From Fulvivirga sp. (GTDB lineage Bacteria; Bacteroidota; Bacteroidia; Cytophagales; Cyclobacteriaceae), in contig JANQLQ010000054.1 in assembly GCA_028280565.1 (NCBI GenBank), positions 1 through 61,246 on the forward strand: 61,246 nucleotides of DNA, given 5' to 3'. Every line of letters starts with the position of its first letter. The first letter of the stretch is position 1. The position numbers and the translations under genes are program-made. Shown here in pieces: positions 1 through 61,246 of this stretch. The notes under the pieces were generated by a model, which was not told where the DNA came from, did not search any database, and saw nothing but the letters and a program-made list of their open reading frames with translations.

Positions 1-2
1 GC

Positions 3-156
3 GAAGTCGTGAAACGAAAACCCAGTACATTCAAAAAAAGGTTCACGTTCAACGACACAGCAGATTCCTGCTCTCGCGCATCGCTCACCCTACAAGGCCA
101 GCAGGAATGACGATAAAGAGGTTTTTTCGTTTTTGATGAGGGATAGAAGGATAATA
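3..156. repeat. Direct repeat, copy A (154 bp)
   Basis: This stretch recurs almost unchanged at 826-980, beginning GAAGTCGTGAAACG and ending GGATAGAAGGATAATA. Open frames across it are short and unlike any protein I know, so I treat it as non-coding. It sits directly left of a MITE-like copy (161-301), whereas copy B replaces the right end of another MITE copy. Confidence 0.85.
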
Positions 157-160
157 TCAC

Positions 161-301
161 CCCTGGTCTTAGGTTAAGCGCAGCGATCCTAAGACCCCAA
201 ATCACCAAGAGCGTTCGCTCGGCGAAGTAATATGACCTACGTATTATATTTCAACTACGCCTTCCATTACTAGGAGCTTAGTCCAGCCTTTGGGTTTAAA
301 A
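161..301. repeat. MITE-like element, copy 1 (left part)
   Basis: It opens with the hairpin GGTCTTAGG (165-173), a 14-nt loop and CCTAAGACC (188-196), then continues with sequence shared with the copies at 551 and 1866, including a GAGCG/CGCTC palindrome and a GAAGTAATATGACC segment. It diverges near 301 and has no right-hand terminal repeat, so it is truncated. It is related to the complete copy at 1866-2177. Confidence 0.75.
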
Positions 302-542
302 TGACAAAAAGGGAAAAACAATCGTCACAGCCCCGAAGGGACGCCTATGGCGCGAGGCTGGTGTAGTTTGTGGGTGGGTTGCGAAGCTGCCCCCTTCTCG
401 TGTGTGATCGAAGGGATCCTGTTCTCGTTCCACGAGCAGGGGATCGCTTCACGCCTTGCCGTAGCCAACACACGGGGTTCGCGATGACGAAAGAGAAAAA
501 ATATGTTATTGGTAGAGTCAATATTTCCAAACACACCATGCT
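302..542. other. Non-coding filler between repeats
   Basis: No credible gene is seen. Short open frames overlap in both directions and match no family I recognise. The text looks like debris of interspersed repeats lying between two MITE-like copies. Confidence 0.5.
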
Positions 543-550
543 CCACCTTT

Positions 551-825
551 GGTCTTAGGGTAAGCGCAGCGGTCCTAAGACCCCAAATGATCAAGAGCGT
601 CCGCTCAGCGAAGTAATATGACCCACACTTCCATCTTAACCAAACATTCTATGGCTCGGAACTTAGCTTAGTCTACAGGCCAAAACAGCAACTGCCAAGT
701 TTGTAGGTAATGAATAAAAATAATGCTTGTCTGAAATAGGGCAGTGAATAAAATTTCTTTAATGTACAAATTGAAAACTACCGGCTTCATGGTAAACCGA
801 GCGGACGCTCTACCCCAGTGGATAG
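551..825. repeat. MITE-like element, copy 2
   Basis: The left end carries the same hairpin repeat (551-582). The interior and the right segment (TACCGGCTTCATGG near 780 to GGATAGG near 826) match the complete copy at 1866-2177. The expected right terminal hairpin is missing and is replaced at 826 by the 155-bp direct repeat B, so one repeat family has inserted into or recombined with the other. Confidence 0.75.
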
Positions 826-980
826 GAAGTCGTGAAACGAAAACCCAGTATACTTAAAAAGAAGGTTCACGTTCAACGACACAGCAGATTCCTGCTCTCG
901 CACATCGCTCACCCGGCAAGGCCGGCAGGAATGACGATAAAGAGGTTTTTTCGTTTTTGATGAGGGATAGAAGGATAATA
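826..980. repeat. Direct repeat, copy B (155 bp)
   Basis: Near-identical second copy of positions 3-156. It begins precisely where the right terminal repeat of MITE copy 2 would be expected and ends just before the 3' end of the small regulator gene at 1001. Confidence 0.85.
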
Positions 981-1000
981 CCACTTTGATTGAAGTCAAC

Positions 1001-1204
1001 CTATTTGGTAGAAACCAACAATTCGCAAATATCAATATCCAAGATCCCTGCAATTTTTTTCAGTTCTTTCAGATGAGGTTGTGATTTATTGATACACCAG
1101 TTGGAAACGGTGTGCTCATTTTTGTTCAAGCGGGAAGCCAGTTCTTTTTGACTCATACCTTCCCTTACCAAGACCTCTTTGATCTTGTTAATGCGTTCGT
1201 CCAT
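1001..1204 (-). CDS. Small Xre/Cro-type HTH DNA-binding protein
   Basis: A 67-residue protein that is almost entirely one lambda-repressor-like helix-turn-helix. The segment MSQKELASRLNKNEHTVSNW (about residues 18-37) has the usual pattern of helix 2, turn and recognition helix, followed by a typical PHLKELKKIA helix. There is no effector domain, so it probably acts as a stand-alone repressor or the antitoxin-like part of a lost pair. It lies alone among repeats, with a MITE fragment upstream (1258) and direct repeat B downstream. Its target cannot be read from the sequence. Confidence 0.8.
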   Translation of the reverse strand: MDERINKIKEVLVREGMSQKELASRLNKNEHTVSNWCINKSQPHLKELKKIAGILDIDICELLVSTK

Positions 1205-1257
1205 TCGTTAAAAGTACCAAATGCAAATCATTTGCGCACTTATGAAAGAATAATCTC

Positions 1258-1286
1258 ACCCCTGGTATTAGGTTAAGCGCAGCGGT
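1258..1286. repeat. MITE terminal-repeat fragment
   Basis: The text CACCCCTGGTATTAGG followed by TTAAGCGCAGCGGT matches the left terminal repeat of the MITE family. It stops just at the 3' end of the small gene at 1290, so a truncated element abuts that gene's stop codon. Confidence 0.65.
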
Positions 1287-1289
1287 AAA

Positions 1290-1505
1290 TTACTGTTGTA
1301 ATTGAAGGTGTCCACAGACCTCTTTCAACATTTCACAAGGATCAACATCAATAGCGAGCGCTATCAAATATAGCTCATCTGCCCTTAGCTTGGTGCTTCC
1401 AAGTGTTGTGAGTTCCGTCATCCTTGTTTTGTTAAGACCCGTCCGCCTAGCGATTTCGGCCTTATTTACAGACTTTTTAGCCAGGTACTCACCAAGTTTA
1501 GTCAT
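1290..1505 (-). CDS. Small Xre-type HTH protein, paralogue 1
   Basis: A 71-residue HTH protein: SVNKAEIARRTGLNKTRMTE (about residues 12-31) forms the helix-turn-helix and is followed by DELYLIALAIDVDPCEMLKE. About 60% of positions match the protein at 2303-2527 by eye. The two genes, their upstream DNA and a 70-bp repeat (1792 and 2733) form a duplicated module. Such single-domain Xre proteins are usually autoregulated repressors. No partner gene is adjacent. Family assignment is firm; role is unknown. Confidence 0.8.
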   Translation of the reverse strand: MTKLGEYLAKKSVNKAEIARRTGLNKTRMTELTTLGSTKLRADELYLIALAIDVDPCEMLKEVCGHLQLQQ

Positions 1506-1791
1506 GTCTTCATATTATTTTAAATAGCTTGTAAATATAAATGATCAAGTGGTTTGATCTGAAATTAAGGCGATTGTTTTGTTTTGATTCACATTATTTA
1601 TATTATTGTTCTATAATTCAGAATATAAAAACTATATTTTAGAACTACTAGTTCATTTTATAACAAAACGCTAGGCTGGACATTAGCTACCGGTAATATC
1701 AAAAACTCGCTGACACTTCTTTTAAAATTTGATCCTTTAATAATACAACACCCAAATTATGAACGACAAAAACAGGAGCCCCTAAGATCAT
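1506..1791. other. AT-rich intergenic region
   Basis: No gene or RNA is evident. It is the upstream region of the small regulator at 1290 and corresponds to the region upstream of its paralogue at 2303, so it probably carries the promoter. I could not single out a promoter box. Confidence 0.4.
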
Positions 1792-1862
1792 AGAACAGCT
1801 CAAAAACGTACCTTCACAGGGACGACTCATTATCCACGCCTTTTTAAGCCTTATTCTTTGCC
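1792..1862. repeat. 70-bp direct repeat, copy 1
   Basis: The text AGAACAGCTCAAAAACGTAC through TTAAGCCTTATTCTTTG recurs at 2733-2802 with a few differences. Each copy lies about 200-300 bp upstream of one of the paralogous HTH genes (1290 and 2303), which points to duplication of the whole module. Confidence 0.75.
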
Positions 1863-1865
1863 CAC

Positions 1866-2177
1866 CCCTGGTATTAGGTTAAGCGTAGCGGTCCTAAGAC
1901 CACAAATCACCAAGAGCGTCCGCTCGGCGAAGTAATATGACCTACGTTACATTTCAACCTATCCTTCCATTACTAAGAACTTGATCCAGCCTTTGGGTTA
2001 AAACAGCAACTCATAAGTTTGGAGGTGATGCATAAAAAACCCTTACCTGGCATAGGGCACTTGGATAAAGAGTCTTTACTATAAAGATCGAAAATTACCG
2101 GCTTCATGGTAAATCGAGCGGATGCTCTACCCCAATGGATAGGTCTTAGGACCGCTGCGCTTAACCTAAGACCAGGG
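1866..2177. mobile_element. Complete MITE-like element with hairpin terminal inverted repeats
   Basis: The left end (1870-1901) and right end (2142-2173) are inverted copies of a 32-bp sequence. Each is itself a hairpin, with a GGTNTTAGG / CCTAAGACC stem and a 14-nt loop. Outside them CCCT (1866-1869) is mirrored by AGGG (2174-2177). The ~310-bp interior has no credible gene, so it is a non-autonomous element. Partial copies lie at 161, 551 and 1258. No transposase of this family is in the window. Confidence 0.7.
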
Positions 2178-2302
2178 TTTTGTGTGGAAGCCGGCCGGGA
2201 GGCCGCAGGGATAGTCGTCACTCGCGAAAAACGCGAGCGGCTGTCTTTTTTGTTTTTTATAACCAGGTAATACAGGGAGATATTATAAAACTCATTCTTT
2301 GG

Positions 2303-2527
2303 TCATTCTTTTAACTTTAAACCTTCGCATAAGTATTCCAGCATTTCGCAGGGGTCTACGTCAATTGCCAAAGCAATGAGATAAAGCTCATCATAACGCA
2401 ATTTAGCCCTTTCCAATGTGGCCAGTTCGGCGATTCTCGTTTTGTTCAGTCCTGTTTTCCTTGATACTTCTGCTTTGTTGACTGACTTTTTGTTAAAGTA
2501 TTTTCCAAGTCGTGTATAATGGGTCAT
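2303..2527 (-). CDS. Small Xre-type HTH protein, paralogue 2
   Basis: I place the start at 2527 (74 residues) because from there the protein aligns end to end with the paralogue at 1290-1505. An upstream in-frame ATG at 2587 would add 20 unmatched residues. The helix-turn-helix is SVNKAEVSRKTGLNKTRIAE and is followed by the shared DELYLIALAIDVDPCEMLE. It is a single-domain DNA-binding protein, presumably a repressor of unknown target. Confidence 0.8.
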   Translation of the reverse strand: MTHYTRLGKYFNKKSVNKAEVSRKTGLNKTRIAELATLERAKLRYDELYLIALAIDVDPCEMLEYLCEGLKLKE

Positions 2528-2732
2528 CGATCTCTTTTTCAGAGCATAAAGGTAGCCAGTAGGATGATAAAAGCTTTTATAAGTCAAAGTATTTGCTTTC
2601 CTATCTCTTTAATTGTATTTTTGATCTTAATTAAAGATGTTTTCATCCATTTAAAGGACTAAAAGCAGCTAAAGCATTGATCTCTAGATAAATAAATAAT
2701 GAATTCTAAAAATCGAAGCCCTTAACCATTAC

Positions 2733-2802
2733 AGAACAGCTCAAAAACGTACCTTCGTAGGTACGAATCATTATCCACGGCTGTTTAAGCCTTATTCTTT
2801 GC
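2733..2802. repeat. 70-bp direct repeat, copy 2
   Basis: Second copy of the repeat at 1792-1862, in the same orientation and the same position relative to the downstream minus-strand HTH paralogue. The 205 bp between this and the paralogue start are AT-rich and otherwise featureless. Confidence 0.75.
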
Positions 2803-2861
2803 TCTGGAATCGCAAATTTTATATGGAAAGAATAAGGATAGCAAGAGCCCGTGTGCTATAT

Positions 2862-2936
2862 GGTGCGTGGGCTGTTCTGTCTTTCCATAAGGTTTTTGCG
2901 GACCTCAGAGCAGGGACAGTAACAGTACCACGCACC
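2862..2936 (+). other. Long imperfect hairpin upstream of the 93-residue gene
   Basis: GGTGCGTGG (2862-2870) pairs with CCACGCACC (2928-2936). Just inside, CTGTT and CTGTC pair with GACAG and AACAG with one bulge, giving about 19 base pairs around a ~35-nt loop. It lies 40 nt before the gene at 2978, so it may be a structured leader or a small RNA; a remnant of a mobile-element end is also possible. Confidence 0.5.
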
Positions 2937-2977
2937 GCCTTTTAAAGGGGAGGTGCGCAAACCCAAACCCTTTACCA

Positions 2978-3259
2978 ATGAAAAACATAAAAAAGAAAGA
3001 CCTCGAAAACCTCTTTGAACATATTAACGGTATATACCTAGGCGACTACGCCACCATAAGCCGTGACCTGAACCGGGCCGTCTATTACCTCCATTACCTG
3101 GAAAAAGAAATGGTCCCTACCCATGACGTGCAGGATACCTGTTTTGCCTTGCACCAGCTGGGGGAGTGCTTCTATTGGGCCCACAGCGAGCGACAGCTCC
3201 GTGAGCATGACCGGTATACCAAGAAGCTGGAAAAGTTAAAGGCCATACTGGAAGAGTGA
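2978..3259 (+). CDS. Hypothetical 93-residue helical protein
   Basis: I do not recognise the family. The protein is charged, probably all-helical, with no signal peptide or membrane segment and regular aromatic/leucine spacing (for example AVYYLHYLEKE, CFALHQLGECFYW). It starts at ATG 2978 after a purine-rich stretch and ends before a strong inverted repeat at 3361. A long hairpin precedes it. Small proteins of this kind are common in Bacteroidota accessory regions; no function is assigned. Confidence 0.65.
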   Translation: MKNIKKKDLENLFEHINGIYLGDYATISRDLNRAVYYLHYLEKEMVPTHDVQDTCFALHQLGECFYWAHSERQLREHDRYTKKLEKLKAILEE

Positions 3260-3360
3260 ACGTGTTGTTTATTGTACATGGGGCTGCTCCCCAAGAACAG
3301 TCGCTGGGCTCCGTAGCTCCGCGACTGTGAAGGCTGGAAACCAGCAGTTCAGTACAGGAA

Positions 3361-3396
3361 GTAAAAGCCAACTACTTTTTAGCAGTTGGCTTTTAC
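3361..3396. terminator. Convergent hairpin terminator
   Basis: A perfect 13-bp stem, GTAAAAGCCAACT (3361-3373) and AGTTGGCTTTTAC (3384-3396), encloses a 10-nt loop between the convergent genes at 2978 and 3447. A second hairpin, ACAGTCGC/GCGACTGT (3297-3328), lies just upstream. Flanking A and T runs are short, so a bidirectional terminator is likely but not certain. Confidence 0.6.
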
Positions 3397-3446
3397 GGGT
3401 CGAGAACTTTGGATCTTTCCCGCTAATGCGAACATTAATGCCCGCT

Positions 3447-5807
3447 TTAAAAATTAATGGTGTACGAGATGGTTGGGAAAGTCCCTAGCTGCGGTAGCTC
3501 TTCAATTTCCTGCGTCTGTTGGATGTAGTATTCTTGCACCACTGCTGCATTGTTCGTTACATTCTGCACATCAATTTTAAACTCGTGTGTAGACTTGGGC
3601 CGGTTCCTCCTAATGCCGATGGCCAGGTTAGGAAAGAATAGGTTGTCCGATTTGGCTGAAAAGGGCCTATCCTCTTGGAGGATCTCTTCGCCCGCTTCCC
3701 TAGAAGCTTGGAGGTTAACGGGTGTATACCTGCTGCCCCCGATCAAAGAGATCCTGGCATTGATGAACAGTACACGGTTTTTTTCGGCTTGGCCTATGCT
3801 GAATTCCTTTCCGCCGAGAAAGTTGAAAATATAATCACCGGCATAGGCGGTTTCCCTCTCTATGCCATCCTTAGCGGTATAAAATGACCTAAAAATGGAA
3901 GCAGAAGTAAGGTAATAGAATCCCTTGTGCAGGTACCGCTCTAATGTCAACTCCACCCCGTAATTTCTGCCAGTGCCATCATTTACAAGCCTCCTGGGGC
4001 TGTACTGCTCGGTCTCATTTAACAAGGAATAGGTACTGTTAGGATCATCTTCCACCGGCGAATCGTATAAGTGCTGGTAGTAGATCTCCGATTTGAAATG
4101 GGTGTGAGGCCCTAGCCGTTGATCGTATCCTAAAACTATGTGGGCGGCTTTTGACATCTCCAGGTCCTTGTTAGGCTGGGTGAAAGAGCCGTTTTCGTCT
4201 TCAAACCTCCAAAGGTAGACGGCCGGGCTTTCCATTTTGCTATGCAGGCCGCCCCCGAAGCTCAAGGCTTTTCCTTCGGTAAAATCCCACCTGAAGGCCA
4301 GCCGCGGCTCAAAGGACCACGAGTTATTAAGTGTCAGCCCGTTGAAATGCGCCCCGCTGGTCATGGTCATGTCTTCGGAAACCCTGAATTTCCAGGTGGC
4401 GAAGGCCTGCAGGCGTTCCGTGGACCCATCGTCGCTGAGTTCATTTTCTATTTGATCTCTTTCATAGTTCCATGCATTCTGGACCATGTCGTACCCAATG
4501 CGATTGTAAATAAACCCGGCCTCCACTTTATTCCTCGAGTTGAATTTATGACCGTACGTAGAGCCGGCGCGCACGTAGGTTCTTGTAAAATCATCATTGA
4601 ATACATTAAAGAATTGATCATTGTTCAATGCGGTGGGCAGATCGGAGTCGGATTCCAATGTGGTCCGTGAAAGGGACACGAAAGACCGCAGGTAGGAATT
4701 ACCTGAGACCAGGAAGTTATGAATAAAGGCCACGGTACCCATTGAAGCTTCAAAGGTGTTGCGCGTAAGGTTTTCCTCGGTGTCGTCATCCTCGTCTACC
4801 GTGGAAATGCTGCTGACGCCCCCGAGCCCAAACATGGACAGGAAATGTCGTTTGTTCAAGGGTAAGTAAATATTGTAGGTGAGGTCCTGGTAGCGAGGCA
4901 CTCCCCCAAAATCAACCACCCCGGCCCTGTCGATCAGGTCCAGTGATGAGTATCGATAGTTGGCGATGTATGACCCGCCTTTTGAATTGAGCGGGCCTTC
5001 CGCGGCCAGGTCTATGCCCAGGGTACTTAAGCCGGCGGTATATTCAGGCCGGTCATAATTGCCCCTTTTTAGTTTCATGTCAAATACCCCGGAGAGCGCA
5101 TTGCCATATTCCGGCGCAAATGCCCCGCTCATGAAATCCGAATCGCTGAGCATGTTGCTGCTTAGGGCATTGATGGGACCGCCCGTAGCCCCGTCATTGG
5201 CAAAATGATTGGGGTTGGGGATTTCCACACCCTCCAGTCTCCACAGGATACCTTTGGAAGAATTACCCCGCACGATGATATCATTGTTCCCTTCGGGCGA
5301 ATTCGCCACACCGGCAAAGGCAGAAGCCAGCCTGGCCGGGTCATTAAAAGAGCCGGCAAACCGCTTCGTCTCCTCCACGGAGAAAGCCCGGGCGCTTACC
5401 AGCGACATCTCGTTGAGTACTTCGGATTTATCTTTTTGCCCCGTGACCACGATTTCATCCAAGCGCTCAAAAGACTCTTCCAGGGTAATATCCAGCATAA
5501 GTTCTTTTGATGAGTTGACTAAAAGGTTAGGGATCATCCTATCTTCATAGCCAATATAGCTTACTTTCAGGTTGACCCGGCCAATGGGCACACCCGTGAT
5601 CTTAAAAAATCCATGGGCATCCGTGACTCCCCCCAGGATGGGATTTGAGCCCAGCACCACTACAGTGGCCCCGATAAGTGGCGATTTCGAATCCTGGTCC
5701 AGGATCTGTCCTTTGATGTTTTGGGTGATCTGCTGGGGGTATCCTGGCGAGGAAACAAGAAGGAACACCACGAGAAAAATAAAGTAGAAACGATTTTGAA
5801 TTTTCAT
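3447..5807 (-). CDS. TonB-dependent receptor with carboxypeptidase-regulatory-like domain
   Basis: 786 residues: a signal peptide (about 1-25), a CarboxypepD_reg-like beta-sandwich (about 29-115, with the usual GATVVVLGSNP and GFFKITGVP strands), a TonB plug (about 130-250, with RLEGVEIPNPNHF) and a ~500-residue barrel ending in an aromatic residue (SYTINF). It should sit in the outer membrane and import a ligand using TonB energy. There is no N-terminal STN signalling domain; in this cluster that domain is on the protein at 7223. It is the last gene of a minus-strand cluster starting with sigma factor 9945, which probably controls it. The substrate is unknown. Confidence 0.9.
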   Translation of the reverse strand: MKIQNRFYFIFLVVFLLVSSPGYPQQITQNIKGQILDQDSKSPLIGATVVVLGSNPILGGVTDAHGFFKITGVPIGRVNLKVSYIGYEDRMIPNLLVNSSKELMLDITLEESFERLDEIVVTGQKDKSEVLNEMSLVSARAFSVEETKRFAGSFNDPARLASAFAGVANSPEGNNDIIVRGNSSKGILWRLEGVEIPNPNHFANDGATGGPINALSSNMLSDSDFMSGAFAPEYGNALSGVFDMKLKRGNYDRPEYTAGLSTLGIDLAAEGPLNSKGGSYIANYRYSSLDLIDRAGVVDFGGVPRYQDLTYNIYLPLNKRHFLSMFGLGGVSSISTVDEDDDTEENLTRNTFEASMGTVAFIHNFLVSGNSYLRSFVSLSRTTLESDSDLPTALNNDQFFNVFNDDFTRTYVRAGSTYGHKFNSRNKVEAGFIYNRIGYDMVQNAWNYERDQIENELSDDGSTERLQAFATWKFRVSEDMTMTSGAHFNGLTLNNSWSFEPRLAFRWDFTEGKALSFGGGLHSKMESPAVYLWRFEDENGSFTQPNKDLEMSKAAHIVLGYDQRLGPHTHFKSEIYYQHLYDSPVEDDPNSTYSLLNETEQYSPRRLVNDGTGRNYGVELTLERYLHKGFYYLTSASIFRSFYTAKDGIERETAYAGDYIFNFLGGKEFSIGQAEKNRVLFINARISLIGGSRYTPVNLQASREAGEEILQEDRPFSAKSDNLFFPNLAIGIRRNRPKSTHEFKIDVQNVTNNAAVVQEYYIQQTQEIEELPQLGTFPTISYTINF

Positions 5808-5896
5808 TTTGAGTTTGTTTTTGAAGCTGGGGAACCTTGACCGGGTTTTACCCTGGCATCTTTTTTTATTTTTTTTCTTTTTTGGTCAAAGACCTG

Positions 5897-6041
5897 TTAA
5901 CCCTGGGATTCAATGCCGTTTAATTAAGGCCAGTGCTCACCCCTAAATCCCTAAAGGGGAACCCACCGCGCGGTGGATTGCGCCTTAGACGTAAGAGGTG
6001 CGATGGGTACGCTTAACTCAACGGCATTGAATCCAGGTTAA
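5897..6041. repeat. MITE/REP-like element with terminal inverted repeats
   Basis: TTAACCCTGGGATTCAATGC and onward (5897-5920) is mirrored by AACGGCATTGAATCCAGG and onward (6020-6041), ~22 bp of inverted repeat around ~100 bp that contains a CCACCGCGCGGTGG palindrome. The right arm includes the stop codon of the gene at 6038. The element fills the gap between the TonB receptor and its upstream neighbour and has no open frame. Confidence 0.6.
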
Positions 6042-7156
6042 AACCCGATGCCGACGGTGTACCCAATCCACATTTGATACCGGTTCCTGCCTCTTTTTTC
6101 ATCCCAGAAGGGATCATTGGCGATATCGATCACTGGCTTGCCCGTTTCATCCAATCGGCTGCTTATGTAAAGGTTGAGCGTAGGACCGCCGGTAATGTAC
6201 AGGTGCTTAAAAAGCGCGTAGCCAATATTCAAATTGAGTTTTACCAAGTGGCTGTTTTCACCTGGCTTGACCCGATCTTTATGGATATGATGCCAGCCCA
6301 GCTCGGGGTTAATGAATAGCGCCCTTTTATGGGAGAGGAATACCCTTGAGCCAAATCCTGCACCATAAGACCAGTAATCGTCCCCGTGCATGCCTGCCGT
6401 CAATAGGGAATAAAACCGGTCAAGGCCTGACCGGAAAGTCAGCCGATAAGGGATTACATCATCGGATTCAATGGCCGGGGAAATGAACCCATTCTTTTTC
6501 GAGATGTTGAGCAGGCCGAACTGTACGCCCGACGCTACACTATCCGCTATGTTTACAATACTGAGCTGTACACCCTTTACTTCCTTGGCTACATTAACAA
6601 AACCGGCCAGCTGGAGTCCATCGAGATCCCCGGAGGTATTGGTAAAGCCGGCCAGCTGAATGCCCTCCGTACCTTCGCTGTGATTATTGAACCCGGCTAC
6701 CTGCAATCCCTGGGTTGCTTTTGAAATGTTGGTAAATCCACCCAGTTGCCATCCTTTAACACCGTCGGAAACGAGGTTTAAAAACCCCGCGACCTGGGCC
6801 CCGTGCACCTGTCCTTTGTTGATATTGATGAACCCGCCCAACTGCAGCCCATCCACCTCTCCACCTACTTGGTTGCCAAAGCCGCTTACCTGTACGCCAC
6901 GCACGTCTTTCTTCACCCTATTGTAAAAGCCGCCAACTTCCACGGCTTCAACCCCGTAAGCGTGTCCTGCTACCAGGTTAAGAGAGATTTTATTGCTGAC
7001 CTGGTCGCTTAGTGACCCGTTGGTTCCAATAGGCGGAACCAATGATAATTGAAAAGTCCTCGTATCTGTGTTTTGGGTTTCCTGTGAGTACCCGATGATA
7101 GCAAGCAGGTAGAAGACTATGTAATAAAAATAAAAATAACGATTTTGAGTTTTCAT
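6038..7156 (-). CDS. LA_2272-type surface-repeat protein
   Basis: I choose the ATG at 7156, which gives a clean signal peptide (MKTQNRYFYFYY...); an upstream ATG at 7189 would put charged residues before it. After the signal come tandem ~20-residue repeats of the form GLQLGGFxNxxxGxVxG (about residues 55-215), as in the LA_2272 surface-repeat family, then a ~130-residue strand-rich end finishing YTVGIGF, resembling a small outer-membrane barrel. It is a paralogue of the C-terminal two thirds of the protein at 7223 but lacks that protein's STN and regulatory-like domains. Its function is unknown. Confidence 0.8.
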   Translation of the reverse strand: MKTQNRYFYFYYIVFYLLAIIGYSQETQNTDTRTFQLSLVPPIGTNGSLSDQVSNKISLNLVAGHAYGVEAVEVGGFYNRVKKDVRGVQVSGFGNQVGGEVDGLQLGGFININKGQVHGAQVAGFLNLVSDGVKGWQLGGFTNISKATQGLQVAGFNNHSEGTEGIQLAGFTNTSGDLDGLQLAGFVNVAKEVKGVQLSIVNIADSVASGVQFGLLNISKKNGFISPAIESDDVIPYRLTFRSGLDRFYSLLTAGMHGDDYWSYGAGFGSRVFLSHKRALFINPELGWHHIHKDRVKPGENSHLVKLNLNIGYALFKHLYITGGPTLNLYISSRLDETGKPVIDIANDPFWDEKRGRNRYQMWIGYTVGIGF

Positions 7157-7222
7157 TTTAAACCTGTTTTTGAAGCTGGGGAACCTCAAACCGGTTTTAC
7201 CCCGACAGGTTTTTAAATTTTT

Positions 7223-8941
7223 TTAAAACCCAATACCGACCGTATAACCGATCCATAGCTGGTGCCGGCTGCTGCCGGAAGATCGATCCAAAATAGGGCT
7301 GCTGGCAATGTCAATAACCGGCATGCCTGATTCGTCCAAATGGTTGGTCGAATAGAAATTGAGGGACGGGCCCGTGGTGATTGACAAACGCTTAAAGACC
7401 TGGTAGCCCAGGTTGAAATTGAACCTGAAAAGGTAATTATTTTCATCTTCCCTTCCCCGGCCTTCGGACAGGTTAAACCACCTGAGCTCCGGGTTGATGA
7501 AAAAGGCAGGCGAATTGAAGAGGAACAGCCGGGAGCCAAAACCCACCCCGTAGCTCCAATATTCGTCCCCACGGATACCTGCCGACAGCACCGAGTAGAA
7601 CCGGTCAAGACCTGACCTGAAGGACAATCGATAGGGAACCACATCATCCGATTCCAGTGCGGGTGAAATGAACCCATTTTTCTTGCTGATGTTGACAAAA
7701 CCCAACTGGACCCCCGAGGCCACGGAATCGGTTATGTTCACTAGGCTGAACTGGACCCCTCTTACCTCTTTTGCCACGTTCATGAAGCCGGCTATTTGAA
7801 GCCCATCCATACGCTTGGTGGTGTTAATGAACCCAGCCCATTGGGAGCCTTTCATGCTACGGGTGTGATTATTGAACCCTGCAATTTGGAGCCCCCTCAT
7901 TTCTTTCGTCACATTCGTGAACCCGCCCATTTGGAACCCGTTAACGCTGTCGGAGGCTACATTAATAAACCCAGCGATCTGCGCGCCATTCACGTAATCT
8001 TTGGTAGTGTTGATAAATCCACCGGCCTGTAGTCCGTGTACTTCTCCTCCTACTGTATTGCCAAAGCCCCCAAACTGGATCCCCCTTACTTCTTCCCTGT
8101 CGATGTTGTAAATTCCACCTATTTCCACCCCGCGTACCCCGTAGGCGTACCCCGCCATGAGGTTAAGGGAAAACCTATTTTTGACCTGGCCGCTTAGCCC
8201 CCGGTTAGTGCCAATGGACGGGACCAATGAAAGCTGGAACGGCCGCGTATCCACAAAGTTTACATTCTGTGCATTCTTGCGGCTCTTATCCGACGTAAAA
8301 AATTTGGCAAGCCGGCTGGGCAATACACTCACCCGCTCACGGATCGACCTCCTGGTTTTGGTTATCTTTTCTTCCTTAAGTGTAATGGGACTGTCGAGGG
8401 TGCGAAGCTGGCTTACCCGGATTACGGTATCTTGGTAAAACCTTTTACTGATGACAAAGGTAGCCTCTTCGAAATGTGTCTCTGCCTCAAGGGTGAATTC
8501 ACCCTTCGCATTGGACAGGGTAGACTGTAGTGAGTTAACTTCGTATATGGATACGTCCTTAAGTTCTTCCCCGGTAGCCGCATCTTGTATGCCTCCTTTG
8601 ATCTGGAAGGCAGCTTTTTTCTTTTTAGCGGGTTCGGCTTTCTGGATAATGATGTAGTTGCCGATCTGCTTCAGCTCCAAGGTATGGCCTAAAATCTCCT
8701 TGAGAATAGTTTCCGTGCCTTTCGATTCGAATGACTGGTTAAGAACCACGCCGGGGGGCAGCACCTTCGGGTTGTATGAAAGCTGGTGATCGGAAATTTC
8801 GTCGAGCCTGAGCAAAGCCTCTTGCAGTAGTTCATTATTGAAAGAGATGGTGATTTTTTGATCGTCGTTCGCCGACTGCCCATAAAGAAAAATGGAAGCC
8901 GAAAGAAAAATGCCCAGTAAGGTGATTTTACTGGCAGCCAT
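7223..8941 (-). CDS. STN-domain / LA_2272-repeat outer-membrane protein, candidate signal transducer
   Basis: 572 residues: a signal peptide (about 1-22), an STN (secretin/TonB short N-terminal) domain (about 28-102, ITISFNNELLQEALLRLDEI), a CarboxypepD_reg-like domain (about 112-190), then GLQxGGFxN repeats (about 255-400) and a strand-rich C-terminal part ending YTVGIGF. STN domains normally sit at the front of TonB-dependent transducers and touch FecR in the periplasm. Here the STN is on a non-TonB protein whose start overlaps the end of fecR by 14 bp, so it is the natural partner of that anti-sigma factor. Domain order is seen in the sequence; the signalling role is inferred. Confidence 0.82.
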   Translation of the reverse strand: MAASKITLLGIFLSASIFLYGQSANDDQKITISFNNELLQEALLRLDEISDHQLSYNPKVLPPGVVLNQSFESKGTETILKEILGHTLELKQIGNYIIIQKAEPAKKKKAAFQIKGGIQDAATGEELKDVSIYEVNSLQSTLSNAKGEFTLEAETHFEEATFVISKRFYQDTVIRVSQLRTLDSPITLKEEKITKTRRSIRERVSVLPSRLAKFFTSDKSRKNAQNVNFVDTRPFQLSLVPSIGTNRGLSGQVKNRFSLNLMAGYAYGVRGVEIGGIYNIDREEVRGIQFGGFGNTVGGEVHGLQAGGFINTTKDYVNGAQIAGFINVASDSVNGFQMGGFTNVTKEMRGLQIAGFNNHTRSMKGSQWAGFINTTKRMDGLQIAGFMNVAKEVRGVQFSLVNITDSVASGVQLGFVNISKKNGFISPALESDDVVPYRLSFRSGLDRFYSVLSAGIRGDEYWSYGVGFGSRLFLFNSPAFFINPELRWFNLSEGRGREDENNYLFRFNFNLGYQVFKRLSITTGPSLNFYSTNHLDESGMPVIDIASSPILDRSSGSSRHQLWIGYTVGIGF

Positions 8942-9920
8942 TCCCTTTTAAAATGTAGGTCCCCTGGTCCCCTGTTAGTTCATAATTCAATGTACTTGAA
9001 ATGACCTCTAGTACATTTTCAAATTCTTCGTTGTCAAACGTTACGGTAAGAGCGCAACCTTCGGTAGATCCCTCCAGTCGGACGGATGCGTTGTATGCCT
9101 CGTTTACAACATCGATCACATCTGCCAGTGAGGTGAGCCTGAAAACCAGCCTGCGGGTCTTCCAGAAAGAGGCCACGCCGGTCTCATCTTGGGTTTCGGT
9201 AAGGCGTTCGTTTTGCAGGTCCAGTGTGACGGACTTCCCGGCCCCTATGATTTGGTGCAGGTCCTTGTAGGAAACCAGCACCTTTCCTTCTACCACCTGC
9301 ACATGGATATCCTTTTCGTTAGGCCGGTTAATGAAAAATTTTGTGCCCAGCACCCTCACCTCGGCATCACCTACCTCCACTACGAAAGGCTTTTTAGGTA
9401 TACGCTCCACCTCGAAGTAGGCTTCCCCTGCCAGCTTCAGTCGCCGTTCTTCGTTTTGGAAAGGCTGCGGGTATTCAATACGCGCTCCTTCATTCAGAGA
9501 AATCAGCGACCCATCTTGCAGGTTGATCTCCTCGATCTGGTCGGTACCTGCTATAGTCACCTCTTCCACCCGGTTTTGGTAATAATAAATACCGAAAACC
9601 GCTGAAGCTATTATCACAATACTTGCCGCATATTTGAGGAAAGTGAAGGATCTCGGTGGCGCGGTACGTATATCCTTGACCTTATGGTCCGTTTTGAACT
9701 TTTCCCATGACTGGTCCACCTCCAGCGGTTCCGTGCTTTTATAGTAGGCCATCCCTTTAAGATCCAGCAACATAATTTTGGTTTCATCAAACAGCCGTTG
9801 ATTTTCCAGCGAACGGGCGCACCAGGCCTCCACCTCGGACCTTTCTGTCGCGGTTAATTCCTGCTGGAAGTACCGGTAGAGTACCTCTTCAATTTCTATA
9901 TCGTCTCGGTCTAAATTCAC
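8928..9920 (-). CDS. FecR-type anti-sigma factor
   Basis: 330 residues: a cytoplasmic N-terminal part (1-92) that should hold the ECF sigma factor, one membrane helix (about 94-114, YAASIVIIASAVFGIYYY), the periplasmic FecR domain (about 120-225, with LQDGSLISLNEGARIEYPQPF and AGEAYFEVE) and a C-terminal STN-like DUF4974 domain (about 255-325). The sigma gene is 24 bp upstream and the STN-domain protein overlaps the 3' end, giving the usual sigma / FecR / outer-membrane order. It would release or activate the sigma factor when the surface protein binds ligand. Confidence 0.92.
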   Translation of the reverse strand: MNLDRDDIEIEEVLYRYFQQELTATERSEVEAWCARSLENQRLFDETKIMLLDLKGMAYYKSTEPLEVDQSWEKFKTDHKVKDIRTAPPRSFTFLKYAASIVIIASAVFGIYYYQNRVEEVTIAGTDQIEEINLQDGSLISLNEGARIEYPQPFQNEERRLKLAGEAYFEVERIPKKPFVVEVGDAEVRVLGTKFFINRPNEKDIHVQVVEGKVLVSYKDLHQIIGAGKSVTLDLQNERLTETQDETGVASFWKTRRLVFRLTSLADVIDVVNEAYNASVRLEGSTEGCALTVTFDNEEFENVLEVISSTLNYELTGDQGTYILKGNGCQ

Positions 9921-9944
9921 CTGTTTGATTTTTCGACAACTACT

Positions 9945-10505
9945 TTAAATTTTACCCCTACAGGCTTCGAGCAATAGTATCCATGAGAAAATGATCAAAT
10001 ATACCCAATACGACCCCAGTACCTTCCTGATCACCTTCAATGCCCTGCTCATTTGTGTTTCCACCGTTTTAATGGAGATATCCAACTCTTCGGCTATCTC
10101 GTGGTACTTTTTTCCCTCGAAGCGGCTAAGCTCAAAGATCTGCCGGCGTTTTTCCGGGAGCTGGTCCAGCGCCTGGTTGATTTTTTCCTGCAGCTCGTCC
10201 ATCTCCATAAATGCCGCCTGGTCCGGTGCTTGATGTCCAGTTGCTTCCTTAGCGTACGTTTCTACCACCTTTTGATGCTTCAGGTGGTTGAGGCATGCAT
10301 TTCGGACTGCCCCGAACAGGTATGACTTGACATTGGTCCTTATCTCGATACGCTCCGATTGATGCCAGGTCTTACTGAAAACTTCCTGCACGATATCCTC
10401 TGCAACATCCCTGTCCTCTACATAACGAAAAGCAAACCCCGTGAGCATAGGGAAAAACTGCTTATACGCAATCTCAAACTGTACAGGGTCCTTAAAGAGA
10501 GACAT
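9945..10505 (-). CDS. ECF RNA polymerase sigma factor (FecI-like)
   Basis: 186 residues with sigma region 2 (about 15-80, FAFRYVEDRDVAEDIVQEVF) and region 4 (about 105-165, with the HTH YHEIAEELDISIKTVETQMS). A short hydrophobic tail (WVYLIIFSWILLLEACRG) follows region 4; similar tails occur in other Bacteroidota ECF factors. It is first in the cluster with fecR, and probably directs transcription of the surface-protein and receptor genes downstream. Confidence 0.93.
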   Translation of the reverse strand: MSLFKDPVQFEIAYKQFFPMLTGFAFRYVEDRDVAEDIVQEVFSKTWHQSERIEIRTNVKSYLFGAVRNACLNHLKHQKVVETYAKEATGHQAPDQAAFMEMDELQEKINQALDQLPEKRRQIFELSRFEGKKYHEIAEELDISIKTVETQMSRALKVIRKVLGSYWVYLIIFSWILLLEACRGKI

Positions 10506-10906
10506 TTAGTAAGTGATGGGATTTATGCCCTGCAAATTAAATGATTTTCTTGGTGTTCCTGGACAAGGTGTCTCAATGAGTTTTAAATGCGTTGAAGATG
10601 GTCACGCTTTATAGAAGTGTTTTAGAGGGATTGTAAGGTATTGTTAGCCAATGATTTGTGTGTTTTTTATTTGCTTACTGATTTTTGATTCAAACTAAAA
10701 CCATTTTTAGTTACGATTGTAAAAATCAAATAAATCACCATTAGTATCAGTCATCAAAAAAGGATCGGATACAGCGCTTATCTAGGCTTATAAACAAATA
10801 CTCACCTCTCCAGTCGGCCAACTCGAATAAAAAATAGAATCTTTACAAATGGGTTTTTATAAGAATCGCTACAAGGTCAAAGAATAATCTTTTAATTCCT
10901 AAGCTT
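10506..10906. other. Intergenic region upstream of the sigma factor
   Basis: AT-rich, with no credible gene. It should carry the minus-strand sigma-factor promoter; TTTAATTTG about 35 bp before the start codon resembles the Bacteroidota -7 box, but weakly. The far end is the 3' flank of the small membrane protein at 10907, and no clear terminator is seen. Confidence 0.35.
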
Positions 10907-11293
10907 TTATTTAGAGTTCGGAAACAAGTACTTAGTTACAACAAGAAAGTAAGCTGCTATATTGGCAGTTGTGGTTGTTATTAGCGTTATCAGCACAGTT
11001 TCCGATAATTCAAATGGAACACAGGTGAAGGGTACTTTTTTTACAGCCTGGAAGAAAACTATCAATAATATGATTGCGAGCCAGCAGGTGATCAGGTAGA
11101 ATATATGCTTTGCATACTTTTTCCTTTCTTTTATATTTTGCTCTTCGCTTGCATATTGAAGCTTTCTGATGTCATACTCTTTTAACTCACTTTTGGTGAA
11201 AGTGTCTGTTTCAGCTTCTTCAACAAGATACTTCTCTCTTTCTAACGAGGCTGCTTTTTCGAGATCCCTTAAGAATTCCTGGATGGATTTCAA
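10907..11293 (-). CDS. Small two-helix membrane protein, candidate PanT-type toxin
   Basis: 128 residues: a charged, probably coiled N-terminal half (1-78) and two membrane helices (about 80-103, IFYLITCWLAIILLIVFFQA; about 106-126). It starts 3 bp after the stop codon of the PanA-type antitoxin at 11297, so the two are co-translated. Toxins paired with Panacea-domain antitoxins are diverse and include small membrane-disrupting proteins. That family knowledge and the spacing suggest a toxin; the sequence alone would fit any small membrane protein. Confidence 0.6.
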   Translation of the reverse strand: MKSIQEFLRDLEKAASLEREKYLVEEAETDTFTKSELKEYDIRKLQYASEEQNIKERKKYAKHIFYLITCWLAIILLIVFFQAVKKVPFTCVPFELSETVLITLITTTTANIAAYFLVVTKYLFPNSK

Positions 11294-11296
11294 ACC

Positions 11297-11797
11297 TCAA
11301 GCAGTATTTGACTCGGTCAATAATGAATAGTAGTGTTCTTTGATCAAATCATTATCAATATCCTTATTCATAGGCAATTCATAATCACAAGAACTAGCCA
11401 CTTTATCCCAAGGAGTGTCTTTTTGATGAGTAAGTTCCGATAGATAAATTGCAGTAAATTTGCCATAAATACTCCAAACCTTTTCCAAAAACTGCCGATT
11501 TTCATCTTTAATATCTCGAATCTCATTCAATATTCTTTGAAAAGATTGTGAACCAATAGGGATTAAATTAGTTATTGGTTCATTTCCATAAGCCTTTAAT
11601 GCATGATATAGCTCAGGAATAACGGGTCCAAACTTCCATGCTTCTACCACTGAACTTATAAGAGGTCTATTGGTTGCCGCCATATACCAACCATGGGAAA
11701 TATATACCAGTTTTTGAACTTTCATTTGAGTTATAGGCTCACCGACATCGATACCTTTTTTAACAAAGAAATTAGCAATTAAGATTGGATGATACAT
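11297..11797 (-). CDS. Panacea-domain (DUF4065/SocA-like) antitoxin
   Basis: 166 residues covering the Panacea domain: IANFFVKKGIDVGEPITQMK then VQKLVYISHGWYMAATNRPL (about residues 6-45), then the typical VEAWKFGPVIPELYHALKAY (about 51-70) and an ELTHQKDTPWDKV motif. PanA proteins neutralise unrelated toxins by direct binding; the founding member SocA is a proteolytic adaptor for its toxin. It is the first gene of a two-gene operon with the membrane protein at 10907. Confidence 0.85.
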   Translation of the reverse strand: MYHPILIANFFVKKGIDVGEPITQMKVQKLVYISHGWYMAATNRPLISSVVEAWKFGPVIPELYHALKAYGNEPITNLIPIGSQSFQRILNEIRDIKDENRQFLEKVWSIYGKFTAIYLSELTHQKDTPWDKVASSCDYELPMNKDIDNDLIKEHYYSLLTESNTA

Positions 11798-12082
11798 TCC
11801 AGATAGCGGTTATCTATTCAATCAAATTAATAGTTCTCCTATTATTTAGATTTGTAGTTTTATATAAAAACGATGGAAAAGTTATAAAAGTTTTATTCAT
11901 TAAAATTGTTACTCTTCCGCTTAAAAAGCAAAATATTTTTTGTAGATAATAAATCCTACAGTTTTCTATAAATTTATTGGTCAAACGGTCATATAGTGAA
12001 ATTATCTGGACAAATGTATTGATTGATCATTCGTAAAAACCAAAATCGTTCTCTTTTGCCGCATGGCCCAGTAGGATGGACA

Positions 12083-15000
12083 TTAGCCCGAGCCATTATA
12101 CTTCCTGATAAACTCCGACGGCGTCAGGCCATATTCTTTTTTGAAGCAGGACCGGAAATAGTCGCTGTCGTTAAATCCCACCATCATCCTGGCGTCGGAT
12201 ACATTCAGTTTCTTTTGCTGGAGCAGCTGGCCTGCTTTCCTGATGCGGTAGGTCCTGACGAACTCATTGGGAGATAAGCTCAGTAAGGATTTTATTTTCC
12301 GGTAGAAGTGCACACGGCTAATGCCTATTTCCTTGCTGATGCGCTCCACGGATAGGTTTGGATCGGATAGGTTTTCGTCGATGAATTCAATGGCCCGGTT
12401 CAGCAGCTTCTCATCGTAGGAGGAGACCTGGCTGGGTTTTAGAATGGAATTTTTTTCGAACTGCTTACGTACCCTTTCCCTTTGCTCGACCAGGTAATCC
12501 ACCTTGTTGTGGAGGTATTCTTTGTCAATCGGTTTTTCCAGGTACTCATCTGCCGCAAATTCAGCGTGGCCGTGCGCTTCAACGGAGGGGGTGAGAAAAA
12601 CGACCGGGATGTGGCAGGTCCGTTCGTCGATTTTTATGCGCTGGCAAAGCTCATGCGCGTCTATCGTGGTCGTGTTTTCCGCCAAAATCACCAAGCTGGG
12701 GACAATATCTAGTATAAGCTTCCATCCTTCCAGGCCGTCCGAAACCTCGTATACATGGTATGAATCCGAAAATAACTCCTGTAGCTGCTCCCTTGACCCG
12801 GTATCGCCATCGATCACCAGGATGGTTTGATCCGAGGATAGGAATGATCCGTTCTTATCGTCCAGGTCGATAAGGTCATAATTATACGGGCGCGGATGAG
12901 CTTCTTTTTCATCTTGATTTGGTACGTCATGGGTGCCCGGATGGACCAGGTAGGCGGGATCGAAATGTTCTTTACCTAAGCGCAGGGTAATGGTGATCCT
13001 GGTCAGGCCGTGCGCATTTTCATTTTCCTCGAGGCTTTCGACTTTTATATGGCCCTGGTGCAGGTCTATCACCTTTTTTGCCAGGTCCAGGCCTATGCCA
13101 TCCCCGATGGACAATCGCTTGTCCTGGCCGGAGAGGTGGTGGAACCGGTCAAAGAGGTGGGCAAGGTCCTCTTTGGCAATGCCTTTCCCATTATCCTCGA
13201 TAATGATGTGGACCTCTCCATTTTCCGACCCATTGGGCTCACAGCCTTCGCAGTTTACGGATACCGTGACCTCACCGTTTTCCCGGGTGTATTTGAAAGC
13301 GTTTGAAATAATATTGGTAATGGCCGTATCCAGCATCTGCTTATCAAACCATACCTCGATCTTGTCCTGGTTAGAGAGAACATCAAAATCAATATTCTTC
13401 AGCCGGGATAATTCATTGAATCCCGATGATATATCCTTTACAAAGGGTAAAATATCATAGTTGGCCACCTTCAACATGCCCAGCGAGGTCTCGATCTTTC
13501 GTATGTCTACGATTTGATCCGCCAGGCTTAATATCTTTTTTGCATTTCTCCTTACCGTCCTGAGCCTGTTCCTTATCCCGGGATTTTCTATTTTTTGTGA
13601 CAAAAGGTCTTCGACAGGTTCCAGGATGAGCATCAAAGGTGTTTTAAGCTCATGGGATATATTCATGAAAAACTCTGACTTGACCTGGTGCAGCTCGTGC
13701 TCTTTGTTTTTATCCAGCTCCTCGATGACCAATTGGTTTTTCATCTTTTGCCAGCGCGATGAGTAATAATAGAACAGGTACAGCAGGAACAAAATAATAG
13801 CGGCGTATAAAACAAATGCCATTTTCGATTTATAGAAAGGCGGATGAATTTTGATCTTTAGCGAGGTGAAGGAATCACCCCATTGTTGCTTGGAATTACT
13901 GGCTCTCAGTTTGAGCTCGTACTCCCCCGGAGGCAGGAAACTAAAACTTAACTTACGTCGCTTGTCCAGTACCTGCCAGGTCTCATCTACTCCCTCCAGC
14001 AAATAACTATAATAAAGGTGGTCTTGCTGGCTATAATTAATGCTGCTAAAGGTGACGGCCAGTACGGATTCATCATGATCAAGTTCCATGGCGCTAAGCT
14101 CCTCTACATTTCCAAACCTTTGGAGCAGGGCGGAATTTGTCATAACAGGTTGCTGGTTAATGCTGATGTCACGGACCCACACTTTAGGATGCCAGTGTTC
14201 ATTGTTTATCCCGGCAGGAGAGAATCGCACCAGTCCGTGCCGTGTGCCGAAAAGAATATCTCCCCCAGGCGTTTGACCTGAGCTATTGACCAAAAAATGA
14301 GGGGTACCCTGTTCGGACTGGATGGAAAAATCAAAGGTTTCGTAAGAGATGGATGAAAAGTCTCCCGGGAATAATAACCTGGTCTTCGAAAGCCCCTCTT
14401 CCGTCGTTACCCACACGTGCTGGTCGTCATCTATCTCCAACGCTTTTATTTTATCGCTGCGCAGCCCGTCTTTTTCCGTGATGGACAAGGATTCAAAAGT
14501 GACAGGATCAAAATAAATTAACCCGGACCTCTCGGTGCCCAGCCATAAGTTTCCGCGTTTGTCCTGGTGGATAGAAACGATGTTTTTTTGCTGGAAAAAA
14601 TAATTTCCCTCGCCGATACTCTTGAACCTTCTCGTTCGTGGGTCGATAGCCGATAGCCCAGCATTAGATCCTATCCATATGGTGCTGTCTGCGGATATAT
14701 GCAAAGCGTTGATATGATTGGCACTCCGGTTAAAATGATCGGCGTATTGGCTTATGCGCCAGTCCCCTGCGGGGCCCGGGGAAAGGCAAATTAGCCCCCG
14801 GTTATTGGTGCCGGCCCAAACTTCACGGCCGAGTAAAACGATGTCATAAATTTCAGTCCACCCTTGGTTTTCGCTCTTGGTGATACTCGTGAAGTTTTCA
14901 ATTTCATTCGTGTTGAGGTCAAGCGAGGCGAGGCCGTTGAATGTGCCGATCCACAGTTTGCCGCCTTTGTCATAGGCCAGGCACTTGATGCGGTTGTTGG

Positions 15001-16192
15001 CAATTAACTGTTTCCCGCCGGTACCCGTGTACAGCGAAAAGGTGTTTTCCAGGGGATTATAAAGCTTCAGGCCAAATTCAGTGGCCATCCAGACCCGGTC
15101 ATCCCCAGTTTGCACGATATCGTTGACAACATTTTGTCTTTTCCCTTCCACGGTAGGGTTCCCGGGAGAATATTCGGTGATGAAGGTAAAGGGCGATTCC
15201 CGGGGTGATTGGTAATATATACCGTCATTATAGGTTGCGATCCAGGTGCCGCCGTCCCTATCCCGGAAAATATCCCTTACCGATTGATATTTTAGCAGGG
15301 TAGATGCCTCGTTGGTAGCCGTATCGAAACAGATCAATCCATTCATCGTGCCAAGCCAGAGTTTCGAGTCCCCGAAGTTCCTTATCACCCTTACGCTGTT
15401 GGTTTCTATGGAGCCGGGCAAAGGAATCTTCCCGGGCTCACGGCCTACCTGGTATTGGATCAGCGGCGTCTTTTCGGATTGGGTGCCCACCCAGTACGTA
15501 CGGCTAGACTTGTCCAGGTATATAGCCCGTACCTCATCCTTGTAGCTTCCCGGCGTAAGCATTGAATTGAGGGCAGTATCCTTAAACGAAAGCTTCCCAT
15601 TTTCAAGGTTAAATATTCCATACTGGGAAGAGATCAGGGTTTCCCCGTCCAGGTCTTCCGTGATCTCCTTGATATCAAAATCTTTGGATTGGCCCAGGTC
15701 AAAGTGCAATTCGTATTTCTTGAACGTATGATCGTGGATAGTGCCTGTGTATAACCCGCGGTTTGTCCCGATCCAAAGGTTGCCCGAGCGGTCTTCAAAT
15801 ACTTTTCTTACGATCAGCGAATTTGTATTGTCCGTACCCGTAGGCAGGTCAATTTTTTTGAAACGATTCTCCTGGGGCAGCCACAGGTTGAGCCCTAGAC
15901 CGGTGCCGATCCAGAGGTTCCCTTCACTGTCTTTATACAAAGACCAAACCCAATCAGTATTGATCGTGGTAGTATCCCCTGCCATGGAATTGAATACCTC
16001 GAAATCATAACCGTCAAATCTCAGGAGACCATTCTTAGTCCCGAACCACAGGAATCCCCTTTCATCCTGCGTCATGCAAAATACCGGGTTGTTAGGCAAG
16101 CTGATGTGGCGGTCGAATTTGACCGGTTTTCCTCCCGGGAATGCGTCGGAGAAAGAAAGAGCCAACAGTAGAAATGCAAAACGCCTCGCCAT
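12083..16192 (-). CDS. Hybrid two-component system regulator (HTCS) with degenerate receiver
   Basis: 1369 residues: a signal/anchor (1-20), ~12 periplasmic propeller repeats (about 30-660, with recurring GNLWIGT-type strands), a Y_Y_Y domain (about 700-780), a membrane helix (about 791-811), a histidine kinase with H847 in NISHELKTPL and N/G boxes (about 950-1065), a receiver (about 1123-1235) and an AraC-type HTH pair (about 1260-1367). HTCS proteins sense oligosaccharides in the periplasm and switch on the adjacent polysaccharide locus. It is divergent from susC at 16503 and should control it. Oddly, the receiver phospho-acceptor Asp is Ala1171 and one acidic-pocket Asp is Gly1129, while T1201 and K1220 remain. 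Confidence 0.93.
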   Translation of the reverse strand: MARRFAFLLLALSFSDAFPGGKPVKFDRHISLPNNPVFCMTQDERGFLWFGTKNGLLRFDGYDFEVFNSMAGDTTTINTDWVWSLYKDSEGNLWIGTGLGLNLWLPQENRFKKIDLPTGTDNTNSLIVRKVFEDRSGNLWIGTNRGLYTGTIHDHTFKKYELHFDLGQSKDFDIKEITEDLDGETLISSQYGIFNLENGKLSFKDTALNSMLTPGSYKDEVRAIYLDKSSRTYWVGTQSEKTPLIQYQVGREPGKIPLPGSIETNSVRVIRNFGDSKLWLGTMNGLICFDTATNEASTLLKYQSVRDIFRDRDGGTWIATYNDGIYYQSPRESPFTFITEYSPGNPTVEGKRQNVVNDIVQTGDDRVWMATEFGLKLYNPLENTFSLYTGTGGKQLIANNRIKCLAYDKGGKLWIGTFNGLASLDLNTNEIENFTSITKSENQGWTEIYDIVLLGREVWAGTNNRGLICLSPGPAGDWRISQYADHFNRSANHINALHISADSTIWIGSNAGLSAIDPRTRRFKSIGEGNYFFQQKNIVSIHQDKRGNLWLGTERSGLIYFDPVTFESLSITEKDGLRSDKIKALEIDDDQHVWVTTEEGLSKTRLLFPGDFSSISYETFDFSIQSEQGTPHFLVNSSGQTPGGDILFGTRHGLVRFSPAGINNEHWHPKVWVRDISINQQPVMTNSALLQRFGNVEELSAMELDHDESVLAVTFSSINYSQQDHLYYSYLLEGVDETWQVLDKRRKLSFSFLPPGEYELKLRASNSKQQWGDSFTSLKIKIHPPFYKSKMAFVLYAAIILFLLYLFYYYSSRWQKMKNQLVIEELDKNKEHELHQVKSEFFMNISHELKTPLMLILEPVEDLLSQKIENPGIRNRLRTVRRNAKKILSLADQIVDIRKIETSLGMLKVANYDILPFVKDISSGFNELSRLKNIDFDVLSNQDKIEVWFDKQMLDTAITNIISNAFKYTRENGEVTVSVNCEGCEPNGSENGEVHIIIEDNGKGIAKEDLAHLFDRFHHLSGQDKRLSIGDGIGLDLAKKVIDLHQGHIKVESLEENENAHGLTRITITLRLGKEHFDPAYLVHPGTHDVPNQDEKEAHPRPYNYDLIDLDDKNGSFLSSDQTILVIDGDTGSREQLQELFSDSYHVYEVSDGLEGWKLILDIVPSLVILAENTTTIDAHELCQRIKIDERTCHIPVVFLTPSVEAHGHAEFAADEYLEKPIDKEYLHNKVDYLVEQRERVRKQFEKNSILKPSQVSSYDEKLLNRAIEFIDENLSDPNLSVERISKEIGISRVHFYRKIKSLLSLSPNEFVRTYRIRKAGQLLQQKKLNVSDARMMVGFNDSDYFRSCFKKEYGLTPSEFIRKYNGSG

Positions 16193-16502
16193 TTATTCAA
16201 ACCTCACACATAAAAATGGCTATTTTCTACGCTTTTTTCAAAAAAATAATTCATGATTAAAAATATGGCATTGTAAACGTTCTAGGCAAGGAATGAAACA
16301 AATGACCGGTATAAATGAAACACCGGATGCGGAAAAGTATCCCTTGTCCTGCTAACATGAATCAAAACCCGGCCTGCCCGTACCCATCCTATACATAATA
16401 TAGGAGTATGAAAATCCAAACACGATTATTCCTGGTGACCCTGCTCCTAGTAGCAATGATCCTGTTTGTGATTTACATCTATTAAAATCCAAACAGCTAG
16501 TT
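16193..16502. promoter_or_regulatory. Divergent HTCS / susC control region
   Basis: 310 bp between the divergent regulator and the SusC operon. The half next to the regulator is AT-rich. It must hold both promoters and the HTCS binding site. No sharp repeat or consensus box could be identified. A possible 25-codon gene lies within (16408-16485). Confidence 0.5.
16408..16485 (+). CDS. Possible 25-residue membrane peptide ahead of susC
   Basis: ATG at 16408 opens 25 codons ending at TAA 16483-16485, 17 bp before the susC start. The peptide starts MKIQTRLFLVTL and is otherwise one hydrophobic helix ending VIYIY. AGGAG lies directly before the ATG, closer than ideal. The start resembles the signal peptides of 3447-5807 and 6038-7156 (MKIQNRF, MKTQNRY), so it may be a leader-peptide remnant or a small membrane protein. 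Translation is unproven. Confidence 0.35.
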   Translation: MKIQTRLFLVTLLLVAMILFVIYIY

Positions 16503-19451
16503 ATGAATAGAATCTTTACATTATTGTTCATGACTTTCATTTCGTACACGCTATACGCCCAAGATACAGTAAGCGGGGTGGTGCGGGATGAGAGTGGAGA
16601 GGCCCTCCCGGGAGCGACGATCCTGGAGGAGGGGACTTCGAATGGAGTGGTTACCGATGCAAACGGCCAGTACACCATACGTGTAAACCGTGGTGCCACC
16701 CTGTTAATTTCTTTTTTGGGATACTTCAGCCAGTCGGTTGAAGTCGGTAATCGAGCTACCATAGATTTCGATTTAGAGCCAGATATCCAGTCGCTAGAGG
16801 AAATAGTGATCGTAGGATATGGAGCGCAAAAAAAGAGTGACCTTACGGGCACAGTAGCTACCATATCTCCCAACAGGATAGACGCTAAGCCCAATACCAA
16901 CTTTACGCAAGCCCTGCAAGGAGCATTGCCGGGCATCAATATCACCACAAATGCTTCCGGGGCAGAGCAGAACGATGTGAATATCCTGATCCGGGGAAGA
17001 AATTCCATTAATGCTGCTAACGGGCCTTTGATCGTACTCGATGGGGTACCCTACACAGGCAATATATCGGATATCAACACCGTAGATATAGAATCCATGT
17101 CTGTCCTGAGGGATGCTTCCTCCACCGCCATCTATGGATCGAGAGGTGCTAACGGGGTGATCCTTATCCAGACCAAGAAAGGTTCAGGCGGCCAAAGCGA
17201 GCCTAGGATCTCTTATAATGGGTATTATGGTATCACGCAATTGGACAATGTACCGGACGTCTACGACGGTGAAGGATTTGCTTTATTTAAGGAATCCCGG
17301 GAGCCCGGGGAATTGACGGACTCAGAGCTCCAAATATTGACCTCCGGGGAATCTACCGATTGGATCGACCTAGGTACACAAACCGGTACCAAGCAGGAGC
17401 ATACGCTTTCAGTGGCGGGTTCATCAGAAAGAACGAACTACTATGTTTCCGCCAGTTACCTGGATGCCGAAGGGGTTTCCATTAATGACAGGTTTGAACG
17501 GGCCACCATCCGGGTAAACCTTGATTTCGAGATCAGCAATAGCCTAAAGTTTGGGACCTCGAATCAACTGACTAGGATCGACAGGTCAGGGCTTGACCCG
17601 GATTTTGGCGGTGAGGCCTCCGGGGCATTCTTTATGAACCCACTGACTTCACCATTTGATGAGAATGGCAACCCAACCGTTTTTCCTTGGCCGGAAGATG
17701 AGTTTTTTGAGAATCCGCTAGCCCCCACATTAGCGATTAATGACAATGTTAACAACAAGATCTTCACTTCTAACTACTTGGAATATAGTTTTCCTTTTGT
17801 AGAAGGCCTTTCGCTTAGACTCAACACCGGTGTTGAATACGGCACCCGGAATGAAGGCACCTATTTTGGAAGAAATACGGCCGAGGGGTTCACCAGTGGT
17901 GGATCAGCCGAAATACGCAATAGGGTAGATGAAAACTATCTCGTTGAAAGCGTGCTCAACTATAACCGGAGCTTTGGAGATCATACCGTCGCTTTCACGG
18001 GGCTTTACAGCGCCCAAAAGACACGTTTGGAGCAGAACACGACCGAAGGTATCAACTTCCCCAGTGACCTGCTCAACTACCGGCAGCTTAACTTTTCTGC
18101 TGAAAACCTTTCCTCTAATGTACGTTTTGAGCAGTCCACGCTTGTTTCCCAAATGGGAAGGCTGAATTATGGATACCAAGGTAAATATTTGGTAACGTTT
18201 ACCGTAAGGCGGGATGGTTTTTCAGGATTTGGAGAAAACAACCAGTACGGGGTTTTCCCCTCTGCCGCACTCGGGTGGAACATAAGTGATGAGTCGTTTT
18301 TCCCTGAAAGTATCGTCAGCCAGGCTAAGTTACGGGTATCCTATGGGCAAAATGGTAACCAATCCATAGGCCCCTACCGTAACCTTGCCTTATTAAGGGA
18401 TAGATCCTACATAGGCGCTGACAATCAGACCGACGCCGGGTTTGTCCCGGATCAGTTGGGCAATGATGAATTGACCTGGGAAACCACGGCTACGACGAAT
18501 ATTGGCCTGGACCTGGGATTTTTGGATAACCGCTTGCAATTGTCGATCGATGCCTATGAAGCCAACACCTCGGACCTGTTGCTCGAGAGACAGATACCGT
18601 CAGCCCAGGGCATCACATCCATCACTCAAAATGTAGGGGAGACCAGGAACAGGGGCATTGAATTGGCTTTGAGCGGGTATGCCATTGACAACACGGATTT
18701 CAGCTGGAACTTCAACGGCAATGTATCCTACAATAAAAACGAGATCGTATCCCTATTCGGAGGGGAAGAGGATGATATAGCCAATAACCTTTTCATAGGC
18801 CAGCCTATACGTGTCAACTATGGGTTTGTCTTTGACGGCATTTGGCAAGAAGGAGATGATATAGCCAACTCCGCGGAACCCAACGCTGTACCCGGAGACG
18901 TACGGACGAAGGACCTGGCCAATCCTGTAGATGAAAATGGTGAGCCTATTGTCGGGATATCCAATGACTTCGATCGCGCAATACAAGGGCAACGTGATCC
19001 CGAGTTCATTTGGGGATTGGAAAACACCTTTAGATACAAAAACCTGTCACTTTATATATTCGCCCATGCCGTGACGGGTGTGACGAAACGAAATACCATC
19101 CGGGATGTCAATGTATTTAACGGGGTAAGGAGAAATTGGTATGTGTTAGACTATTGGACCCCGGAAAACCCCATCAATACTTTCCACAGGAACCATATAG
19201 ATGCCAACATAAATAATGTCAGGTTTTATGAAGATGCTGATTTTATCAGGATCAAGGATGTCACCTTATCCTACAATTTTAACGATGAGCTCTTTGGGAA
19301 CACGGGGCTGAGAAATGCCAGGGTATACTTTACGGCCCGTAATTTATTCACCATCACCGATTGGGAAGGGCTGGATCCTGAGCTGGACAATCAAAACGCG
19401 GTCCCGCTTCAAAGAGAATTTATTTTAGGATTAAACATCAGCTTGCAATGA
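16503..19451 (+). CDS. SusC/RagA-family TonB-linked outer-membrane transporter
   Basis: 982 residues: a signal peptide (about 1-20), a CarboxypepD_reg-like domain (about 22-100, SGVVRDESGEALPGATILEE), a TonB plug (about 115-225, with VDIESMSVLRDASSTAIYGS and RGANGVILIQTKKG) and a large barrel. SusC proteins import oligosaccharides with a SusD lid. The stop codon overlaps the susD start by 4 bp (ATGA), as usual for these pairs. It is the first large gene of the operon under the divergent HTCS. The family is clear; the glycan is inferred from downstream enzymes. Confidence 0.95.
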   Translation: MNRIFTLLFMTFISYTLYAQDTVSGVVRDESGEALPGATILEEGTSNGVVTDANGQYTIRVNRGATLLISFLGYFSQSVEVGNRATIDFDLEPDIQSLEEIVIVGYGAQKKSDLTGTVATISPNRIDAKPNTNFTQALQGALPGINITTNASGAEQNDVNILIRGRNSINAANGPLIVLDGVPYTGNISDINTVDIESMSVLRDASSTAIYGSRGANGVILIQTKKGSGGQSEPRISYNGYYGITQLDNVPDVYDGEGFALFKESREPGELTDSELQILTSGESTDWIDLGTQTGTKQEHTLSVAGSSERTNYYVSASYLDAEGVSINDRFERATIRVNLDFEISNSLKFGTSNQLTRIDRSGLDPDFGGEASGAFFMNPLTSPFDENGNPTVFPWPEDEFFENPLAPTLAINDNVNNKIFTSNYLEYSFPFVEGLSLRLNTGVEYGTRNEGTYFGRNTAEGFTSGGSAEIRNRVDENYLVESVLNYNRSFGDHTVAFTGLYSAQKTRLEQNTTEGINFPSDLLNYRQLNFSAENLSSNVRFEQSTLVSQMGRLNYGYQGKYLVTFTVRRDGFSGFGENNQYGVFPSAALGWNISDESFFPESIVSQAKLRVSYGQNGNQSIGPYRNLALLRDRSYIGADNQTDAGFVPDQLGNDELTWETTATTNIGLDLGFLDNRLQLSIDAYEANTSDLLLERQIPSAQGITSITQNVGETRNRGIELALSGYAIDNTDFSWNFNGNVSYNKNEIVSLFGGEEDDIANNLFIGQPIRVNYGFVFDGIWQEGDDIANSAEPNAVPGDVRTKDLANPVDENGEPIVGISNDFDRAIQGQRDPEFIWGLENTFRYKNLSLYIFAHAVTGVTKRNTIRDVNVFNGVRRNWYVLDYWTPENPINTFHRNHIDANINNVRFYEDADFIRIKDVTLSYNFNDELFGNTGLRNARVYFTARNLFTITDWEGLDPELDNQNAVPLQREFILGLNISLQ

Positions 19452-21136
19452 AAAACATAATGATAAAAATAATGCGCACAGTGAGCTTGTTGTTTTTGCT
19501 TGCTGTCCCCTTTTCATGTAGTGAAGATTTTTTGGACCAGGAATTACCGAATGAAGTATCGGCAGACGACCTGTACGTGGATGAAAATGGTTTTGAAATC
19601 GGGCTTAACGGTTTATACGCCTTGGCCAGGACAGAGCGGTCTGGGATAACAAGCAATAATAACCCAACAGGCAGCTCAAATAACCTAATGAGCTCCATGA
19701 TGATGGCCGGTACCGACATTATCTATGCCAATCGCCCCTGGAACGCGGAAAGGTTTCTAAATGACTGGGGCGCGCTGGTGCTGGGGGGAGATGCGGCTAT
19801 CTACTTCCGGGAAGTCTGGGAATGGCTTTATGAAACGATCAACGCCGCAAATACGATTATAACCCGTGGGGAAGAATTTGTAGCGGGCATCCCTAGCGAT
19901 GATGCCGATCAGCTCGCCCGCTTTAACCGGATCATGGCGGAAGCACGCACGATCAGGGCCTGGGCCTACAGGCATCTTACCTTCTTGTACGGAGATGTCC
20001 CCATGCCTCTTGAAGAATCCACCGGCGGCAATTTCCGGGTAGACTGGGAGCGAGAACCTGTGGCCACCGTCCGGGCGCAAATAAAGGAAGACTTCGAATT
20101 TGGAGTGGCTCATTTGCCTGTGGATCATATCAATGACGGGAAAATAGTCCGTGCGGTAGCACAACACTACCTGGCTGAGCTGCTGATCATTGAAGGCAAT
20201 TTCGAAGAAGCTATCAATACGGCACTGGCAGCGATCAATGGCCCAAAACAACTCGTGACTGCTCGCTACGGTGTGAACAGCAGCGGCCCGGGCACTCCTT
20301 TTTCAGACATGTTTTTGGATGGAAATTCCAATCCCAGCGAAGGGAACACGGAGGCTTTATGGGTTTTCCAAAATGGTTTTGAAGTTGAGGGAGGACAGGG
20401 CCATAACATAATGAGAAGATGGTTTATGAGTGAATACAGCAGCACCAACGGCGGCGCTCCCGGCTTGCAGGTAACGGTAGAAAGAGGAGGTAGGGGACAG
20501 ACCAGGCTATCGGCTACCAAATTTATGCTGGACTTGTACGGCAGTCGTGATGCATCGAATAACCTTATCGTCAATGATGATCGGGGCGGTGAATTTGCCT
20601 GGCGGATCTCGTTTACGATCCAGGAGGGGGACCCAAGCTCAGCAGGAGCGGTGGGAAGCCCGATATTCCTTAACTTTTCTCCTATCGACCCGATCGGTGA
20701 CCGGTTTAGGCCATACACTAGGAAATGGGATTGGTCCCATCTTGTTAACCCGATTGAAAGCAGGTCATTCAATGACCAGGTATACCTTAGGTTAGCAGAT
20801 ACCTACCTCTTGCTGGCGGAAGCTTATTTCAAAAACGGGGACGCTGGGAATGCAGCCTCATACATCAACGATTTGAGAAATCGTGCAAATGCTCCCACCG
20901 TTTCGCCGGGGGACATTACACTTGATTTTATACTTGATGAACGCGCCCGGGAGCTGTTTTCCGAGGAACACCGAAGGTATACCCTGCTCAGGAACGATAA
21001 GTGGATGGAAAGAACAAACCTGTTCAATTTCAATGTCACCGGTGCACTGACCGATCGTGATAAATTGTATCCTATTCCCCAATCATTCATTGATGCCAAC
21101 ATAGATAACAGGATACAGAACAATCCCGGCTATTAA
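19448..21136 (+). CDS. SusD/RagB-family surface glycan-binding lipoprotein
   Basis: 562 residues with a lipoprotein signal (LLFLLAVPFSC, Cys about residue 24), then the SusD fold: TPR-like helices (for example ARTIRAWAYRHLTFLYGDVP, about 160-180) and a C-terminal region with RLADTYLLLAEAYFKNG, LDFILDERARELFSEEHRRY and YPIPQSFIDANIDNRIQNN. It caps SusC and delivers oligosaccharide. It overlaps susC by 4 bp and the next gene by 1 bp (TAATG), so the three are translationally coupled. Confidence 0.95.
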   Translation: MKNIMIKIMRTVSLLFLLAVPFSCSEDFLDQELPNEVSADDLYVDENGFEIGLNGLYALARTERSGITSNNNPTGSSNNLMSSMMMAGTDIIYANRPWNAERFLNDWGALVLGGDAAIYFREVWEWLYETINAANTIITRGEEFVAGIPSDDADQLARFNRIMAEARTIRAWAYRHLTFLYGDVPMPLEESTGGNFRVDWEREPVATVRAQIKEDFEFGVAHLPVDHINDGKIVRAVAQHYLAELLIIEGNFEEAINTALAAINGPKQLVTARYGVNSSGPGTPFSDMFLDGNSNPSEGNTEALWVFQNGFEVEGGQGHNIMRRWFMSEYSSTNGGAPGLQVTVERGGRGQTRLSATKFMLDLYGSRDASNNLIVNDDRGGEFAWRISFTIQEGDPSSAGAVGSPIFLNFSPIDPIGDRFRPYTRKWDWSHLVNPIESRSFNDQVYLRLADTYLLLAEAYFKNGDAGNAASYINDLRNRANAPTVSPGDITLDFILDERARELFSEEHRRYTLLRNDKWMERTNLFNFNVTGALTDRDKLYPIPQSFIDANIDNRIQNNPGY

Positions 21137-22410
21137 TGATCTTCAAAAGTAGTACGAATATGAAAGAGAAAAGAAAATTATCCCTATGGATGCCGTGGGT
21201 GATTATGCTCATAGTGATGCTAGGCACAGCCTGCGAAGATGATGATCCCAGTGGGCCTAGCGGCTCTTTAGCCGTGGATCTACCGGCTATTGATTTTGGC
21301 AATGTAGAAGTAGGAACTACTGTAACCGAAGATTTCGTAGTTACGAGTTCCGGTTTAAACGCGGTATTGGTCGTTTCTGCCGTTGGTGCAGATCTGACCG
21401 CTACGCCGATCACCTCCATCGTATCAGGGGCTACAAGCTCCGACACGGTAGAAGTTACGTTTTCCCCGGCTGAAACCGCAGGTGCTAGGTCATTTACAGG
21501 CTCGATAGAGCTGTTTGCCGGGGGAGCCACCCAGTCCGTGCCGGTTTCGGCAAACATTACATCTACTCCTACTTTGATGTTCAGCACCGCATCGCTGGAT
21601 TTTGGAGAAGTTGAACCCGGCTCATCGCAATCCCGGGACTTTACCTTAACAGGAGCGCGGCTGACGACTGGTGTGACTATTTCTGCCACGGGAGCAGGGT
21701 TAAGCGTAGTTCCTGCTTCCCTTGACGATGCCAATGGCGAAAACACGATCACCGTAACGTATGAGCCAGCCGATGATGCCCCGGAAGGGGTATTCAACGG
21801 GTCCATAGAAGTATCAGATGGTGCCGCCGCCTCGGAAACTCTTCCCGTAGTGGCTACAGTCACTAATGTGGTGGTGGGCTTGCCTGTAGGTACCGTGGTT
21901 TATTCCAATGCTATGGAATTTGGCTTGGATCATGAAGCCGATGCTACAGAGAGCGATTTTTCCAATGCCGGGATGACGGACCCTACGGTATCGGTGGCTT
22001 ATTCGATCATGCCTAGGAACGATGTTACCAACCGGATCCGGACCAACAAAACAAGCTCAAGGTGCCCCGATAATTCCATCGGCGATTGTGGCAATGCGAT
22101 GCGATTTACCGGGATGGGAAGTACGGTCAATATTGCACTTTCGGGACTTGAAGCCGGCAGAAGTTACGAAGTTTCCTACTGGGTTCGGCCCGATGGCAGT
22201 ACCGATAGATCCATGGACGTGACGGTGACAGGTGATACAAGTCCTGCCACAGAGGACTGGGGAGGGTTAACGGATCGATCCTTCTACCGGGAGGAGACCA
22301 GGACAGGGGTTGCCGATAGTTCGGGTAACCTGGAGATCAATTTCGAGTTCAGCTCCGATAGCACCTCCAGGACTATTTCAGTAGACGACCTGGAGGTAGT
22401 GGCATTATAG
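21136..22410 (+). CDS. Surface lipoprotein with repeated Ig-like domains and a C-terminal jelly-roll-like module
   Basis: 424 residues; the start overlaps the susD stop (TAATG), though ATG 21160 is also possible. The signal ends at a weak lipobox (MLGTAC). Two similar ~90-residue beta domains follow, each opening with DFGEVEPG / DFGNVEVG-type strands (about 45-135 and 140-235). A C-terminal ~165-residue domain (GLEAGRSYEVSYWVRPDGS) looks like a carbohydrate-binding jelly roll. The position after susD is where surface glycan-binding proteins (SusE/F-like) are usually encoded. Binding is inferred. Confidence 0.75.
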   Translation: MIFKSSTNMKEKRKLSLWMPWVIMLIVMLGTACEDDDPSGPSGSLAVDLPAIDFGNVEVGTTVTEDFVVTSSGLNAVLVVSAVGADLTATPITSIVSGATSSDTVEVTFSPAETAGARSFTGSIELFAGGATQSVPVSANITSTPTLMFSTASLDFGEVEPGSSQSRDFTLTGARLTTGVTISATGAGLSVVPASLDDANGENTITVTYEPADDAPEGVFNGSIEVSDGAAASETLPVVATVTNVVVGLPVGTVVYSNAMEFGLDHEADATESDFSNAGMTDPTVSVAYSIMPRNDVTNRIRTNKTSSRCPDNSIGDCGNAMRFTGMGSTVNIALSGLEAGRSYEVSYWVRPDGSTDRSMDVTVTGDTSPATEDWGGLTDRSFYREETRTGVADSSGNLEINFEFSSDSTSRTISVDDLEVVAL

Positions 22411-22451
22411 GCCGGATGCTTTTCTCCTTAAACAAATAAAGCGAAATAGCC

Positions 22452-23525
22452 ATGAAAAGAATTAGGCTTCATAGGATAATGGCTTTTGTGCCGGTGGGGA
22501 TCATTATTTCGTTATTGCTGCTGGCGCCTTCTTCCAAGAATGAAAATGTGGTGGTCCACATCAATGGTATGCCTGTGCCCGTGGCAGAGTTCGAGTTATT
22601 TTTGAACCGCAATATTGCAGGCACCTATAATTACTTTTTCCAGCAATGGGGTGCGCAAGATCATCCAGGCTTTTGGAAAACAACCTATGGCGGGCAAACT
22701 CCTGCTGAATTTGCCAAGGAAAAAACAATCCAGCAGCTTGTAGAGGTCAAGGTGAAACAGCAGTTGGCCGTTGAGATGGGCCTGGTCCCTGGTTTTACGT
22801 TTGATAGCCTCCTGCTGTGGTGGGAAGAGGACAACTTAAAAAGGAAAGCGAAGCATGAAGCCGGAGAAGTAGTATATGGCCCCATAGAAAATTCATTGGC
22901 AGAATACTATCAGTACTACTTTTCCAATCTTTTTATCCGGCTCAAGGATGAACTCAATCAAACCCAATTCAAGATCGATGAAGCCGGGCTAGGGGTATAC
23001 TTCGAAGCAAACAAAGAAAAGTGGTTCAAGTATACCCCCGGTATTGAAGTTGAATACTTGGAATTTCCTTATCAAAGTCCCCCGGAACGGGATAAAGCCT
23101 ACGCCAAGGCCCTGGCTGTAAGCAAAAATAGATTACCCGGGGTGTCGCTCAGTAAATTGGTCGATGGCTTTGCTTCGGTCCAATACGGGCATAGAATGTT
23201 CACTGACGAGGAAATTACCGGTGAAGATAATCCCGACCATCAAAGAAGGGAATTGGCATTTCGCCTGGAAAAGGGTGAGGCCAGGGTAATGGACGGGAAC
23301 GAAAATTCCTCTATCTATTTGATGCACTGCATGGATAGAAAGGATGATAAAATATATCCATTTCACGAGGTAAAAAATGATGTGGCTTGGTACTACCAAA
23401 AAGAAAAATACGAGCGTTTGATCGCAAGTCTAAGAAGTGAAGCCCGGGTGAGCGTCCATCCATCGGTCTACGAGGGTCTTGACATCTTCAAGGAAACTCC
23501 CCGGCACAATTCTGCACTGTTTTGA
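22452..23525 (+). CDS. SurA-like periplasmic chaperone / PPIase-related protein
   Basis: 357 residues: one N-terminal hydrophobic segment (about 10-25), then a SurA-N-like helical region (VVVHINGMPVPVAEFELFLN about 34-53; EKTIQQLVEVKVKQQLAVEM about 89-108) and a C-terminal part with RLEKGEARVMDG resembling a fragment of a parvulin-type fold. I see no complete parvulin active site, so catalysis is doubtful. It lies in the polysaccharide operon and may help fold or export the large secreted proteins encoded next. Confidence 0.65.
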   Translation: MKRIRLHRIMAFVPVGIIISLLLLAPSSKNENVVVHINGMPVPVAEFELFLNRNIAGTYNYFFQQWGAQDHPGFWKTTYGGQTPAEFAKEKTIQQLVEVKVKQQLAVEMGLVPGFTFDSLLLWWEEDNLKRKAKHEAGEVVYGPIENSLAEYYQYYFSNLFIRLKDELNQTQFKIDEAGLGVYFEANKEKWFKYTPGIEVEYLEFPYQSPPERDKAYAKALAVSKNRLPGVSLSKLVDGFASVQYGHRMFTDEEITGEDNPDHQRRELAFRLEKGEARVMDGNENSSIYLMHCMDRKDDKIYPFHEVKNDVAWYYQKEKYERLIASLRSEARVSVHPSVYEGLDIFKETPRHNSALF

Positions 23526-23555
23526 TCAAACCAATCACCTAAATGAATTAAGAAA

Positions 23556-26225
23556 ATGCATAAAATATACAACCTCCCAATAATGATGCGCCTAGCCTGC
23601 CTGGTTTTCCTGGCAAGCGTGGTGAATGTCCATGCTACTACCTATTATGTGGATGCCAGCGATGGCAATGATAATGCTAATGGAACCAGTTCTTCCAGCG
23701 CATGGAAAACACTAAGCAAGGTAAGCTCTTTTACCTTCCAGCCGGGGGATCAAATTCTCTTCAAAGCCGGCAGTGCTTGGAATGAGCGGCTTACCTTAAA
23801 CGGTTCCGGGACAGCTGGAAACCCGATTATTGTAGATAAGTACGGCACCGGTAACAAACCCATTTTTAACGGGGGTGGAGGTAGCGGTAGCCTGCCTACC
23901 GTACTTTTAGAGAACGAGGAGTATTGGGAAATCAATAACTTGGAGATCACCAATTCCAATGGATCCGCTTCCTACCAAAGTGATTTGTGGGGAATAAGGG
24001 TAAACGTCACGCAGGCCGGTGAGTTTAACCATATTTATATCAGGAATTGCTATCTGCATAAAATAAACGGTGATGTGGCTACCAAGACCACCGGGGGGAT
24101 TTATGTTACGGTAGAAAGTGCCTCCGGGAGTCCTGCCTGGTATAACGATATAAAAATTCAAAACAATGTAGTCGGGGGCAATGCTGGGGGTGACCTGGTC
24201 GGTGGGCTTGGCATAGCCACACAATCTACCCATGGCCAGTTGAGCAAAGGAGCCAGCCGTAAGCCATTCCTTAATGTAAATATTAGTAACAATGTAGTAG
24301 GGCCGACCGGGCGTAACAATATCATCATCCGGGTAAGTGACAATGCTATAGTGGAGCATAACCTGCTCCGGGATGCCGGCCGTTTCTCCAAGGGGCACAG
24401 TATCTTCAATTTCAATACCGAGGATCTTTTTGTGCAGTACAATGAAGCTTACGGTAACACCGGCCCGGCCAGCGATGCTGACCGTGGCGGGTTTGATGCA
24501 GACTACAATGCACGTGACACCTACTACCAGTACAACTACAGCCATGACAATAACTGGGGCTTTGCATTCATGAAAAGGGGCATCAACGAGAACCCGGTAT
24601 TCCGTTACAACATCAGCGAAAATGACAAGCTGGCCATCTATTTCTATGGTTTTGAAAATGACCCCGGTCCTCAAAACGCCAAGATCTATAACAACACCCA
24701 CTATGTAGCTTCGAACCTGTCGGTTGAAGTGTTTAAAGATAGGACCGCCGTCAACTCCGATTTTTACAATAACATCTTTTACTTTGAAGGTAGCGGCTCA
24801 TGGGGTCCGAAAACTCCCTCCAATTGCACATTTGAGAACAATGCCTATTTCAACATCAGCACCCGCGGGACCAACGCCATCATGGCCGACCCAAGACTTA
24901 TGAGTCCCGGGACCGGCGGCCAGGATATAGACTGGTCCAACTACCCCAATGTGCTTACCGGCTACCAACTTCAGCCCACCTCGCCTTGTATTGATGCCGG
25001 CAGGAGTATAGCCAGCAATGGAGGCCAGGATTTTTGGGGCAATGCCCTTTACAATGGGTTGCCTGATATTGGCGCCCATGAATTCATCGGCGGAAGCGGG
25101 TCTACGATCCCGCTAGCGCCCCCAGGTATGTCGGCAGCACCGGCTTCCTCAAGTCAAATTAACTTGGCATGGACGGACAACTCTACGAATGAGGACGGCT
25201 TCCGGGTTGAACGGAAAACCACCGGCTCATTTACAGAAATAGCGATTGTAGGCCGTAATACTACTACCTTCAATGATACCGGTTTAAGTGCCTCCACATC
25301 CTACACCTATCGTGTAAGGGCTTATAACACCGCCGGTAATTCAGGCTATTCCAATGAAGCTTCCGCAACCACCCCGGCAGGGGGTAATACTACTGTAGAT
25401 ATTTTTGTTGCCGAAGACGCCTACGTTAGGGGCGGTTCAAACGCGAGTACCAATTATGGGTCAGCCACTACCTTGGTCGTGAAAGAAAGTGCCAATTTGT
25501 CTTTTACCAGGAGAGCTTTCTTGAAATTCGATCTTACCAGCTATACCTCGATAGCATCTGCGAATCTTTTTGTGTATGGCAGTGCACAACAGGGGATGGA
25601 CATCAATGCCTATAAAGTTTCACCCGATACTTGGTCAGAATCTACCATTACCTGGAACAATGCGCCAACGTTTGGAACCTATATCGGGGCAGCTTCGGTA
25701 GGCACTTCCGATCAATGGTATGAAATAGACGTAACCACGGCAGCCAAAGATGAAATTACCGGGAACGGCACATTTTCAATTGGACTAAAGGACGATGCCG
25801 TGCTCGTAAAAACCATTACGCTTTTCAGCAAGGAAAACGCTCAAAGCCAGTTCCGCGCTTACTTGGTCGTCACGGGGAGCACCGGCGGGCCGGCAGCAGG
25901 AGCAATTGTTTCATCCTCTTCAGCATCTGCCGACCCGGGCTCGACTGTATCACTGACGGCGCCAGGAAAAAACGCTAGCTCAACAACGGGAGTGATATTG
26001 TACCCCAACCCAACACCAGGGGTTTTAAATCTAGCAAAGGCTGCTGACATAGACCGGGTTGAGGTATTTCAATTGGATGGGGCTTTGATTAAGGTTTTTG
26101 ACCGAAATGATCTTGGTTGGCGTAATGAGATCGATCTGCTATCCCTTGGAACGGGGGTTTACCAGGTGAAAATTTACCAGCAAAATGGTGAACTGACTTT
26201 CCGGCGGATCGTGAGGACGAATTAA
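23556..26225 (+). CDS. T9SS-secreted beta-helix protein with FN3 and DNRLRE/CBM96-like domains, candidate polysaccharide lyase
   Basis: 889 residues: a signal peptide (about 1-27), a right-handed parallel beta-helix (about 29-500; opens TTYYVDASDGNDNANGTSSS, ends with a choice-of-anchor-Q-like CIDAGRS and GLPDIGAHEF), an FN3 domain (about 520-610, DNSTNEDGFRVERKTTGSF), a DNRLRE domain (about 615-770, AYVRGGSNASTNYGSATTLV) and a T9SS sorting tail (about 810-889, ILYPNPTPGVLNL). Beta-helix proteins in such operons are often uronic-acid polysaccharide lyases, and DNRLRE domains of the CBM96 type bind alginate. Exact lyase family and catalytic residues cannot be assigned by eye. Confidence 0.8.
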   Translation: MHKIYNLPIMMRLACLVFLASVVNVHATTYYVDASDGNDNANGTSSSSAWKTLSKVSSFTFQPGDQILFKAGSAWNERLTLNGSGTAGNPIIVDKYGTGNKPIFNGGGGSGSLPTVLLENEEYWEINNLEITNSNGSASYQSDLWGIRVNVTQAGEFNHIYIRNCYLHKINGDVATKTTGGIYVTVESASGSPAWYNDIKIQNNVVGGNAGGDLVGGLGIATQSTHGQLSKGASRKPFLNVNISNNVVGPTGRNNIIIRVSDNAIVEHNLLRDAGRFSKGHSIFNFNTEDLFVQYNEAYGNTGPASDADRGGFDADYNARDTYYQYNYSHDNNWGFAFMKRGINENPVFRYNISENDKLAIYFYGFENDPGPQNAKIYNNTHYVASNLSVEVFKDRTAVNSDFYNNIFYFEGSGSWGPKTPSNCTFENNAYFNISTRGTNAIMADPRLMSPGTGGQDIDWSNYPNVLTGYQLQPTSPCIDAGRSIASNGGQDFWGNALYNGLPDIGAHEFIGGSGSTIPLAPPGMSAAPASSSQINLAWTDNSTNEDGFRVERKTTGSFTEIAIVGRNTTTFNDTGLSASTSYTYRVRAYNTAGNSGYSNEASATTPAGGNTTVDIFVAEDAYVRGGSNASTNYGSATTLVVKESANLSFTRRAFLKFDLTSYTSIASANLFVYGSAQQGMDINAYKVSPDTWSESTITWNNAPTFGTYIGAASVGTSDQWYEIDVTTAAKDEITGNGTFSIGLKDDAVLVKTITLFSKENAQSQFRAYLVVTGSTGGPAAGAIVSSSSASADPGSTVSLTAPGKNASSTTGVILYPNPTPGVLNLAKAADIDRVEVFQLDGALIKVFDRNDLGWRNEIDLLSLGTGVYQVKIYQQNGELTFRRIVRTN

Positions 26226-26277
26226 CGTGTTGAACCTAGCCATAAAAACTATTGATCATAAAACCGGGGATGTATAC

Positions 26278-28215
26278 ATGGTAGCCACAGTACAGAAAAT
26301 GAAACTTACCGAGGGCCGGAAGACGTGGGTTGTCTTGATCGCTATTTATCTTTCAATAGCGCCGGCCCTTGCTACGAATTACTATATCGATCAAATGATC
26401 GGGAATGACACGAATGACGGGACCTTATCATCCCCTTGGCAAAGCCTGGCGAATGTAAATAGCACCACCTTCCTGCCCGGGGACAGTATTTTGTTTCGCG
26501 CCGGCCAAAGTTGGATCGGCACCCTTATTCCACAAGGCTCTGGCACAGGAAACGATCCTATCGTTATGGGTAGGTATGGTGAGGGGGAAGATCCTATTAT
26601 TAATGGAGCCGGGCTTACCAATTGTACTTCCGAGCCAGGGGAAGTTCATTACTGTACCATTTATTTGTTCAACCAGGATTTTTGGGTCATCCGGGATTTG
26701 GAGATCATTAATTATGATCCTTCGGAAGAGGGAATGGTCTCTCTTGACGCATGGGAGGCGAATAACGTTACAGGTTATGTCAATGTAACAGAACCGGCGC
26801 CGTACACGGGTGTTAACTCCAAAAAAAGTGGCCTGCTAGTAGAGGTCAACGATAAAGGAGCTATGCGCGGCCTCCAGTTCTTAAACCTGGAAATTCACGG
26901 GGTAAATGGAGACATTACCGACAAGGATAATGGTGGAATATTCCTCGAAGCGCTTAGGTTCCAATCGGCAGATCAGCCAAGTTTTTTCCAAGATGTACGG
27001 ATTGATGGATGCCATATCCATGATGTAGACAGGACAGGGATCTCCAATTGGTCATACTACGATGACCGGGAGCTAAGGTCGAATATCAACTGGACTCCCA
27101 ATAAGAATTTCATCATTAGGAATACAACCTTTGAACGTACCGGGGCCAACGCCCTCATTGTACGTGTTTCGGATAGCGCCTTAATAGAAACCTGCCTTTT
27201 TAACCAGTGTTCGATAAAAGAATCGGGCAATGCGGCATTTAATTTCAACACGGATAATACCGTTTGGCAGTTCAATGAGTTCACGGCCACCAAAGCCAAC
27301 CTGGATGATGTAGATGCCGGGGGTGTGGACAGTGATTTTCGCAGTAAAAACACCCTGATCCAATACAACTACAGCCATAATAATGACTTTGGCATGCTGG
27401 TCACGGGTGGAGCGGGGCGGTTCAACGATAGTACGATAGTAAGGTACAACCTGGTGGAGCGCGATGGGCTGGTTTCAAAACGAGGGAATGACGGGAAACA
27501 TTCGCTGCGGGTCTCTGGCTCGGCCACCAATACCCTCATTCATAACAACGTGATTTATCTCGGCGCTGACCAGGCCGATACCAAGGTGGTACTACATAAG
27601 GCACTGGATAATAATAACGCTGTCAATACCCGGTATTATAACAATATCTTTTTTGTAGAGGCCCCGGGCAGTTCGTACGAGTTTGGCAACAGTAGGAATA
27701 ACATGTTTTCTCACAATGTTTTCTTTGGTGAAGAGGCGTTGAATGAACCGAATGATGACAATAAGGTCACCGCAGACCCTCTTTTGACAGATCCGGGGAA
27801 TGGTGAAAATGGGTACTTACTGCAAAGTGGCTCCCCGGCAATTGGTGCAGGAATGCAGATCAGTGATCTTCCCGAAAAAGACTTCTATGGGAATCCTATA
27901 CTTGAAAATGTCTTGGTAGATATAGGCATACACCAGGTCTCGGCGTCCCTGCCTGTTTCATTGCGTGAAGAAGTTGGCACAGCTTCCATCTTCCCTAACC
28001 CGGTGGTGACGGATCACCTGTTCATTAAGGGGATTTATGAAGAAGCGCAGGTCAGCTTGCGTAGTTTGCAAGGCACCACTGTAAAAATCGATAAAGTTTT
28101 AAATGCCAATTACCGGGTGGATCTTCCCACTTCCTTAAAAGCAGGGATCTACATACTGTCGGTAACCAGCGCCTCGGGAGAGCTATTGATTTCTGCCCGG
28201 TTACTCAAAATATAA
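26278..28215 (+). CDS. T9SS-secreted beta-helix protein, paralogue of the preceding
   Basis: I start at ATG 26278; the frame opens with GTG 26227, but the residues before 26278 do not look like a signal. The protein has a signal peptide (VVLIAIYLSIAPALA), a beta-helix that begins like its neighbour (TNYYIDQMIGNDTNDGTLSS then SILFRAGQSW) and a C-terminal T9SS tail (ASIFPNPVVTDHLFIKG ... GIYILSV). It lacks the FN3 and DNRLRE parts. Shared asparagine-rich turns (FNFNTDN, YNYSHNNDFG) support common descent. It is probably a second lyase or hydrolase for the same glycan. Confidence 0.78.
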   Translation: MVATVQKMKLTEGRKTWVVLIAIYLSIAPALATNYYIDQMIGNDTNDGTLSSPWQSLANVNSTTFLPGDSILFRAGQSWIGTLIPQGSGTGNDPIVMGRYGEGEDPIINGAGLTNCTSEPGEVHYCTIYLFNQDFWVIRDLEIINYDPSEEGMVSLDAWEANNVTGYVNVTEPAPYTGVNSKKSGLLVEVNDKGAMRGLQFLNLEIHGVNGDITDKDNGGIFLEALRFQSADQPSFFQDVRIDGCHIHDVDRTGISNWSYYDDRELRSNINWTPNKNFIIRNTTFERTGANALIVRVSDSALIETCLFNQCSIKESGNAAFNFNTDNTVWQFNEFTATKANLDDVDAGGVDSDFRSKNTLIQYNYSHNNDFGMLVTGGAGRFNDSTIVRYNLVERDGLVSKRGNDGKHSLRVSGSATNTLIHNNVIYLGADQADTKVVLHKALDNNNAVNTRYYNNIFFVEAPGSSYEFGNSRNNMFSHNVFFGEEALNEPNDDNKVTADPLLTDPGNGENGYLLQSGSPAIGAGMQISDLPEKDFYGNPILENVLVDIGIHQVSASLPVSLREEVGTASIFPNPVVTDHLFIKGIYEEAQVSLRSLQGTTVKIDKVLNANYRVDLPTSLKAGIYILSVTSASGELLISARLLKI

Positions 28216-28237
28216 AAATCAAAAACTACCCTTCGTT

Positions 28238-30097
28238 ATGCCAAAACTCATCACTGTCTTTCTCATCGCTATCTTACCACACTGGTCCCTTTTCGGGAAA
28301 GTGGAAGCCGGTGGTGAAACCACCCTCCAAAATATAGGATCACGCCAAAAGATCTCACTGGATGGACTATGGCAGGCCATCATCGATCCCCTGGAAAATG
28401 GACTGTATAACCATAGCCTGCAAGAGCGGACAAATGGCTACTTCAAGAATCAAAAGATGGAGTCACCCCGTGATTTGATTGAGTATGATTTTGACAATTC
28501 CTACCAGCTCAACGTGCCGGGAGATTGGAATACCCAAATGGAAAAGCTCTATTTGTACGAGGGCACCATTTGGTATAAAAGGTCCTTTAAGTACCGCACA
28601 GGTGATAAGAAAAAGGTCCTGTTGTATTTTGAAGGTGTAAACTACCGCTGTAAAGTATACCTCAACGGTGAATACCTGGGGGATCATGTTGGGGGCTTTA
28701 CTCCTTTCCAGTTTGATGTTTCGGGAAAACTCAAGGAGGACAACTTCCTCATTTTAAAAGTAGATAACACACGACGCCGGGATGGGGTCCCTACCGTAAA
28801 CTTCGATTGGTGGAATTACGGGGGCATCACCCGATCCGCCTGGCTCGTGGAACTACCGGGCACCTATATTCACGATTATTCTTTACGACTTAAAAAAGGC
28901 AGCAAGAATATCATAGAAGGAATGGTCGCTTTAAAAGGAAATACACCCCCAGGGCAGGAGGTGGAAGTAAGGATAGACGAACTTAACCAGGCGGTTAGTC
29001 TAAGATCCGGCAAGGATGGTTTTGCCTATTTTGAAATAGCCGCTGATATTTCTTATTGGTCGCCTGGTAATCCAAAGCTTTACCAGGTTGCCATTTCCAC
29101 CGGTGAGGACAGTATTTCTGACCACGTGGGTTTCAAAACTATTGAGACTAGGGGCAGCCAGGTTTATCTGAACGATGCGCCCGTTTTTTTACGAGGCATT
29201 AGCATACACGAAGAGGCACCCTTTGGGGCTGGGAGGGTGACCAGCAAAGAGCAATGCCGAACTTTGCTGAGATGGGCGAAAGAGCTCGGATGTAACTATA
29301 TCCGGCTGGCCCACTATCCACATAATGAATTCATGGTAAGAGAGGCCGAAAGGTTAGGGCTTTTGATTTGGTCGGAAATACCGGTGTACTGGACCATCTC
29401 GTATGAGAATCCCGGCACCTATGAAAATGCGGAAAGCCAGCTTCTAGCCATGATCCATCGTGATAAAAATCGTGTAGGCATAGGCTTATGGTCTGTAGCC
29501 AACGAAACACCCATGACCGCTGACAGGTTGAAATTCCTCAAAAAACTCATCCGCACCGCTCGGACGACGGACGATTCGAGGCTCATTACCGCTGCCCTGA
29601 ATTCCCAGCGCGGAGGTAATGGTGAAATTGTCATTGACGACCCGCTGGGCGAGTACATAGACGTAATCGGGATCAATACCTACTGTGGCTGGTATGGCAA
29701 AAGGCCTGCGCAATGCCGGGATATAGTTTGGAAAAACACCTACGATAAGCCCATGATAGTAAGCGAAATGGGTGCCGGTGCACTCCAAGGTCTTCATGGC
29801 GGCAAGGATGAACGGTGGACGGAGGAATACCAAGCCGAGGTCTACCGCTGCAACCTGGATATGATCAAAAAAATTGATTTCCTGGGAGGGCTTTCCCCAT
29901 GGATCTTGATGGATTTCAGGTCGCCCAGGAGAAACCTGGGGAGGATCCAAAATCATTTTAACCGCAAGGGCCTGGTATCTGAAAATGGGATAAAGAAAGA
30001 GGCATTCTATGTACTCAAGGATTTTTACAAAGAGCTCGAGGATGCAGGAAAGCAGAAAAAAATGGAGAAAGAGAATTACCCAAAGACAGGCGGGTGA
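28238..30097 (+). CDS. Glycoside hydrolase family 2, beta-glucuronidase-like
   Basis: 619 residues: a signal peptide (about 1-24), a sugar-binding jelly roll (about 35-205, with YFEGVNYRCKVYLNG and GGITR), an Ig-like domain (about 208-305) and a TIM barrel (about 306-600). The acid/base is E423 (WSVANETP) and the nucleophile E510 (IVSEMGAG). The N-x-K motif that reads the uronate carboxylate in beta-glucuronidases is present as N575/K577 (HFNRKGL). It should release terminal glucuronic acid from lyase products. The SDR enzyme next door fits glucuronate catabolism. Confidence 0.88.
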   Translation: MPKLITVFLIAILPHWSLFGKVEAGGETTLQNIGSRQKISLDGLWQAIIDPLENGLYNHSLQERTNGYFKNQKMESPRDLIEYDFDNSYQLNVPGDWNTQMEKLYLYEGTIWYKRSFKYRTGDKKKVLLYFEGVNYRCKVYLNGEYLGDHVGGFTPFQFDVSGKLKEDNFLILKVDNTRRRDGVPTVNFDWWNYGGITRSAWLVELPGTYIHDYSLRLKKGSKNIIEGMVALKGNTPPGQEVEVRIDELNQAVSLRSGKDGFAYFEIAADISYWSPGNPKLYQVAISTGEDSISDHVGFKTIETRGSQVYLNDAPVFLRGISIHEEAPFGAGRVTSKEQCRTLLRWAKELGCNYIRLAHYPHNEFMVREAERLGLLIWSEIPVYWTISYENPGTYENAESQLLAMIHRDKNRVGIGLWSVANETPMTADRLKFLKKLIRTARTTDDSRLITAALNSQRGGNGEIVIDDPLGEYIDVIGINTYCGWYGKRPAQCRDIVWKNTYDKPMIVSEMGAGALQGLHGGKDERWTEEYQAEVYRCNLDMIKKIDFLGGLSPWILMDFRSPRRNLGRIQNHFNRKGLVSENGIKKEAFYVLKDFYKELEDAGKQKKMEKENYPKTGG

Positions 30098-30161
30098 GCT
30101 TGAAGAGATCCTAAAAATAAGGTCAAATCATAGTAATTGTTAGGTATTGATTTAAAGAGAT

Positions 30162-30971
30162 ATGTTTAGTGTAAAAGATAAAGTAGTGGTGATCACCGGG
30201 GGTGCCGGGGTTCTTGGCAGCCATGCGGCTGAAAGTTTGGCCGAAGCCGGGGCAAAAGTTGTGATCCTGGATAGAGTTAAAGAGTACGCCCACGAATTTG
30301 TCGATCAATTGAACAAGAAATTTCCCAATAGTGCCACAGGGCTGGAATGTGATGTGCTCTCAAAAGATTCCTTGCTCCAGGCAAAGGATACTATCCTCAA
30401 AGTTTACCGAAGGATTGACGCCTTACTAAATGCGGCCGGTGGAAATATGCCGGGAGCGACCATTGGCATCGATCAGACCATTTTTGACCTATCCCTGGAT
30501 GACTTCCAAAAAGTAACAGACCTGAACTTGAATGGCACGGTAATCCCCAGCCTCGTCTTTGGACAGGTAATGGCGGAGCAGGGGCATGGCTCGATTGTCA
30601 ACTACTCTTCCATGACGGTGGATCGGGCGATTACGCGTGTAGTAGGTTATTCTGCCTCCAAAGCAGCCATGGAGAATTTCACCCGGTGGTTTTCCGTTGA
30701 AATGGCCACAAAATTCAGCAGCTCCATACGGGTCAACGCAATCGCCCCGGGCTTTTTCATAGGTGAACAAAACAGGGCATTACTCACCAATGAAGATGGC
30801 TCATATACCGAGAGGGGGGACACCATCATTCGAAATACACCTATGAAAAGGTTTGGAGAGCCGGGTGAATTGAATGGTGTCATTCATTTTTTGTTGAGCG
30901 ATGCTTCAAAGTTTATGACAGGGATTGTTGTACCTGTTGATGGTGGGTTTAGTGCGTTTAGTGGGGTGTAG
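30162..30971 (+). CDS. Short-chain dehydrogenase, D-mannonate oxidoreductase-like
   Basis: 269 residues, cytoplasmic. The Rossmann NAD site is GGAGVLGSHAAESL (about 14-27), then NAAGGNMPGATI (about 92-103), and the catalytic S-Y-K set is in NYSSM and YSASK (about 146-169). The NAAGGNMPG segment and overall length match the SDR-type fructuronate reductase / mannonate oxidoreductase (YjmF-like) rather than generic ketoreductases. It would convert fructuronate from glucuronate to mannonate. It is last in the operon, 64 bp after the GH2 gene. Confidence 0.75.
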   Translation: MFSVKDKVVVITGGAGVLGSHAAESLAEAGAKVVILDRVKEYAHEFVDQLNKKFPNSATGLECDVLSKDSLLQAKDTILKVYRRIDALLNAAGGNMPGATIGIDQTIFDLSLDDFQKVTDLNLNGTVIPSLVFGQVMAEQGHGSIVNYSSMTVDRAITRVVGYSASKAAMENFTRWFSVEMATKFSSSIRVNAIAPGFFIGEQNRALLTNEDGSYTERGDTIIRNTPMKRFGEPGELNGVIHFLLSDASKFMTGIVVPVDGGFSAFSGV

Positions 30972-30981
30972 GTTTTTTTGA

Positions 30982-30999
30982 AGGCTTTGAAGAAAGCCT
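30982..30999. terminator. Stem-loop at the end of the polysaccharide operon
   Basis: AGGCTTT (30982-30988), GAAG loop, AAAGCCT (30993-30999), 11 bp after the SDR stop codon. A T7 run precedes it rather than follows, and T5 comes 11 nt later, so termination is plausible but not textbook. Confidence 0.45.
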
Positions 31000-31356
31000 G
31001 TGACATCCTGTTTTTAATTGAATCCTTCTGAGGTTTTAGGTTGGTCGTCATTAGGTATGTCTTTTACGAAGTCAGAAAACTCCAGCTTAGAATAACCCAA
31101 GTTCGGGATAAGGGCAAAGTACGATGAAGTGGAGTTGATTCACCGTTTTTCACGCAAAGGCACGCAAAGATGTTACCGCAAAGCTCGCAAAAACTGTATT
31201 GCGAGCTTTGCATAAAAGGCCTGGTTTGCTCGTTGAGCATAAACTATGCCTGGTCCCGAACTGGAATTAAAACAGGTACTCTACAGTGTTAGAGATCACT
31301 GGACAAACAACCAGTTTGATCATCCGATATCAAAGGTTATGTGGCAGGCTGTACGT
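31000..31356. other. Intergenic region with perfect hairpin (31178-31211)
   Basis: No gene is supported. It contains GCAAAGCTCGCAA (31178-31190) and TTGCGAGCTTTGC (31199-31211), a perfect 13-bp stem with an 8-nt loop, beside ACGCAAAG words typical of interspersed repeats in many bacteria (related text at 50290). It separates the plus-strand operon from the minus-strand WYL-PhyH gene and may terminate both. Confidence 0.5.
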
Positions 31357-33087
31357 TCAAATCAAAGATTTCTCCGCCCACTCCAATCCATTAGGAAGAT
31401 CCAAGGAGTTAAACTCAAGGTGAATCACACGCCTGTTTTTTTTATTCGTAGTTTTTGAAGAGGCATGAAGGATAAGTGGTTTCATGAGCTGTATTCCACC
31501 TGCATTTACTTCGCAAACCGTGGGGATGCTACTCCCGGTAATGAGCTTGATCTCATCATCATTAAGTTTCTTTTTGTGTGATCCGGGCAAAATCTGCAAA
31601 GCTCCATTTTCATCGGTCGTATCATCTAGATGCACCCTTACTGTTACCGTATTGAAAAGGATACTTCCTGGAGGACGAACCCCATAAAATGTCCCTTTTT
31701 TAGTCCAGCCGTTAAAACCATCCACCTCGCCCCGTTCTTTGACATTGATGGTGGTGTCCTGGTGCCAGGTCACATACCAATTTGACTGGGCAGGTTTATC
31801 GAAGAATATCGCTTTGGTAAGAAACAGGTTTTCGTCGATATGCGAGAGAATAGTTTTTAGGTTCTTGTTCAGCAGGAACACTTTCAAACTAGGTACTTCG
31901 TTGAGCAAGTTTCTGATCGCATAGACTGGACCATTATCGTTTGGATGTTCAGATCGGTAGTGATGGAGTATAGAACCCATCTTCCCGATTTCTTTTTTTG
32001 TATATACATAATTCGTGATAATGGATCCTTTTGCCTCCAATCGTCTATCAAAATTCCGGATCCGGCTTTCATTCAGCTCTGTTTGATAAAGATCGATGGC
32101 ATGGGTCAGCCTTTCTTTGATCCTTGACCTTAGCCGGGAAGGCGAGATCACTTTGATGCTATCACCAAATCCCAAGATCTCCCTTTCCAGTTCAAAATTG
32201 GGCTGCACATAAATTGATATAATTATCCCTTGGTCATTCTTCTCTACCAGCTGCTGACTGTGATGGATCGGCTTGGTCAATACGTAAGGAGCATTGGAAT
32301 GATTAATGAATAGTTTCACCACCTGTGGCACTTCTCCCACATTAACACTTACGCCCACCACATCTTTAAAAAAATGAAGGATCTCGTTTTCGTCAAATTC
32401 GGTCACGACTTGGGAGGATTCGCATAATACTTCAATCCTGTCAAGTGCCAACAGCATGTAAGGCTCGGAGGGTCTTTTCTTACCAAGCACGAACCACCTG
32501 TTTCTAAACTCTTTCAATAAGGCAGGGTGAAAAACAAATGTGTTGGATGCCCTGGCTTTAAAAGACTGATAGGTTATTTCGATACACTTTTTAGTGATTA
32601 TGGCTTGGTAGATCGGGTCGATAAATTCCAACCCTTTTAAATATTCATTTTTCTCAAGATCAATAACCGGTCGTTCCTTGGTTTTCGAAACGTGAACCTT
32701 ATCTTCCAGTTTTTGTACCATCCCGCTCAGCTCCTGGAAGTGAGTAAACCCTTTGAATTGCTTGAGGATATCCACCACCTCTGAGAGCTTGCCCAAGTCC
32801 TGGTCCGTCAAAGGAATATTGGTGATGGAATACCCTGGGTCCTCATAGGTATAATATTTCTTATCTACCACAATGATGGGAGCGTTATACCCCAGCTTTT
32901 CACTTCTCATCATTTGGAGGTCCATTTGTACTGTCCGTTTACTTACTCCTTTATCAATGCCTTCGTATTCATAAAGCGCTTCAGAACAGGCCTCGATCAA
33001 ATCTTCCAACGTCCACTGGCGATACCTGTTCCTAAGACAGTTATCAAGAGTTTTATATCGGATAAGTGCGTTTCTATTGACCGGCAT
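31357..33087 (-). CDS. WYL-domain transcriptional regulator fused to a PhyH-type 2OG/Fe(II) dioxygenase
   Basis: 576 residues. Residues ~1-100 form an HTH of the WYL-regulator type (LDNCLRNRYRQWTLEDLIEA; KRTVQMDLQMM). Residues ~150-340 hold the WYL ligand-binding domain and its C-terminal extension (FRNRWFVLGKK is the WYL strand). Residues ~355-576 are a phytanoyl-CoA-dioxygenase-like domain with an intact iron site, H442 and D444 (WHQD) and H541 (LHAS), with R552/R553 for 2-oxoglutarate, plus the typical ENGALQILPGSHKKK. WYL domains in PafBC and DriD respond to nucleic acid. The gene is divergent from the tRNA array, and an inverted repeat lies 39 bp before its start, so it likely regulates itself and the array. 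The enzymatic substrate is unknown. Confidence 0.85.
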   Translation of the reverse strand: MPVNRNALIRYKTLDNCLRNRYRQWTLEDLIEACSEALYEYEGIDKGVSKRTVQMDLQMMRSEKLGYNAPIIVVDKKYYTYEDPGYSITNIPLTDQDLGKLSEVVDILKQFKGFTHFQELSGMVQKLEDKVHVSKTKERPVIDLEKNEYLKGLEFIDPIYQAIITKKCIEITYQSFKARASNTFVFHPALLKEFRNRWFVLGKKRPSEPYMLLALDRIEVLCESSQVVTEFDENEILHFFKDVVGVSVNVGEVPQVVKLFINHSNAPYVLTKPIHHSQQLVEKNDQGIIISIYVQPNFELEREILGFGDSIKVISPSRLRSRIKERLTHAIDLYQTELNESRIRNFDRRLEAKGSIITNYVYTKKEIGKMGSILHHYRSEHPNDNGPVYAIRNLLNEVPSLKVFLLNKNLKTILSHIDENLFLTKAIFFDKPAQSNWYVTWHQDTTINVKERGEVDGFNGWTKKGTFYGVRPPGSILFNTVTVRVHLDDTTDENGALQILPGSHKKKLNDDEIKLITGSSIPTVCEVNAGGIQLMKPLILHASSKTTNKKNRRVIHLEFNSLDLPNGLEWAEKSLI

Positions 33088-33125
33088 GAAAAAAGTTTTT
33101 TATAAAAAAGCAGAAAATTTCTTTG

Positions 33126-33165
33126 CTACGCAAAAAGACTGCGTAGTCACCACTCAATTTTGGAT
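33126..33165 (+). promoter_or_regulatory. Inverted-repeat promoter motif, copy a
   Basis: CTACGCA (33126-33132), a 7-nt spacer and TGCGTAG (33140-33146), then exactly 12 nt after TGCGTA comes TTTTGGAT (33158-33165). Copies at 34571 and 36572 have the same spacer length and the same 12-nt distance. CAATTTTG resembles the Bacteroidota -7 box (TAnnTTTG) with one mismatch. The IR would sit near -20 to -40, as for an activator site. It points toward the tRNA array but also lies 39 bp before the WYL-PhyH start. Confidence 0.7.
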
Positions 33166-33202
33166 CATCATTGAAAAACAAGCGCTCAGTGATCATGGCT
33201 GC

Positions 33203-33225
33203 CCCCTCCGCAACGGGCGGAGGGG
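33203..33225 (+). terminator. Attenuator-like GC hairpin in the first RNA leader
   Basis: CCCCTCCGC (33203-33211), loop AACGG, GCGGAGGGG (33217-33225), followed by TTTT. It lies ~45 nt after the promoter motif and is preceded by GGCTGCC, as is the matching hairpin at 34650. A terminator within a leader suggests attenuation; it might instead cap the RNA. Confidence 0.55.
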
Positions 33226-33245
33226 TTTTAAAAGTTCTTTGATTC

Positions 33246-33321
33246 GGGGATGCGCCAACGTTGGAGCGTTGGGCTAAGCTGTAAACCTGGTGCCTGGTAT
33301 GTTTGACTCGTATCATCCCCA
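33246..33321 (+). tRNA. tRNA-Tyr(GUA)-like, short variable loop
   Basis: Acceptor GGGGATG (33246-33252) pairs perfectly with CATCCCC (33314-33320). The D-arm is CCAACG/CGTTGG around TTGGAG, unusually 6 bp. The anticodon loop is CTGTAAA (anticodon GUA) on a CTAAG/CCTGG stem with one A-C mismatch. The T-arm is GTATG/CGTAT with loop TTTGACT. Bacterial tRNA-Tyr normally has a long variable arm; here only ~6 nt lie there. No encoded CCA follows. It may be a tRNA mimic rather than a translational tRNA. Confidence 0.6.
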
Positions 33322-33327
33322 TATTAA

Positions 33328-33537
33328 CTCCTTCTAGCATAAAAGGAAGTGCTGCGGTAAAAGCCTTGAACGCAACCGTGTATTGCCTGGATGAGGTCGT
33401 ATGGAATACGCTTTTATACGAATAGAATTTGCAGAAGCACCGAAAGACCACTCGGAGAAGTTGAGTAGGGAAGCGCATTTATAGCCAGGCTAATCCCTTA
33501 CCAGGGAAGTCCCAGTTCGAATCTGGGGAAGGAGGCA
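33328..33537 (+). ncRNA. tRNA-like RNA interrupted by a ~130-150 nt insertion
   Basis: CTCCTTC (33328-33334) pairs perfectly with GAAGGAG (33528-33534). The 5' part continues with T8-A9 and a D-arm (GCAT, loop with GG, GTGC; 33337-33352). The 3' part has a classic T-arm, CCCAG TTCGAAT CTGGG (33511-33527). GCCTGG (33385-33390) can pair with CCAGGC (33485-33490) in place of an anticodon stem, enclosing 94 nt. No group I intron core was recognised. It might be an intron-bearing tRNA, a tmRNA-like molecule or a purpose-built tRNA mimic. Confidence 0.5.
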
Positions 33538-33721
33538 ATAGAAAAACAAAATAATATTTGGTTTTTAAGATTTATTATTCGATACTTGTGTCGCTAAAAA
33601 AGAAAGAGAAATGAAAGGATTAATACAAAATCAGCATTGCGAAAAGCTACAAAAAAATAGCTTTTTAGGCTTAAATCATAAATTATGGTCTGATTAACGT
33701 TTATTAATTTAATTATAGATT
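33538..33721. other. AT-rich spacer in the RNA array
   Basis: No gene and no tRNA-like element is seen; it leads into the terminator at 33722. It may be the trailer of the first RNA segment. Confidence 0.4.
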
Positions 33722-33753
33722 AAAAAACCCAGGCCATTAGGCCTGGGTTTTTT
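33722..33753. terminator. Strong bidirectional terminator
   Basis: AAAAAACCCAGGCC (33722-33735), tetraloop ATTA, GGCCTGGGTTTTTT (33740-33753): a perfect 14-bp stem with a U run. It ends the first segment of the RNA array. Confidence 0.9.
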
Positions 33754-33839
33754 GTTATGCTCAAATTTGAACAAATGAGCCTAAAACAGAATATTATTTG
33801 GAATTCACAGAAATTCCAACAGGAAAGCTACGCCCAATT

Positions 33840-33927
33840 TATTGGTCCAGTTATACTTTATTCAACGGGTAGAGCTACATGAGGAAGGACTTGAAACTAC
33901 GGAGGTAACACCTCCGCTGGTGATATG
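33840..33927 (+). ncRNA. Degenerate tRNA-like segment
   Basis: The text TTCAACGGGTAGAGC resembles a tRNA D-arm and is followed by a hairpin CGGAGGT AAC ACCTCCG (33900-33916), where a T-arm might stand but without a TTC loop. Acceptor strands were not found. It ends just before a terminator. I take it as a decayed tRNA or an unrelated structured RNA. Confidence 0.3.
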
Positions 33928-33957
33928 CCCCTTCCTTCCAAAAGGTTGGGGTTTTTT
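33928..33957 (+). terminator. Intrinsic terminator within the array
   Basis: CCCC (33928-33931), TT, CCTT, loop CCAA, AAGG, TT, GGGG (33948-33951), then six T. The stem has a symmetric TT/TT internal loop. It separates the segment above from the tRNA-Gln/Ile/Asn/Lys cluster, which therefore needs its own promoter at about 33958-33991. Confidence 0.8.
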
Positions 33958-33991
33958 GTTGAAATCAAGGTTTAACTACTTCTAATATCAA

Positions 33992-34062
33992 AGCCGATTA
34001 GTTCACTGGTAGAACATTGGGATTTGGCCCCAAAGGAGCAGGTTCGATTCCTGCATCGGCTT
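33992..34062 (+). tRNA. tRNA-Gln(UUG)-like
   Basis: A full cloverleaf: acceptor AGCCGAT/ATCGGCT, D-arm GTTC/GAAC, anticodon stem TTGGG/CCCAA with loop ATTTGGC (UUG), T-arm GCAGG TTCGATT CCTGC. The variable loop has only 4 nt (AGGA), the first base is A and there is no encoded CCA. Only 6 nt separate it from the next unit. Confidence 0.75.
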
Positions 34063-34068
34063 CTTCCA

Positions 34069-34141
34069 TGGTCTGTAGCTCAACGGTTAGAGTAGCACTC
34101 TTATAAGGTGCAGGTTCCCGGTTCAAGCCCGGGCAGACCAA
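34069..34141 (+). tRNA. tRNA-Ile(UAU)-like
   Basis: Acceptor TGGTCTG/CAGACCA, D-arm GCTC with GG in the loop, anticodon stem GCACT/GGTGC with loop CTTATAA (anticodon UAU), variable AGGTT, T-arm CCCGG TTCAAGC CCGGG. Bacteria usually read AUA with a lysidine-modified CAU tRNA, so UAU is unusual. There is no encoded CCA. Confidence 0.75.
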
Positions 34142-34313
34142 CAAAGCAGTCAAAGGAGGGGTAATTCAGATGCCTTCTTAAAGTCCGAAGAGTGGTTAAA
34201 GGCCACAAGCAGGATTCTGAATGTTCTGTGACGTTTGAAAAAGCTTCGGAAAGTGGTGACTGGCCACTTGGATAGTAAGGATCGAATAGATTCGAATAGA
34301 AAAGTGGTCAATG
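34142..34313 (+). ncRNA. Decayed tRNA-like remnants between Ile and Asn units
   Basis: CTTC TTAAAGTCC GAAG looks like an anticodon arm, and GTGG TTAAAGG CCAC and AAGTGG TGACTGG CCACTT look like long variable arms. CAGGA/TTCTG and an ATTCGAATAG stretch recall T-arms. Acceptor stems cannot be closed. One or two degenerate class II (Leu/Ser-type) tRNAs are a reasonable reading. Confidence 0.35.
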
Positions 34314-34386
34314 GGTGATGTAGCTCAATAGGTAGAGCAGCTCTTTGTTAAAGAGAAGGTTGCTGGTTCAAGTCCAGCCGTCACCG
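34314..34386 (+). tRNA. tRNA-Asn(GUU)
   Basis: Acceptor GGTGATG/CGTCACC, D-arm GCTC/GAGC, anticodon loop TTGTTAA (GUU) on GCTCT/AGAGA with one G-A mismatch at the base, variable AGGTT, T-arm GCTGG TTCAAGT CCAGC, discriminator G. There is no encoded CCA. The cloverleaf is otherwise normal. Confidence 0.85.
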
Positions 34387-34390
34387 CTAA

Positions 34391-34461
34391 TGGTGAGTTT
34401 GGTCTATCCTAGTGTGCAGGTTTGCGCAGCTTGTGACTAGGGTTCGATACTTAGCTCGCTT
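34391..34461 (+). ncRNA. Degenerate tRNA-like unit between Asn and Lys
   Basis: GGTGAG (34392-34397) can pair with CTCGCT (34455-34460) using two wobbles. The T-arm is CTAGG/CTTAG with an 8-nt loop GTTCGATA, one base too long. TGTGC/GCGCA could form an anticodon stem with a 6-nt loop. No proper D-arm is found. Probably a non-translational tRNA relic or mimic. Confidence 0.45.
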
Positions 34462-34469
34462 AAAAAAGA

Positions 34470-34542
34470 GTGCCTGTAGCTCAACAGGTAGAGCTCCGAA
34501 CTTTTAATTCGGAGGTTGGAAGTTCGATCCTTCCCAGGCACA
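34470..34542 (+). tRNA. tRNA-Lys(UUU)
   Basis: Acceptor GTGCCTG/CAGGCAC (perfect), D-arm GCTC/GAGC, anticodon stem CCGAA/TTCGG with loop CTTTTAA (UUU), variable AGGTT, T-arm GGAAG TTCGATC CTTCC, discriminator A. There is no encoded CCA. It is the cleanest tRNA of the array. tRNA-Lys(UUU) is the known target of the anticodon nuclease PrrC. Confidence 0.88.
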
Positions 34543-34570
34543 CAGGACATTTTTTGAAGAAAATATTTAT

Positions 34571-34610
34571 TGCGCAGAAACACTGCGTACTTAGGTAGGA
34601 ACTTTGAAAT
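34571..34610 (+). promoter_or_regulatory. Inverted-repeat promoter motif, copy b
   Basis: TGCGCA (34571-34576), 7-nt spacer GAAACAC, TGCGTA (34584-34589), then exactly 12 nt to CTTTGAAAT (34602-34610). GAACTTTG fits the -7 consensus with one mismatch. It would start an RNA near 34613 covering the permuted tRNA units and possibly the slipin gene. Confidence 0.7.
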
Positions 34611-34649
34611 AGGGTTGAGTTAAAGTGACTCGATCGGGTTGTTAGCTGC

Positions 34650-34671
34650 CCCCCCGACAACTGTCGGGGGG
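34650..34671 (+). terminator. Attenuator-like GC hairpin in the second RNA leader
   Basis: CCCCCCGACA (34650-34659) pairs with TGTCGGGGGG (34662-34671), followed by GTTTGAT. It is preceded by GCTGCC and lies ~45 nt after promoter motif b, mirroring the hairpin at 33203 after motif a. The short U run makes full termination uncertain. Confidence 0.55.
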
Positions 34672-34674
34672 TTT

Positions 34675-34760
34675 GATAACCGGCAAGATAGTGGCGATTG
34701 TGCCTACCCTGGACATGGAGGGATATAGGTTTGAATCCCGCTTCCAAGGTACACAGCGCT
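34675..34760 (+). ncRNA. Possible degenerate tRNA-like element
   Basis: GGTTTGAATCCCG (34728-34740) resembles a T-arm half, but its 5' stem strand no longer matches; GGGAT/ATCCC (34720-34738) pairs instead with a 10-nt loop. CCCT/AGGG upstream could be a long variable arm. No acceptor partner was found. Low confidence. Confidence 0.25.
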
Positions 34761-34929
34761 ATTTAAATAATATTGAAATGCTTTTTTGAAGCAGAACTAA
34801 AGATCTTCCCCTAAAGGGAGGCACAGAAAAAAACGGGTGGCAGCAAGACCTGGCGAGAGTTTCTGTATAGCTCCGTAGTGCTCACTAAGCTGTTGAGTAT
34901 GCTGCTTATGTCATGCGTTGTTTTTCCCA

Positions 34930-35009
34930 CTTGTAGGACGCGGGTTCGAATCCCGTCTTTATCTCCCGGAAGGGCTGGATAATGTAGCTCAGTTGGCTAG
35001 AGCATCAAG
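34930..35009 (+). ncRNA. Circularly permuted tRNA-like unit 1
   Basis: The 3' half comes first: CTTGT (34930-34934), variable AGGAC, T-arm GCGGG TTCGAAT CCCGT (34940-34956), acceptor strand CTTTATC (34957-34963). After a 14-nt linker with a CCC-GGAA-GGG hairpin comes the 5' half: acceptor GATAATG (34978-34984), T8-A9, D-arm GCTC/GAGC with GG loop (34987-35003) and TCAAG (35005-35009). Acceptor strands pair 6/7 and anticodon-stem strands 4/5, with U-U mismatches. No normally ordered partner exists. The molecule would be open at the anticodon loop. Confidence 0.65.
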
Positions 35010-35012
35010 TAC

Positions 35013-35096
35013 CCTGTAGGATGTGGGTTCGACTCCCACCTCGCCGGACGGCGTGTAGTTCAATGGCAGAACGACAGGAATGGACTGCAAATCCAT
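35013..35096 (+). ncRNA. Circularly permuted tRNA-like unit 2
   Basis: The 3' half: CCTGT (35013-35017), variable AGGAT, T-arm GTGGG TTCGACT CCCAC (35023-35039), acceptor CTCGCCG (35040-35046). After 2 nt (GA) the 5' half: acceptor CGGCGTG (35049-35055), T8-A9, D-arm GTTC/GAAC (35058-35072), then ACAGG (35074-35078). Acceptor pairing is 6/7, with a U-U mismatch at the same place as in unit 1; ACAGG/CCTGT pairs 5/5. It is followed by a complete tRNA-Cys-like anticodon arm, ATGGA CTGCAAA TCCAT (35080-35096). Only 3 nt separate it from unit 1. Confidence 0.68.
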
Positions 35097-35417
35097 TTTG
35101 ATGAAGTCGTCAGCTTCTAAAATATGACACATTCTGAAAGCAGGATGAAATTGGCTCGCTGCATTCTTTCTCGGGAGAGTGGAGCAGTCTTGAAAGTGTT
35201 TTGCAATAGTGAGGATACCGCTTGGAGAGGCTCCGTTGCTTTGCTTAAAAATGACTCTTTAGTACTCATGACCAGGTTCTGATCATGATGAAATGAAATC
35301 GCTTTTAAGGAAACTGATCGATTCAATCCAGGCTGAATCGCTATTCCACATTGGAAAGATGGCTGACTTCAGACTGTTTTCTTTTAATGAATTTTTAACC
35401 CTATAAATATAAATGTG
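35097..35417. other. Region between the permuted RNA units and the slipin gene
   Basis: No gene is supported. GTCGT (35106-35110) could pair with ACGAC (35071-35075) as an alternative to the unit 2 fold. Small hairpins such as GATTCA/TGAATC occur near 35320-35340. No clear terminator is seen, so the slipin gene may be read through from promoter motif b; the last 20 bp are AT-rich. Confidence 0.4.
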
Positions 35418-36518
35418 ATGAAAAGGATCAGGGTAAATGCTGGTAAAATCGGTTTAGTGTTTAAAAAGGGTGATTACAAACGAGTGATCACAACAGGAAC
35501 ACACTGGCTAACTCCTTTTAAAAAGGTTGCTATCTACGATTTAGCCAAGCCGTTCTATCCTTCAATCGAACTTAACGTGTTGTTGAGGGATGAAGAGTTA
35601 GCAAAACATCTCACCATTGTTGAGGTCAGCGATAACGAACTTGCCATTCAATACGAGAATAGTAACTTCAAAGCTGTCTTGACACCGGGTAGATATGCTT
35701 TCTGGAAAGGACTGGTAGACTACACATTCGTAAAGGCCGACCTAAGTAAAGTTGAGATCACAGGAGCGATCGATCTCCTAGCCATAAAAAGAAAAGAGTT
35801 GGTACCTTATGTACGTGTTTGCAAGGTGGACTCCTTCCAAAATGGTGTTTTATTCGTGGATAATAAAGTCGAGAAGATCTTAGGTCCGGGCGAATACTAC
35901 TTCTGGAAGAATGCACAAGACGTGACCGTATCTAAGGTTGACTTAAGGCAACAGCAAATGGAAGTCTCTGGCCAGGAGATCTTGACCAAAGATAAAGCTG
36001 CTTTGAGAATAAGTTTCTATACCCAATACAAAGTGGTAGATGTAACCAAGGCAGTCATCGACAACAAAGATTACGAAAAGCAATTGTACATATTAATGCA
36101 GTTCGCTTTGCGTGAATACATAGGTACTTTGACATTGGACGAATTGTTGGAAAACAAGGAGGCCATAACCAAATACGTGATGGACACTTTGAAAGATAAA
36201 GCTGCCGCGCTGGGTGTTGAGGTCAAGAGCTGCGGTGTAAGGGACATCATCTTGCCTGGTGACATGAAAGAGATCATGAACCAGGTATTGATCGCCCAAA
36301 AGCAAGCCCAGGCTAATGTAATTGCCAGGAGGGAAGAAACCGCTTCTACCCGAAGCTTGCTTAATACGGCTAAGTTGATGGAGGAAAACGACATGCTATT
36401 CAAATTGAAAGAGATGGAATATGTCGAAAAAATTGCCGAGAAAATAGGTGAGATCACTGTTGCAGGTAATGGACAGATCATAGACCAATTAAAAGGCATT
36501 TTTACTCCAGGTAAGTAA
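35418..36518 (+). CDS. Slipin / SPFH (Band 7) family protein
   Basis: I use the ATG at 35418 (366 residues); an in-frame GTG is one codon upstream. Three related N-terminal beta segments end in GTHWL, GRYAFWKG and GEYYFWKN (about residues 20-30, 92-100 and 157-165). The SPFH core follows (about 180-290), then a coiled-coil tail (about 290-350, IAQKQAQANVIARREETAST). There is no obvious N-terminal membrane anchor, unlike classical slipins. SPFH proteins build oligomeric scaffolds on membranes. Placement between the tRNA-like RNAs and rtcB suggests a scaffold or localisation role in RNA repair, which is inference. Confidence 0.85.
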   Translation: MKRIRVNAGKIGLVFKKGDYKRVITTGTHWLTPFKKVAIYDLAKPFYPSIELNVLLRDEELAKHLTIVEVSDNELAIQYENSNFKAVLTPGRYAFWKGLVDYTFVKADLSKVEITGAIDLLAIKRKELVPYVRVCKVDSFQNGVLFVDNKVEKILGPGEYYFWKNAQDVTVSKVDLRQQQMEVSGQEILTKDKAALRISFYTQYKVVDVTKAVIDNKDYEKQLYILMQFALREYIGTLTLDELLENKEAITKYVMDTLKDKAAALGVEVKSCGVRDIILPGDMKEIMNQVLIAQKQAQANVIARREETASTRSLLNTAKLMEENDMLFKLKEMEYVEKIAEKIGEITVAGNGQIIDQLKGIFTPGK

Positions 36519-36520
36519 AG

Positions 36521-36552
36521 AAAAAGGGAATGTGAATCTGCATTCCCTTTTT
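36521..36552 (+). terminator. Terminator between slipin and rtcB
   Basis: AAAAAGGGAATG pairs with CATTCCCTTTTT around an 8-nt loop, with a U run. It separates the slipin transcript from rtcB, which has its own promoter motif (36572). Confidence 0.85.
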
Positions 36553-36571
36553 ATACTCAAAGTAATTTTAA

Positions 36572-36611
36572 CTACGCAAAAATACTGCGCACATGTAGTA
36601 TTTCTTTGAAA
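36572..36611 (+). promoter_or_regulatory. Inverted-repeat promoter motif, copy c (rtcB)
   Basis: CTACGCA (36572-36578), spacer AAAATAC, TGCGCA (36586-36591), then exactly 12 nt to CTTTGAAA (36604-36611). The rtcB ATG begins at 36613, so if TTTCTTTG is the -7 box, transcription would start at or next to the ATG, giving a leaderless or nearly leaderless mRNA. Confidence 0.7.
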
Positions 36612-36612
36612 C

Positions 36613-38034
36613 ATGGAAAACGAAAAAACAAATATCACAGGGAAGCATATACTGGAGATTGGGTACCCAGCAGGGAAAGTAATAGGCGTAGCCATAGAAG
36701 TGGCCAAGTCGGGTCTGGCTGGAAATAGCCCAGAAGGAATAATTAAAGCCCTGGCTGATGTTCTTACCCATCCGGAGCAATATCTCAATGACCCGACGCT
36801 GGCACCTATAGCCACCGAGTTATTGAGCCCTAAAGATGACGTCATGTCCTTAAGAGATACCCCGGACCTGTACAAAGTCTATGGTGCAGAAGGTATTGAG
36901 CAAGGGGCACTGAACCAGGTTGAAACGGCGATGAGGTTACCCATTGCCAAGGCCGGAGCATTGATGCCCGATGCGCACCAAGGGTATGGACTCCCTATTG
37001 GAGGAGTCCTGGCTACGGAGAATGCTGTTATCCCTTATGGCGTGGGCGTAGATATCGGGTGCAGGATGTGTATGACGATCTATGACATCCCGGAATCCAT
37101 CCTTGCGGATAGGAAAGAGGATCTCAAAAAGATGCTGATGATGAATACCAAGTTTGGCAAGGCTACTTTCAAAAAACCCAAAGACCACGAGGTGTTGGAA
37201 CATCATCTTTTTAACGAGATCAAGGTAGTAGGAGAGCTGAAAGACCGGGCAGCGGCTCAAATTGGTAGCTCAGGAGGTGGTAATCACTTTGTTGAATTTG
37301 GCGTGACCGAAATTGAGGATGAACATAACGAGTTCAATTTACCCGTAGGTAGATACCTTGCGCTACTTTCTCATTCGGGGTCAAGGGGGTTTGGCGCTAA
37401 CATCGCAAAGCATTATACCAAATTGGCTATGGAGCTCTGTAAGCTTCCCCAGGAGGCCCGGCACCTGGCATGGTTAGACCTGGATACGGAGGCTGGGCAA
37501 GAATATTGGCTGGCGATGAACCTGGCCGGTGAATACGCCTCCGCCTGCCATCACCAGATCCACGAGCGGATGGCCGTAGGTTTAAGAGCCACTCCTGTCA
37601 CCATGATTGAAAACCATCACAACTTCGCGTGGAAGGAAAAAGACAAAGATGGAAATGAGATCATCGTACATAGAAAGGGTGCTACACCTGCTGGTAAAGG
37701 AGTGTTGGGCATCATTCCTGGGTCTATGACCGCCCCCGGCTATATTGTAAGAGGTAAAGGAGAGGAATCTTCGATCAACTCAGCTTCTCACGGTGCCGGC
37801 CGGGCAATGTCCAGGACCCAGGCGAAAAACAAGTTGGATAAAACCAGTGTCCTGGAGCATATTCATTCGGCAGGTGTGGAAGTGATCGGTTCCGGGTTGG
37901 ATGAAGCGCCAATGGCTTATAAGGACATTAAACAGGTGATGGAATTCCAAAAGGACCTGGTGGAGATCGTAGGCTCTTTTCAGCCCAGGATAGTAAGGAT
38001 GTGTGGAGATGAGAAGTTTCAGGAGGTGGATTGA
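36613..38034 (+). CDS. rtcB: RtcB-family tRNA/RNA 3'-phosphate ligase
   Basis: 473 residues with all RtcB active-site features: DAHQGYGLPIGG (about 120-131), D147 and C150 in GVGVDIGC (metal), N224/H225/E228 in GGGNHFVEFG, H254 in HSGSRG, H335/H336 in NHHNFAW, and H393 in SASHGAGRAMSR, the guanylylated histidine region. It is ~65 residues longer than E. coli RtcB, mainly through an N-terminal segment (NITGKHILEIGYPAGK). RtcB joins 2',3'-cyclic-phosphate or 3'-phosphate ends to 5'-OH ends, the ends left by anticodon nucleases. No archease or RtcA gene lies nearby. Together with the tRNA array this indicates an RNA-repair locus. Confidence 0.95.
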   Translation: MENEKTNITGKHILEIGYPAGKVIGVAIEVAKSGLAGNSPEGIIKALADVLTHPEQYLNDPTLAPIATELLSPKDDVMSLRDTPDLYKVYGAEGIEQGALNQVETAMRLPIAKAGALMPDAHQGYGLPIGGVLATENAVIPYGVGVDIGCRMCMTIYDIPESILADRKEDLKKMLMMNTKFGKATFKKPKDHEVLEHHLFNEIKVVGELKDRAAAQIGSSGGGNHFVEFGVTEIEDEHNEFNLPVGRYLALLSHSGSRGFGANIAKHYTKLAMELCKLPQEARHLAWLDLDTEAGQEYWLAMNLAGEYASACHHQIHERMAVGLRATPVTMIENHHNFAWKEKDKDGNEIIVHRKGATPAGKGVLGIIPGSMTAPGYIVRGKGEESSINSASHGAGRAMSRTQAKNKLDKTSVLEHIHSAGVEVIGSGLDEAPMAYKDIKQVMEFQKDLVEIVGSFQPRIVRMCGDEKFQEVD

Positions 38035-38447
38035 TGATGAAAGTGGCTGAGCATACAAGCCCGCTCCATGAAGAACTTTGTACTCACTTTAAGTATTACT
38101 GGTGCAAATTCTTCGATTATTATACTAGCGAAGACTTTCGTGCTTTTTAACAAGATAGTATTTCATGGTATTCCAGTTATACCAGCCAATTGAGATAGCT
38201 TATTGAAAGACATTTTCATTAAACAGGTAGGATGTTGATTTAAATGAAATAATTTCTAGATAAAACATTTTTTTGAAAGAAATTGTAGATCTACGTATTA
38301 ATATCGCTTAGTTGATTTGTAGTGCTTTTTATCTGATGTTTGGAGCCTTCATTTTACGCAATACATCCAACTAGTTTATCATTTAATTTGGTGGAATAAA
38401 TTAAAGCCTTTGCCGCGTAACTGGTGATAAGGCTATATAATAGCGAT
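38035..38447. other. AT-rich intergenic region
   Basis: It lies between convergent genes (rtcB and the TPR membrane protein). No gene, tRNA or strong terminator is visible; only short palindromes such as GTAGATCTAC occur. Confidence 0.4.
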
Positions 38448-39707
38448 TTATTCTTGGGTATTAGCGTAAAACTGGTAGCCAACGAAACCGTAAATTAGCC
38501 AATTAAAAATCTTTAAAGCTGTACCAGGGAGAATCAAAGCAGATAGTATTACAATACCACATGCTATTCCAAATATAGTTCCTGCTGTTTTCAAGTTACG
38601 TTTGCTTTTCTCTAAACTCGCGTTTTCAATCGAACTAATCACCACCGTCAAGGCGATACCAGAACAAAGAATATAGAAACCGAAATTATACCACTCTACC
38701 TGGTCCCCAACTAACAGGATGATGATCAATCCGATTAATGATGAAGCTAATAATGCCGCGGAGAGATTAGCTGTTTTTAATTCATTTTGACTTAAAAGAT
38801 ACTTGCCAAACGAGTGAAATCTTAAAAAGATGTTTGATACCGGACCAATAATCCATGTAGAAATGGCAAAGAATATATAAATGATAACAATGCCTTTTGC
38901 AATTGGGCTGAAGACCCCAAGTTCTTCTGAATACCTGTCTAAACCTTGGACTAGCAAGTATCCAATAATTACTACCGCCCAGCGTATTTGCGGGTTCAAA
39001 CTTTGCATCCAAAAAACGTATTTCAGGAATAGCCGATAGTATAAGTTAGTTGACTTTATTGCGTGTAACATCCCTGATTGGGCGTAATCATTATTGGGAT
39101 CTAACCTCAGGGCTTCTCGAAAGTGCTCTTTGGCTTTTAGCGTATTTCCCTTTTCTAATTCACTGAACCCAACTGTAGCATGCGTGTTGGGGTTCATGGG
39201 ATTACTTTTAAGTGCCTGCTTATCTGCCTCTACATGTTCCTCTTTTCTGCCTAATTTGAGTAAAGCTCTACTACGTTGATTCAAGCAGGATTCATCTTGC
39301 GGGTCAAGCTCAAGGCCGGTATTGGCAGCTGCCAGGGCTTCTTCGAACTGAGCGTCTTCAATATGTACCATGGCTTTTACCGCATGGGCCTCCACTAACG
39401 AAGGGTTGAAACTCAAAGCACTATTGAGAAATTTTAAAGCGTTCTTTCGCTTCCCTAATCTTGCTTGTGTTACACCTTTTAGATATAAAATAATAGAATT
39501 AGACGCATCAAATTTGAGAATATCATCGACAATTTCATCTGCTTTTTCATCCTGGCCCAGTCCTAGGTGTGACTGGGTCAGCATCGTTAAGCCCTCAATA
39601 TCTTCCGGGTTAGTTGCCAGGTAGCTTTTGATCTCTTTTTGTGCTTCTCCAAATCGATCCTGGTTTAATAGGTATTCGGCTTTTCGTAGTGAGTTTTCTA
39701 ATTCCAT
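38448..39707 (-). CDS. TPR protein with C-terminal membrane domain (triad member 3)
   Basis: 419 residues: TPR repeats over about 1-215 (LRKAEYLLNQDRFGEAQKEI, ALSFNPSLVEAHAVKAMVHI, ALRLDPNNDYAQSG), then ~5-6 membrane helices (about 230-415). It is a paralogue of 41118-42389 in layout and starts 11 bp after the TPR-AAA ATPase, so the three genes form an operon. TPRs should face the cytoplasm and bind a partner, possibly the ATPase. I know no described system with this composition. Confidence 0.75.
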   Translation of the reverse strand: MELENSLRKAEYLLNQDRFGEAQKEIKSYLATNPEDIEGLTMLTQSHLGLGQDEKADEIVDDILKFDASNSIILYLKGVTQARLGKRKNALKFLNSALSFNPSLVEAHAVKAMVHIEDAQFEEALAAANTGLELDPQDESCLNQRSRALLKLGRKEEHVEADKQALKSNPMNPNTHATVGFSELEKGNTLKAKEHFREALRLDPNNDYAQSGMLHAIKSTNLYYRLFLKYVFWMQSLNPQIRWAVVIIGYLLVQGLDRYSEELGVFSPIAKGIVIIYIFFAISTWIIGPVSNIFLRFHSFGKYLLSQNELKTANLSAALLASSLIGLIIILLVGDQVEWYNFGFYILCSGIALTVVISSIENASLEKSKRNLKTAGTIFGIACGIVILSALILPGTALKIFNWLIYGFVGYQFYANTQE

Positions 39708-39718
39708 TTTCTTATGGA

Positions 39719-41044
39719 TTATTTTTTTATTTTTAGGTAGGCCAGGATTTCATCATAAATCCCAGAATCGTTGGCGTATACTGCATAGTTTTTGGCGGTC
39801 TGGAACCATTCTTTTGTGCTAGGTCTAGCACTTTTTATCGCAGATATTACGTCTTTTGTAGCCAGCGGTGATGGTTTCCCTTTCTTTATAGCTTCCTGTA
39901 GTTTAGCCTCAACTGCTACATCAATACACGCATAGATATCAGCCCCGGAGAAGCCTTCAGATAATTTAGCCAATTTTTGATAATCAATACTCTCTGTTGG
40001 TTTTTTTGCCAAGGTAAGCTTAAATATTTCTATTCTGCTTTCTGTAGATGGAGGCTGTACAAATATCAGGCGGTCAAACCTGCCAGGTCTTCTAAAGGCT
40101 GAATCCAAATGCCAAGGAGCGTTGGTAGCACCTATCACTAAAATGCCGTCATTATCACTGTTGATACCATCCAACTCTGCTAGAAACTGATTGATTAAGT
40201 TGCGGCCTCCGCTCGTTCTTAGGTCATTTCGATTGGCCCCCAGCGCATCTATTTCATCAAAAAAAAGCACACAGGGTGATATGGCTCTCGCTTTTTCAAA
40301 GAGCATATTCAGCTTTTTTTCGCTCTGGCCGATGTACATATCCAATATTTCATCTATGCCTACTGAAATAAACTCGGAATCTATTTCACCTGCGGTAGCT
40401 TTGGATAAATAGGTTTTTCCACATCCGGGGGGACCATAAAACAAAATACCACCACCAATTTTTTTTCCGTAAGACTTGTATAAACTAGCGTGTTTAAGGG
40501 GATGTATGATTTTTAATTCTATTTGTTCTTTTTCAAGTTCCATCCCTCCCACATCCTTAAACTTGATGATATCCTTTTTGCCAAATAGCTGATCTTCTAT
40601 TTCATCCGACAATGAAGGTTCTTCCTCTTCATCAGACTTTTCAAGTGGGTCAACGACAAGTTTATTCTCAATGGTGCTGTCTTGAAAGTCCGGCTTAAGT
40701 GCTTTGATCTTATGAAAGGTTTCAACCGCCTCATGTGCATTGTTTTCATTGATCTGAACATAACATAAGAGTGTAAGCGCCTCAATATTTTCTGGGTCTT
40801 GATTGAGCAATTCCTCCAGGATGACAATAGCTGTGCTATATTCCTTTTTTCCGAAATAACTCCTGGCTAATCCTATCCTGCCGTTTTGATCATTTGGGTC
40901 TTGGGATAGCAGATTCAAACATTCAGATTGAAGGTCATCCCAAAACTCATATTTTATTAACGTGTCGAGTAAAATTTTGAGGAGATATTGGTTGTCAGGA
41001 GAAGCTGCCAGCGCTTCTCGCAGTTTTTTTATTTCGTCATTCAT
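39719..41044 (-). CDS. TPR-AAA ATPase (Vps4/FtsH-like AAA module)
   Basis: 441 residues: TPR helices (about 1-120), an acidic linker (about 130-150, KSDEEEEPSLSDEIE) and a classical AAA domain (about 160-410) with Walker A GPPGCGKT (204-211), Walker B FFDEIDAL (261-268), sensor N308, arginine fingers R318/R319 and a C-terminal lid (GFSGADIYACIDVA). There is no protease or membrane part. AAA proteins with TPR or MIT front ends remodel or pull apart protein assemblies. Flanking TPR membrane proteins are probable anchors or substrates. Confidence 0.85.
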   Translation of the reverse strand: MNDEIKKLREALAASPDNQYLLKILLDTLIKYEFWDDLQSECLNLLSQDPNDQNGRIGLARSYFGKKEYSTAIVILEELLNQDPENIEALTLLCYVQINENNAHEAVETFHKIKALKPDFQDSTIENKLVVDPLEKSDEEEEPSLSDEIEDQLFGKKDIIKFKDVGGMELEKEQIELKIIHPLKHASLYKSYGKKIGGGILFYGPPGCGKTYLSKATAGEIDSEFISVGIDEILDMYIGQSEKKLNMLFEKARAISPCVLFFDEIDALGANRNDLRTSGGRNLINQFLAELDGINSDNDGILVIGATNAPWHLDSAFRRPGRFDRLIFVQPPSTESRIEIFKLTLAKKPTESIDYQKLAKLSEGFSGADIYACIDVAVEAKLQEAIKKGKPSPLATKDVISAIKSARPSTKEWFQTAKNYAVYANDSGIYDEILAYLKIKK

Positions 41045-41117
41045 GTTTCATGAGTTCCCCAAATATAAGGGTAATGTTCTGGTTGACTAGGATAAGCCGG
41101 TAATCTTCTTGTTTAAC

Positions 41118-42389
41118 CTATGGGGCAATTTTAAAAATCTTTAGTATTACTTTTGAATACGTAGCTACGAAAGACCTAAATGCGATATTAAATGCCAAAA
41201 ACAGGTGAAAATTCCCTCTAAAATTCACAAAACTTAAAATACCAAAGGTAAAACCTGCCACTGGGTACAAAACGATCCAAAGATTATTTTTATTAGGTTG
41301 ACGAAAAACTTGAAAAACTAAAAAGAATAGTGTCCCGGTATGTAGAGAAACAGAGTAGTATGTTGGTGCACGGGCAGTAAAGGAAAGTACAAAAGAGACC
41401 AAAAAGGCCAGTATCAATAGTATTTCCAAAGAAATCTTTAACTTCAATACAGTGGTGTATATCGGTCTAGCCTTCTTTGAAGATAGGTATAGCCAGGCAT
41501 CATAAATAGGAAATGGAAGTGACATGGACAATTGAAAAAATAAAACTAATGTCCAATATGCGTGGTATATCCAAATCCATGAGATCTTCGAAAATAAAAT
41601 TCCCTCAACGTCTGTAATTTTTGCAAAACAAAACAATAGGAAAACTATATGTGATATTGCAAAGAGTTTGGCAGGTGCACTCTCTTTTTGTGCAAAGCCA
41701 TTAGTCCAATATTTTACATATCTAAAGCCCCACAGGTTAGACCTAAGAGACAGGCGGTAGGCATTTTGAATAAAAAGGTTATCGGGTTGTACCGCCAGCG
41801 ACTGTGATAACATATCCTTGGATGATTCTTCTCCGCTGATCAATGAAACTAAGCCTCCTGCATACAAGTTTGTCGCGTTAACCGGATGATTAGCCAATAA
41901 ATCATTTGCAATAATTTTGGCCTCCTTATTATTGTTTAAAAATGACAGTGATATCGCTTTTGCTTTTAAACATTCGATATTAGCCGGATCGATAGACAAA
42001 CCGTTATCGGCAAAATCTAGTGCCTCTTCGTATTTGTTAAAAGCAAGTAAGGTAAAGCTTTGGTAACCAAGTAAATCCGGGTTGTCGGGGTCTAGCTCTA
42101 AGCCAGATTGAATATACTTTTTCGCAAGTCCGGGGCTCTGTTTTAATAACTGGATTTTGCCGGCAAGTTTGTAGTAACTTACCTCTAATGGCTTCAGTTT
42201 TATAGCCTGTGCTATGGCATTCTCAGCTTCGTTAAGTCTTTTTAAACCTTGATAATTTCCTGCTAAGAAAGCGTGTAGTGTTGGGTCATCAGGAGATTTC
42301 TTTAAGAGCTCTTTTAGATAGTTTATCCCCTGATGATATTTCTTTGTTTGTAGAAGTAATTCTGCTTTATGGTACTCTTCATGGGTCAT
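41118..42389 (-). CDS. TPR protein with C-terminal membrane domain (triad member 1)
   Basis: 423 residues: TPR repeats over about 1-215 (AIKLKPLEVSYYKLAGKIQL, GLELDPDNPDLLGYQSFTLL), then ~6 membrane helices (about 240-415, HIVFLLFCFA, LLILAFLVSFVLSF, GTLFFLVFQVF). It is the first gene of the minus-strand triad and a paralogue of the last. The region after the TPRs (YRLSLRSNLWGFRYVKYW) corresponds to a similar spot in 38448-39707. Function is unknown. Confidence 0.75.
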   Translation of the reverse strand: MTHEEYHKAELLLQTKKYHQGINYLKELLKKSPDDPTLHAFLAGNYQGLKRLNEAENAIAQAIKLKPLEVSYYKLAGKIQLLKQSPGLAKKYIQSGLELDPDNPDLLGYQSFTLLAFNKYEEALDFADNGLSIDPANIECLKAKAISLSFLNNNKEAKIIANDLLANHPVNATNLYAGGLVSLISGEESSKDMLSQSLAVQPDNLFIQNAYRLSLRSNLWGFRYVKYWTNGFAQKESAPAKLFAISHIVFLLFCFAKITDVEGILFSKISWIWIYHAYWTLVLFFQLSMSLPFPIYDAWLYLSSKKARPIYTTVLKLKISLEILLILAFLVSFVLSFTARAPTYYSVSLHTGTLFFLVFQVFRQPNKNNLWIVLYPVAGFTFGILSFVNFRGNFHLFLAFNIAFRSFVATYSKVILKIFKIAP

Positions 42390-42908
42390 TTAATGTTTAC
42401 AGATATGGATTTTATTGGTGAGGTTCATTAATGATACAATTATCAATAATTTACTGGGCACGTCAACTCGATCTCATAAGTATCAGTGAGATCACGCAAT
42501 AATCATTATCATAAATTACGAATTAGATGTTTTGCAGCTCTTTGCGGTTATTATTGTAACAATGAAGTTAAAACAACTTTGAGATATTTTGATCTCTGAA
42601 ACTAATTTAGGATTTCTAACGGGGAGTTATTCCATTCGAATATTAGGTGGCTCTCTAAATAAATTTCAGGAGAAGGTCAATTTTTGACAGACTGAAAAAT
42701 AAACGGCTTTGGAATCTGCTTTCTTTGCTACAAAGGTGTCTTTTGTATTAATCATGCCCTATTTCATAGGAAATGCTTTTGTGTATGAAAGATAGAAATT
42801 ATGATACGTTTTAGAAAAAAAGATTTTTTGGGAGAAATGTTGGTCCAATTCATGTATGTGGAATACCAAACAAGAACATACCTTGATGTTGATTCAATTG
42901 AGTCCTGG
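42390..42908. other. Intergenic region, AT-rich
   Basis: 519 bp upstream of the triad (minus) and downstream of hipT. It should contain the triad promoter. I see no gene, RNA or strong repeat, only weak inverted repeats such as GAGAT/ATCTC near 42580. Confidence 0.35.
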
Positions 42909-43910
42909 CTAACTCAACTGATTCCTCTTGGCCTGGTAATGCAAGAGATATGCCCGTTTCGTTGATTCGTCCAGAAAGGATCTGCTGATCAACTCTTCCA
43001 CTAGCACCTGTCTTTCCAAAAACGGAGACACTAGGAAATCCCTCCTTTTTTCATGGATCCCTATTCTTCGTGCAAACTCTTGGAAATCCTTCAATCCAGC
43101 CTTCCCGTTGATCTGCATATGGGCGGATTCAAAATCACCTGCAAACAGGCCTCCATCCAGCGCAAAATCTGTATCATCCACATGCATACGGGTATTGACC
43201 AAGTCATATGCTGGGCTGAGGATATAATCCCCATTAGCTGTCTGAAGCAATGAAAAATTTTTGAGATGTGCATCTCCATTGGAAAAGAGATAATTAAATA
43301 CAACCATTGAAAAAAACTTTTCCATTTCCACGGCTGCTGCAGGTACAAACCTTCGGATCAATCCAGCCATTTCTTCATAGCTGTATCCATATTTAAAATT
43401 TGGCCCGGTATTTTCACTGGTTTTTCCGGCTAGTGTGGCAAAATCTTCTTTTCCCCATTTGGTCCCACCCGGTTTTACATCAAACCGTTTGGTGATGTAG
43501 GCTGGTGAGCCATCTTTGAAAAATATTAAGGCATTTTCCGCTGTGTTGATACCGTATACTTGCCGGGCAATTTGCATGGTGAGGTGTTCATTTGCCGGAA
43601 CTTGGTCTACCTTTTTGAGGTCCCTTGGGATCGGTTTAAGAATATAGGTGCCTTGCTCAGCTTCTCTAGTCAATCGTAATTTATTCTTTTCCAACAACAG
43701 GGAAACTTTTTCCTGTACCCCGGAGATAGAAATGCGCTTTCGGTTTTCTATAAATTTCTTGGCGTCCTCTTCGCTTATTTCGGGAGGGTTATAAGGTAGA
43801 ATGTGATTTACCTTTTTTCCGTTATACAATCTCCTCAGGCAGGCCTGGCTGTAGGTGTTAAAGCCTTCTGCAAGTGTTCCGGGGCAATATCGTATTCCAG
43901 GCATGCTCAT
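42909..43910 (-). CDS. hipT: HipT-type kinase toxin (HipA kinase domain)
   Basis: 333 residues of HipA-like kinase without the N-terminal HipA subdomain, which is a separate gene here (43907). The SIS loop serines S61 and S63 (RISISGVQEK) match the autophosphorylated motif of HipT. The catalytic loop is NGDAHLKN (D213, N218) and the Mg-binding Asp is D236 (LSPAYDL). HipA kinases phosphorylate aminoacyl-tRNA synthetases (GltX for HipA, TrpS for E. coli HipT); the target here is unknown. Its ATG overlaps the hipS end by 4 bp. Confidence 0.9.
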   Translation of the reverse strand: MSMPGIRYCPGTLAEGFNTYSQACLRRLYNGKKVNHILPYNPPEISEEDAKKFIENRKRISISGVQEKVSLLLEKNKLRLTREAEQGTYILKPIPRDLKKVDQVPANEHLTMQIARQVYGINTAENALIFFKDGSPAYITKRFDVKPGGTKWGKEDFATLAGKTSENTGPNFKYGYSYEEMAGLIRRFVPAAAVEMEKFFSMVVFNYLFSNGDAHLKNFSLLQTANGDYILSPAYDLVNTRMHVDDTDFALDGGLFAGDFESAHMQINGKAGLKDFQEFARRIGIHEKRRDFLVSPFLERQVLVEELISRSFLDESTKRAYLLHYQAKRNQLS

Positions 43911-44242
43911 TTGTGCTCATTTCTTGATGGAACCACACTTACAGCGCCAATACTGTCTTTTGATGCAGTAGCCAACAATAGTCCAAAATGATCCTGTTCG
44001 TCAATTTTCAGCAGCCGGCTCTGCAGCTTTCTATTTACCCCTTCGGATAGCATGTTAAAAAAGAAAGGGAACAGGTGATCTGCCTTATAAACTTTCTGAC
44101 TTTTGGGGAAGGTGAGGCTTACAGGGGGCCTGGTCTCATCTGCAAACCATATCTCATCATATTCGAATTCATAATGAGACCTGTTATACTGGGTTAGTAT
44201 GCCCGCTAACTGACCGTTCCATAACACCTGTCCGGACCGCAT
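43907..44242 (-). CDS. hipS: HipS antitoxin (HipA N-terminal subdomain)
   Basis: 111 residues corresponding to HipA subdomain 1 as a free-standing protein (VLWNGQLAGILTQYN; PVSLTFPKSQKVYKADHLFP; FNMLSEGVNRKL). In HipBST systems HipS, rather than HipB, neutralises the kinase. Gene order B-S-T, 3-bp spacing to hipB and a 4-bp overlap with hipT fit the known tripartite system. Confidence 0.9.
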   Translation of the reverse strand: MRSGQVLWNGQLAGILTQYNRSHYEFEYDEIWFADETRPPVSLTFPKSQKVYKADHLFPFFFNMLSEGVNRKLQSRLLKIDEQDHFGLLLATASKDSIGAVSVVPSRNEHK

Positions 44243-44245
44243 GAC

Positions 44246-44458
44246 TTATAATTTGGGTTGTTTCACTTCCAACCTCAGTTCCATGCCCAATACATCGGCC
44301 AGCTTGGTGAGGGTTTCCAGGGTAGGGTTACTTTTCATGCTTTCCAACGATTTGAGGGTACGTAGACCTACATCAGATAGTTCTGCTAACTGTTCCTGTG
44401 TAACGCCAAGTATTTCTCTGCGCTTTTTTAAAGTTCGAACTAATTCCTCAAGGTGCAT
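44246..44458 (-). CDS. hipB: HipB-type Xre regulator
   Basis: 70 residues, one Xre helix-turn-helix (ILGVTQEQLAELSDVGLRTL, about residues 16-35). First gene of the hipBST operon. It should bind the two inverted repeats upstream (44514 and 44573) and repress its own operon. Confidence 0.88.
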   Translation of the reverse strand: MHLEELVRTLKKRREILGVTQEQLAELSDVGLRTLKSLESMKSNPTLETLTKLADVLGMELRLEVKQPKL

Positions 44459-44513
44459 TATAAGGCTCTTTTAGAGTCAAAAATACAAAAATTAGCTGAA
44501 ATAGTCTACTTAA

Positions 44514-44529
44514 GTGCCGTTTAAGGCAC
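44514..44529. promoter_or_regulatory. HipB operator-like repeat 1
   Basis: GTGCC (44514-44518), 6-nt spacer, GGCAC (44525-44529), 56 bp upstream of hipB. It shares the AGTGC/GCACT core and the 6-nt spacer with repeat 2; the centres are 61 bp apart, about six helical turns. Confidence 0.6.
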
Positions 44530-44572
44530 ATTTTGAGGATAATTAGTTAAGAACATGAATCTTTTGCCCCGG

Positions 44573-44592
44573 TAGTGCTCTATAAAGCACTA
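44573..44592. promoter_or_regulatory. HipB operator-like repeat 2
   Basis: TAGTGCT (44573-44579), 6-nt spacer, AGCACTA (44586-44592): a perfect 7-bp inverted repeat with the same core as repeat 1, consistent with two cooperative HipB sites. Confidence 0.6.
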
Positions 44593-44811
44593 TTAAGGTA
44601 CAGTTATTTCCGTTTTGGGCAGGTAGTTTTTCAATGGATTAAAGCATTTATCAAGGCTCGCCCAACTTTTCAAACAAAAACCTAACAATCCCAGGACGCA
44701 GTAATTTTGGTGTACCTGGTATAGCCGAATTGCTGCAAATGATCAGATAATAACCCAGGCCAACGGTAATTGAAGTTAATTAAAAAAAAGGAGATCAGCA
44801 TTGGAGCAACT
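44593..44811. other. Spacer between hipBST operators and the DUF2007-like gene
   Basis: No gene or RNA is seen. With the operator zone it makes a 353-bp gap (44459-44811) upstream of hipB. Confidence 0.35.
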
Positions 44812-45471
44812 CTATCTTGTTATAACCAGTGCAATTACAACCACCCAGACCAGGGTGAAAAAAAGACTGATCCAAAACATCCTTTCAGCGCTTTTTCTAG
44901 TCTTCAAATCGTATGAATATACTTTATCACCATTAGGTAAGGTTTTCTTCAATGTCAAAATGGTCCAGCTCATATAAGCGCTGAATAAACCCGCAGTTGC
45001 TGAACCGAGAAGTAAGTTGATCCACCAACCGATATTAAAGTTCATCCTGTCAGGCTGTTTCAATTCTTCCAATCGCTTTACTTTCATCTTTCCGAGAGCA
45101 CTTCCAGGAATAGATTTGCCTCGTTTTGAAAGCACAATTTGAGCTAAATGATAATCCTCACGACTCCACTCATCTGGTTTCATTAAAATTTCCAACAATT
45201 CTTCATCTGTAAAATCTAACAAATAGTAATCCTTGGGGATGTGCTCAAAGGTCAGCGCTGACAAGTGGTTGCTCAACAATTCATTGATGGGGACTAAATC
45301 GGCTTGCTCAACTTTTAGCAGATAGATGTCCTGGACTTCTTTAGCGGAAAAAGAAGGGTCGAAATCAGGTTTTTGGATTTTGACTTCATAATTAAAGCCA
45401 TAGTTACCCAGAAGCTTGGCTACTTCTTCCAGTTCAGAATGAGATTCGTACTTTTCTAGGGTAACGATAAT
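44812..45471 (-). CDS. DUF2007-like membrane protein without a standard start codon
   Basis: The frame is open from a stop at 45481-45483 down to 44812 with no ATG, GTG or TTG before 45279. The residues upstream of that TTG look real (VTLEKYESHSELEEVAKLLG, NYEVKIQKPDFDPSF, DIYLLKVEQADLVPINELL) and resemble the DUF2007 'signal transducing' fold. The gene therefore probably begins near 45471, using ATT, or has lost its start. The C-terminal part has two membrane helices (INLLLGSATAGLFSAYMSW; MFWISLFFTLVWVVVIALVI). If TTG 45279 is used the protein is 155 residues. Confidence 0.55.
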   Translation of the reverse strand: MIVTLEKYESHSELEEVAKLLGNYGFNYEVKIQKPDFDPSFSAKEVQDIYLLKVEQADLVPINELLSNHLSALTFEHIPKDYYLLDFTDEELLEILMKPDEWSREDYHLAQIVLSKRGKSIPGSALGKMKVKRLEELKQPDRMNFNIGWWINLLLGSATAGLFSAYMSWTILTLKKTLPNGDKVYSYDLKTRKSAERMFWISLFFTLVWVVVIALVITR

Positions 45472-45689
45472 GCCAAGGGTTTAAAGGTGGAATAAGGGAT
45501 TATTGATTTAGTTGTTTGCTTGGTGCATATAATTCAGTGATGACAAGCTTTCCGTAATGTAGTTCCTTTCGAATGTATTGAAGAATAATATCCATGATAT
45601 TTGCTTTGCACAGCTTTAATATAGGCCGTTTTATTATACTTACAAGTATTTGAAAATGTAACTGTTTGTAACTTAGTTATGAGAGTAAT

Positions 45690-46259
45690 ATGGATGTACT
45701 TAATTGCCAAAGCTTTCAGATAGATAAATTCAAAATTCCTGCTTTTCGGCTTAATGAAGGAGAGATAGTTACTCTAAATCTATGGAACGGTGGTCATTTC
45801 TTTGACTTAGAACGTAAACTCATATCAATTTATAGTGGAGAGAAGTCGGTCAAACAAGTAATTACTAGCAAGCAACTGATATTTGATGAACACATTAGAC
45901 TGAGTCGGTGGACTGAATTCTTTTATCCGCTAACAGTTGAGCGGTACCTTCGAAAATATGCCGAACCAATTGAGATACATCTTTCGATATTTCCAGACGA
46001 CAGACTAAAACCGAAAACAAGAATTTCACATCTGGCAGGAAATCCTCGAAGATTCCTTTCTATTTACGCATCACTTTCGAAATGCAAAGGCTTAATTTTT
46101 GACCTTGTGGGAGTTGATCCTCAAGGAGCTTTGGACTTATATCAAATAGTAGAAGATTTCGTAACATCTAAAAACGGATATGCAATACTTCTGAACAACT
46201 TTGACGAGATGAAAGATAGATGTGTAAAACACTATAACATTGAGGTGCTCAACGAATGA
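45690..46259 (+). CDS. Degenerate ABC-ATPase-like protein
   Basis: 189 residues with an ABC-ATPase outline but no catalytic residues. AFRLNEGEIVTLNLWNGGHF (about 18-37) sits where GEIVTLVGxNGxGKST would be and has no Walker A Lys. HLAGNPRRFLSIYASL (about 114-129) sits at the signature motif. CKGLIFDLVGVDPQG (about 131-145) sits at Walker B / D-loop with Leu in place of the catalytic Glu. AILLNNFDE follows where the H-loop would be. The assignment is by pattern, not alignment. The next gene (46349) is on the same strand 89 bp away. Confidence 0.5.
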   Translation: MDVLNCQSFQIDKFKIPAFRLNEGEIVTLNLWNGGHFFDLERKLISIYSGEKSVKQVITSKQLIFDEHIRLSRWTEFFYPLTVERYLRKYAEPIEIHLSIFPDDRLKPKTRISHLAGNPRRFLSIYASLSKCKGLIFDLVGVDPQGALDLYQIVEDFVTSKNGYAILLNNFDEMKDRCVKHYNIEVLNE

Positions 46260-46348
46260 ACTACCTAGCCCGATCTGTCTAGTTTCCATGTATCATCTTA
46301 CCTGTAATGCAAGCTGTTTTAGATAACTTAATTACCACTTATTGAACA

Positions 46349-47323
46349 ATGAGCACTATAGAACATATCGTTAATCTTGACATAGGACCTTCTGAGCGTT
46401 GGACATTTTTGAAGGATTACTCTGCGGAAGTCAACGACCTTCTGGGTTGCTACCTAAAAGATTTTAGCGGGGAGGAGTACATATTCGAGAGTATTAATAC
46501 TTACAAGGATCAAATTATCTCTGAGGAGTACTTGGCGGAAATTGAATATGTTGCCTCAATCTCGAAGTATTCGGCCGAACAAGTGCTAATAGCAAATCTA
46601 TATTACGATGTTCTCAAATTCTATTTTGGCTGTACGGCATTTGCTTTTGAATCTAATAATGGTGTGCTCCATGCACGTAATCTGGATTGGCACACTGATA
46701 ACAACCTTCTAAGTGAGCACTCAAGAATATTTAACTTTCAAAAAGGTGGAGAAACAGTTTTTCGTAGTGTTGGATGGTTGGGTTTTATTGGTGTTCTATC
46801 AGGAAGCAAAAAGGAAAAGTTTTCCGTAACGTTAAACGCTGTGTTAAGTTCGGATAGCCCTGAAATTGCGACTCCGATTTCTTTTTTCCTAAGAGATGTA
46901 TTGACTCATGCTGAATCATACGAAATGGCTAAAAAACAACTCGAAATGACAACAATAGCCAGCGACTGTTTACTATTATTATCTGGAACAAAAGGAGGTG
47001 AATTAGCTGTAATTGAAAGAACTCCAAAAAGATTTGCAGCAAGAGATCCTGAGAATGGACATATTGTCGTCACTAATGACTACAAAAAGCTTGAAAATGT
47101 ATCTATGGCTCAAGGCCTTCTTCAGTCTACTTCCTGTGGACGTTACGAAAGAGCCGAAGAAGTATTAAACAAAGCAAAACCGGCCAGCGAATCCGGCTGT
47201 CTCGAAATTCTCAAAGATGATTCAATCATGATGGGTATAACGGTCCAACAGATGGTGTTTAATAATAAAAATGGGAATATAGAATTAATAAAAACCGATG
47301 GTAACAATGGGGATAAAAAATAG
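46349..47323 (+). CDS. Acid-ceramidase / NAAA-like Ntn hydrolase (C45-type)
   Basis: 324 residues without a signal peptide. The likely nucleophile is C95 (YFGCTAFAFE), which would become N-terminal after self-cleavage, with R110 and D113 in the conserved HARNLDWH. Later FSVTLNAVLSS and VVTNDY fit the linear-amide hydrolase fold. Relatives hydrolyse N-acyl amides such as ceramides, N-acylethanolamines or penicillins. It is preceded by the pseudo-ABC gene. Substrate and location are unknown; the lack of a signal suggests the cytoplasm. Confidence 0.75.
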   Translation: MSTIEHIVNLDIGPSERWTFLKDYSAEVNDLLGCYLKDFSGEEYIFESINTYKDQIISEEYLAEIEYVASISKYSAEQVLIANLYYDVLKFYFGCTAFAFESNNGVLHARNLDWHTDNNLLSEHSRIFNFQKGGETVFRSVGWLGFIGVLSGSKKEKFSVTLNAVLSSDSPEIATPISFFLRDVLTHAESYEMAKKQLEMTTIASDCLLLLSGTKGGELAVIERTPKRFAARDPENGHIVVTNDYKKLENVSMAQGLLQSTSCGRYERAEEVLNKAKPASESGCLEILKDDSIMMGITVQQMVFNNKNGNIELIKTDGNNGDKK

Positions 47324-47402
47324 GTCAAACCCAAACAAGCCCTCATTTATATCACAAAGCCCGTTTTCAAGCCTTTTGAAAAAAAAGTGTGCACAATCAA
47401 AA

Positions 47403-47433
47403 AAGGAGTTACAAATACTATTTGTAACTCCTT
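47403..47433 (-). terminator. Terminator downstream of tRNA-Val
   Basis: AAGGAGTTACAAA (47403-47415), loop TACTA, TTTGTAACTCCTT (47421-47433). On the minus strand a six-T run follows the stem, 12 bp after the tRNA 3' end. Confidence 0.88.
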
Positions 47434-47444
47434 GATAATCAACG

Positions 47445-47519
47445 TGGGACCTGCTGGATTCGAACCAGCGACCCCCTGCTTGTAAGGCAGGTGCTCTGAA
47501 CCAACTGAGCTAAGATCCC
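47445..47519 (-). tRNA. tRNA-Val(UAC)
   Basis: A normal cloverleaf on the minus strand: acceptor GGGATCT/AGGTCCC, D-arm GCTC/GAGC, anticodon stem CCTGC/GCAGG with loop CTTACAA (UAC), variable GGGTC, T-arm GCTGG TTCGAAT CCAGC, discriminator A. No encoded CCA, as in the array tRNAs. It stands alone and looks like an ordinary housekeeping tRNA. Confidence 0.95.
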
Positions 47520-47701
47520 AAATAAAAAACCCCTTTATTTGCTCTTTAGCGAAAGGGAATGCAAATGTAGTACAGTTTTTGTTTAATGCAAATAATTGCC
47601 TTTTGAACTTTAAAATTTAATTCGTCGATCTTCGTTTGACGTTTATCGTACAATCGTATACATTACATGCTTGATTGGTCATCATTTTTTAAGCGGTCAC
47701 A

Positions 47702-50200
47702 TTGAAAAGGATTCTTAAAAAAATTGTTGTTTATACGTTGCTCATGATCCTTGCGGTAGCAGGCGCAAGTGTAATTGCCACGTTTTTGTATAAAGATCGC
47801 CTGATCGATCATTTTATCCGGGAGGCGAATAAAAATTTGAATACCCCCATCCAAGTGGATAAGATAATGGTCTCTCCACTTAGTAATTTCCCACAAGTGT
47901 CCCTGGTTTTCAAGGGAGTAGTCATGGAAGAGAGCTTTGACAAGAGCACCTATCCCCTGCTGGAGGCGGCCGGGATCGACTTTACTTTTAACCCTTTCAA
48001 TCTCTGGGAAGGGAAATATATCATAGAAGAGATCCATCTTAAAGATGCCTCTTGCCATCTTAAAGTGAACAAAAATGGGGAAACAAATTACAACATTGCA
48101 AAGCAGCGTGGCGAAGGGGCTGCTCCATCCGTCACGTTCGACCTTTCCCGAATTTTCCTGGATAATGTAAACTTTAGATATTCCAGCGATCGAAATGATA
48201 CCTATGTAGAGGCTTCCGCCAAAAAAGCTACGGCCAAACTTGAAGTTGACCGAGATGTTTACAATACCGTAGTATCCGGGGATTTTATTTTTAATGACCT
48301 TAAGGTAGACCAGCAGACCTGGGTGACCGGTAAAGATATTGAATTGCAAGCCAAAGTAGTATATGATGATACCCAACGAACCCTCGACTTCAACTCCTCG
48401 AAGCTCCGTATCGCGGGTTCCGATTTTAAGGTATACGGGGATTATGCTTTTAAAGATAAGCGGCTTATTGATTTGAATGTAGAAGGAGAAAATACTAACC
48501 TGCAGACGATCTTATCACTCCTCCCCAGCCATACCAGTAAGCGGTTTAAAAAATATCGAAGCCAAGGGGATGTTTATTTTGACCTAGTATTAAAAGGTGA
48601 AATAAGTAGGACTATATCCCCTACACTAGATGTAAATTTTGGGTTGATCGATTGTGACCTTTTCTACCCGGACAATGATGTATCCATTACCAACGCCCAA
48701 GCCAAAGGAAAATTCCATGCGGATGACCTGGATAAACGCGCCACCTACAGGATTGCGCTGGAAGATGTATCCGGATCCTTAGAAGGGCAGGATTTTAATG
48801 GGAACTTACTCTATCGGAATTTCAAAAAGCCTTATGCCAAGTTAGATTTTACCGGCGACTTGGATGTCAGTTCACTTTTTAAGTTTTACGAAATACAAAA
48901 TATTAGTTCTGCAAGGGGCAGCCTCGGGGTAAATATCAGCTTTGAAGGTTACCTGCAAGACCTTAAGAACAAGGCAGGAGCGAGTAAAATTAAAACCTCG
49001 GGGGATGTCAACCTGGAAAACGTTGATATCTCTCTCGATGAACTTAAGCTTCCTCTTACCGGGCTTAACGGTAATTTACTCTTTAACAATAACGATCTTG
49101 CTTTGAGCGAGGTAAGGGGTAAACTGGGGAACAGTGATTTTTTACTCAATGGTTTCTTCAAAAACATCATCGCCTATGCGCTTTTTGATAACGAACCCGT
49201 AGGCATCGAATCCACACTTGTGTCTGATTTCATAGACTTGGATCAATTGCTGAGTGTGAGCAACCAAGAGCAGGAGGCCCCTACTGGTGAGTATGTTTTC
49301 CAACTTTCTCCTCGTTTGCGGCTAAAGTTCAATTGTAATATCAAGTCTCTTAAATTCCGGCGGTTTACAGCACGGAACATCCGGGGCGATCTCAAGATCA
49401 AAGACCAAGTAGCGCTAGCAGAAGAACTCAATTTGGAAGCCATGGGAGGGAAGCTCAACCTATCTGGCCTTGTAGATACTCGAAATGTTAAAGACATCAA
49501 GGTGAATACGTCCTCGAAACTTAATAGGATCGATGTTGACAGCATATTTTACGTCTTTGAGAACTTTAACCAAAACTTCTTGGAAGACAGGCATTTAAAA
49601 GGCAAAATCATGGCAGAAGTTGCGGCAGAAATGCATTTCAATGAAAACTTAGAACTGTTCCCGGAAACGTTGACATCTACGATCTCTACGTCTATTATCG
49701 GGGGAGAACTCAATGATTTTGAACCTATGCAACGCTTGGATCGCTACCTTGATGGCGATAAGCTGGATCATTTGAAGTTCTCAGAGTTAAAAAATGATAT
49801 TTATATCGATAACAAGATGATCTACCTGCCGCAGATGGAGGTGGGTTCTAATGTTACCAATATTAAGATCAGTGGCACACATACCTTTGATCAAAAAATT
49901 GACTACCGGGTGATTGCGCCGTTGAGAAGTCGTCGTAAAATAGATAAAGATGAGGCTTTTGGAGCTATCGAGGAGAATGTGACCGGGCAGAGCAGGCTTT
50001 ACCTCAAAATTGTAGGTACGGCTGCGGATTACCGGGTAGTTTATGATAAGGAAGGCGTAAAACAAAAAATTGCCAGCGACCTCCAGAAGGAAATGAAGGA
50101 ACTGAAAAAGGCTTTTAAAAATAAAGGTTTGAAAAAACAGCAGACCATTGAACTGGAGGAGGACGACTATTTTGACTGGGATGAGGGAGGCAAAAATTAG
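47702..50200 (+). CDS. AsmA-family inner-membrane protein
   Basis: 832 residues from a TTG start at 47702; it begins MKRILKKIVVYTLLMILAVA, an N-terminal anchor. The long periplasmic part is beta-rich, with an AsmA C-terminal region (about 560-790, LDRYLDGDKLDHLKFSELKN and IYLPQMEVGSNVTNIKISGT). AsmA-like proteins form lipid-transfer bridges between membranes or affect outer-membrane assembly. The gene is monocistronic, 180 bp after tRNA-Val on the other strand. Confidence 0.88.
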   Translation: MKRILKKIVVYTLLMILAVAGASVIATFLYKDRLIDHFIREANKNLNTPIQVDKIMVSPLSNFPQVSLVFKGVVMEESFDKSTYPLLEAAGIDFTFNPFNLWEGKYIIEEIHLKDASCHLKVNKNGETNYNIAKQRGEGAAPSVTFDLSRIFLDNVNFRYSSDRNDTYVEASAKKATAKLEVDRDVYNTVVSGDFIFNDLKVDQQTWVTGKDIELQAKVVYDDTQRTLDFNSSKLRIAGSDFKVYGDYAFKDKRLIDLNVEGENTNLQTILSLLPSHTSKRFKKYRSQGDVYFDLVLKGEISRTISPTLDVNFGLIDCDLFYPDNDVSITNAQAKGKFHADDLDKRATYRIALEDVSGSLEGQDFNGNLLYRNFKKPYAKLDFTGDLDVSSLFKFYEIQNISSARGSLGVNISFEGYLQDLKNKAGASKIKTSGDVNLENVDISLDELKLPLTGLNGNLLFNNNDLALSEVRGKLGNSDFLLNGFFKNIIAYALFDNEPVGIESTLVSDFIDLDQLLSVSNQEQEAPTGEYVFQLSPRLRLKFNCNIKSLKFRRFTARNIRGDLKIKDQVALAEELNLEAMGGKLNLSGLVDTRNVKDIKVNTSSKLNRIDVDSIFYVFENFNQNFLEDRHLKGKIMAEVAAEMHFNENLELFPETLTSTISTSIIGGELNDFEPMQRLDRYLDGDKLDHLKFSELKNDIYIDNKMIYLPQMEVGSNVTNIKISGTHTFDQKIDYRVIAPLRSRRKIDKDEAFGAIEENVTGQSRLYLKIVGTAADYRVVYDKEGVKQKIASDLQKEMKELKKAFKNKGLKKQQTIELEEDDYFDWDEGGKN

Positions 50201-50465
50201 GCGATGCACGGGGAAGAATTCAAAGCAGTGATTTGATCGTTCCTGCCTTCTTATGTTGAATTTTGGTGTCCTGGTTTGGAATAATGCCGTCTTTCAGGCA
50301 AAGTCCGCAAAGAACGCTGAATTCTTAGTGGCTCCTGTGCCCTTACCATACTTTACGGGAAGGACGCATGGGTGAGCCGTGACAGTGAACTAAAAGTAAG
50401 TAAATTCTCTCACCACAAATCCTCGTTCCAGCCTAACCATTTCCCATTTCATCGGTTTTAATACT

Positions 50466-51767
50466 ATGAAGAAGGTGATGGTGTGGTTTCGAAACGACCT
50501 AAGGGTGAAGGATCATGAAGCCCTATGGAGAGCTTGCCAAAATGGGAACGAAGTATACCCTGTATACGTTTTTGATCCTAGAAATTTCAGCACTACTTCA
50601 TTAGGTTTCGCGCGTACAGGCAGTTTTAGGGGGCAGTTCCTGCTGGAGTCTGTTCTAGAGTTAAAAATAAGCCTGGTAAAACTAGGGGGTGATCTTATCG
50701 TTAAGCAAGGGTTACCCGAGGAGGTGATCCCGGCGCTTGCCCAGCAGTTTGATATTGATCGTGTGTATTGTGGTAAAGAGGTGGCCTACGATGAGCACCA
50801 GGTGGCTCTTACATTGGAAGCGAAGCTGGCGCAGAAAAAAATCGTACTGGACCAGTTTTGGCAAAGTGGACTTTATCATGAAGAAGATGTGCCATGGCCC
50901 ATCAAGCAAGTCCCGGATGTGTTTACTAATTTCAGGAAAGAATCCGAAAAGACGGTCGAGATCCGTGCTGAGTTCGATACACCCGAAAAAGTGAACTTCC
51001 CGGGGAACATTGATACCGGTGATATCCCCGGGCTGCTGGACCTGGGCTTATCGGCGGAGCGCAGAAGCAAGAAAGCCGTGCTCCCTTTTAAAGGGGGTGA
51101 AAAGCAGGCCTGGAAACGTGTCGATGAATACTTTTGGAAGGATGATCTACTCAAAAAATACAAATACACTCGAAACGGCCTGGTAGGGAAAGATTATTCG
51201 AGTAAACTGTCCCCATGGTTGGCCCATGGCTGTATCTCTGCCAAATCCATTTACCACGAGATCAAACGCTACGAAAAGGAGAGGGTGAAGAACGTATCCA
51301 CCTACTGGCTTTTTTTCGAATTGCTTTGGCGGGATTTTTTCAAATTTATGTCGAAAAAGCATGGGGCTGATATCTTTCTTCGTAGGGGTATTACAGGCGA
51401 TATGCCCGATATGGCAGATGATATTGAAAAGTTTGAACTTTGGAGAAAAGGAGAGACGGGTGAGCCTTTCGTGGATGCCAATATGATAGAATTGAACACG
51501 ACAGGTTTTATGTCCAACCGCGGCAGGCAAAATGTAGCCAGCTATCTTATCCATGATCTAAAAGTGAACTGGACCTGGGGGGCTATGTGGTATGAAAACC
51601 GGCTGATAGATTATGATCCCGGGAGCAATTGGCTGAATTGGGCTTACATCGCCGGTGTAGGCAATGATCCACAAAAAGGCAGGAAATTCAATATTGAAAA
51701 CCAATCGCTTCAATATGACCCCAAGGGAGAGTATGTAAAACTTTGGTTGAGGCATACTGTAAAGTAA
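50466..51767 (+). CDS. DASH-type cryptochrome / photolyase
   Basis: 433 residues: an N-terminal photolyase domain (VMVWFRNDLRVKDHEAL, about 4-20; antenna pocket region) and a C-terminal FAD domain (FFELLWRDFFKFMSKKHG, about 279-296; FMSNRGRQNVASYLIHDL; NWLNWAYIAGVGNDPQKGRK, about 387-406). The NDPQ/GRKFN end is typical of CRY-DASH, which repairs cyclobutane pyrimidine dimers, mainly in single-stranded DNA, with blue light. No partner gene is adjacent. Confidence 0.93.
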   Translation: MKKVMVWFRNDLRVKDHEALWRACQNGNEVYPVYVFDPRNFSTTSLGFARTGSFRGQFLLESVLELKISLVKLGGDLIVKQGLPEEVIPALAQQFDIDRVYCGKEVAYDEHQVALTLEAKLAQKKIVLDQFWQSGLYHEEDVPWPIKQVPDVFTNFRKESEKTVEIRAEFDTPEKVNFPGNIDTGDIPGLLDLGLSAERRSKKAVLPFKGGEKQAWKRVDEYFWKDDLLKKYKYTRNGLVGKDYSSKLSPWLAHGCISAKSIYHEIKRYEKERVKNVSTYWLFFELLWRDFFKFMSKKHGADIFLRRGITGDMPDMADDIEKFELWRKGETGEPFVDANMIELNTTGFMSNRGRQNVASYLIHDLKVNWTWGAMWYENRLIDYDPGSNWLNWAYIAGVGNDPQKGRKFNIENQSLQYDPKGEYVKLWLRHTVK

Positions 51768-51975
51768 AAAAGTGAGTTCTTGGAAGACGCATGGGGTACG
51801 GTACTCTTTTTGTATTTAATGGCATGTTCTTTTAACCACGGAGGAAACGGAGAAGGCCGCTGAGGGCCACAGGGGTTAACTTCAAGATTATTCGAAATTG
51901 TGGGTTAGGCCTGTCTCACGTAATAATTGTTTGCCGGGATCTTGGCCAGTACTTTTGGAGAACTGTACTATACCC

Positions 51976-54900
51976 TCATTTTCCAAGACGTGATTCGATC
52001 GCTTCCGTAGCAATTTTCCAGGTCGTGTAACTTTTCGCCAGGTCAGGTACGTAATTCAAGCGGCGGTTCCTGTAGCTTATCCAATCCATTTCCCGGTCTA
52101 GGAACCAACTTATGGTGCCACTTGCGTCTGCCTCCACTGCGAGGTTGAGCCATGGTAGTTCATCTTCGCCTTTTATTTCAAAAGTACGGGTATAGTCATA
52201 CAATGCGCTGATCATGCGCTCATCCCCGGATAGCAAAACCAGTTTAATGGTTTCATCGAAAGAATCCTTGTTGAAATTGTATTGGTAAACTTGATTTGGC
52301 TCTTTGGTAACGAGCGTATCGTAAGCTTTCAATAACTCGAGAAAGTGTTGGTTATCTCCTGCCTGGAGGGCATTTTGTAAGAAATGATGGAAGTAGTTGA
52401 TGGATTGAAGTTTCAACCCTTGTTCCAAGAGCCATTTTTGGATTTCAAGATCTTCTATCCATCTCACGCCATCAGCAGGGAGCTGCTTAGGGTCGAAATC
52501 ATGGGTTTTGACCAACATAAAAAAACTTTGTGAGGCATTCAAACGGAGCGCATAAATAATGCTCTCTTCCAAGTTGGTGGGCACATAAGGTATTGATCGT
52601 ACCGGTTCGCGTTTTTCTTCTGTGGGGGACACGGGCGGTAACAAAAGCTCTACCAGTTCCGGTTCATCCCACTTGAGCGCCTGGCTGAGCAGCGAGGTGC
52701 CGTAACAGCCCGTGCCGGCATTTATGACCTTTTCGCGAAGAAGCCATTCCAACACGTCCCGTTTACCAGGCTGGGCCATCAGCAGGAAAGGAGCTGTATA
52801 ACACTCACTTCCATAATAGTCGCTAATGCGTAGACTTTTAAAAGAAACTCCTCGCTGCATCAGCCACTCGATCATGGTCTTTTCGCCATGGATCATAGCC
52901 CAAAATTCAGGACGTAGATAAGCAGTTTTCCACTGGGCCGGCAGTCCATCGGGGAGCTGCACTTTGACGGATCCTCCTTTTTCATGCAGTAACACCAGGA
53001 TGTCCATACGGTTCATCCAGGCCGCGCACGTGATGAGCGAAAAGCCATATAGCGATGCATTGGGCGATAATCCCGCGTCCAGCCGGGTTTGTAGGGAGGG
53101 TACGTTTCCTTCTATGATATCCAGCATAGCTTTTCGCGTTTCATCCGTGTTGTCCGGGTAGCCTAGGAAAAAGGCGGTGGCCTCATGGAACCGGCTTCTT
53201 ACGGATTCGATGATGCATACCGAGTCCAAGTAAAAGTTACTGGGAGCCATGGCCTTAATCACATCTAGGTAATCTTGCCTTTGTTGAGCGCCGAGGAAGA
53301 CGTGGCCTGTAGGAACTTCCATCGCCGAGTAGGACAGGGTGGGCGAGTATAATCGCCCTCCTTTTCGTATCGTAGAAGCCATAGGGTTGGCATCTAGCAC
53401 CGAAGCAAACCAGGAACGCGACAACGGGTAATGGTAGTTTTGCAAGAGCTCCGTCACCAAGTCATCCCGGCCCCCGGCAGCGGCCCTGCTCAGCGTTTGC
53501 ATCGATTCAAGCCCCTTATCATAATATCCAAACTGGAAGCCTGCCGAATCCCTGTTGAGCATGAACTTCAGCATGTCAAGTGACGCATGTTTAAAAAGCT
53601 TTCGTTCAAAAGCGCCTCGGTCGGCAGGTCTATACCCGGGATAATTAGTAAGTACAGAACGTATAGCTGGCAAATCACCTGCTTCAAACGCTTCGTACAG
53701 CAGGGTGTCAACATGCTCGTAACCAAGGTTTGGCGGATTGCTCTGGGCATCGGGCCAACCTAGAAGCACTTTTGTATCCCTATGGAACTGATCGATATGC
53801 TCTCGAAGTGGTATTTCGTATTGGCAGACATATTTGCTATTTGACTTAGGAATGAATTCGAGGTCTGCTCCTTTGTGTATGAGCATGCGCACTGCGGTGT
53901 AGAGTCTTTCGTCCAGTGCAACAGAGAGGGGTGAGCGATTGACCAGGAATTCGGATTCATGGCTTACATTAGGATCTGCCCCGTATAGCAGTAATAGCTG
54001 GGCGATCAATTCCTGCTTGTTTAGCAAGGCGATCATGAGCGGCGGCATTTCTATTTCCTTCTGCCAGCGCGATGGGCGGGCTGAGTAAGGCTTGTTAGGG
54101 TCAGCGTTTTGTTCCAAGTACTCACGCACTTTATCCACCAGGCCCTTTTTAAGGGCTTCTTCAAAAGCCCCCTGGACAATGGAGGCATTATAGGTAGAAG
54201 AGGCGCCTTTCTCTTGCATACGTGCCAAAACCTGCTCTTTTTCCGGGAAATGCTCGCTTTCGTTGGCATAGTAATACGGTGTAAAATGCTGATCATTAGG
54301 AAGGTTGGGGTCAAAGTCCGCCTCTAGCAAAAGATAGATCAACCCGGTATTTTTTTCCAAAACGGCGTCATGCAGCAGGGAGTTGCCTTTTTCACTGCTG
54401 TAGCGTTGCAGTTGAGGCAGGTATCGTTTATAGGCTAGACAAGCTTCAAAAAACCAGTTCTTAGCCTGGCCATACACGTGGGCGATAGGTAGCGTGTAGC
54501 CTGGTCTACCATCAAAATGATGGTTTTCCAGTAGCCAACGGCCGATGGTCTCGTTATTTACACTAACGGCATACCGTAATGCCTTCTCCAGCTCAAGATA
54601 CTCATACTTTTTCACTAATACTTTGGCCTTTTCATGATCGTGAAAGGTGATCGCCAAGTCCAGGTTGTGATAGATAAAGGGGCTGAAAGGTATGTTTTGT
54701 TCTTGTAAATAGTGATAGGTCGTTAAGTTACCGGCAATATCGATTAGCGTATGAGGGCCGGGTGACCGATATTTTCGATAGGTTTGAGAATCAGTGTGGA
54801 GGGGCTCTATTTTAGTGCCCTGCTCGATAAGCCAGCGGACATTATCCGTAGCTCCTGCAGCCACGGCGGCTTCCAGCGGCTTTACGCCAGTACTGCCGGG

Positions 54901-56799
54901 CTGATCTAAGGATAGCCCTTTGGCTAACAGCACTTTCAATATTCCTGGGCTACCCATCGTGGCGGCATACACGAGGTGGTCCTGGTCCAGCGTCTTTCCT
55001 TCGGCATAGAGATGATCTACTAGTACCTCTATTGCATCTTGTGCATGCCATTCTATGGCAAGGGGTAGCAAGGCATGGGGTATTTTTCCCAGGGCCGGAA
55101 AAATTTCTGATCGAGGCTGCCCTCTCACGGATATTTCCATCATCTCTTGAGGAAGATGATCCATGGAAAGGCCGCTCTCCAGCAGGAGTTGAAGTACTTC
55201 TGTATGAGCCAGTAGATACAATAAAGATGGGTCACTGTTCAAGCCATTCATTACGTTTTCTGCAGAAAATCCCTCTTTTGCCAACCATTGTAAGGCTTCC
55301 GAATTTTGTACCCGTAATGCTTGCTGGTAGAAGTACGTAGCGTAGTCGCTGGCATTCGTTTTTTGTTGCAAGGCTGTGAGAATGCGCTTACTTTGCCCTA
55401 GTAAAGCCAAAAAGAACGTTTCCTTTTCTATGGATAAGTACTGGTTCTTTTCGATAATGTCTAAGGCAGGTTTTTCCATGCCCAGGTAGATCATCAACTC
55501 AAAAAGAGAAAGGCCATAGCCATCTTTAGCGAAAGGATTGTTGCTTTCCAGGTGAGCCTCCAGGGCGCGTTGGTTCCCATTCACTACCTGTAGAAAAATG
55601 CCTGGGACCTTTACTTGTTTATTGGTGTAGAAATTACTCAACCACCCTGCATCATAGCCAGCAAGTAGGAAGTTACGTGTGTCTATGGTGATGGCTTCCA
55701 CCTTATGCCCTAGCTGTAAGAGGAGGTTTTGTACCCCCGGAAATCGGGCAAACCATTGATCATTCTCCAGGTACAAGGCATTTTCCTGCATTAAAAAGCC
55801 TACCACCTCTTCGTTTAGTGGGTACTGATCGGCAAAACGCAGCATTTCTATGGGTGCGGAGACGAGGCGCTGGACACTGGGCAAGGGATCAAATTGCCTA
55901 TCATCCAGTGCCTTCATCATGGAGATATAAAGTGGATGGTGTCCTTTTAGGCTAGAGACTTGTGCCAGGTAGTACAAGTCATCCATGAAAGACCAATCGG
56001 TATAGTCACGATCTTCTTTCAATACATATCGTTTTTGAAAATCCATTACCTCCTCCAGTAAAGCCTCGATGCCCTCATTTTCCCGGAGGATCAGCTTCTT
56101 TATTAATCGACGGTAATTTTCCATATATTGATCTATGGGCTGAATGTTCACTTCCCGGGCGAGTTGTTTTCGTACCAGGTAGTCTACTACCGTTCCTTCT
56201 TCGAGTTGTAGGCCAGCGTCCATGTCGTAAGGGAAAAAACTGTACAAAAAATCCTCATGCTCATATCCTGTACCCACCTTATCAAAGATCTCTGCACAGA
56301 AAAGACTATCGGGACGTACGCCACGGCTCATCAATTCCTGTAGTAAGCCCCAATCGGCAAAGTCTACTACAGCGCCAAGGGTGGGTAGCTCTTTGATATC
56401 CTGGCAATGATCGCAGATGGTTACGCTATCGGTTATGGCGGCGCCGTTTTGGATCAACAAGGCCACGACTTCCGATTTTCTTTCGCTGATTGCCGTTTCC
56501 AATAGCGTGAGACCTTTCCCGGATCGCGCCTCGTTGATCGAGACTCCATCGTTTAGTAACCGCTGGAATAAAGGATAATACCATTGATTTCCTCGACTGT
56601 TCCCATGGATCATTCCAAACAGCAGGTCCGTTCGTTCGTCAGCAGATAAAGCATCAATTTGGGTGGAATCTTCCCATGATTCCACCCATTTATACATATA
56701 CTTCCACGCCAATTCTTGTAGGGCCTGGTTTTGTGCTTGTAAAGTACTGCTATAAGATATGAGAAGGATACAGGAAAGGGTAATGAGGGCTTTTTTCAT
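51976..56799 (-). CDS. Giant secreted ankyrin-repeat protein
   Basis: I choose ATG 56799 because it begins a clear signal peptide (KKALITLSCILLISYSSTLQ); an upstream ATG at 56838 would spoil it. About 1607 residues, almost wholly ankyrin repeats, many degenerate (LTLLETAISERKSEVVALLI, GVKPLEAAVAAGATDNVRWL, LIAQLLLLYGADPNV, GTSLLSQALKWDEPELVELL). There is no catalytic domain or T9SS tail. It should act in the periplasm or at the cell surface as a protein-binding solenoid. A 22-bp perfect palindrome lies in its promoter region (56889). Confidence 0.85.
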   Translation of the reverse strand: MKKALITLSCILLISYSSTLQAQNQALQELAWKYMYKWVESWEDSTQIDALSADERTDLLFGMIHGNSRGNQWYYPLFQRLLNDGVSINEARSGKGLTLLETAISERKSEVVALLIQNGAAITDSVTICDHCQDIKELPTLGAVVDFADWGLLQELMSRGVRPDSLFCAEIFDKVGTGYEHEDFLYSFFPYDMDAGLQLEEGTVVDYLVRKQLAREVNIQPIDQYMENYRRLIKKLILRENEGIEALLEEVMDFQKRYVLKEDRDYTDWSFMDDLYYLAQVSSLKGHHPLYISMMKALDDRQFDPLPSVQRLVSAPIEMLRFADQYPLNEEVVGFLMQENALYLENDQWFARFPGVQNLLLQLGHKVEAITIDTRNFLLAGYDAGWLSNFYTNKQVKVPGIFLQVVNGNQRALEAHLESNNPFAKDGYGLSLFELMIYLGMEKPALDIIEKNQYLSIEKETFFLALLGQSKRILTALQQKTNASDYATYFYQQALRVQNSEALQWLAKEGFSAENVMNGLNSDPSLLYLLAHTEVLQLLLESGLSMDHLPQEMMEISVRGQPRSEIFPALGKIPHALLPLAIEWHAQDAIEVLVDHLYAEGKTLDQDHLVYAATMGSPGILKVLLAKGLSLDQPGSTGVKPLEAAVAAGATDNVRWLIEQGTKIEPLHTDSQTYRKYRSPGPHTLIDIAGNLTTYHYLQEQNIPFSPFIYHNLDLAITFHDHEKAKVLVKKYEYLELEKALRYAVSVNNETIGRWLLENHHFDGRPGYTLPIAHVYGQAKNWFFEACLAYKRYLPQLQRYSSEKGNSLLHDAVLEKNTGLIYLLLEADFDPNLPNDQHFTPYYYANESEHFPEKEQVLARMQEKGASSTYNASIVQGAFEEALKKGLVDKVREYLEQNADPNKPYSARPSRWQKEIEMPPLMIALLNKQELIAQLLLLYGADPNVSHESEFLVNRSPLSVALDERLYTAVRMLIHKGADLEFIPKSNSKYVCQYEIPLREHIDQFHRDTKVLLGWPDAQSNPPNLGYEHVDTLLYEAFEAGDLPAIRSVLTNYPGYRPADRGAFERKLFKHASLDMLKFMLNRDSAGFQFGYYDKGLESMQTLSRAAAGGRDDLVTELLQNYHYPLSRSWFASVLDANPMASTIRKGGRLYSPTLSYSAMEVPTGHVFLGAQQRQDYLDVIKAMAPSNFYLDSVCIIESVRSRFHEATAFFLGYPDNTDETRKAMLDIIEGNVPSLQTRLDAGLSPNASLYGFSLITCAAWMNRMDILVLLHEKGGSVKVQLPDGLPAQWKTAYLRPEFWAMIHGEKTMIEWLMQRGVSFKSLRISDYYGSECYTAPFLLMAQPGKRDVLEWLLREKVINAGTGCYGTSLLSQALKWDEPELVELLLPPVSPTEEKREPVRSIPYVPTNLEESIIYALRLNASQSFFMLVKTHDFDPKQLPADGVRWIEDLEIQKWLLEQGLKLQSINYFHHFLQNALQAGDNQHFLELLKAYDTLVTKEPNQVYQYNFNKDSFDETIKLVLLSGDERMISALYDYTRTFEIKGEDELPWLNLAVEADASGTISWFLDREMDWISYRNRRLNYVPDLAKSYTTWKIATEAIESRLGK

Positions 56800-56888
56800 G
56801 GCAACAGGGGTTGCTGATAGCATAAAATCACAATTCAAAAACTAAGGGTAAATCTATTTTTTTTGAAAGTAGTACTACGATAAATTGC

Positions 56889-56910
56889 GGGAAAATTTGC
56901 AAATTTTCCC
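56889..56910. promoter_or_regulatory. 22-bp perfect palindrome between divergent genes
   Basis: GGGAAAATTTG joined to CAAATTTTCCC with no gap, between the ankyrin gene (minus, start 56799) and the RDD gene (plus, start 56979). Position and symmetry suggest an operator for a dimeric regulator acting on one or both. Confidence 0.45.
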
Positions 56911-56978
56911 TGCCATCCTGTCGCAGGTATTACTATGGCATAGAAGGCAGGCTTGAATAATTCAAAAACACCAAAACT

Positions 56979-57407
56979 ATGGATCCTAAATCGACCCAAT
57001 ATGCAGGATTTTGGAGGCGCTTTGCAGCAGCTGTCCTAGACGATACGTTAATACTGATTTTAGCAAACCTATTGATTTCTGTAAGCAACTTTTATCGATA
57101 CATTGTTGATTCAAACGAGGTATTTATAACCTCATTCATTTTCATATTTCTCGTTCTTTTGCGATGGAGCTATTCAGCGGGAATGGAAAGCTCGCCCTTA
57201 AGGGCAACAATAGGCAAATTGGCTATTGGTTTGTATGTTACGAATATGGACGGAGGGCGAGTTACGTTCCGGCAAGCCACAGGCCGTTTCTTCAGTAAGG
57301 TTCTTTCTTCGCTTATATTATGCATCGGCTATATTATGGCAGCCTTTACGCCTAAAAAGCAGGCGCTGCATGATCAATTGAGCAATTGCCTGGTCATGAG
57401 ACTTTAA
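56979..57407 (+). CDS. RDD-family membrane protein
   Basis: 142 residues with the RDD signature RRFAAAVLDDTLILILANLL (about 13-32) as first membrane helix, a second helix (about 50-65) and a third (about 115-130, VLSSLILCIGYIMAAF) ending in KKQALHDQLSNCLV. Some RDD proteins have been linked to Na+/H+ antiport; most are uncharacterised. Divergent from the ankyrin gene. Confidence 0.88.
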   Translation: MDPKSTQYAGFWRRFAAAVLDDTLILILANLLISVSNFYRYIVDSNEVFITSFIFIFLVLLRWSYSAGMESSPLRATIGKLAIGLYVTNMDGGRVTFRQATGRFFSKVLSSLILCIGYIMAAFTPKKQALHDQLSNCLVMRL

Positions 57408-57511
57408 ATAAAAGATATCATTTTCCGGGTTGATTTCAACTATCAAATAACTGAACAAAACATAAAAGATGAGAATATCAATGAATAGATTTTATAGAAA
57501 GGAGAATAAAT

Positions 57512-57856
57512 ATGGATGTACAGGTATATAGATTGAAAGTAATAGAGGGTAAAGAAAACGTTGCAGAAGAATGGTTAGCCTTTTTAAAGGCTAACAAAGA
57601 AACAGCCGAAAAAACACTGGAAAATGAAAAGGTATATTTTGAAGCATACTTTAAAGAATACATTGGAGACCAAATGTACATATACTTATTTATGATGAGC
57701 AAGGACCATGAGTTTGCTAATAATACAGCTTTCAACAGCTCAAATGAATTAGATAAGAAGCATTTTGAATACTTAAACGCTTGCATAGATCGCAATGAAA
57801 GCAATACAATGAATTCTGAAGTTTTTATGGACAATTTAAAAGATAAAACACTTTAG
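57512..57856 (+). CDS. DUF6176-like small cytoplasmic protein
   Basis: 114 residues resembling DUF6176: YRLKVIEGKENVAEEWLAFL (about 6-25), then TLENEKVYFEAYFKEYIGD and YIYLFMMSKD, a ferredoxin-like alpha+beta pattern. No signal or membrane segment. It follows the RDD gene by 104 bp on the same strand. Function unknown. Confidence 0.7.
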   Translation: MDVQVYRLKVIEGKENVAEEWLAFLKANKETAEKTLENEKVYFEAYFKEYIGDQMYIYLFMMSKDHEFANNTAFNSSNELDKKHFEYLNACIDRNESNTMNSEVFMDNLKDKTL

Positions 57857-58009
57857 GAGACTGGCGAATGATTGAGCAGGCCGGACTATAATCAAGTCGG
57901 CCCATGCAGGTCTAACCATAGCCTGGTGCGTCACAGGTCGCATAATACTCATTATTATAAGATATGAAGTTGATGTATTTATGGCTTTCACCGGCCATGA
58001 TAATGGTAT

Positions 58010-58995
58010 TCAACTAGGTGAAGCTTGGATACATTTATTCAAGTTAGTTTGCAAAAGGGCAAAGCTCACCGGTACAATGAAAAAAGAACAGGCGATCACT
58101 ACCCAGGTTTTATGATAAGTGCTTTTTCCAAGTGAGGTGATTTTGGATACCAGGCTGCTATTGAGGGACCCGGTGATCATCGGGAGTAAGATGATGCCCA
58201 ACAGCAAATTGCACCAGGCAGCTGCCTTTGGGGATAAGGTCGTTCGTGAAGGATAAATAGCATTTACCTCTCCATGGAAGCGGTAAGATAAGTACACCAT
58301 ATAATAATAGGTATAAGACATAACAGTGCCACTTTCCAGGGAGGCCGATAAGTAGGTACGAAGTGATTTCCCACTTTCTTTTCCGGGGGCGGGACATAGA
58401 AAAGGCTGGGCTTTACCGGTAAAAGAAAGGCCATTCCTACGAAAGCGAGTACCAGTGAAAGTATAAAGAAGTTCTCCCCTTTGTCGAGAAAGCCTGCAAA
58501 CAAGGGCAAAGTAGAGTATGGGATCATACGCTCGAAAAAAATGACCAGCCCATAGCTCACCACAAACATTTCTCCACCTCCACTTCCACCTGCAATGATG
58601 GACGGTATGGAAAGCCATATAGCGCCAATACCAAGACCGATCAATGCGCCTGCAAAAATCAACAAAGTTGGTGAGGGGACAAGTAACCCTAGAAGCAGGC
58701 CAAGGAAGGTAATGCCACCATAAAGAAAAAGTAAATAGTGGTTTTTTAGCCGAACGGCAAACCACGCCAGCCATATCCCGGCAAAACCGAAAAAGGAGAA
58801 CAAAGCCATTAATACACTTACCTGTTGTGTGTCCATGTCGGCATAACCGCCAAGGAATATCACGGAATGACCGATAAGTACTTGGATGGTGAAGAAGCAA
58901 AGAAAGAAAAGAAAGAGTCCCCAAAATCGGTAAGTGCTTACCTGTTCGGCCCAGGTCCAGGCCGTATTTTCTTTAGTCATAGCATATTTATCCAA
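58010..58995 (-). pseudogene. MFS-like transporter split by a frameshift
   Basis: The first frame (58995 to 58264, 243 residues) has seven membrane helices (starting FWGLFLFFLCFFTIQVLIG) and stops after CTYLTASMER. Reading from about 58265 in a neighbouring frame continues plausibly to 58010 (VNAIYPSRTTLSPKAAAWCN, two more helices, LLLGIILLPMI and VVIACSFFIVPVSFALL). The two parts look like one nine- or ten-helix transporter with a frameshift near 58260-58300. This could be a sequencing error, a true pseudogene, or a genuinely short protein. Confidence 0.55.
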
Positions 58996-59109
58996 CGCGC
59001 TGATTCAAAATTATGATCATGCAAGTGTATAGTGTTAGTTTTGGTTACAACCACAAAAAGCCTTGTCAAAAGGTATACGCCTGTTTGTTGATCCCAAATC
59101 ATTAAGGTT

Positions 59110-60201
59110 CTATTTCAATGATATAATGACCTCCGTGTTCTTTGTGGTTTTTCCATAAAGCTTTCCTTTGATGATCGGGATGTCATAAGTAGCTTTTCTC
59201 CCGGTACCATCCCCTTCGAATTCGATAAAAACGGAAAAGCCGTTAACATCCGCCAAGGTCTTGGCAAAATTGCTACCCCATAGCCGAATCTCCTTGCCGT
59301 CACTTAAGATCTTGTTCTGATCGTTGTGGGTTCTAAGTTCTATTTTAGGAGTGAAATACCCAATAATATCTTTCTTATCCTCCTCGTTGCTGGCAATGAA
59401 CGTAACAGAACTTACCACGCGCCCAAGAGTTGATAAATACAATGTGGCAATATTCAGCCCATCCTGGGCCTCTGCCCGGTGATCATATCCTAAGAACAGT
59501 TGGATCTTACTGTTGGGAACATCCACGGTGAAGAATTCCTTGTGAAAGGTTAGAAACGGTTCATTCGATTGATAGTTATACAATTCACTGTAGTCTTCCG
59601 ATCCACAACACCCATAGTTGATCGCTTGGTAATAAGAGCACTTAAATTTGAGGTCATTGAAATACCGGGTAGCCTCCCAGTGTGGCTTGCCTGGCCAAGA
59701 TGTTTCTGCATAGATCGCTGTGGGGACAAATTCTCCACCGAGGTGTGTTCGTTCCACCACCTTCCTGATCAAGCCATATTCGCAATGAGAATGAAAGGTA
59801 ACTTCTCTTGTTTTTTGAATACTCCTGTCCGTCTCCGGGTCGTAGAATATCCGGAAATAGGCATTGGATTTATTCGCATAGGATGGGTCTGATAGCCCAC
59901 TCAAAGCTTTATGCTCAAACTCACGGATACGTTCGATGTTTGCTTTGTCGATAGCGGTTAACTCTTTTTCTACCGTTGTTTTTGAGGGTTTGTACCATGG
60001 CTTTTCGCTAAAATGCGCTTTGAGGTCGGAAGATTCAAAAATGTACCCGTAACGGGCGAATATTTCATTCCTGGTCAGTCGTAGTTCGGCTGTGGATTTT
60101 CCCTTTAGCACGTAGGCCGGGATCAGTTGCTGGTCCGGGGCCGATTGCCCAAATGCACCGAACTGTACAATCGTGGCAATGGTAATTAGCATCGTTTTCA
60201 T
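59110..60201 (-). CDS. YARHG-domain secreted protein
   Basis: 363 residues: a signal peptide (about 1-18, MLITIATIVQFGAFGQ) and a YARHG domain (about 35-95, AELRLTRNEIFARYGYIFES ... PWYKPSKTTVEKELTAIDKA), followed by an unassigned ~260-residue beta-rich part with CCGSEDYSELYN. YARHG domains are extracellular and of unknown role. Single gene with intergenic DNA on both sides. Confidence 0.85.
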   Translation of the reverse strand: MKTMLITIATIVQFGAFGQSAPDQQLIPAYVLKGKSTAELRLTRNEIFARYGYIFESSDLKAHFSEKPWYKPSKTTVEKELTAIDKANIERIREFEHKALSGLSDPSYANKSNAYFRIFYDPETDRSIQKTREVTFHSHCEYGLIRKVVERTHLGGEFVPTAIYAETSWPGKPHWEATRYFNDLKFKCSYYQAINYGCCGSEDYSELYNYQSNEPFLTFHKEFFTVDVPNSKIQLFLGYDHRAEAQDGLNIATLYLSTLGRVVSSVTFIASNEEDKKDIIGYFTPKIELRTHNDQNKILSDGKEIRLWGSNFAKTLADVNGFSVFIEFEGDGTGRKATYDIPIIKGKLYGKTTKNTEVIISLK

Positions 60202-60440
60202 GGAGTAAAACTAAGCGACAAAGCCCTTTAGTGGAACACAAACAGCTGCCAAACTATTGATCAAATAAGGTAGGAGCAGGATGGGATCCTTCTCTATTTT
60301 GACCGGGTGAGTGCGTGATTTTGCCCAGTGCTCGTTCGGCATGAACCATCATACCCATGTATGAGGGTGTTATGAGGGCTTTTTGCATAAAGATCGGGTT
60401 TATTCAAATGAAAATGACAAGGTGAAATATGGTGTCAAGG

Positions 60441-60977
60441 TTAGAAGATCCGTGTGAGCCGGTAATAGTCTGTCATGGTGATCCGGATCGCCTCTCTTTC
60501 TTTCGAAGAATTCAAAAAAGGTGTGCCTTCGGCTAAGGTAAACGTATAGTTCTGCTCTATCCCCTCGAAGAGTAAGGTGCCAAACTCTAACATGTTATCC
60601 CTATTCATGGCTTCCAGTTTAAATTGCCCGGAAGTGTTGCTGACCGTATCTGTCCAATTTACGACCCAGGGTGGATCATTGGTTAATGATCCACTTGGCT
60701 CCAAGAGGATGTAGGCTTCGTCTTGCAGATAGTTGATCACAATCGCCAGGTTCAATATGGCTTTGGAGTCATCTTGTAGCCTTTTTTTAAACCGGAATAC
60801 GTTAAATTTAGCCGCCTGGTTCTCCTCCAAGTCATAGTAAGACTGCCGCATGTTTTTAAAGAAAAGCTCGGTATCGTCTCCTGTTTTGAAAGTAAATTTA
60901 TCCCTGTCAATACCCTTGTCCTTATCAATTTGACAGGAGCAAACCACTAACAGCAATCCAAATAAGCTTGTTCTCAT
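60441..60977 (-). CDS. Small lipoprotein, unknown function
   Basis: 178 residues. The lipoprotein signal ends LLLVVCSCQ (Cys about residue 13 or 15). The mature part is mixed alpha/beta (FTFKTGDDTELFFKNMRQSY; VINYLQDEAYILLEPSGS) and unlike any family I can name. It lies on the same strand as the YARHG gene, 239 bp away, so co-transcription is uncertain. Confidence 0.75.
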   Translation of the reverse strand: MRTSLFGLLLVVCSCQIDKDKGIDRDKFTFKTGDDTELFFKNMRQSYYDLEENQAAKFNVFRFKKRLQDDSKAILNLAIVINYLQDEAYILLEPSGSLTNDPPWVVNWTDTVSNTSGQFKLEAMNRDNMLEFGTLLFEGIEQNYTFTLAEGTPFLNSSKEREAIRITMTDYYRLTRIF

Positions 60978-61246
60978 ACCCTCTTAAACAAAAGAGCCGT
61001 CAAGATGTTGGTGCAGAGAACCTTTTTAGTAGGACTCCAGCCGAAGGTCCATAGCCGATTGCTAGGGCATAATCTGTCCCACCAGCGATGGATTATCAAT
61101 GGATTACCATGGACGTAGTGTCGTGTCATACCTCAACTGACGTGTAGGATTAAACAATGAACTCTATTTGCCAAGTTGGGAAGTTCTCGACAAGTTAGCA
61201 ATCGGCAAAGTGCAGTAGGCAAAATAGAGGGTTGCCGACTGTTTAC

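What the first reader, a model, noticed from the sequence alone, without database searches (positions are those of the whole stretch)
34930..35096. Two adjacent circularly permuted tRNA-like genes
In each unit the T-arm half precedes the D-arm half. Acceptor strands pair 6/7 in both, with a U-U mismatch at the same position; the anticodon-stem strands pair 4/5 and 5/5 at correct spacing (T8-A9, 5-nt variable loop, G18G19). Neither half has a normally ordered partner. Known permuted tRNAs come from red algae, other picoeukaryotes and an archaeon; I know of none in bacteria. The RNA would be joined at the acceptor and open in the anticodon loop, so it is a tRNA pre-nicked exactly where RtcB works.
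Basis: partly seen in the sequence, partly recalled or inferred. Interest (0 to 1): 0.92.

Follow-up and report, generated by a model that had tools for sequence, protein, structure and literature searches.

The report
Twin inside-out tRNA mimics beside RtcB
Next to an RNA-repair gene, many Bacteroidota bacteria carry a long non-coding RNA holding tRNA look-alikes, usually two, whose halves are in swapped order, a wiring shared with the known bacterial Y RNAs; this suggests an RNA part of a tRNA-damage response.

Summary
At 34930-35009 and 35013-35078 the T half precedes the D half, with the stated pairings. The same kind of element lies upstream of slipin (Band-7) genes across Bacteroidota, in about half of the loci with rtcB next. 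A 73-unit alignment shows compensatory change in all four helices (covariation 0.695, shuffled 0.238, 0/500). In 40 adjacent unit pairs, permuted acceptors pair 6.2/7 and normal-order ones 3.55/7, chance 3.4. A covariance model finds units in 27 of 29 held-out slipin loci.

These are not shown to be tRNA genes, and the permuted order has a bacterial precedent: Rfam YrlA (Y RNA) has the same topology and matches the window below its threshold (38.5 bits, E 3e-7). The conserved RNA runs on at both ends, so nothing shows a pre-nicked tRNA. Over half of the last units are followed by a canonical anticodon arm, most often Lys or Asn.

Best reading: a Y-RNA-like double tRNA mimic inside a ~585-nt RNA ahead of slipin-rtcB, in a genome where no Ro60 was found; it probably acts as scaffold or decoy. 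I recall that a Band-7-linked 'novel tRNA-like molecule' was reported in 2016 (paper not held).

The parts
34800..35385 (+). conserved ~585-nt RNA element between the tRNA array and slipin (ends approximate)
   Evidence: alignment and consensus fold of 14 loci; 104 predicted pairs, 76 with at least one two-sided change
34930..35009 (+). permuted tRNA-like unit 1 (closed at the anticodon-stem position)
   Evidence: R1 65.9 bits, E 1.4e-15 (both window units are among the 73 used to build R1)
34957..34984 (+). unit 1 acceptor hairpin: strands 34957-34963 and 34978-34984, 14-nt cap
   Evidence: 6/7 pairs; helix covaries in relatives
35013..35078 (+). permuted tRNA-like unit 2
   Evidence: R1 64.7 bits, E 2.8e-15
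35002..35107 (+). match to the whole length of the Rfam YrlA (Y RNA-like) model, below its gathering score; its outer 6-bp stem would pair 35003-35008 with 35098-35103, an alternative to closing unit 1
   Evidence: 38.5 bits, E 3.1e-7, gathering 69; 6/6 pairs; conservation of this outer stem not tested
35080..35096 (+). anticodon-arm-like hairpin, 5 bp and 7-nt loop CTGCAAA (GCA, Cys type), starting 6 nt after the canonical position
   Evidence: arms with U33 and R37 follow 53 of 95 last units; best other match in the genome has 2 mismatches
35136..35381 (+). 3' domain of the RNA, closed by GAAAGCAG (35136-35143) and CTGTTTTC (35374-35381)
   Evidence: consensus fold
34571..34589 (+). operator-like repeat TNCGCA-N7-TGCGCA upstream of the RNA (1 mismatch)
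   Evidence: motif in 60 of 102 loci, 1 of 102 in reversed sequence
33127..33145 (+). second copy of the operator-like repeat, between the divergent WYL gene and the tRNA array (1 mismatch)
33992..34543 (+). tRNA array: Gln, Ile, Asn, Lys
   Evidence: ARAGORN, Rfam
35415..36518 (+). slipin / Band-7 (SPFH) protein
   Evidence: PF01145, E 3.6e-33
36613..38034 (+). RtcB RNA ligase
   Evidence: PF01139, E 6.4e-83
31357..33087 (-). WYL-domain regulator, divergent (C-terminal PhyH match in the same frame)
   Evidence: PF13280, PF25583, PF05721

Best explanation
The two units are tandem tRNA mimics of the Y RNA (YrlA) kind: T arm, hairpin-capped acceptor stem, U8-A9, D arm, with the chain entering and leaving where a tRNA has its anticodon arm (unit 1) or, in many relatives' last unit, its variable loop. 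They are the centre of a ~585-nt RNA that lies on the same strand just before slipin-rtcB. Shown: order, covariation, conservation, linkage to slipin, to tRNA arrays, and in part of the loci to RtcB and a WYL gene. Inferred: the promoter near 34571 is controlled by the WYL protein; RNA and slipin-rtcB share a transcript; the RNA is made when tRNAs are damaged; it folds as an uncharged tRNA shape that slipin (in place of Ro60) uses as an RNA scaffold, presenting a decoy anticodon loop or docking tRNA-acting enzymes near RtcB. I put the structural class at about 0.8 and the scaffold-or-decoy role at about 0.4.
For: Acceptor pairing far above cross-locus controls; covariation in all four helices, 0/500 shuffles, slid controls 0.10-0.19; 27 of 29 held-out slipin loci, many of them kin of training loci, have an R1 hit of at least 49.5 bits upstream. 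YrlA has the same topology and matches 14 of 16 relatives' loci at E <= 0.05, all below its gathering score. R1, built only from slipin-linked units, hits at 35 bits or more within about 1.4 kb of the Ro60/TROVE gene in 6 of 8 TROVE loci. Ro60 (PF05731) was not found in the own genome and was found in 2 of 14 genomes with the slipin locus. Context in 66 loci with about 5 kb upstream: a tRNA upstream in 51, RtcB downstream in 34, a divergent WYL homologue in 22. Arm with U33 and R37 after 53 of 95 last units, against 3.7% at random positions with the same scan; Lys TTT 14, Asn GTT 11.
Against: No expression, binding or processing data. YrlA scores stay below Rfam's cut-off. RtcB was found downstream in only 34 of 66 loci; that the two loci without units (L036, L041) also lack it is therefore weak. 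R1 gives some match in 58 of 58 genomes at E <= 0.01, and the long hits I looked at join T of one tRNA with D of the next in ordinary arrays, so weak or long hits mean little. Rfam's tRNA model reaches its threshold over the element in normal order in 9 of 12 relatives' loci (29.4-45.1 bits). 53 of 96 last units also pair at least 4/5 with their T-side strand, so the variable-loop break is not the only option. In Burkholderia and Photobacterium the slipin-linked tRNA-likes read in normal order. In the window the anticodon hairpin is 6 nt off the canonical place. The operator motif was derived from some of the loci it was counted in.
Confidence: 0.7

Rival explanations
1. True permuted tRNA genes: RtcB joins ends cut in the anticodon or variable loop, making a circle that RNase P and a 3' nuclease open into a working tRNA.
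For: Order and cloverleaf pairing; canonical anticodon arms; known permuted tRNA genes have intervening sequences down to 1 nt (PMC3978253, passages); RtcB next door.
Against: No conserved bulge-helix-bulge at the junction; acceptor caps short (median 4 nt in 148 units) with NCCA at the cap start in 6 of 148, weak because 4 of 4 array tRNAs of the window also lack an encoded CCA right after their 3' end; 11 different acceptors among 14 Lys-type units, inconclusive because array tRNA-Lys genes also vary, 12 among 22; units lie inside a larger conserved RNA.
Confidence: 0.1
2. A sensor leader: an anticodon nuclease cuts the exposed anticodon loop in the RNA, which changes expression of slipin-rtcB; RtcB reseals it and switches the response off.
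For: Same-strand position before slipin; the simple scan found one weak terminator-like site between unit 2 and slipin (35223-35235); Lys/Asn-type loops in relatives; RtcB in the window's operon.
Against: No switch or alternative fold was looked for beyond one consensus fold; RtcB was found downstream in only 34 of 66 loci; no data on cutting.
Confidence: 0.2
3. Decaying pieces of normally ordered tRNAs in a tRNA array, permuted only by reading across neighbours.
For: Array neighbours give R1 hits (34028-34099 in the window, 30.3 bits); Rfam tRNA hits over the element in 9 of 12 relatives' loci, 29.8 bits in the window, 45.1 bits in L002.
Against: Normal-order acceptor pairing is at chance, 3.55/7 in 40 adjacent pairs, while permuted pairing is 6.2/7 in the same loci and covaries; in L002 both units have the same acceptor strands, which explains its hit.
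Confidence: 0.02

Closest known systems
Bacterial Y RNA, YrlA (Rfam RF02553)
   Same: T arm, hairpin-capped acceptor, two linker bases, D arm, closed by a stem at the anticodon position; in some bacteria encoded with rtcBA (PMC7790460 and PMC8394870, passages).
   Different: Here often tandem, inside a ~585-nt RNA, linked to slipin, Ro60 not found in this genome, an anticodon arm after many last units, scores below Rfam's threshold.
Band-7-associated 'novel tRNA-like molecule' (Burroughs and Aravind 2016, NAR gkw722; recalled from its abstract, not held)
   Same: As recalled, a tRNA-like RNA linked to SPFH/Band-7 and RNA repair systems; possibly the same element or its relatives.
   Different: Unknown: I could not read whether order, tandem arrangement or anticodon arm were described.
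Circularly permuted tRNA genes (red and green algae, Thermofilum)
   Same: 3' half before 5' half.
   Different: Those mature through a bulge-helix-bulge junction and a circular intermediate into tRNAs (PMC3978253, passages); no conserved junction helix found here.
Anabaena trn operon and TrcR regulon
   Same: A tRNA array, rtcB and a slipin gene held down by one repressor; slipin and rtcB transcripts rise in its deletion, and the repression is relieved under translational stress (PMC10272220, passages).
   Different: Ribbon-helix-helix repressor, not WYL; genes not adjacent; I did not look for this RNA there.

Membership tests
YrlA / bacterial Y RNA | Permuted tRNA-like domain with capped acceptor | tested here: met
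YrlA / bacterial Y RNA | Score above Rfam gathering threshold (69 bits) | tested here: not met
   38.5 bits in window; best 42.5 in 16 relatives' loci
YrlA / bacterial Y RNA | Ro60 (Rsr) partner encoded | tested here: not met
   PF05731 not found in own genome; found in 2 of 14 slipin-locus genomes
YrlA / bacterial Y RNA | Ro60-binding stem made of the 5' and 3' ends | tested here: inconclusive
   in the YrlA alignment the outer 6-pair stem forms (35003-35008 with 35098-35103), the inner 7-pair stem is marked non-standard; the outer stem competes with the strand that closes unit 1; not tested in relatives
Circularly permuted tRNA gene | T half before D half, cloverleaf pairing | tested here: met
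Circularly permuted tRNA gene | Bulge-helix-bulge at the junction | tested here: not met
   best 4-bp offset in 13% of 103 units, shuffled 4%
Circularly permuted tRNA gene | Yields a mature charged tRNA | not testable with these tools
   no RNA data

The most novel reading that the evidence does not exclude
A sacrificial anticodon loop built into the leader RNA of an RNA-ligase operon: the permuted tRNA mimic holds the loop in a tRNA-like pose without being chargeable, toxins cut it as they cut tRNA-Lys or tRNA-Asn, and RtcB reseals it, so that the RNA senses and absorbs tRNA damage, with slipin taking Ro60's place as the protein partner.
Probability: 0.2. Interest if true: 0.92.

Novelty: new variant of a known kind. 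Interest (0 to 1): 0.72.

Why it matters
It shows that the swapped-half tRNA fold known from Ro60-bound Y RNAs is widespread in Bacteroidota at slipin loci, mostly in genomes where no Ro60 was found among those tested (12 of 14), often doubled and tied to tRNA arrays and in about half of the loci to RtcB. It gives a concrete RNA with testable partners in a repair pathway whose bacterial substrates are still poorly known, and the recurrent Lys and Asn anticodon loops suggest what may attack it.

Tried and rejected
Normal-order tRNA (D half 1 with T half 2): rejected, chance pairing; the 52 pairs included 12 lying more than 100 nt apart, so I recounted the 40 adjacent ones. T-side-closed unit 2 as the general rule: 27 of 96 last units pair 5/5 (53 at 4/5 or better), while 62 of 96 have a local 5-bp hairpin, best of nine offsets, 44 at the canonical place. 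Acceptor diversity as proof against working tRNAs: inconclusive. Missing CCA: weak. Conserved bulge-helix-bulge: none. Terminator after unit 2: only a weak site; 4 sites in 33900-35500 against 1.7 expected, one of them the T arm itself. Slipin relatives in the phage collection: no match at E <= 1e-20. Four of nine plasmid-collection hits were fetched as a distribution test. Motif matching for the flanking domains over 102 loci was too loose or too strict to use. Some rows of alignment A2 (L008:3257, L057:1099, L062:4045, perhaps L035:4082) look like neighbours in tRNA arrays rather than true units; they were kept. Of 161 motif units, 121 passed linker of 8 nt or less and at least 3/7 acceptor pairs; A2 took 72 of these plus window unit 1 (linker 14), leaving out 47 later units and the first units of L010 and L028. 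Searches used no pairing filter. Of 103 distinct loci, L034 has only 62 nt upstream and cannot show a unit; it was left out.

Full report
What is in the window. The order T half, acceptor, D half is present twice at the stated coordinates, with the stated pairings. Downstream are a slipin (Band-7) gene and rtcB, upstream a tRNA array (Gln, Ile, Asn, Lys) and, divergent, a WYL-domain gene. The genome is 9.05 Mb in 337 contigs; the closest named slipin relatives listed are Splendidivirga (86%) and Fulvivirga (80%).

Is it more than chance? In the window alone the four helices give about 5e-5 by shuffles, if independent. Slipin orthologues gave 103 distinct loci after removing duplicates. Choosing T arms and D arms by local motif only, 91 of 103 loci have at least one T-then-D unit, 143 units in all; acceptor strands pair 5.96/7 on average against 3.4 when strands come from different loci; 2000 permutations never exceed 3.93 for first units or 4.06 for second units. 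In the 40 adjacent unit pairs, permuted acceptors pair 6.2/7 in each unit, while D half 1 with T half 2, the normal order, pairs 3.55/7 (4 of 40 at 6/7), against 3.40 across loci. In a sequence-only alignment of 73 units, 90.2% of cells pair (shuffled 66.1%), covariation is 0.695 (shuffled 0.238, 0/500; slid structures 0.10-0.19), and 19 of 21 pairs change on both sides; the other two, in the T stem, never vary. The anticodon-position helix is the weakest, 76.7% of cells paired. A covariance model from it (R1) finds units upstream of slipin in 27 of 29 loci not used to build it, lowest 49.5 bits; several of these are kin of training loci. By my reading of its table, 77 of 79 loci have a hit of at least 50 bits there, but most of these were in the training set. 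Exceptions in both: L036 and L041.

Limits of the model. R1 gives some match at E <= 0.01 in 58 of 58 related genomes. The long ones I looked at join the T half of one array tRNA with the D half of the next, as at 34028-34099 in the window (30.3 bits). Rfam's own tRNA model reaches threshold over the element in normal order in 9 of 12 relatives' loci, 29.4 to 45.1 bits; these pair D half 1 with T half 2, or D half 2 with what follows. The pairing statistics above are why I do not follow them.

Anatomy. By the motif scan 57 of 96 loci with units have two or more, some of them array neighbours. Earlier units usually close with their own T-side strand (55 of 65 at 4/5 or better, 41 at 5/5). Among last units 62 of 96 have a local 5-bp hairpin, 44 of them at the canonical anticodon position, while 53 of 96 also pair at least 4/5 with the T-side strand. 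With U33 and a purine at 37 required, 53 of 95 last units qualify against 3.7% at random positions; anticodons are Lys TTT 14, Asn GTT 11, Met-type CAT 4, then others. In the window the arm is Cys-type (GCA), offset by 6 nt, and its best other match in the genome has 2 mismatches. The acceptor cap has a median of 4 nt in 148 units. In 14 related loci the units sit in a larger RNA with a conserved 5' domain and a 3' domain closed by GAAAGCAG/CTGCTTTC-type strands; 76 of 104 predicted pairs have a two-sided change. That fold comes from an automatic alignment with gaps, with some rows misaligned, and is weaker evidence than the unit test.

Context. In 66 loci with about 5 kb upstream, 51 have an ARAGORN tRNA upstream (mean 4.36 upstream, 0.21 downstream), 34 have RtcB downstream and 22 a divergent WYL homologue, by tblastn with the window proteins in the DNA held; some tRNA calls may be the units themselves. 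A repeat TNCGCA-N7-TGCGCA with at most one mismatch occurs upstream in 60 of 102 loci (reversed-sequence control 1 of 102); in the window at 33127 and 34571. I derived the motif from some of these loci. The two loci without units have it 171 and 168 nt before slipin and no detected RtcB, but 32 of 66 loci show no RtcB downstream, so that is weak.

What it is. Rfam YrlA matches the window over its whole model length below its cut-off (38.5 bits, gathering 69), and its printed structure has the same permuted order. In that alignment the outer 6-pair stem forms (35003-35008 with 35098-35103) and the inner 7-pair stem does not; the outer stem would compete with the strand that closes unit 1. YrlA matches 14 of 16 relatives' loci at E <= 0.05, all below the cut-off, not L009 or L010. 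R1 in turn finds units within about 1.4 kb of the Ro60 (TROVE) gene in 6 of 8 TROVE loci (35 bits or more), not in L142 and only weakly in L141 (20.9 bits); YrlA itself matches 4 of these 8 at E <= 0.001. So the module is shared with Ro60-linked Y RNAs. Yet PF05731 was not found in the window's genome and was found in 2 of 14 genomes with the slipin locus. A third context is downstream of a 722-aa protein without a Pfam match in G006, G007 and G013; the G006 and G013 copies resemble NF041916 (RING family) below its cut-off, and in G013 rtcB lies nearby. I did not scan every gene of these loci.

Other phyla. Of four slipin loci outside Bacteroidota (of nine hits), Burkholderia and Photobacterium carry tRNA-likes that read in normal order, Subdoligranulum a permuted-like hairpin, E. 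coli a degenerate one (read by eye). So the permuted arrangement is not the only one at slipin loci.

Mechanism. Shown: structure, conservation, linkage. Inferred: WYL-controlled induction on tRNA damage; a tRNA shape that binds tRNA-acting proteins; slipin as scaffold; anticodon loop as decoy or sensor. Published support by analogy: tRNA fragments activate the Salmonella rsr-yrlBA-rtcBA operon (PMC8394870, passages), and YrlA was suggested as a competitive inhibitor of the nuclease (PMC7790460, passages); in Anabaena one repressor holds down a tRNA array, rtcB and a slipin gene (PMC10272220, passages).

Novelty. Ten searches ('RtcB slipin tRNA', 'permuted tRNA bacteria', 'RtcB tRNA array WYL', 'Y RNA YrlA tRNA bacterial', 'RtcB Band-7 SPFH tRNA-like', 'RtcB SPFH', 'tRNA-like RtcB Y RNA', 'Ro60 Y RNA bacteria permut', 'slipin RNA ligase', 'anticodon nuclease RtcB decoy') listed no paper whose title or shown start of abstract describes this element. 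Three of the lists were cut (20 of 39, 20 of 47, 12 of 90), the library holds open papers only, and I read passages of seven papers. I recall that the abstract of Burroughs and Aravind 2016 mentions a novel tRNA-like molecule with Band-7 proteins; it is not held, so priority is open.

Noticed in passing
window 33321-33542: tRNA-like RNA with D arm, T arm and matching acceptor but roughly 150 nt inserted in the anticodon region (read by eye); similar sequence upstream in L003-L006 and L008. Not called by ARAGORN, and no Rfam family reached its gathering score there.
   Followed up: partly
window 34158-34262: A third conserved array RNA (read by eye), with similar sequence in L007 and L009-L011.
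   Followed up: no
L149 4062-6230 (-), L150 1576-3744 (+), L151 4306-6474 (-): 722-aa protein, no Pfam hit for any of the three, followed by a strong permuted unit (72.4, 61.6, 59.5 bits); L149 and L150 copies resemble NCBIfam NF041916 (RING, MXAN_6230/SCO0854) below its cut-off. Possible third Y-RNA partner besides Ro60 and slipin.
   Followed up: partly
window 31357-33087 (-): WYL regulator and a PhyH (phytanoyl-CoA dioxygenase) domain in one open frame.
   Followed up: no
window 33248-33318: tRNA-Tyr-like sequence with a degraded T arm at the start of the array (read by eye).
   Followed up: no
G024 contig C1 (several places): Runs of regularly spaced R1 hits, which look like tandemly repeated tRNA genes.
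   Followed up: no
L092 8876-8957, L099 8849-8931: Further R1 hits (60.8 and 58.1 bits) about 3.9 kb downstream of the slipin start in two Kordia records.
   Followed up: no
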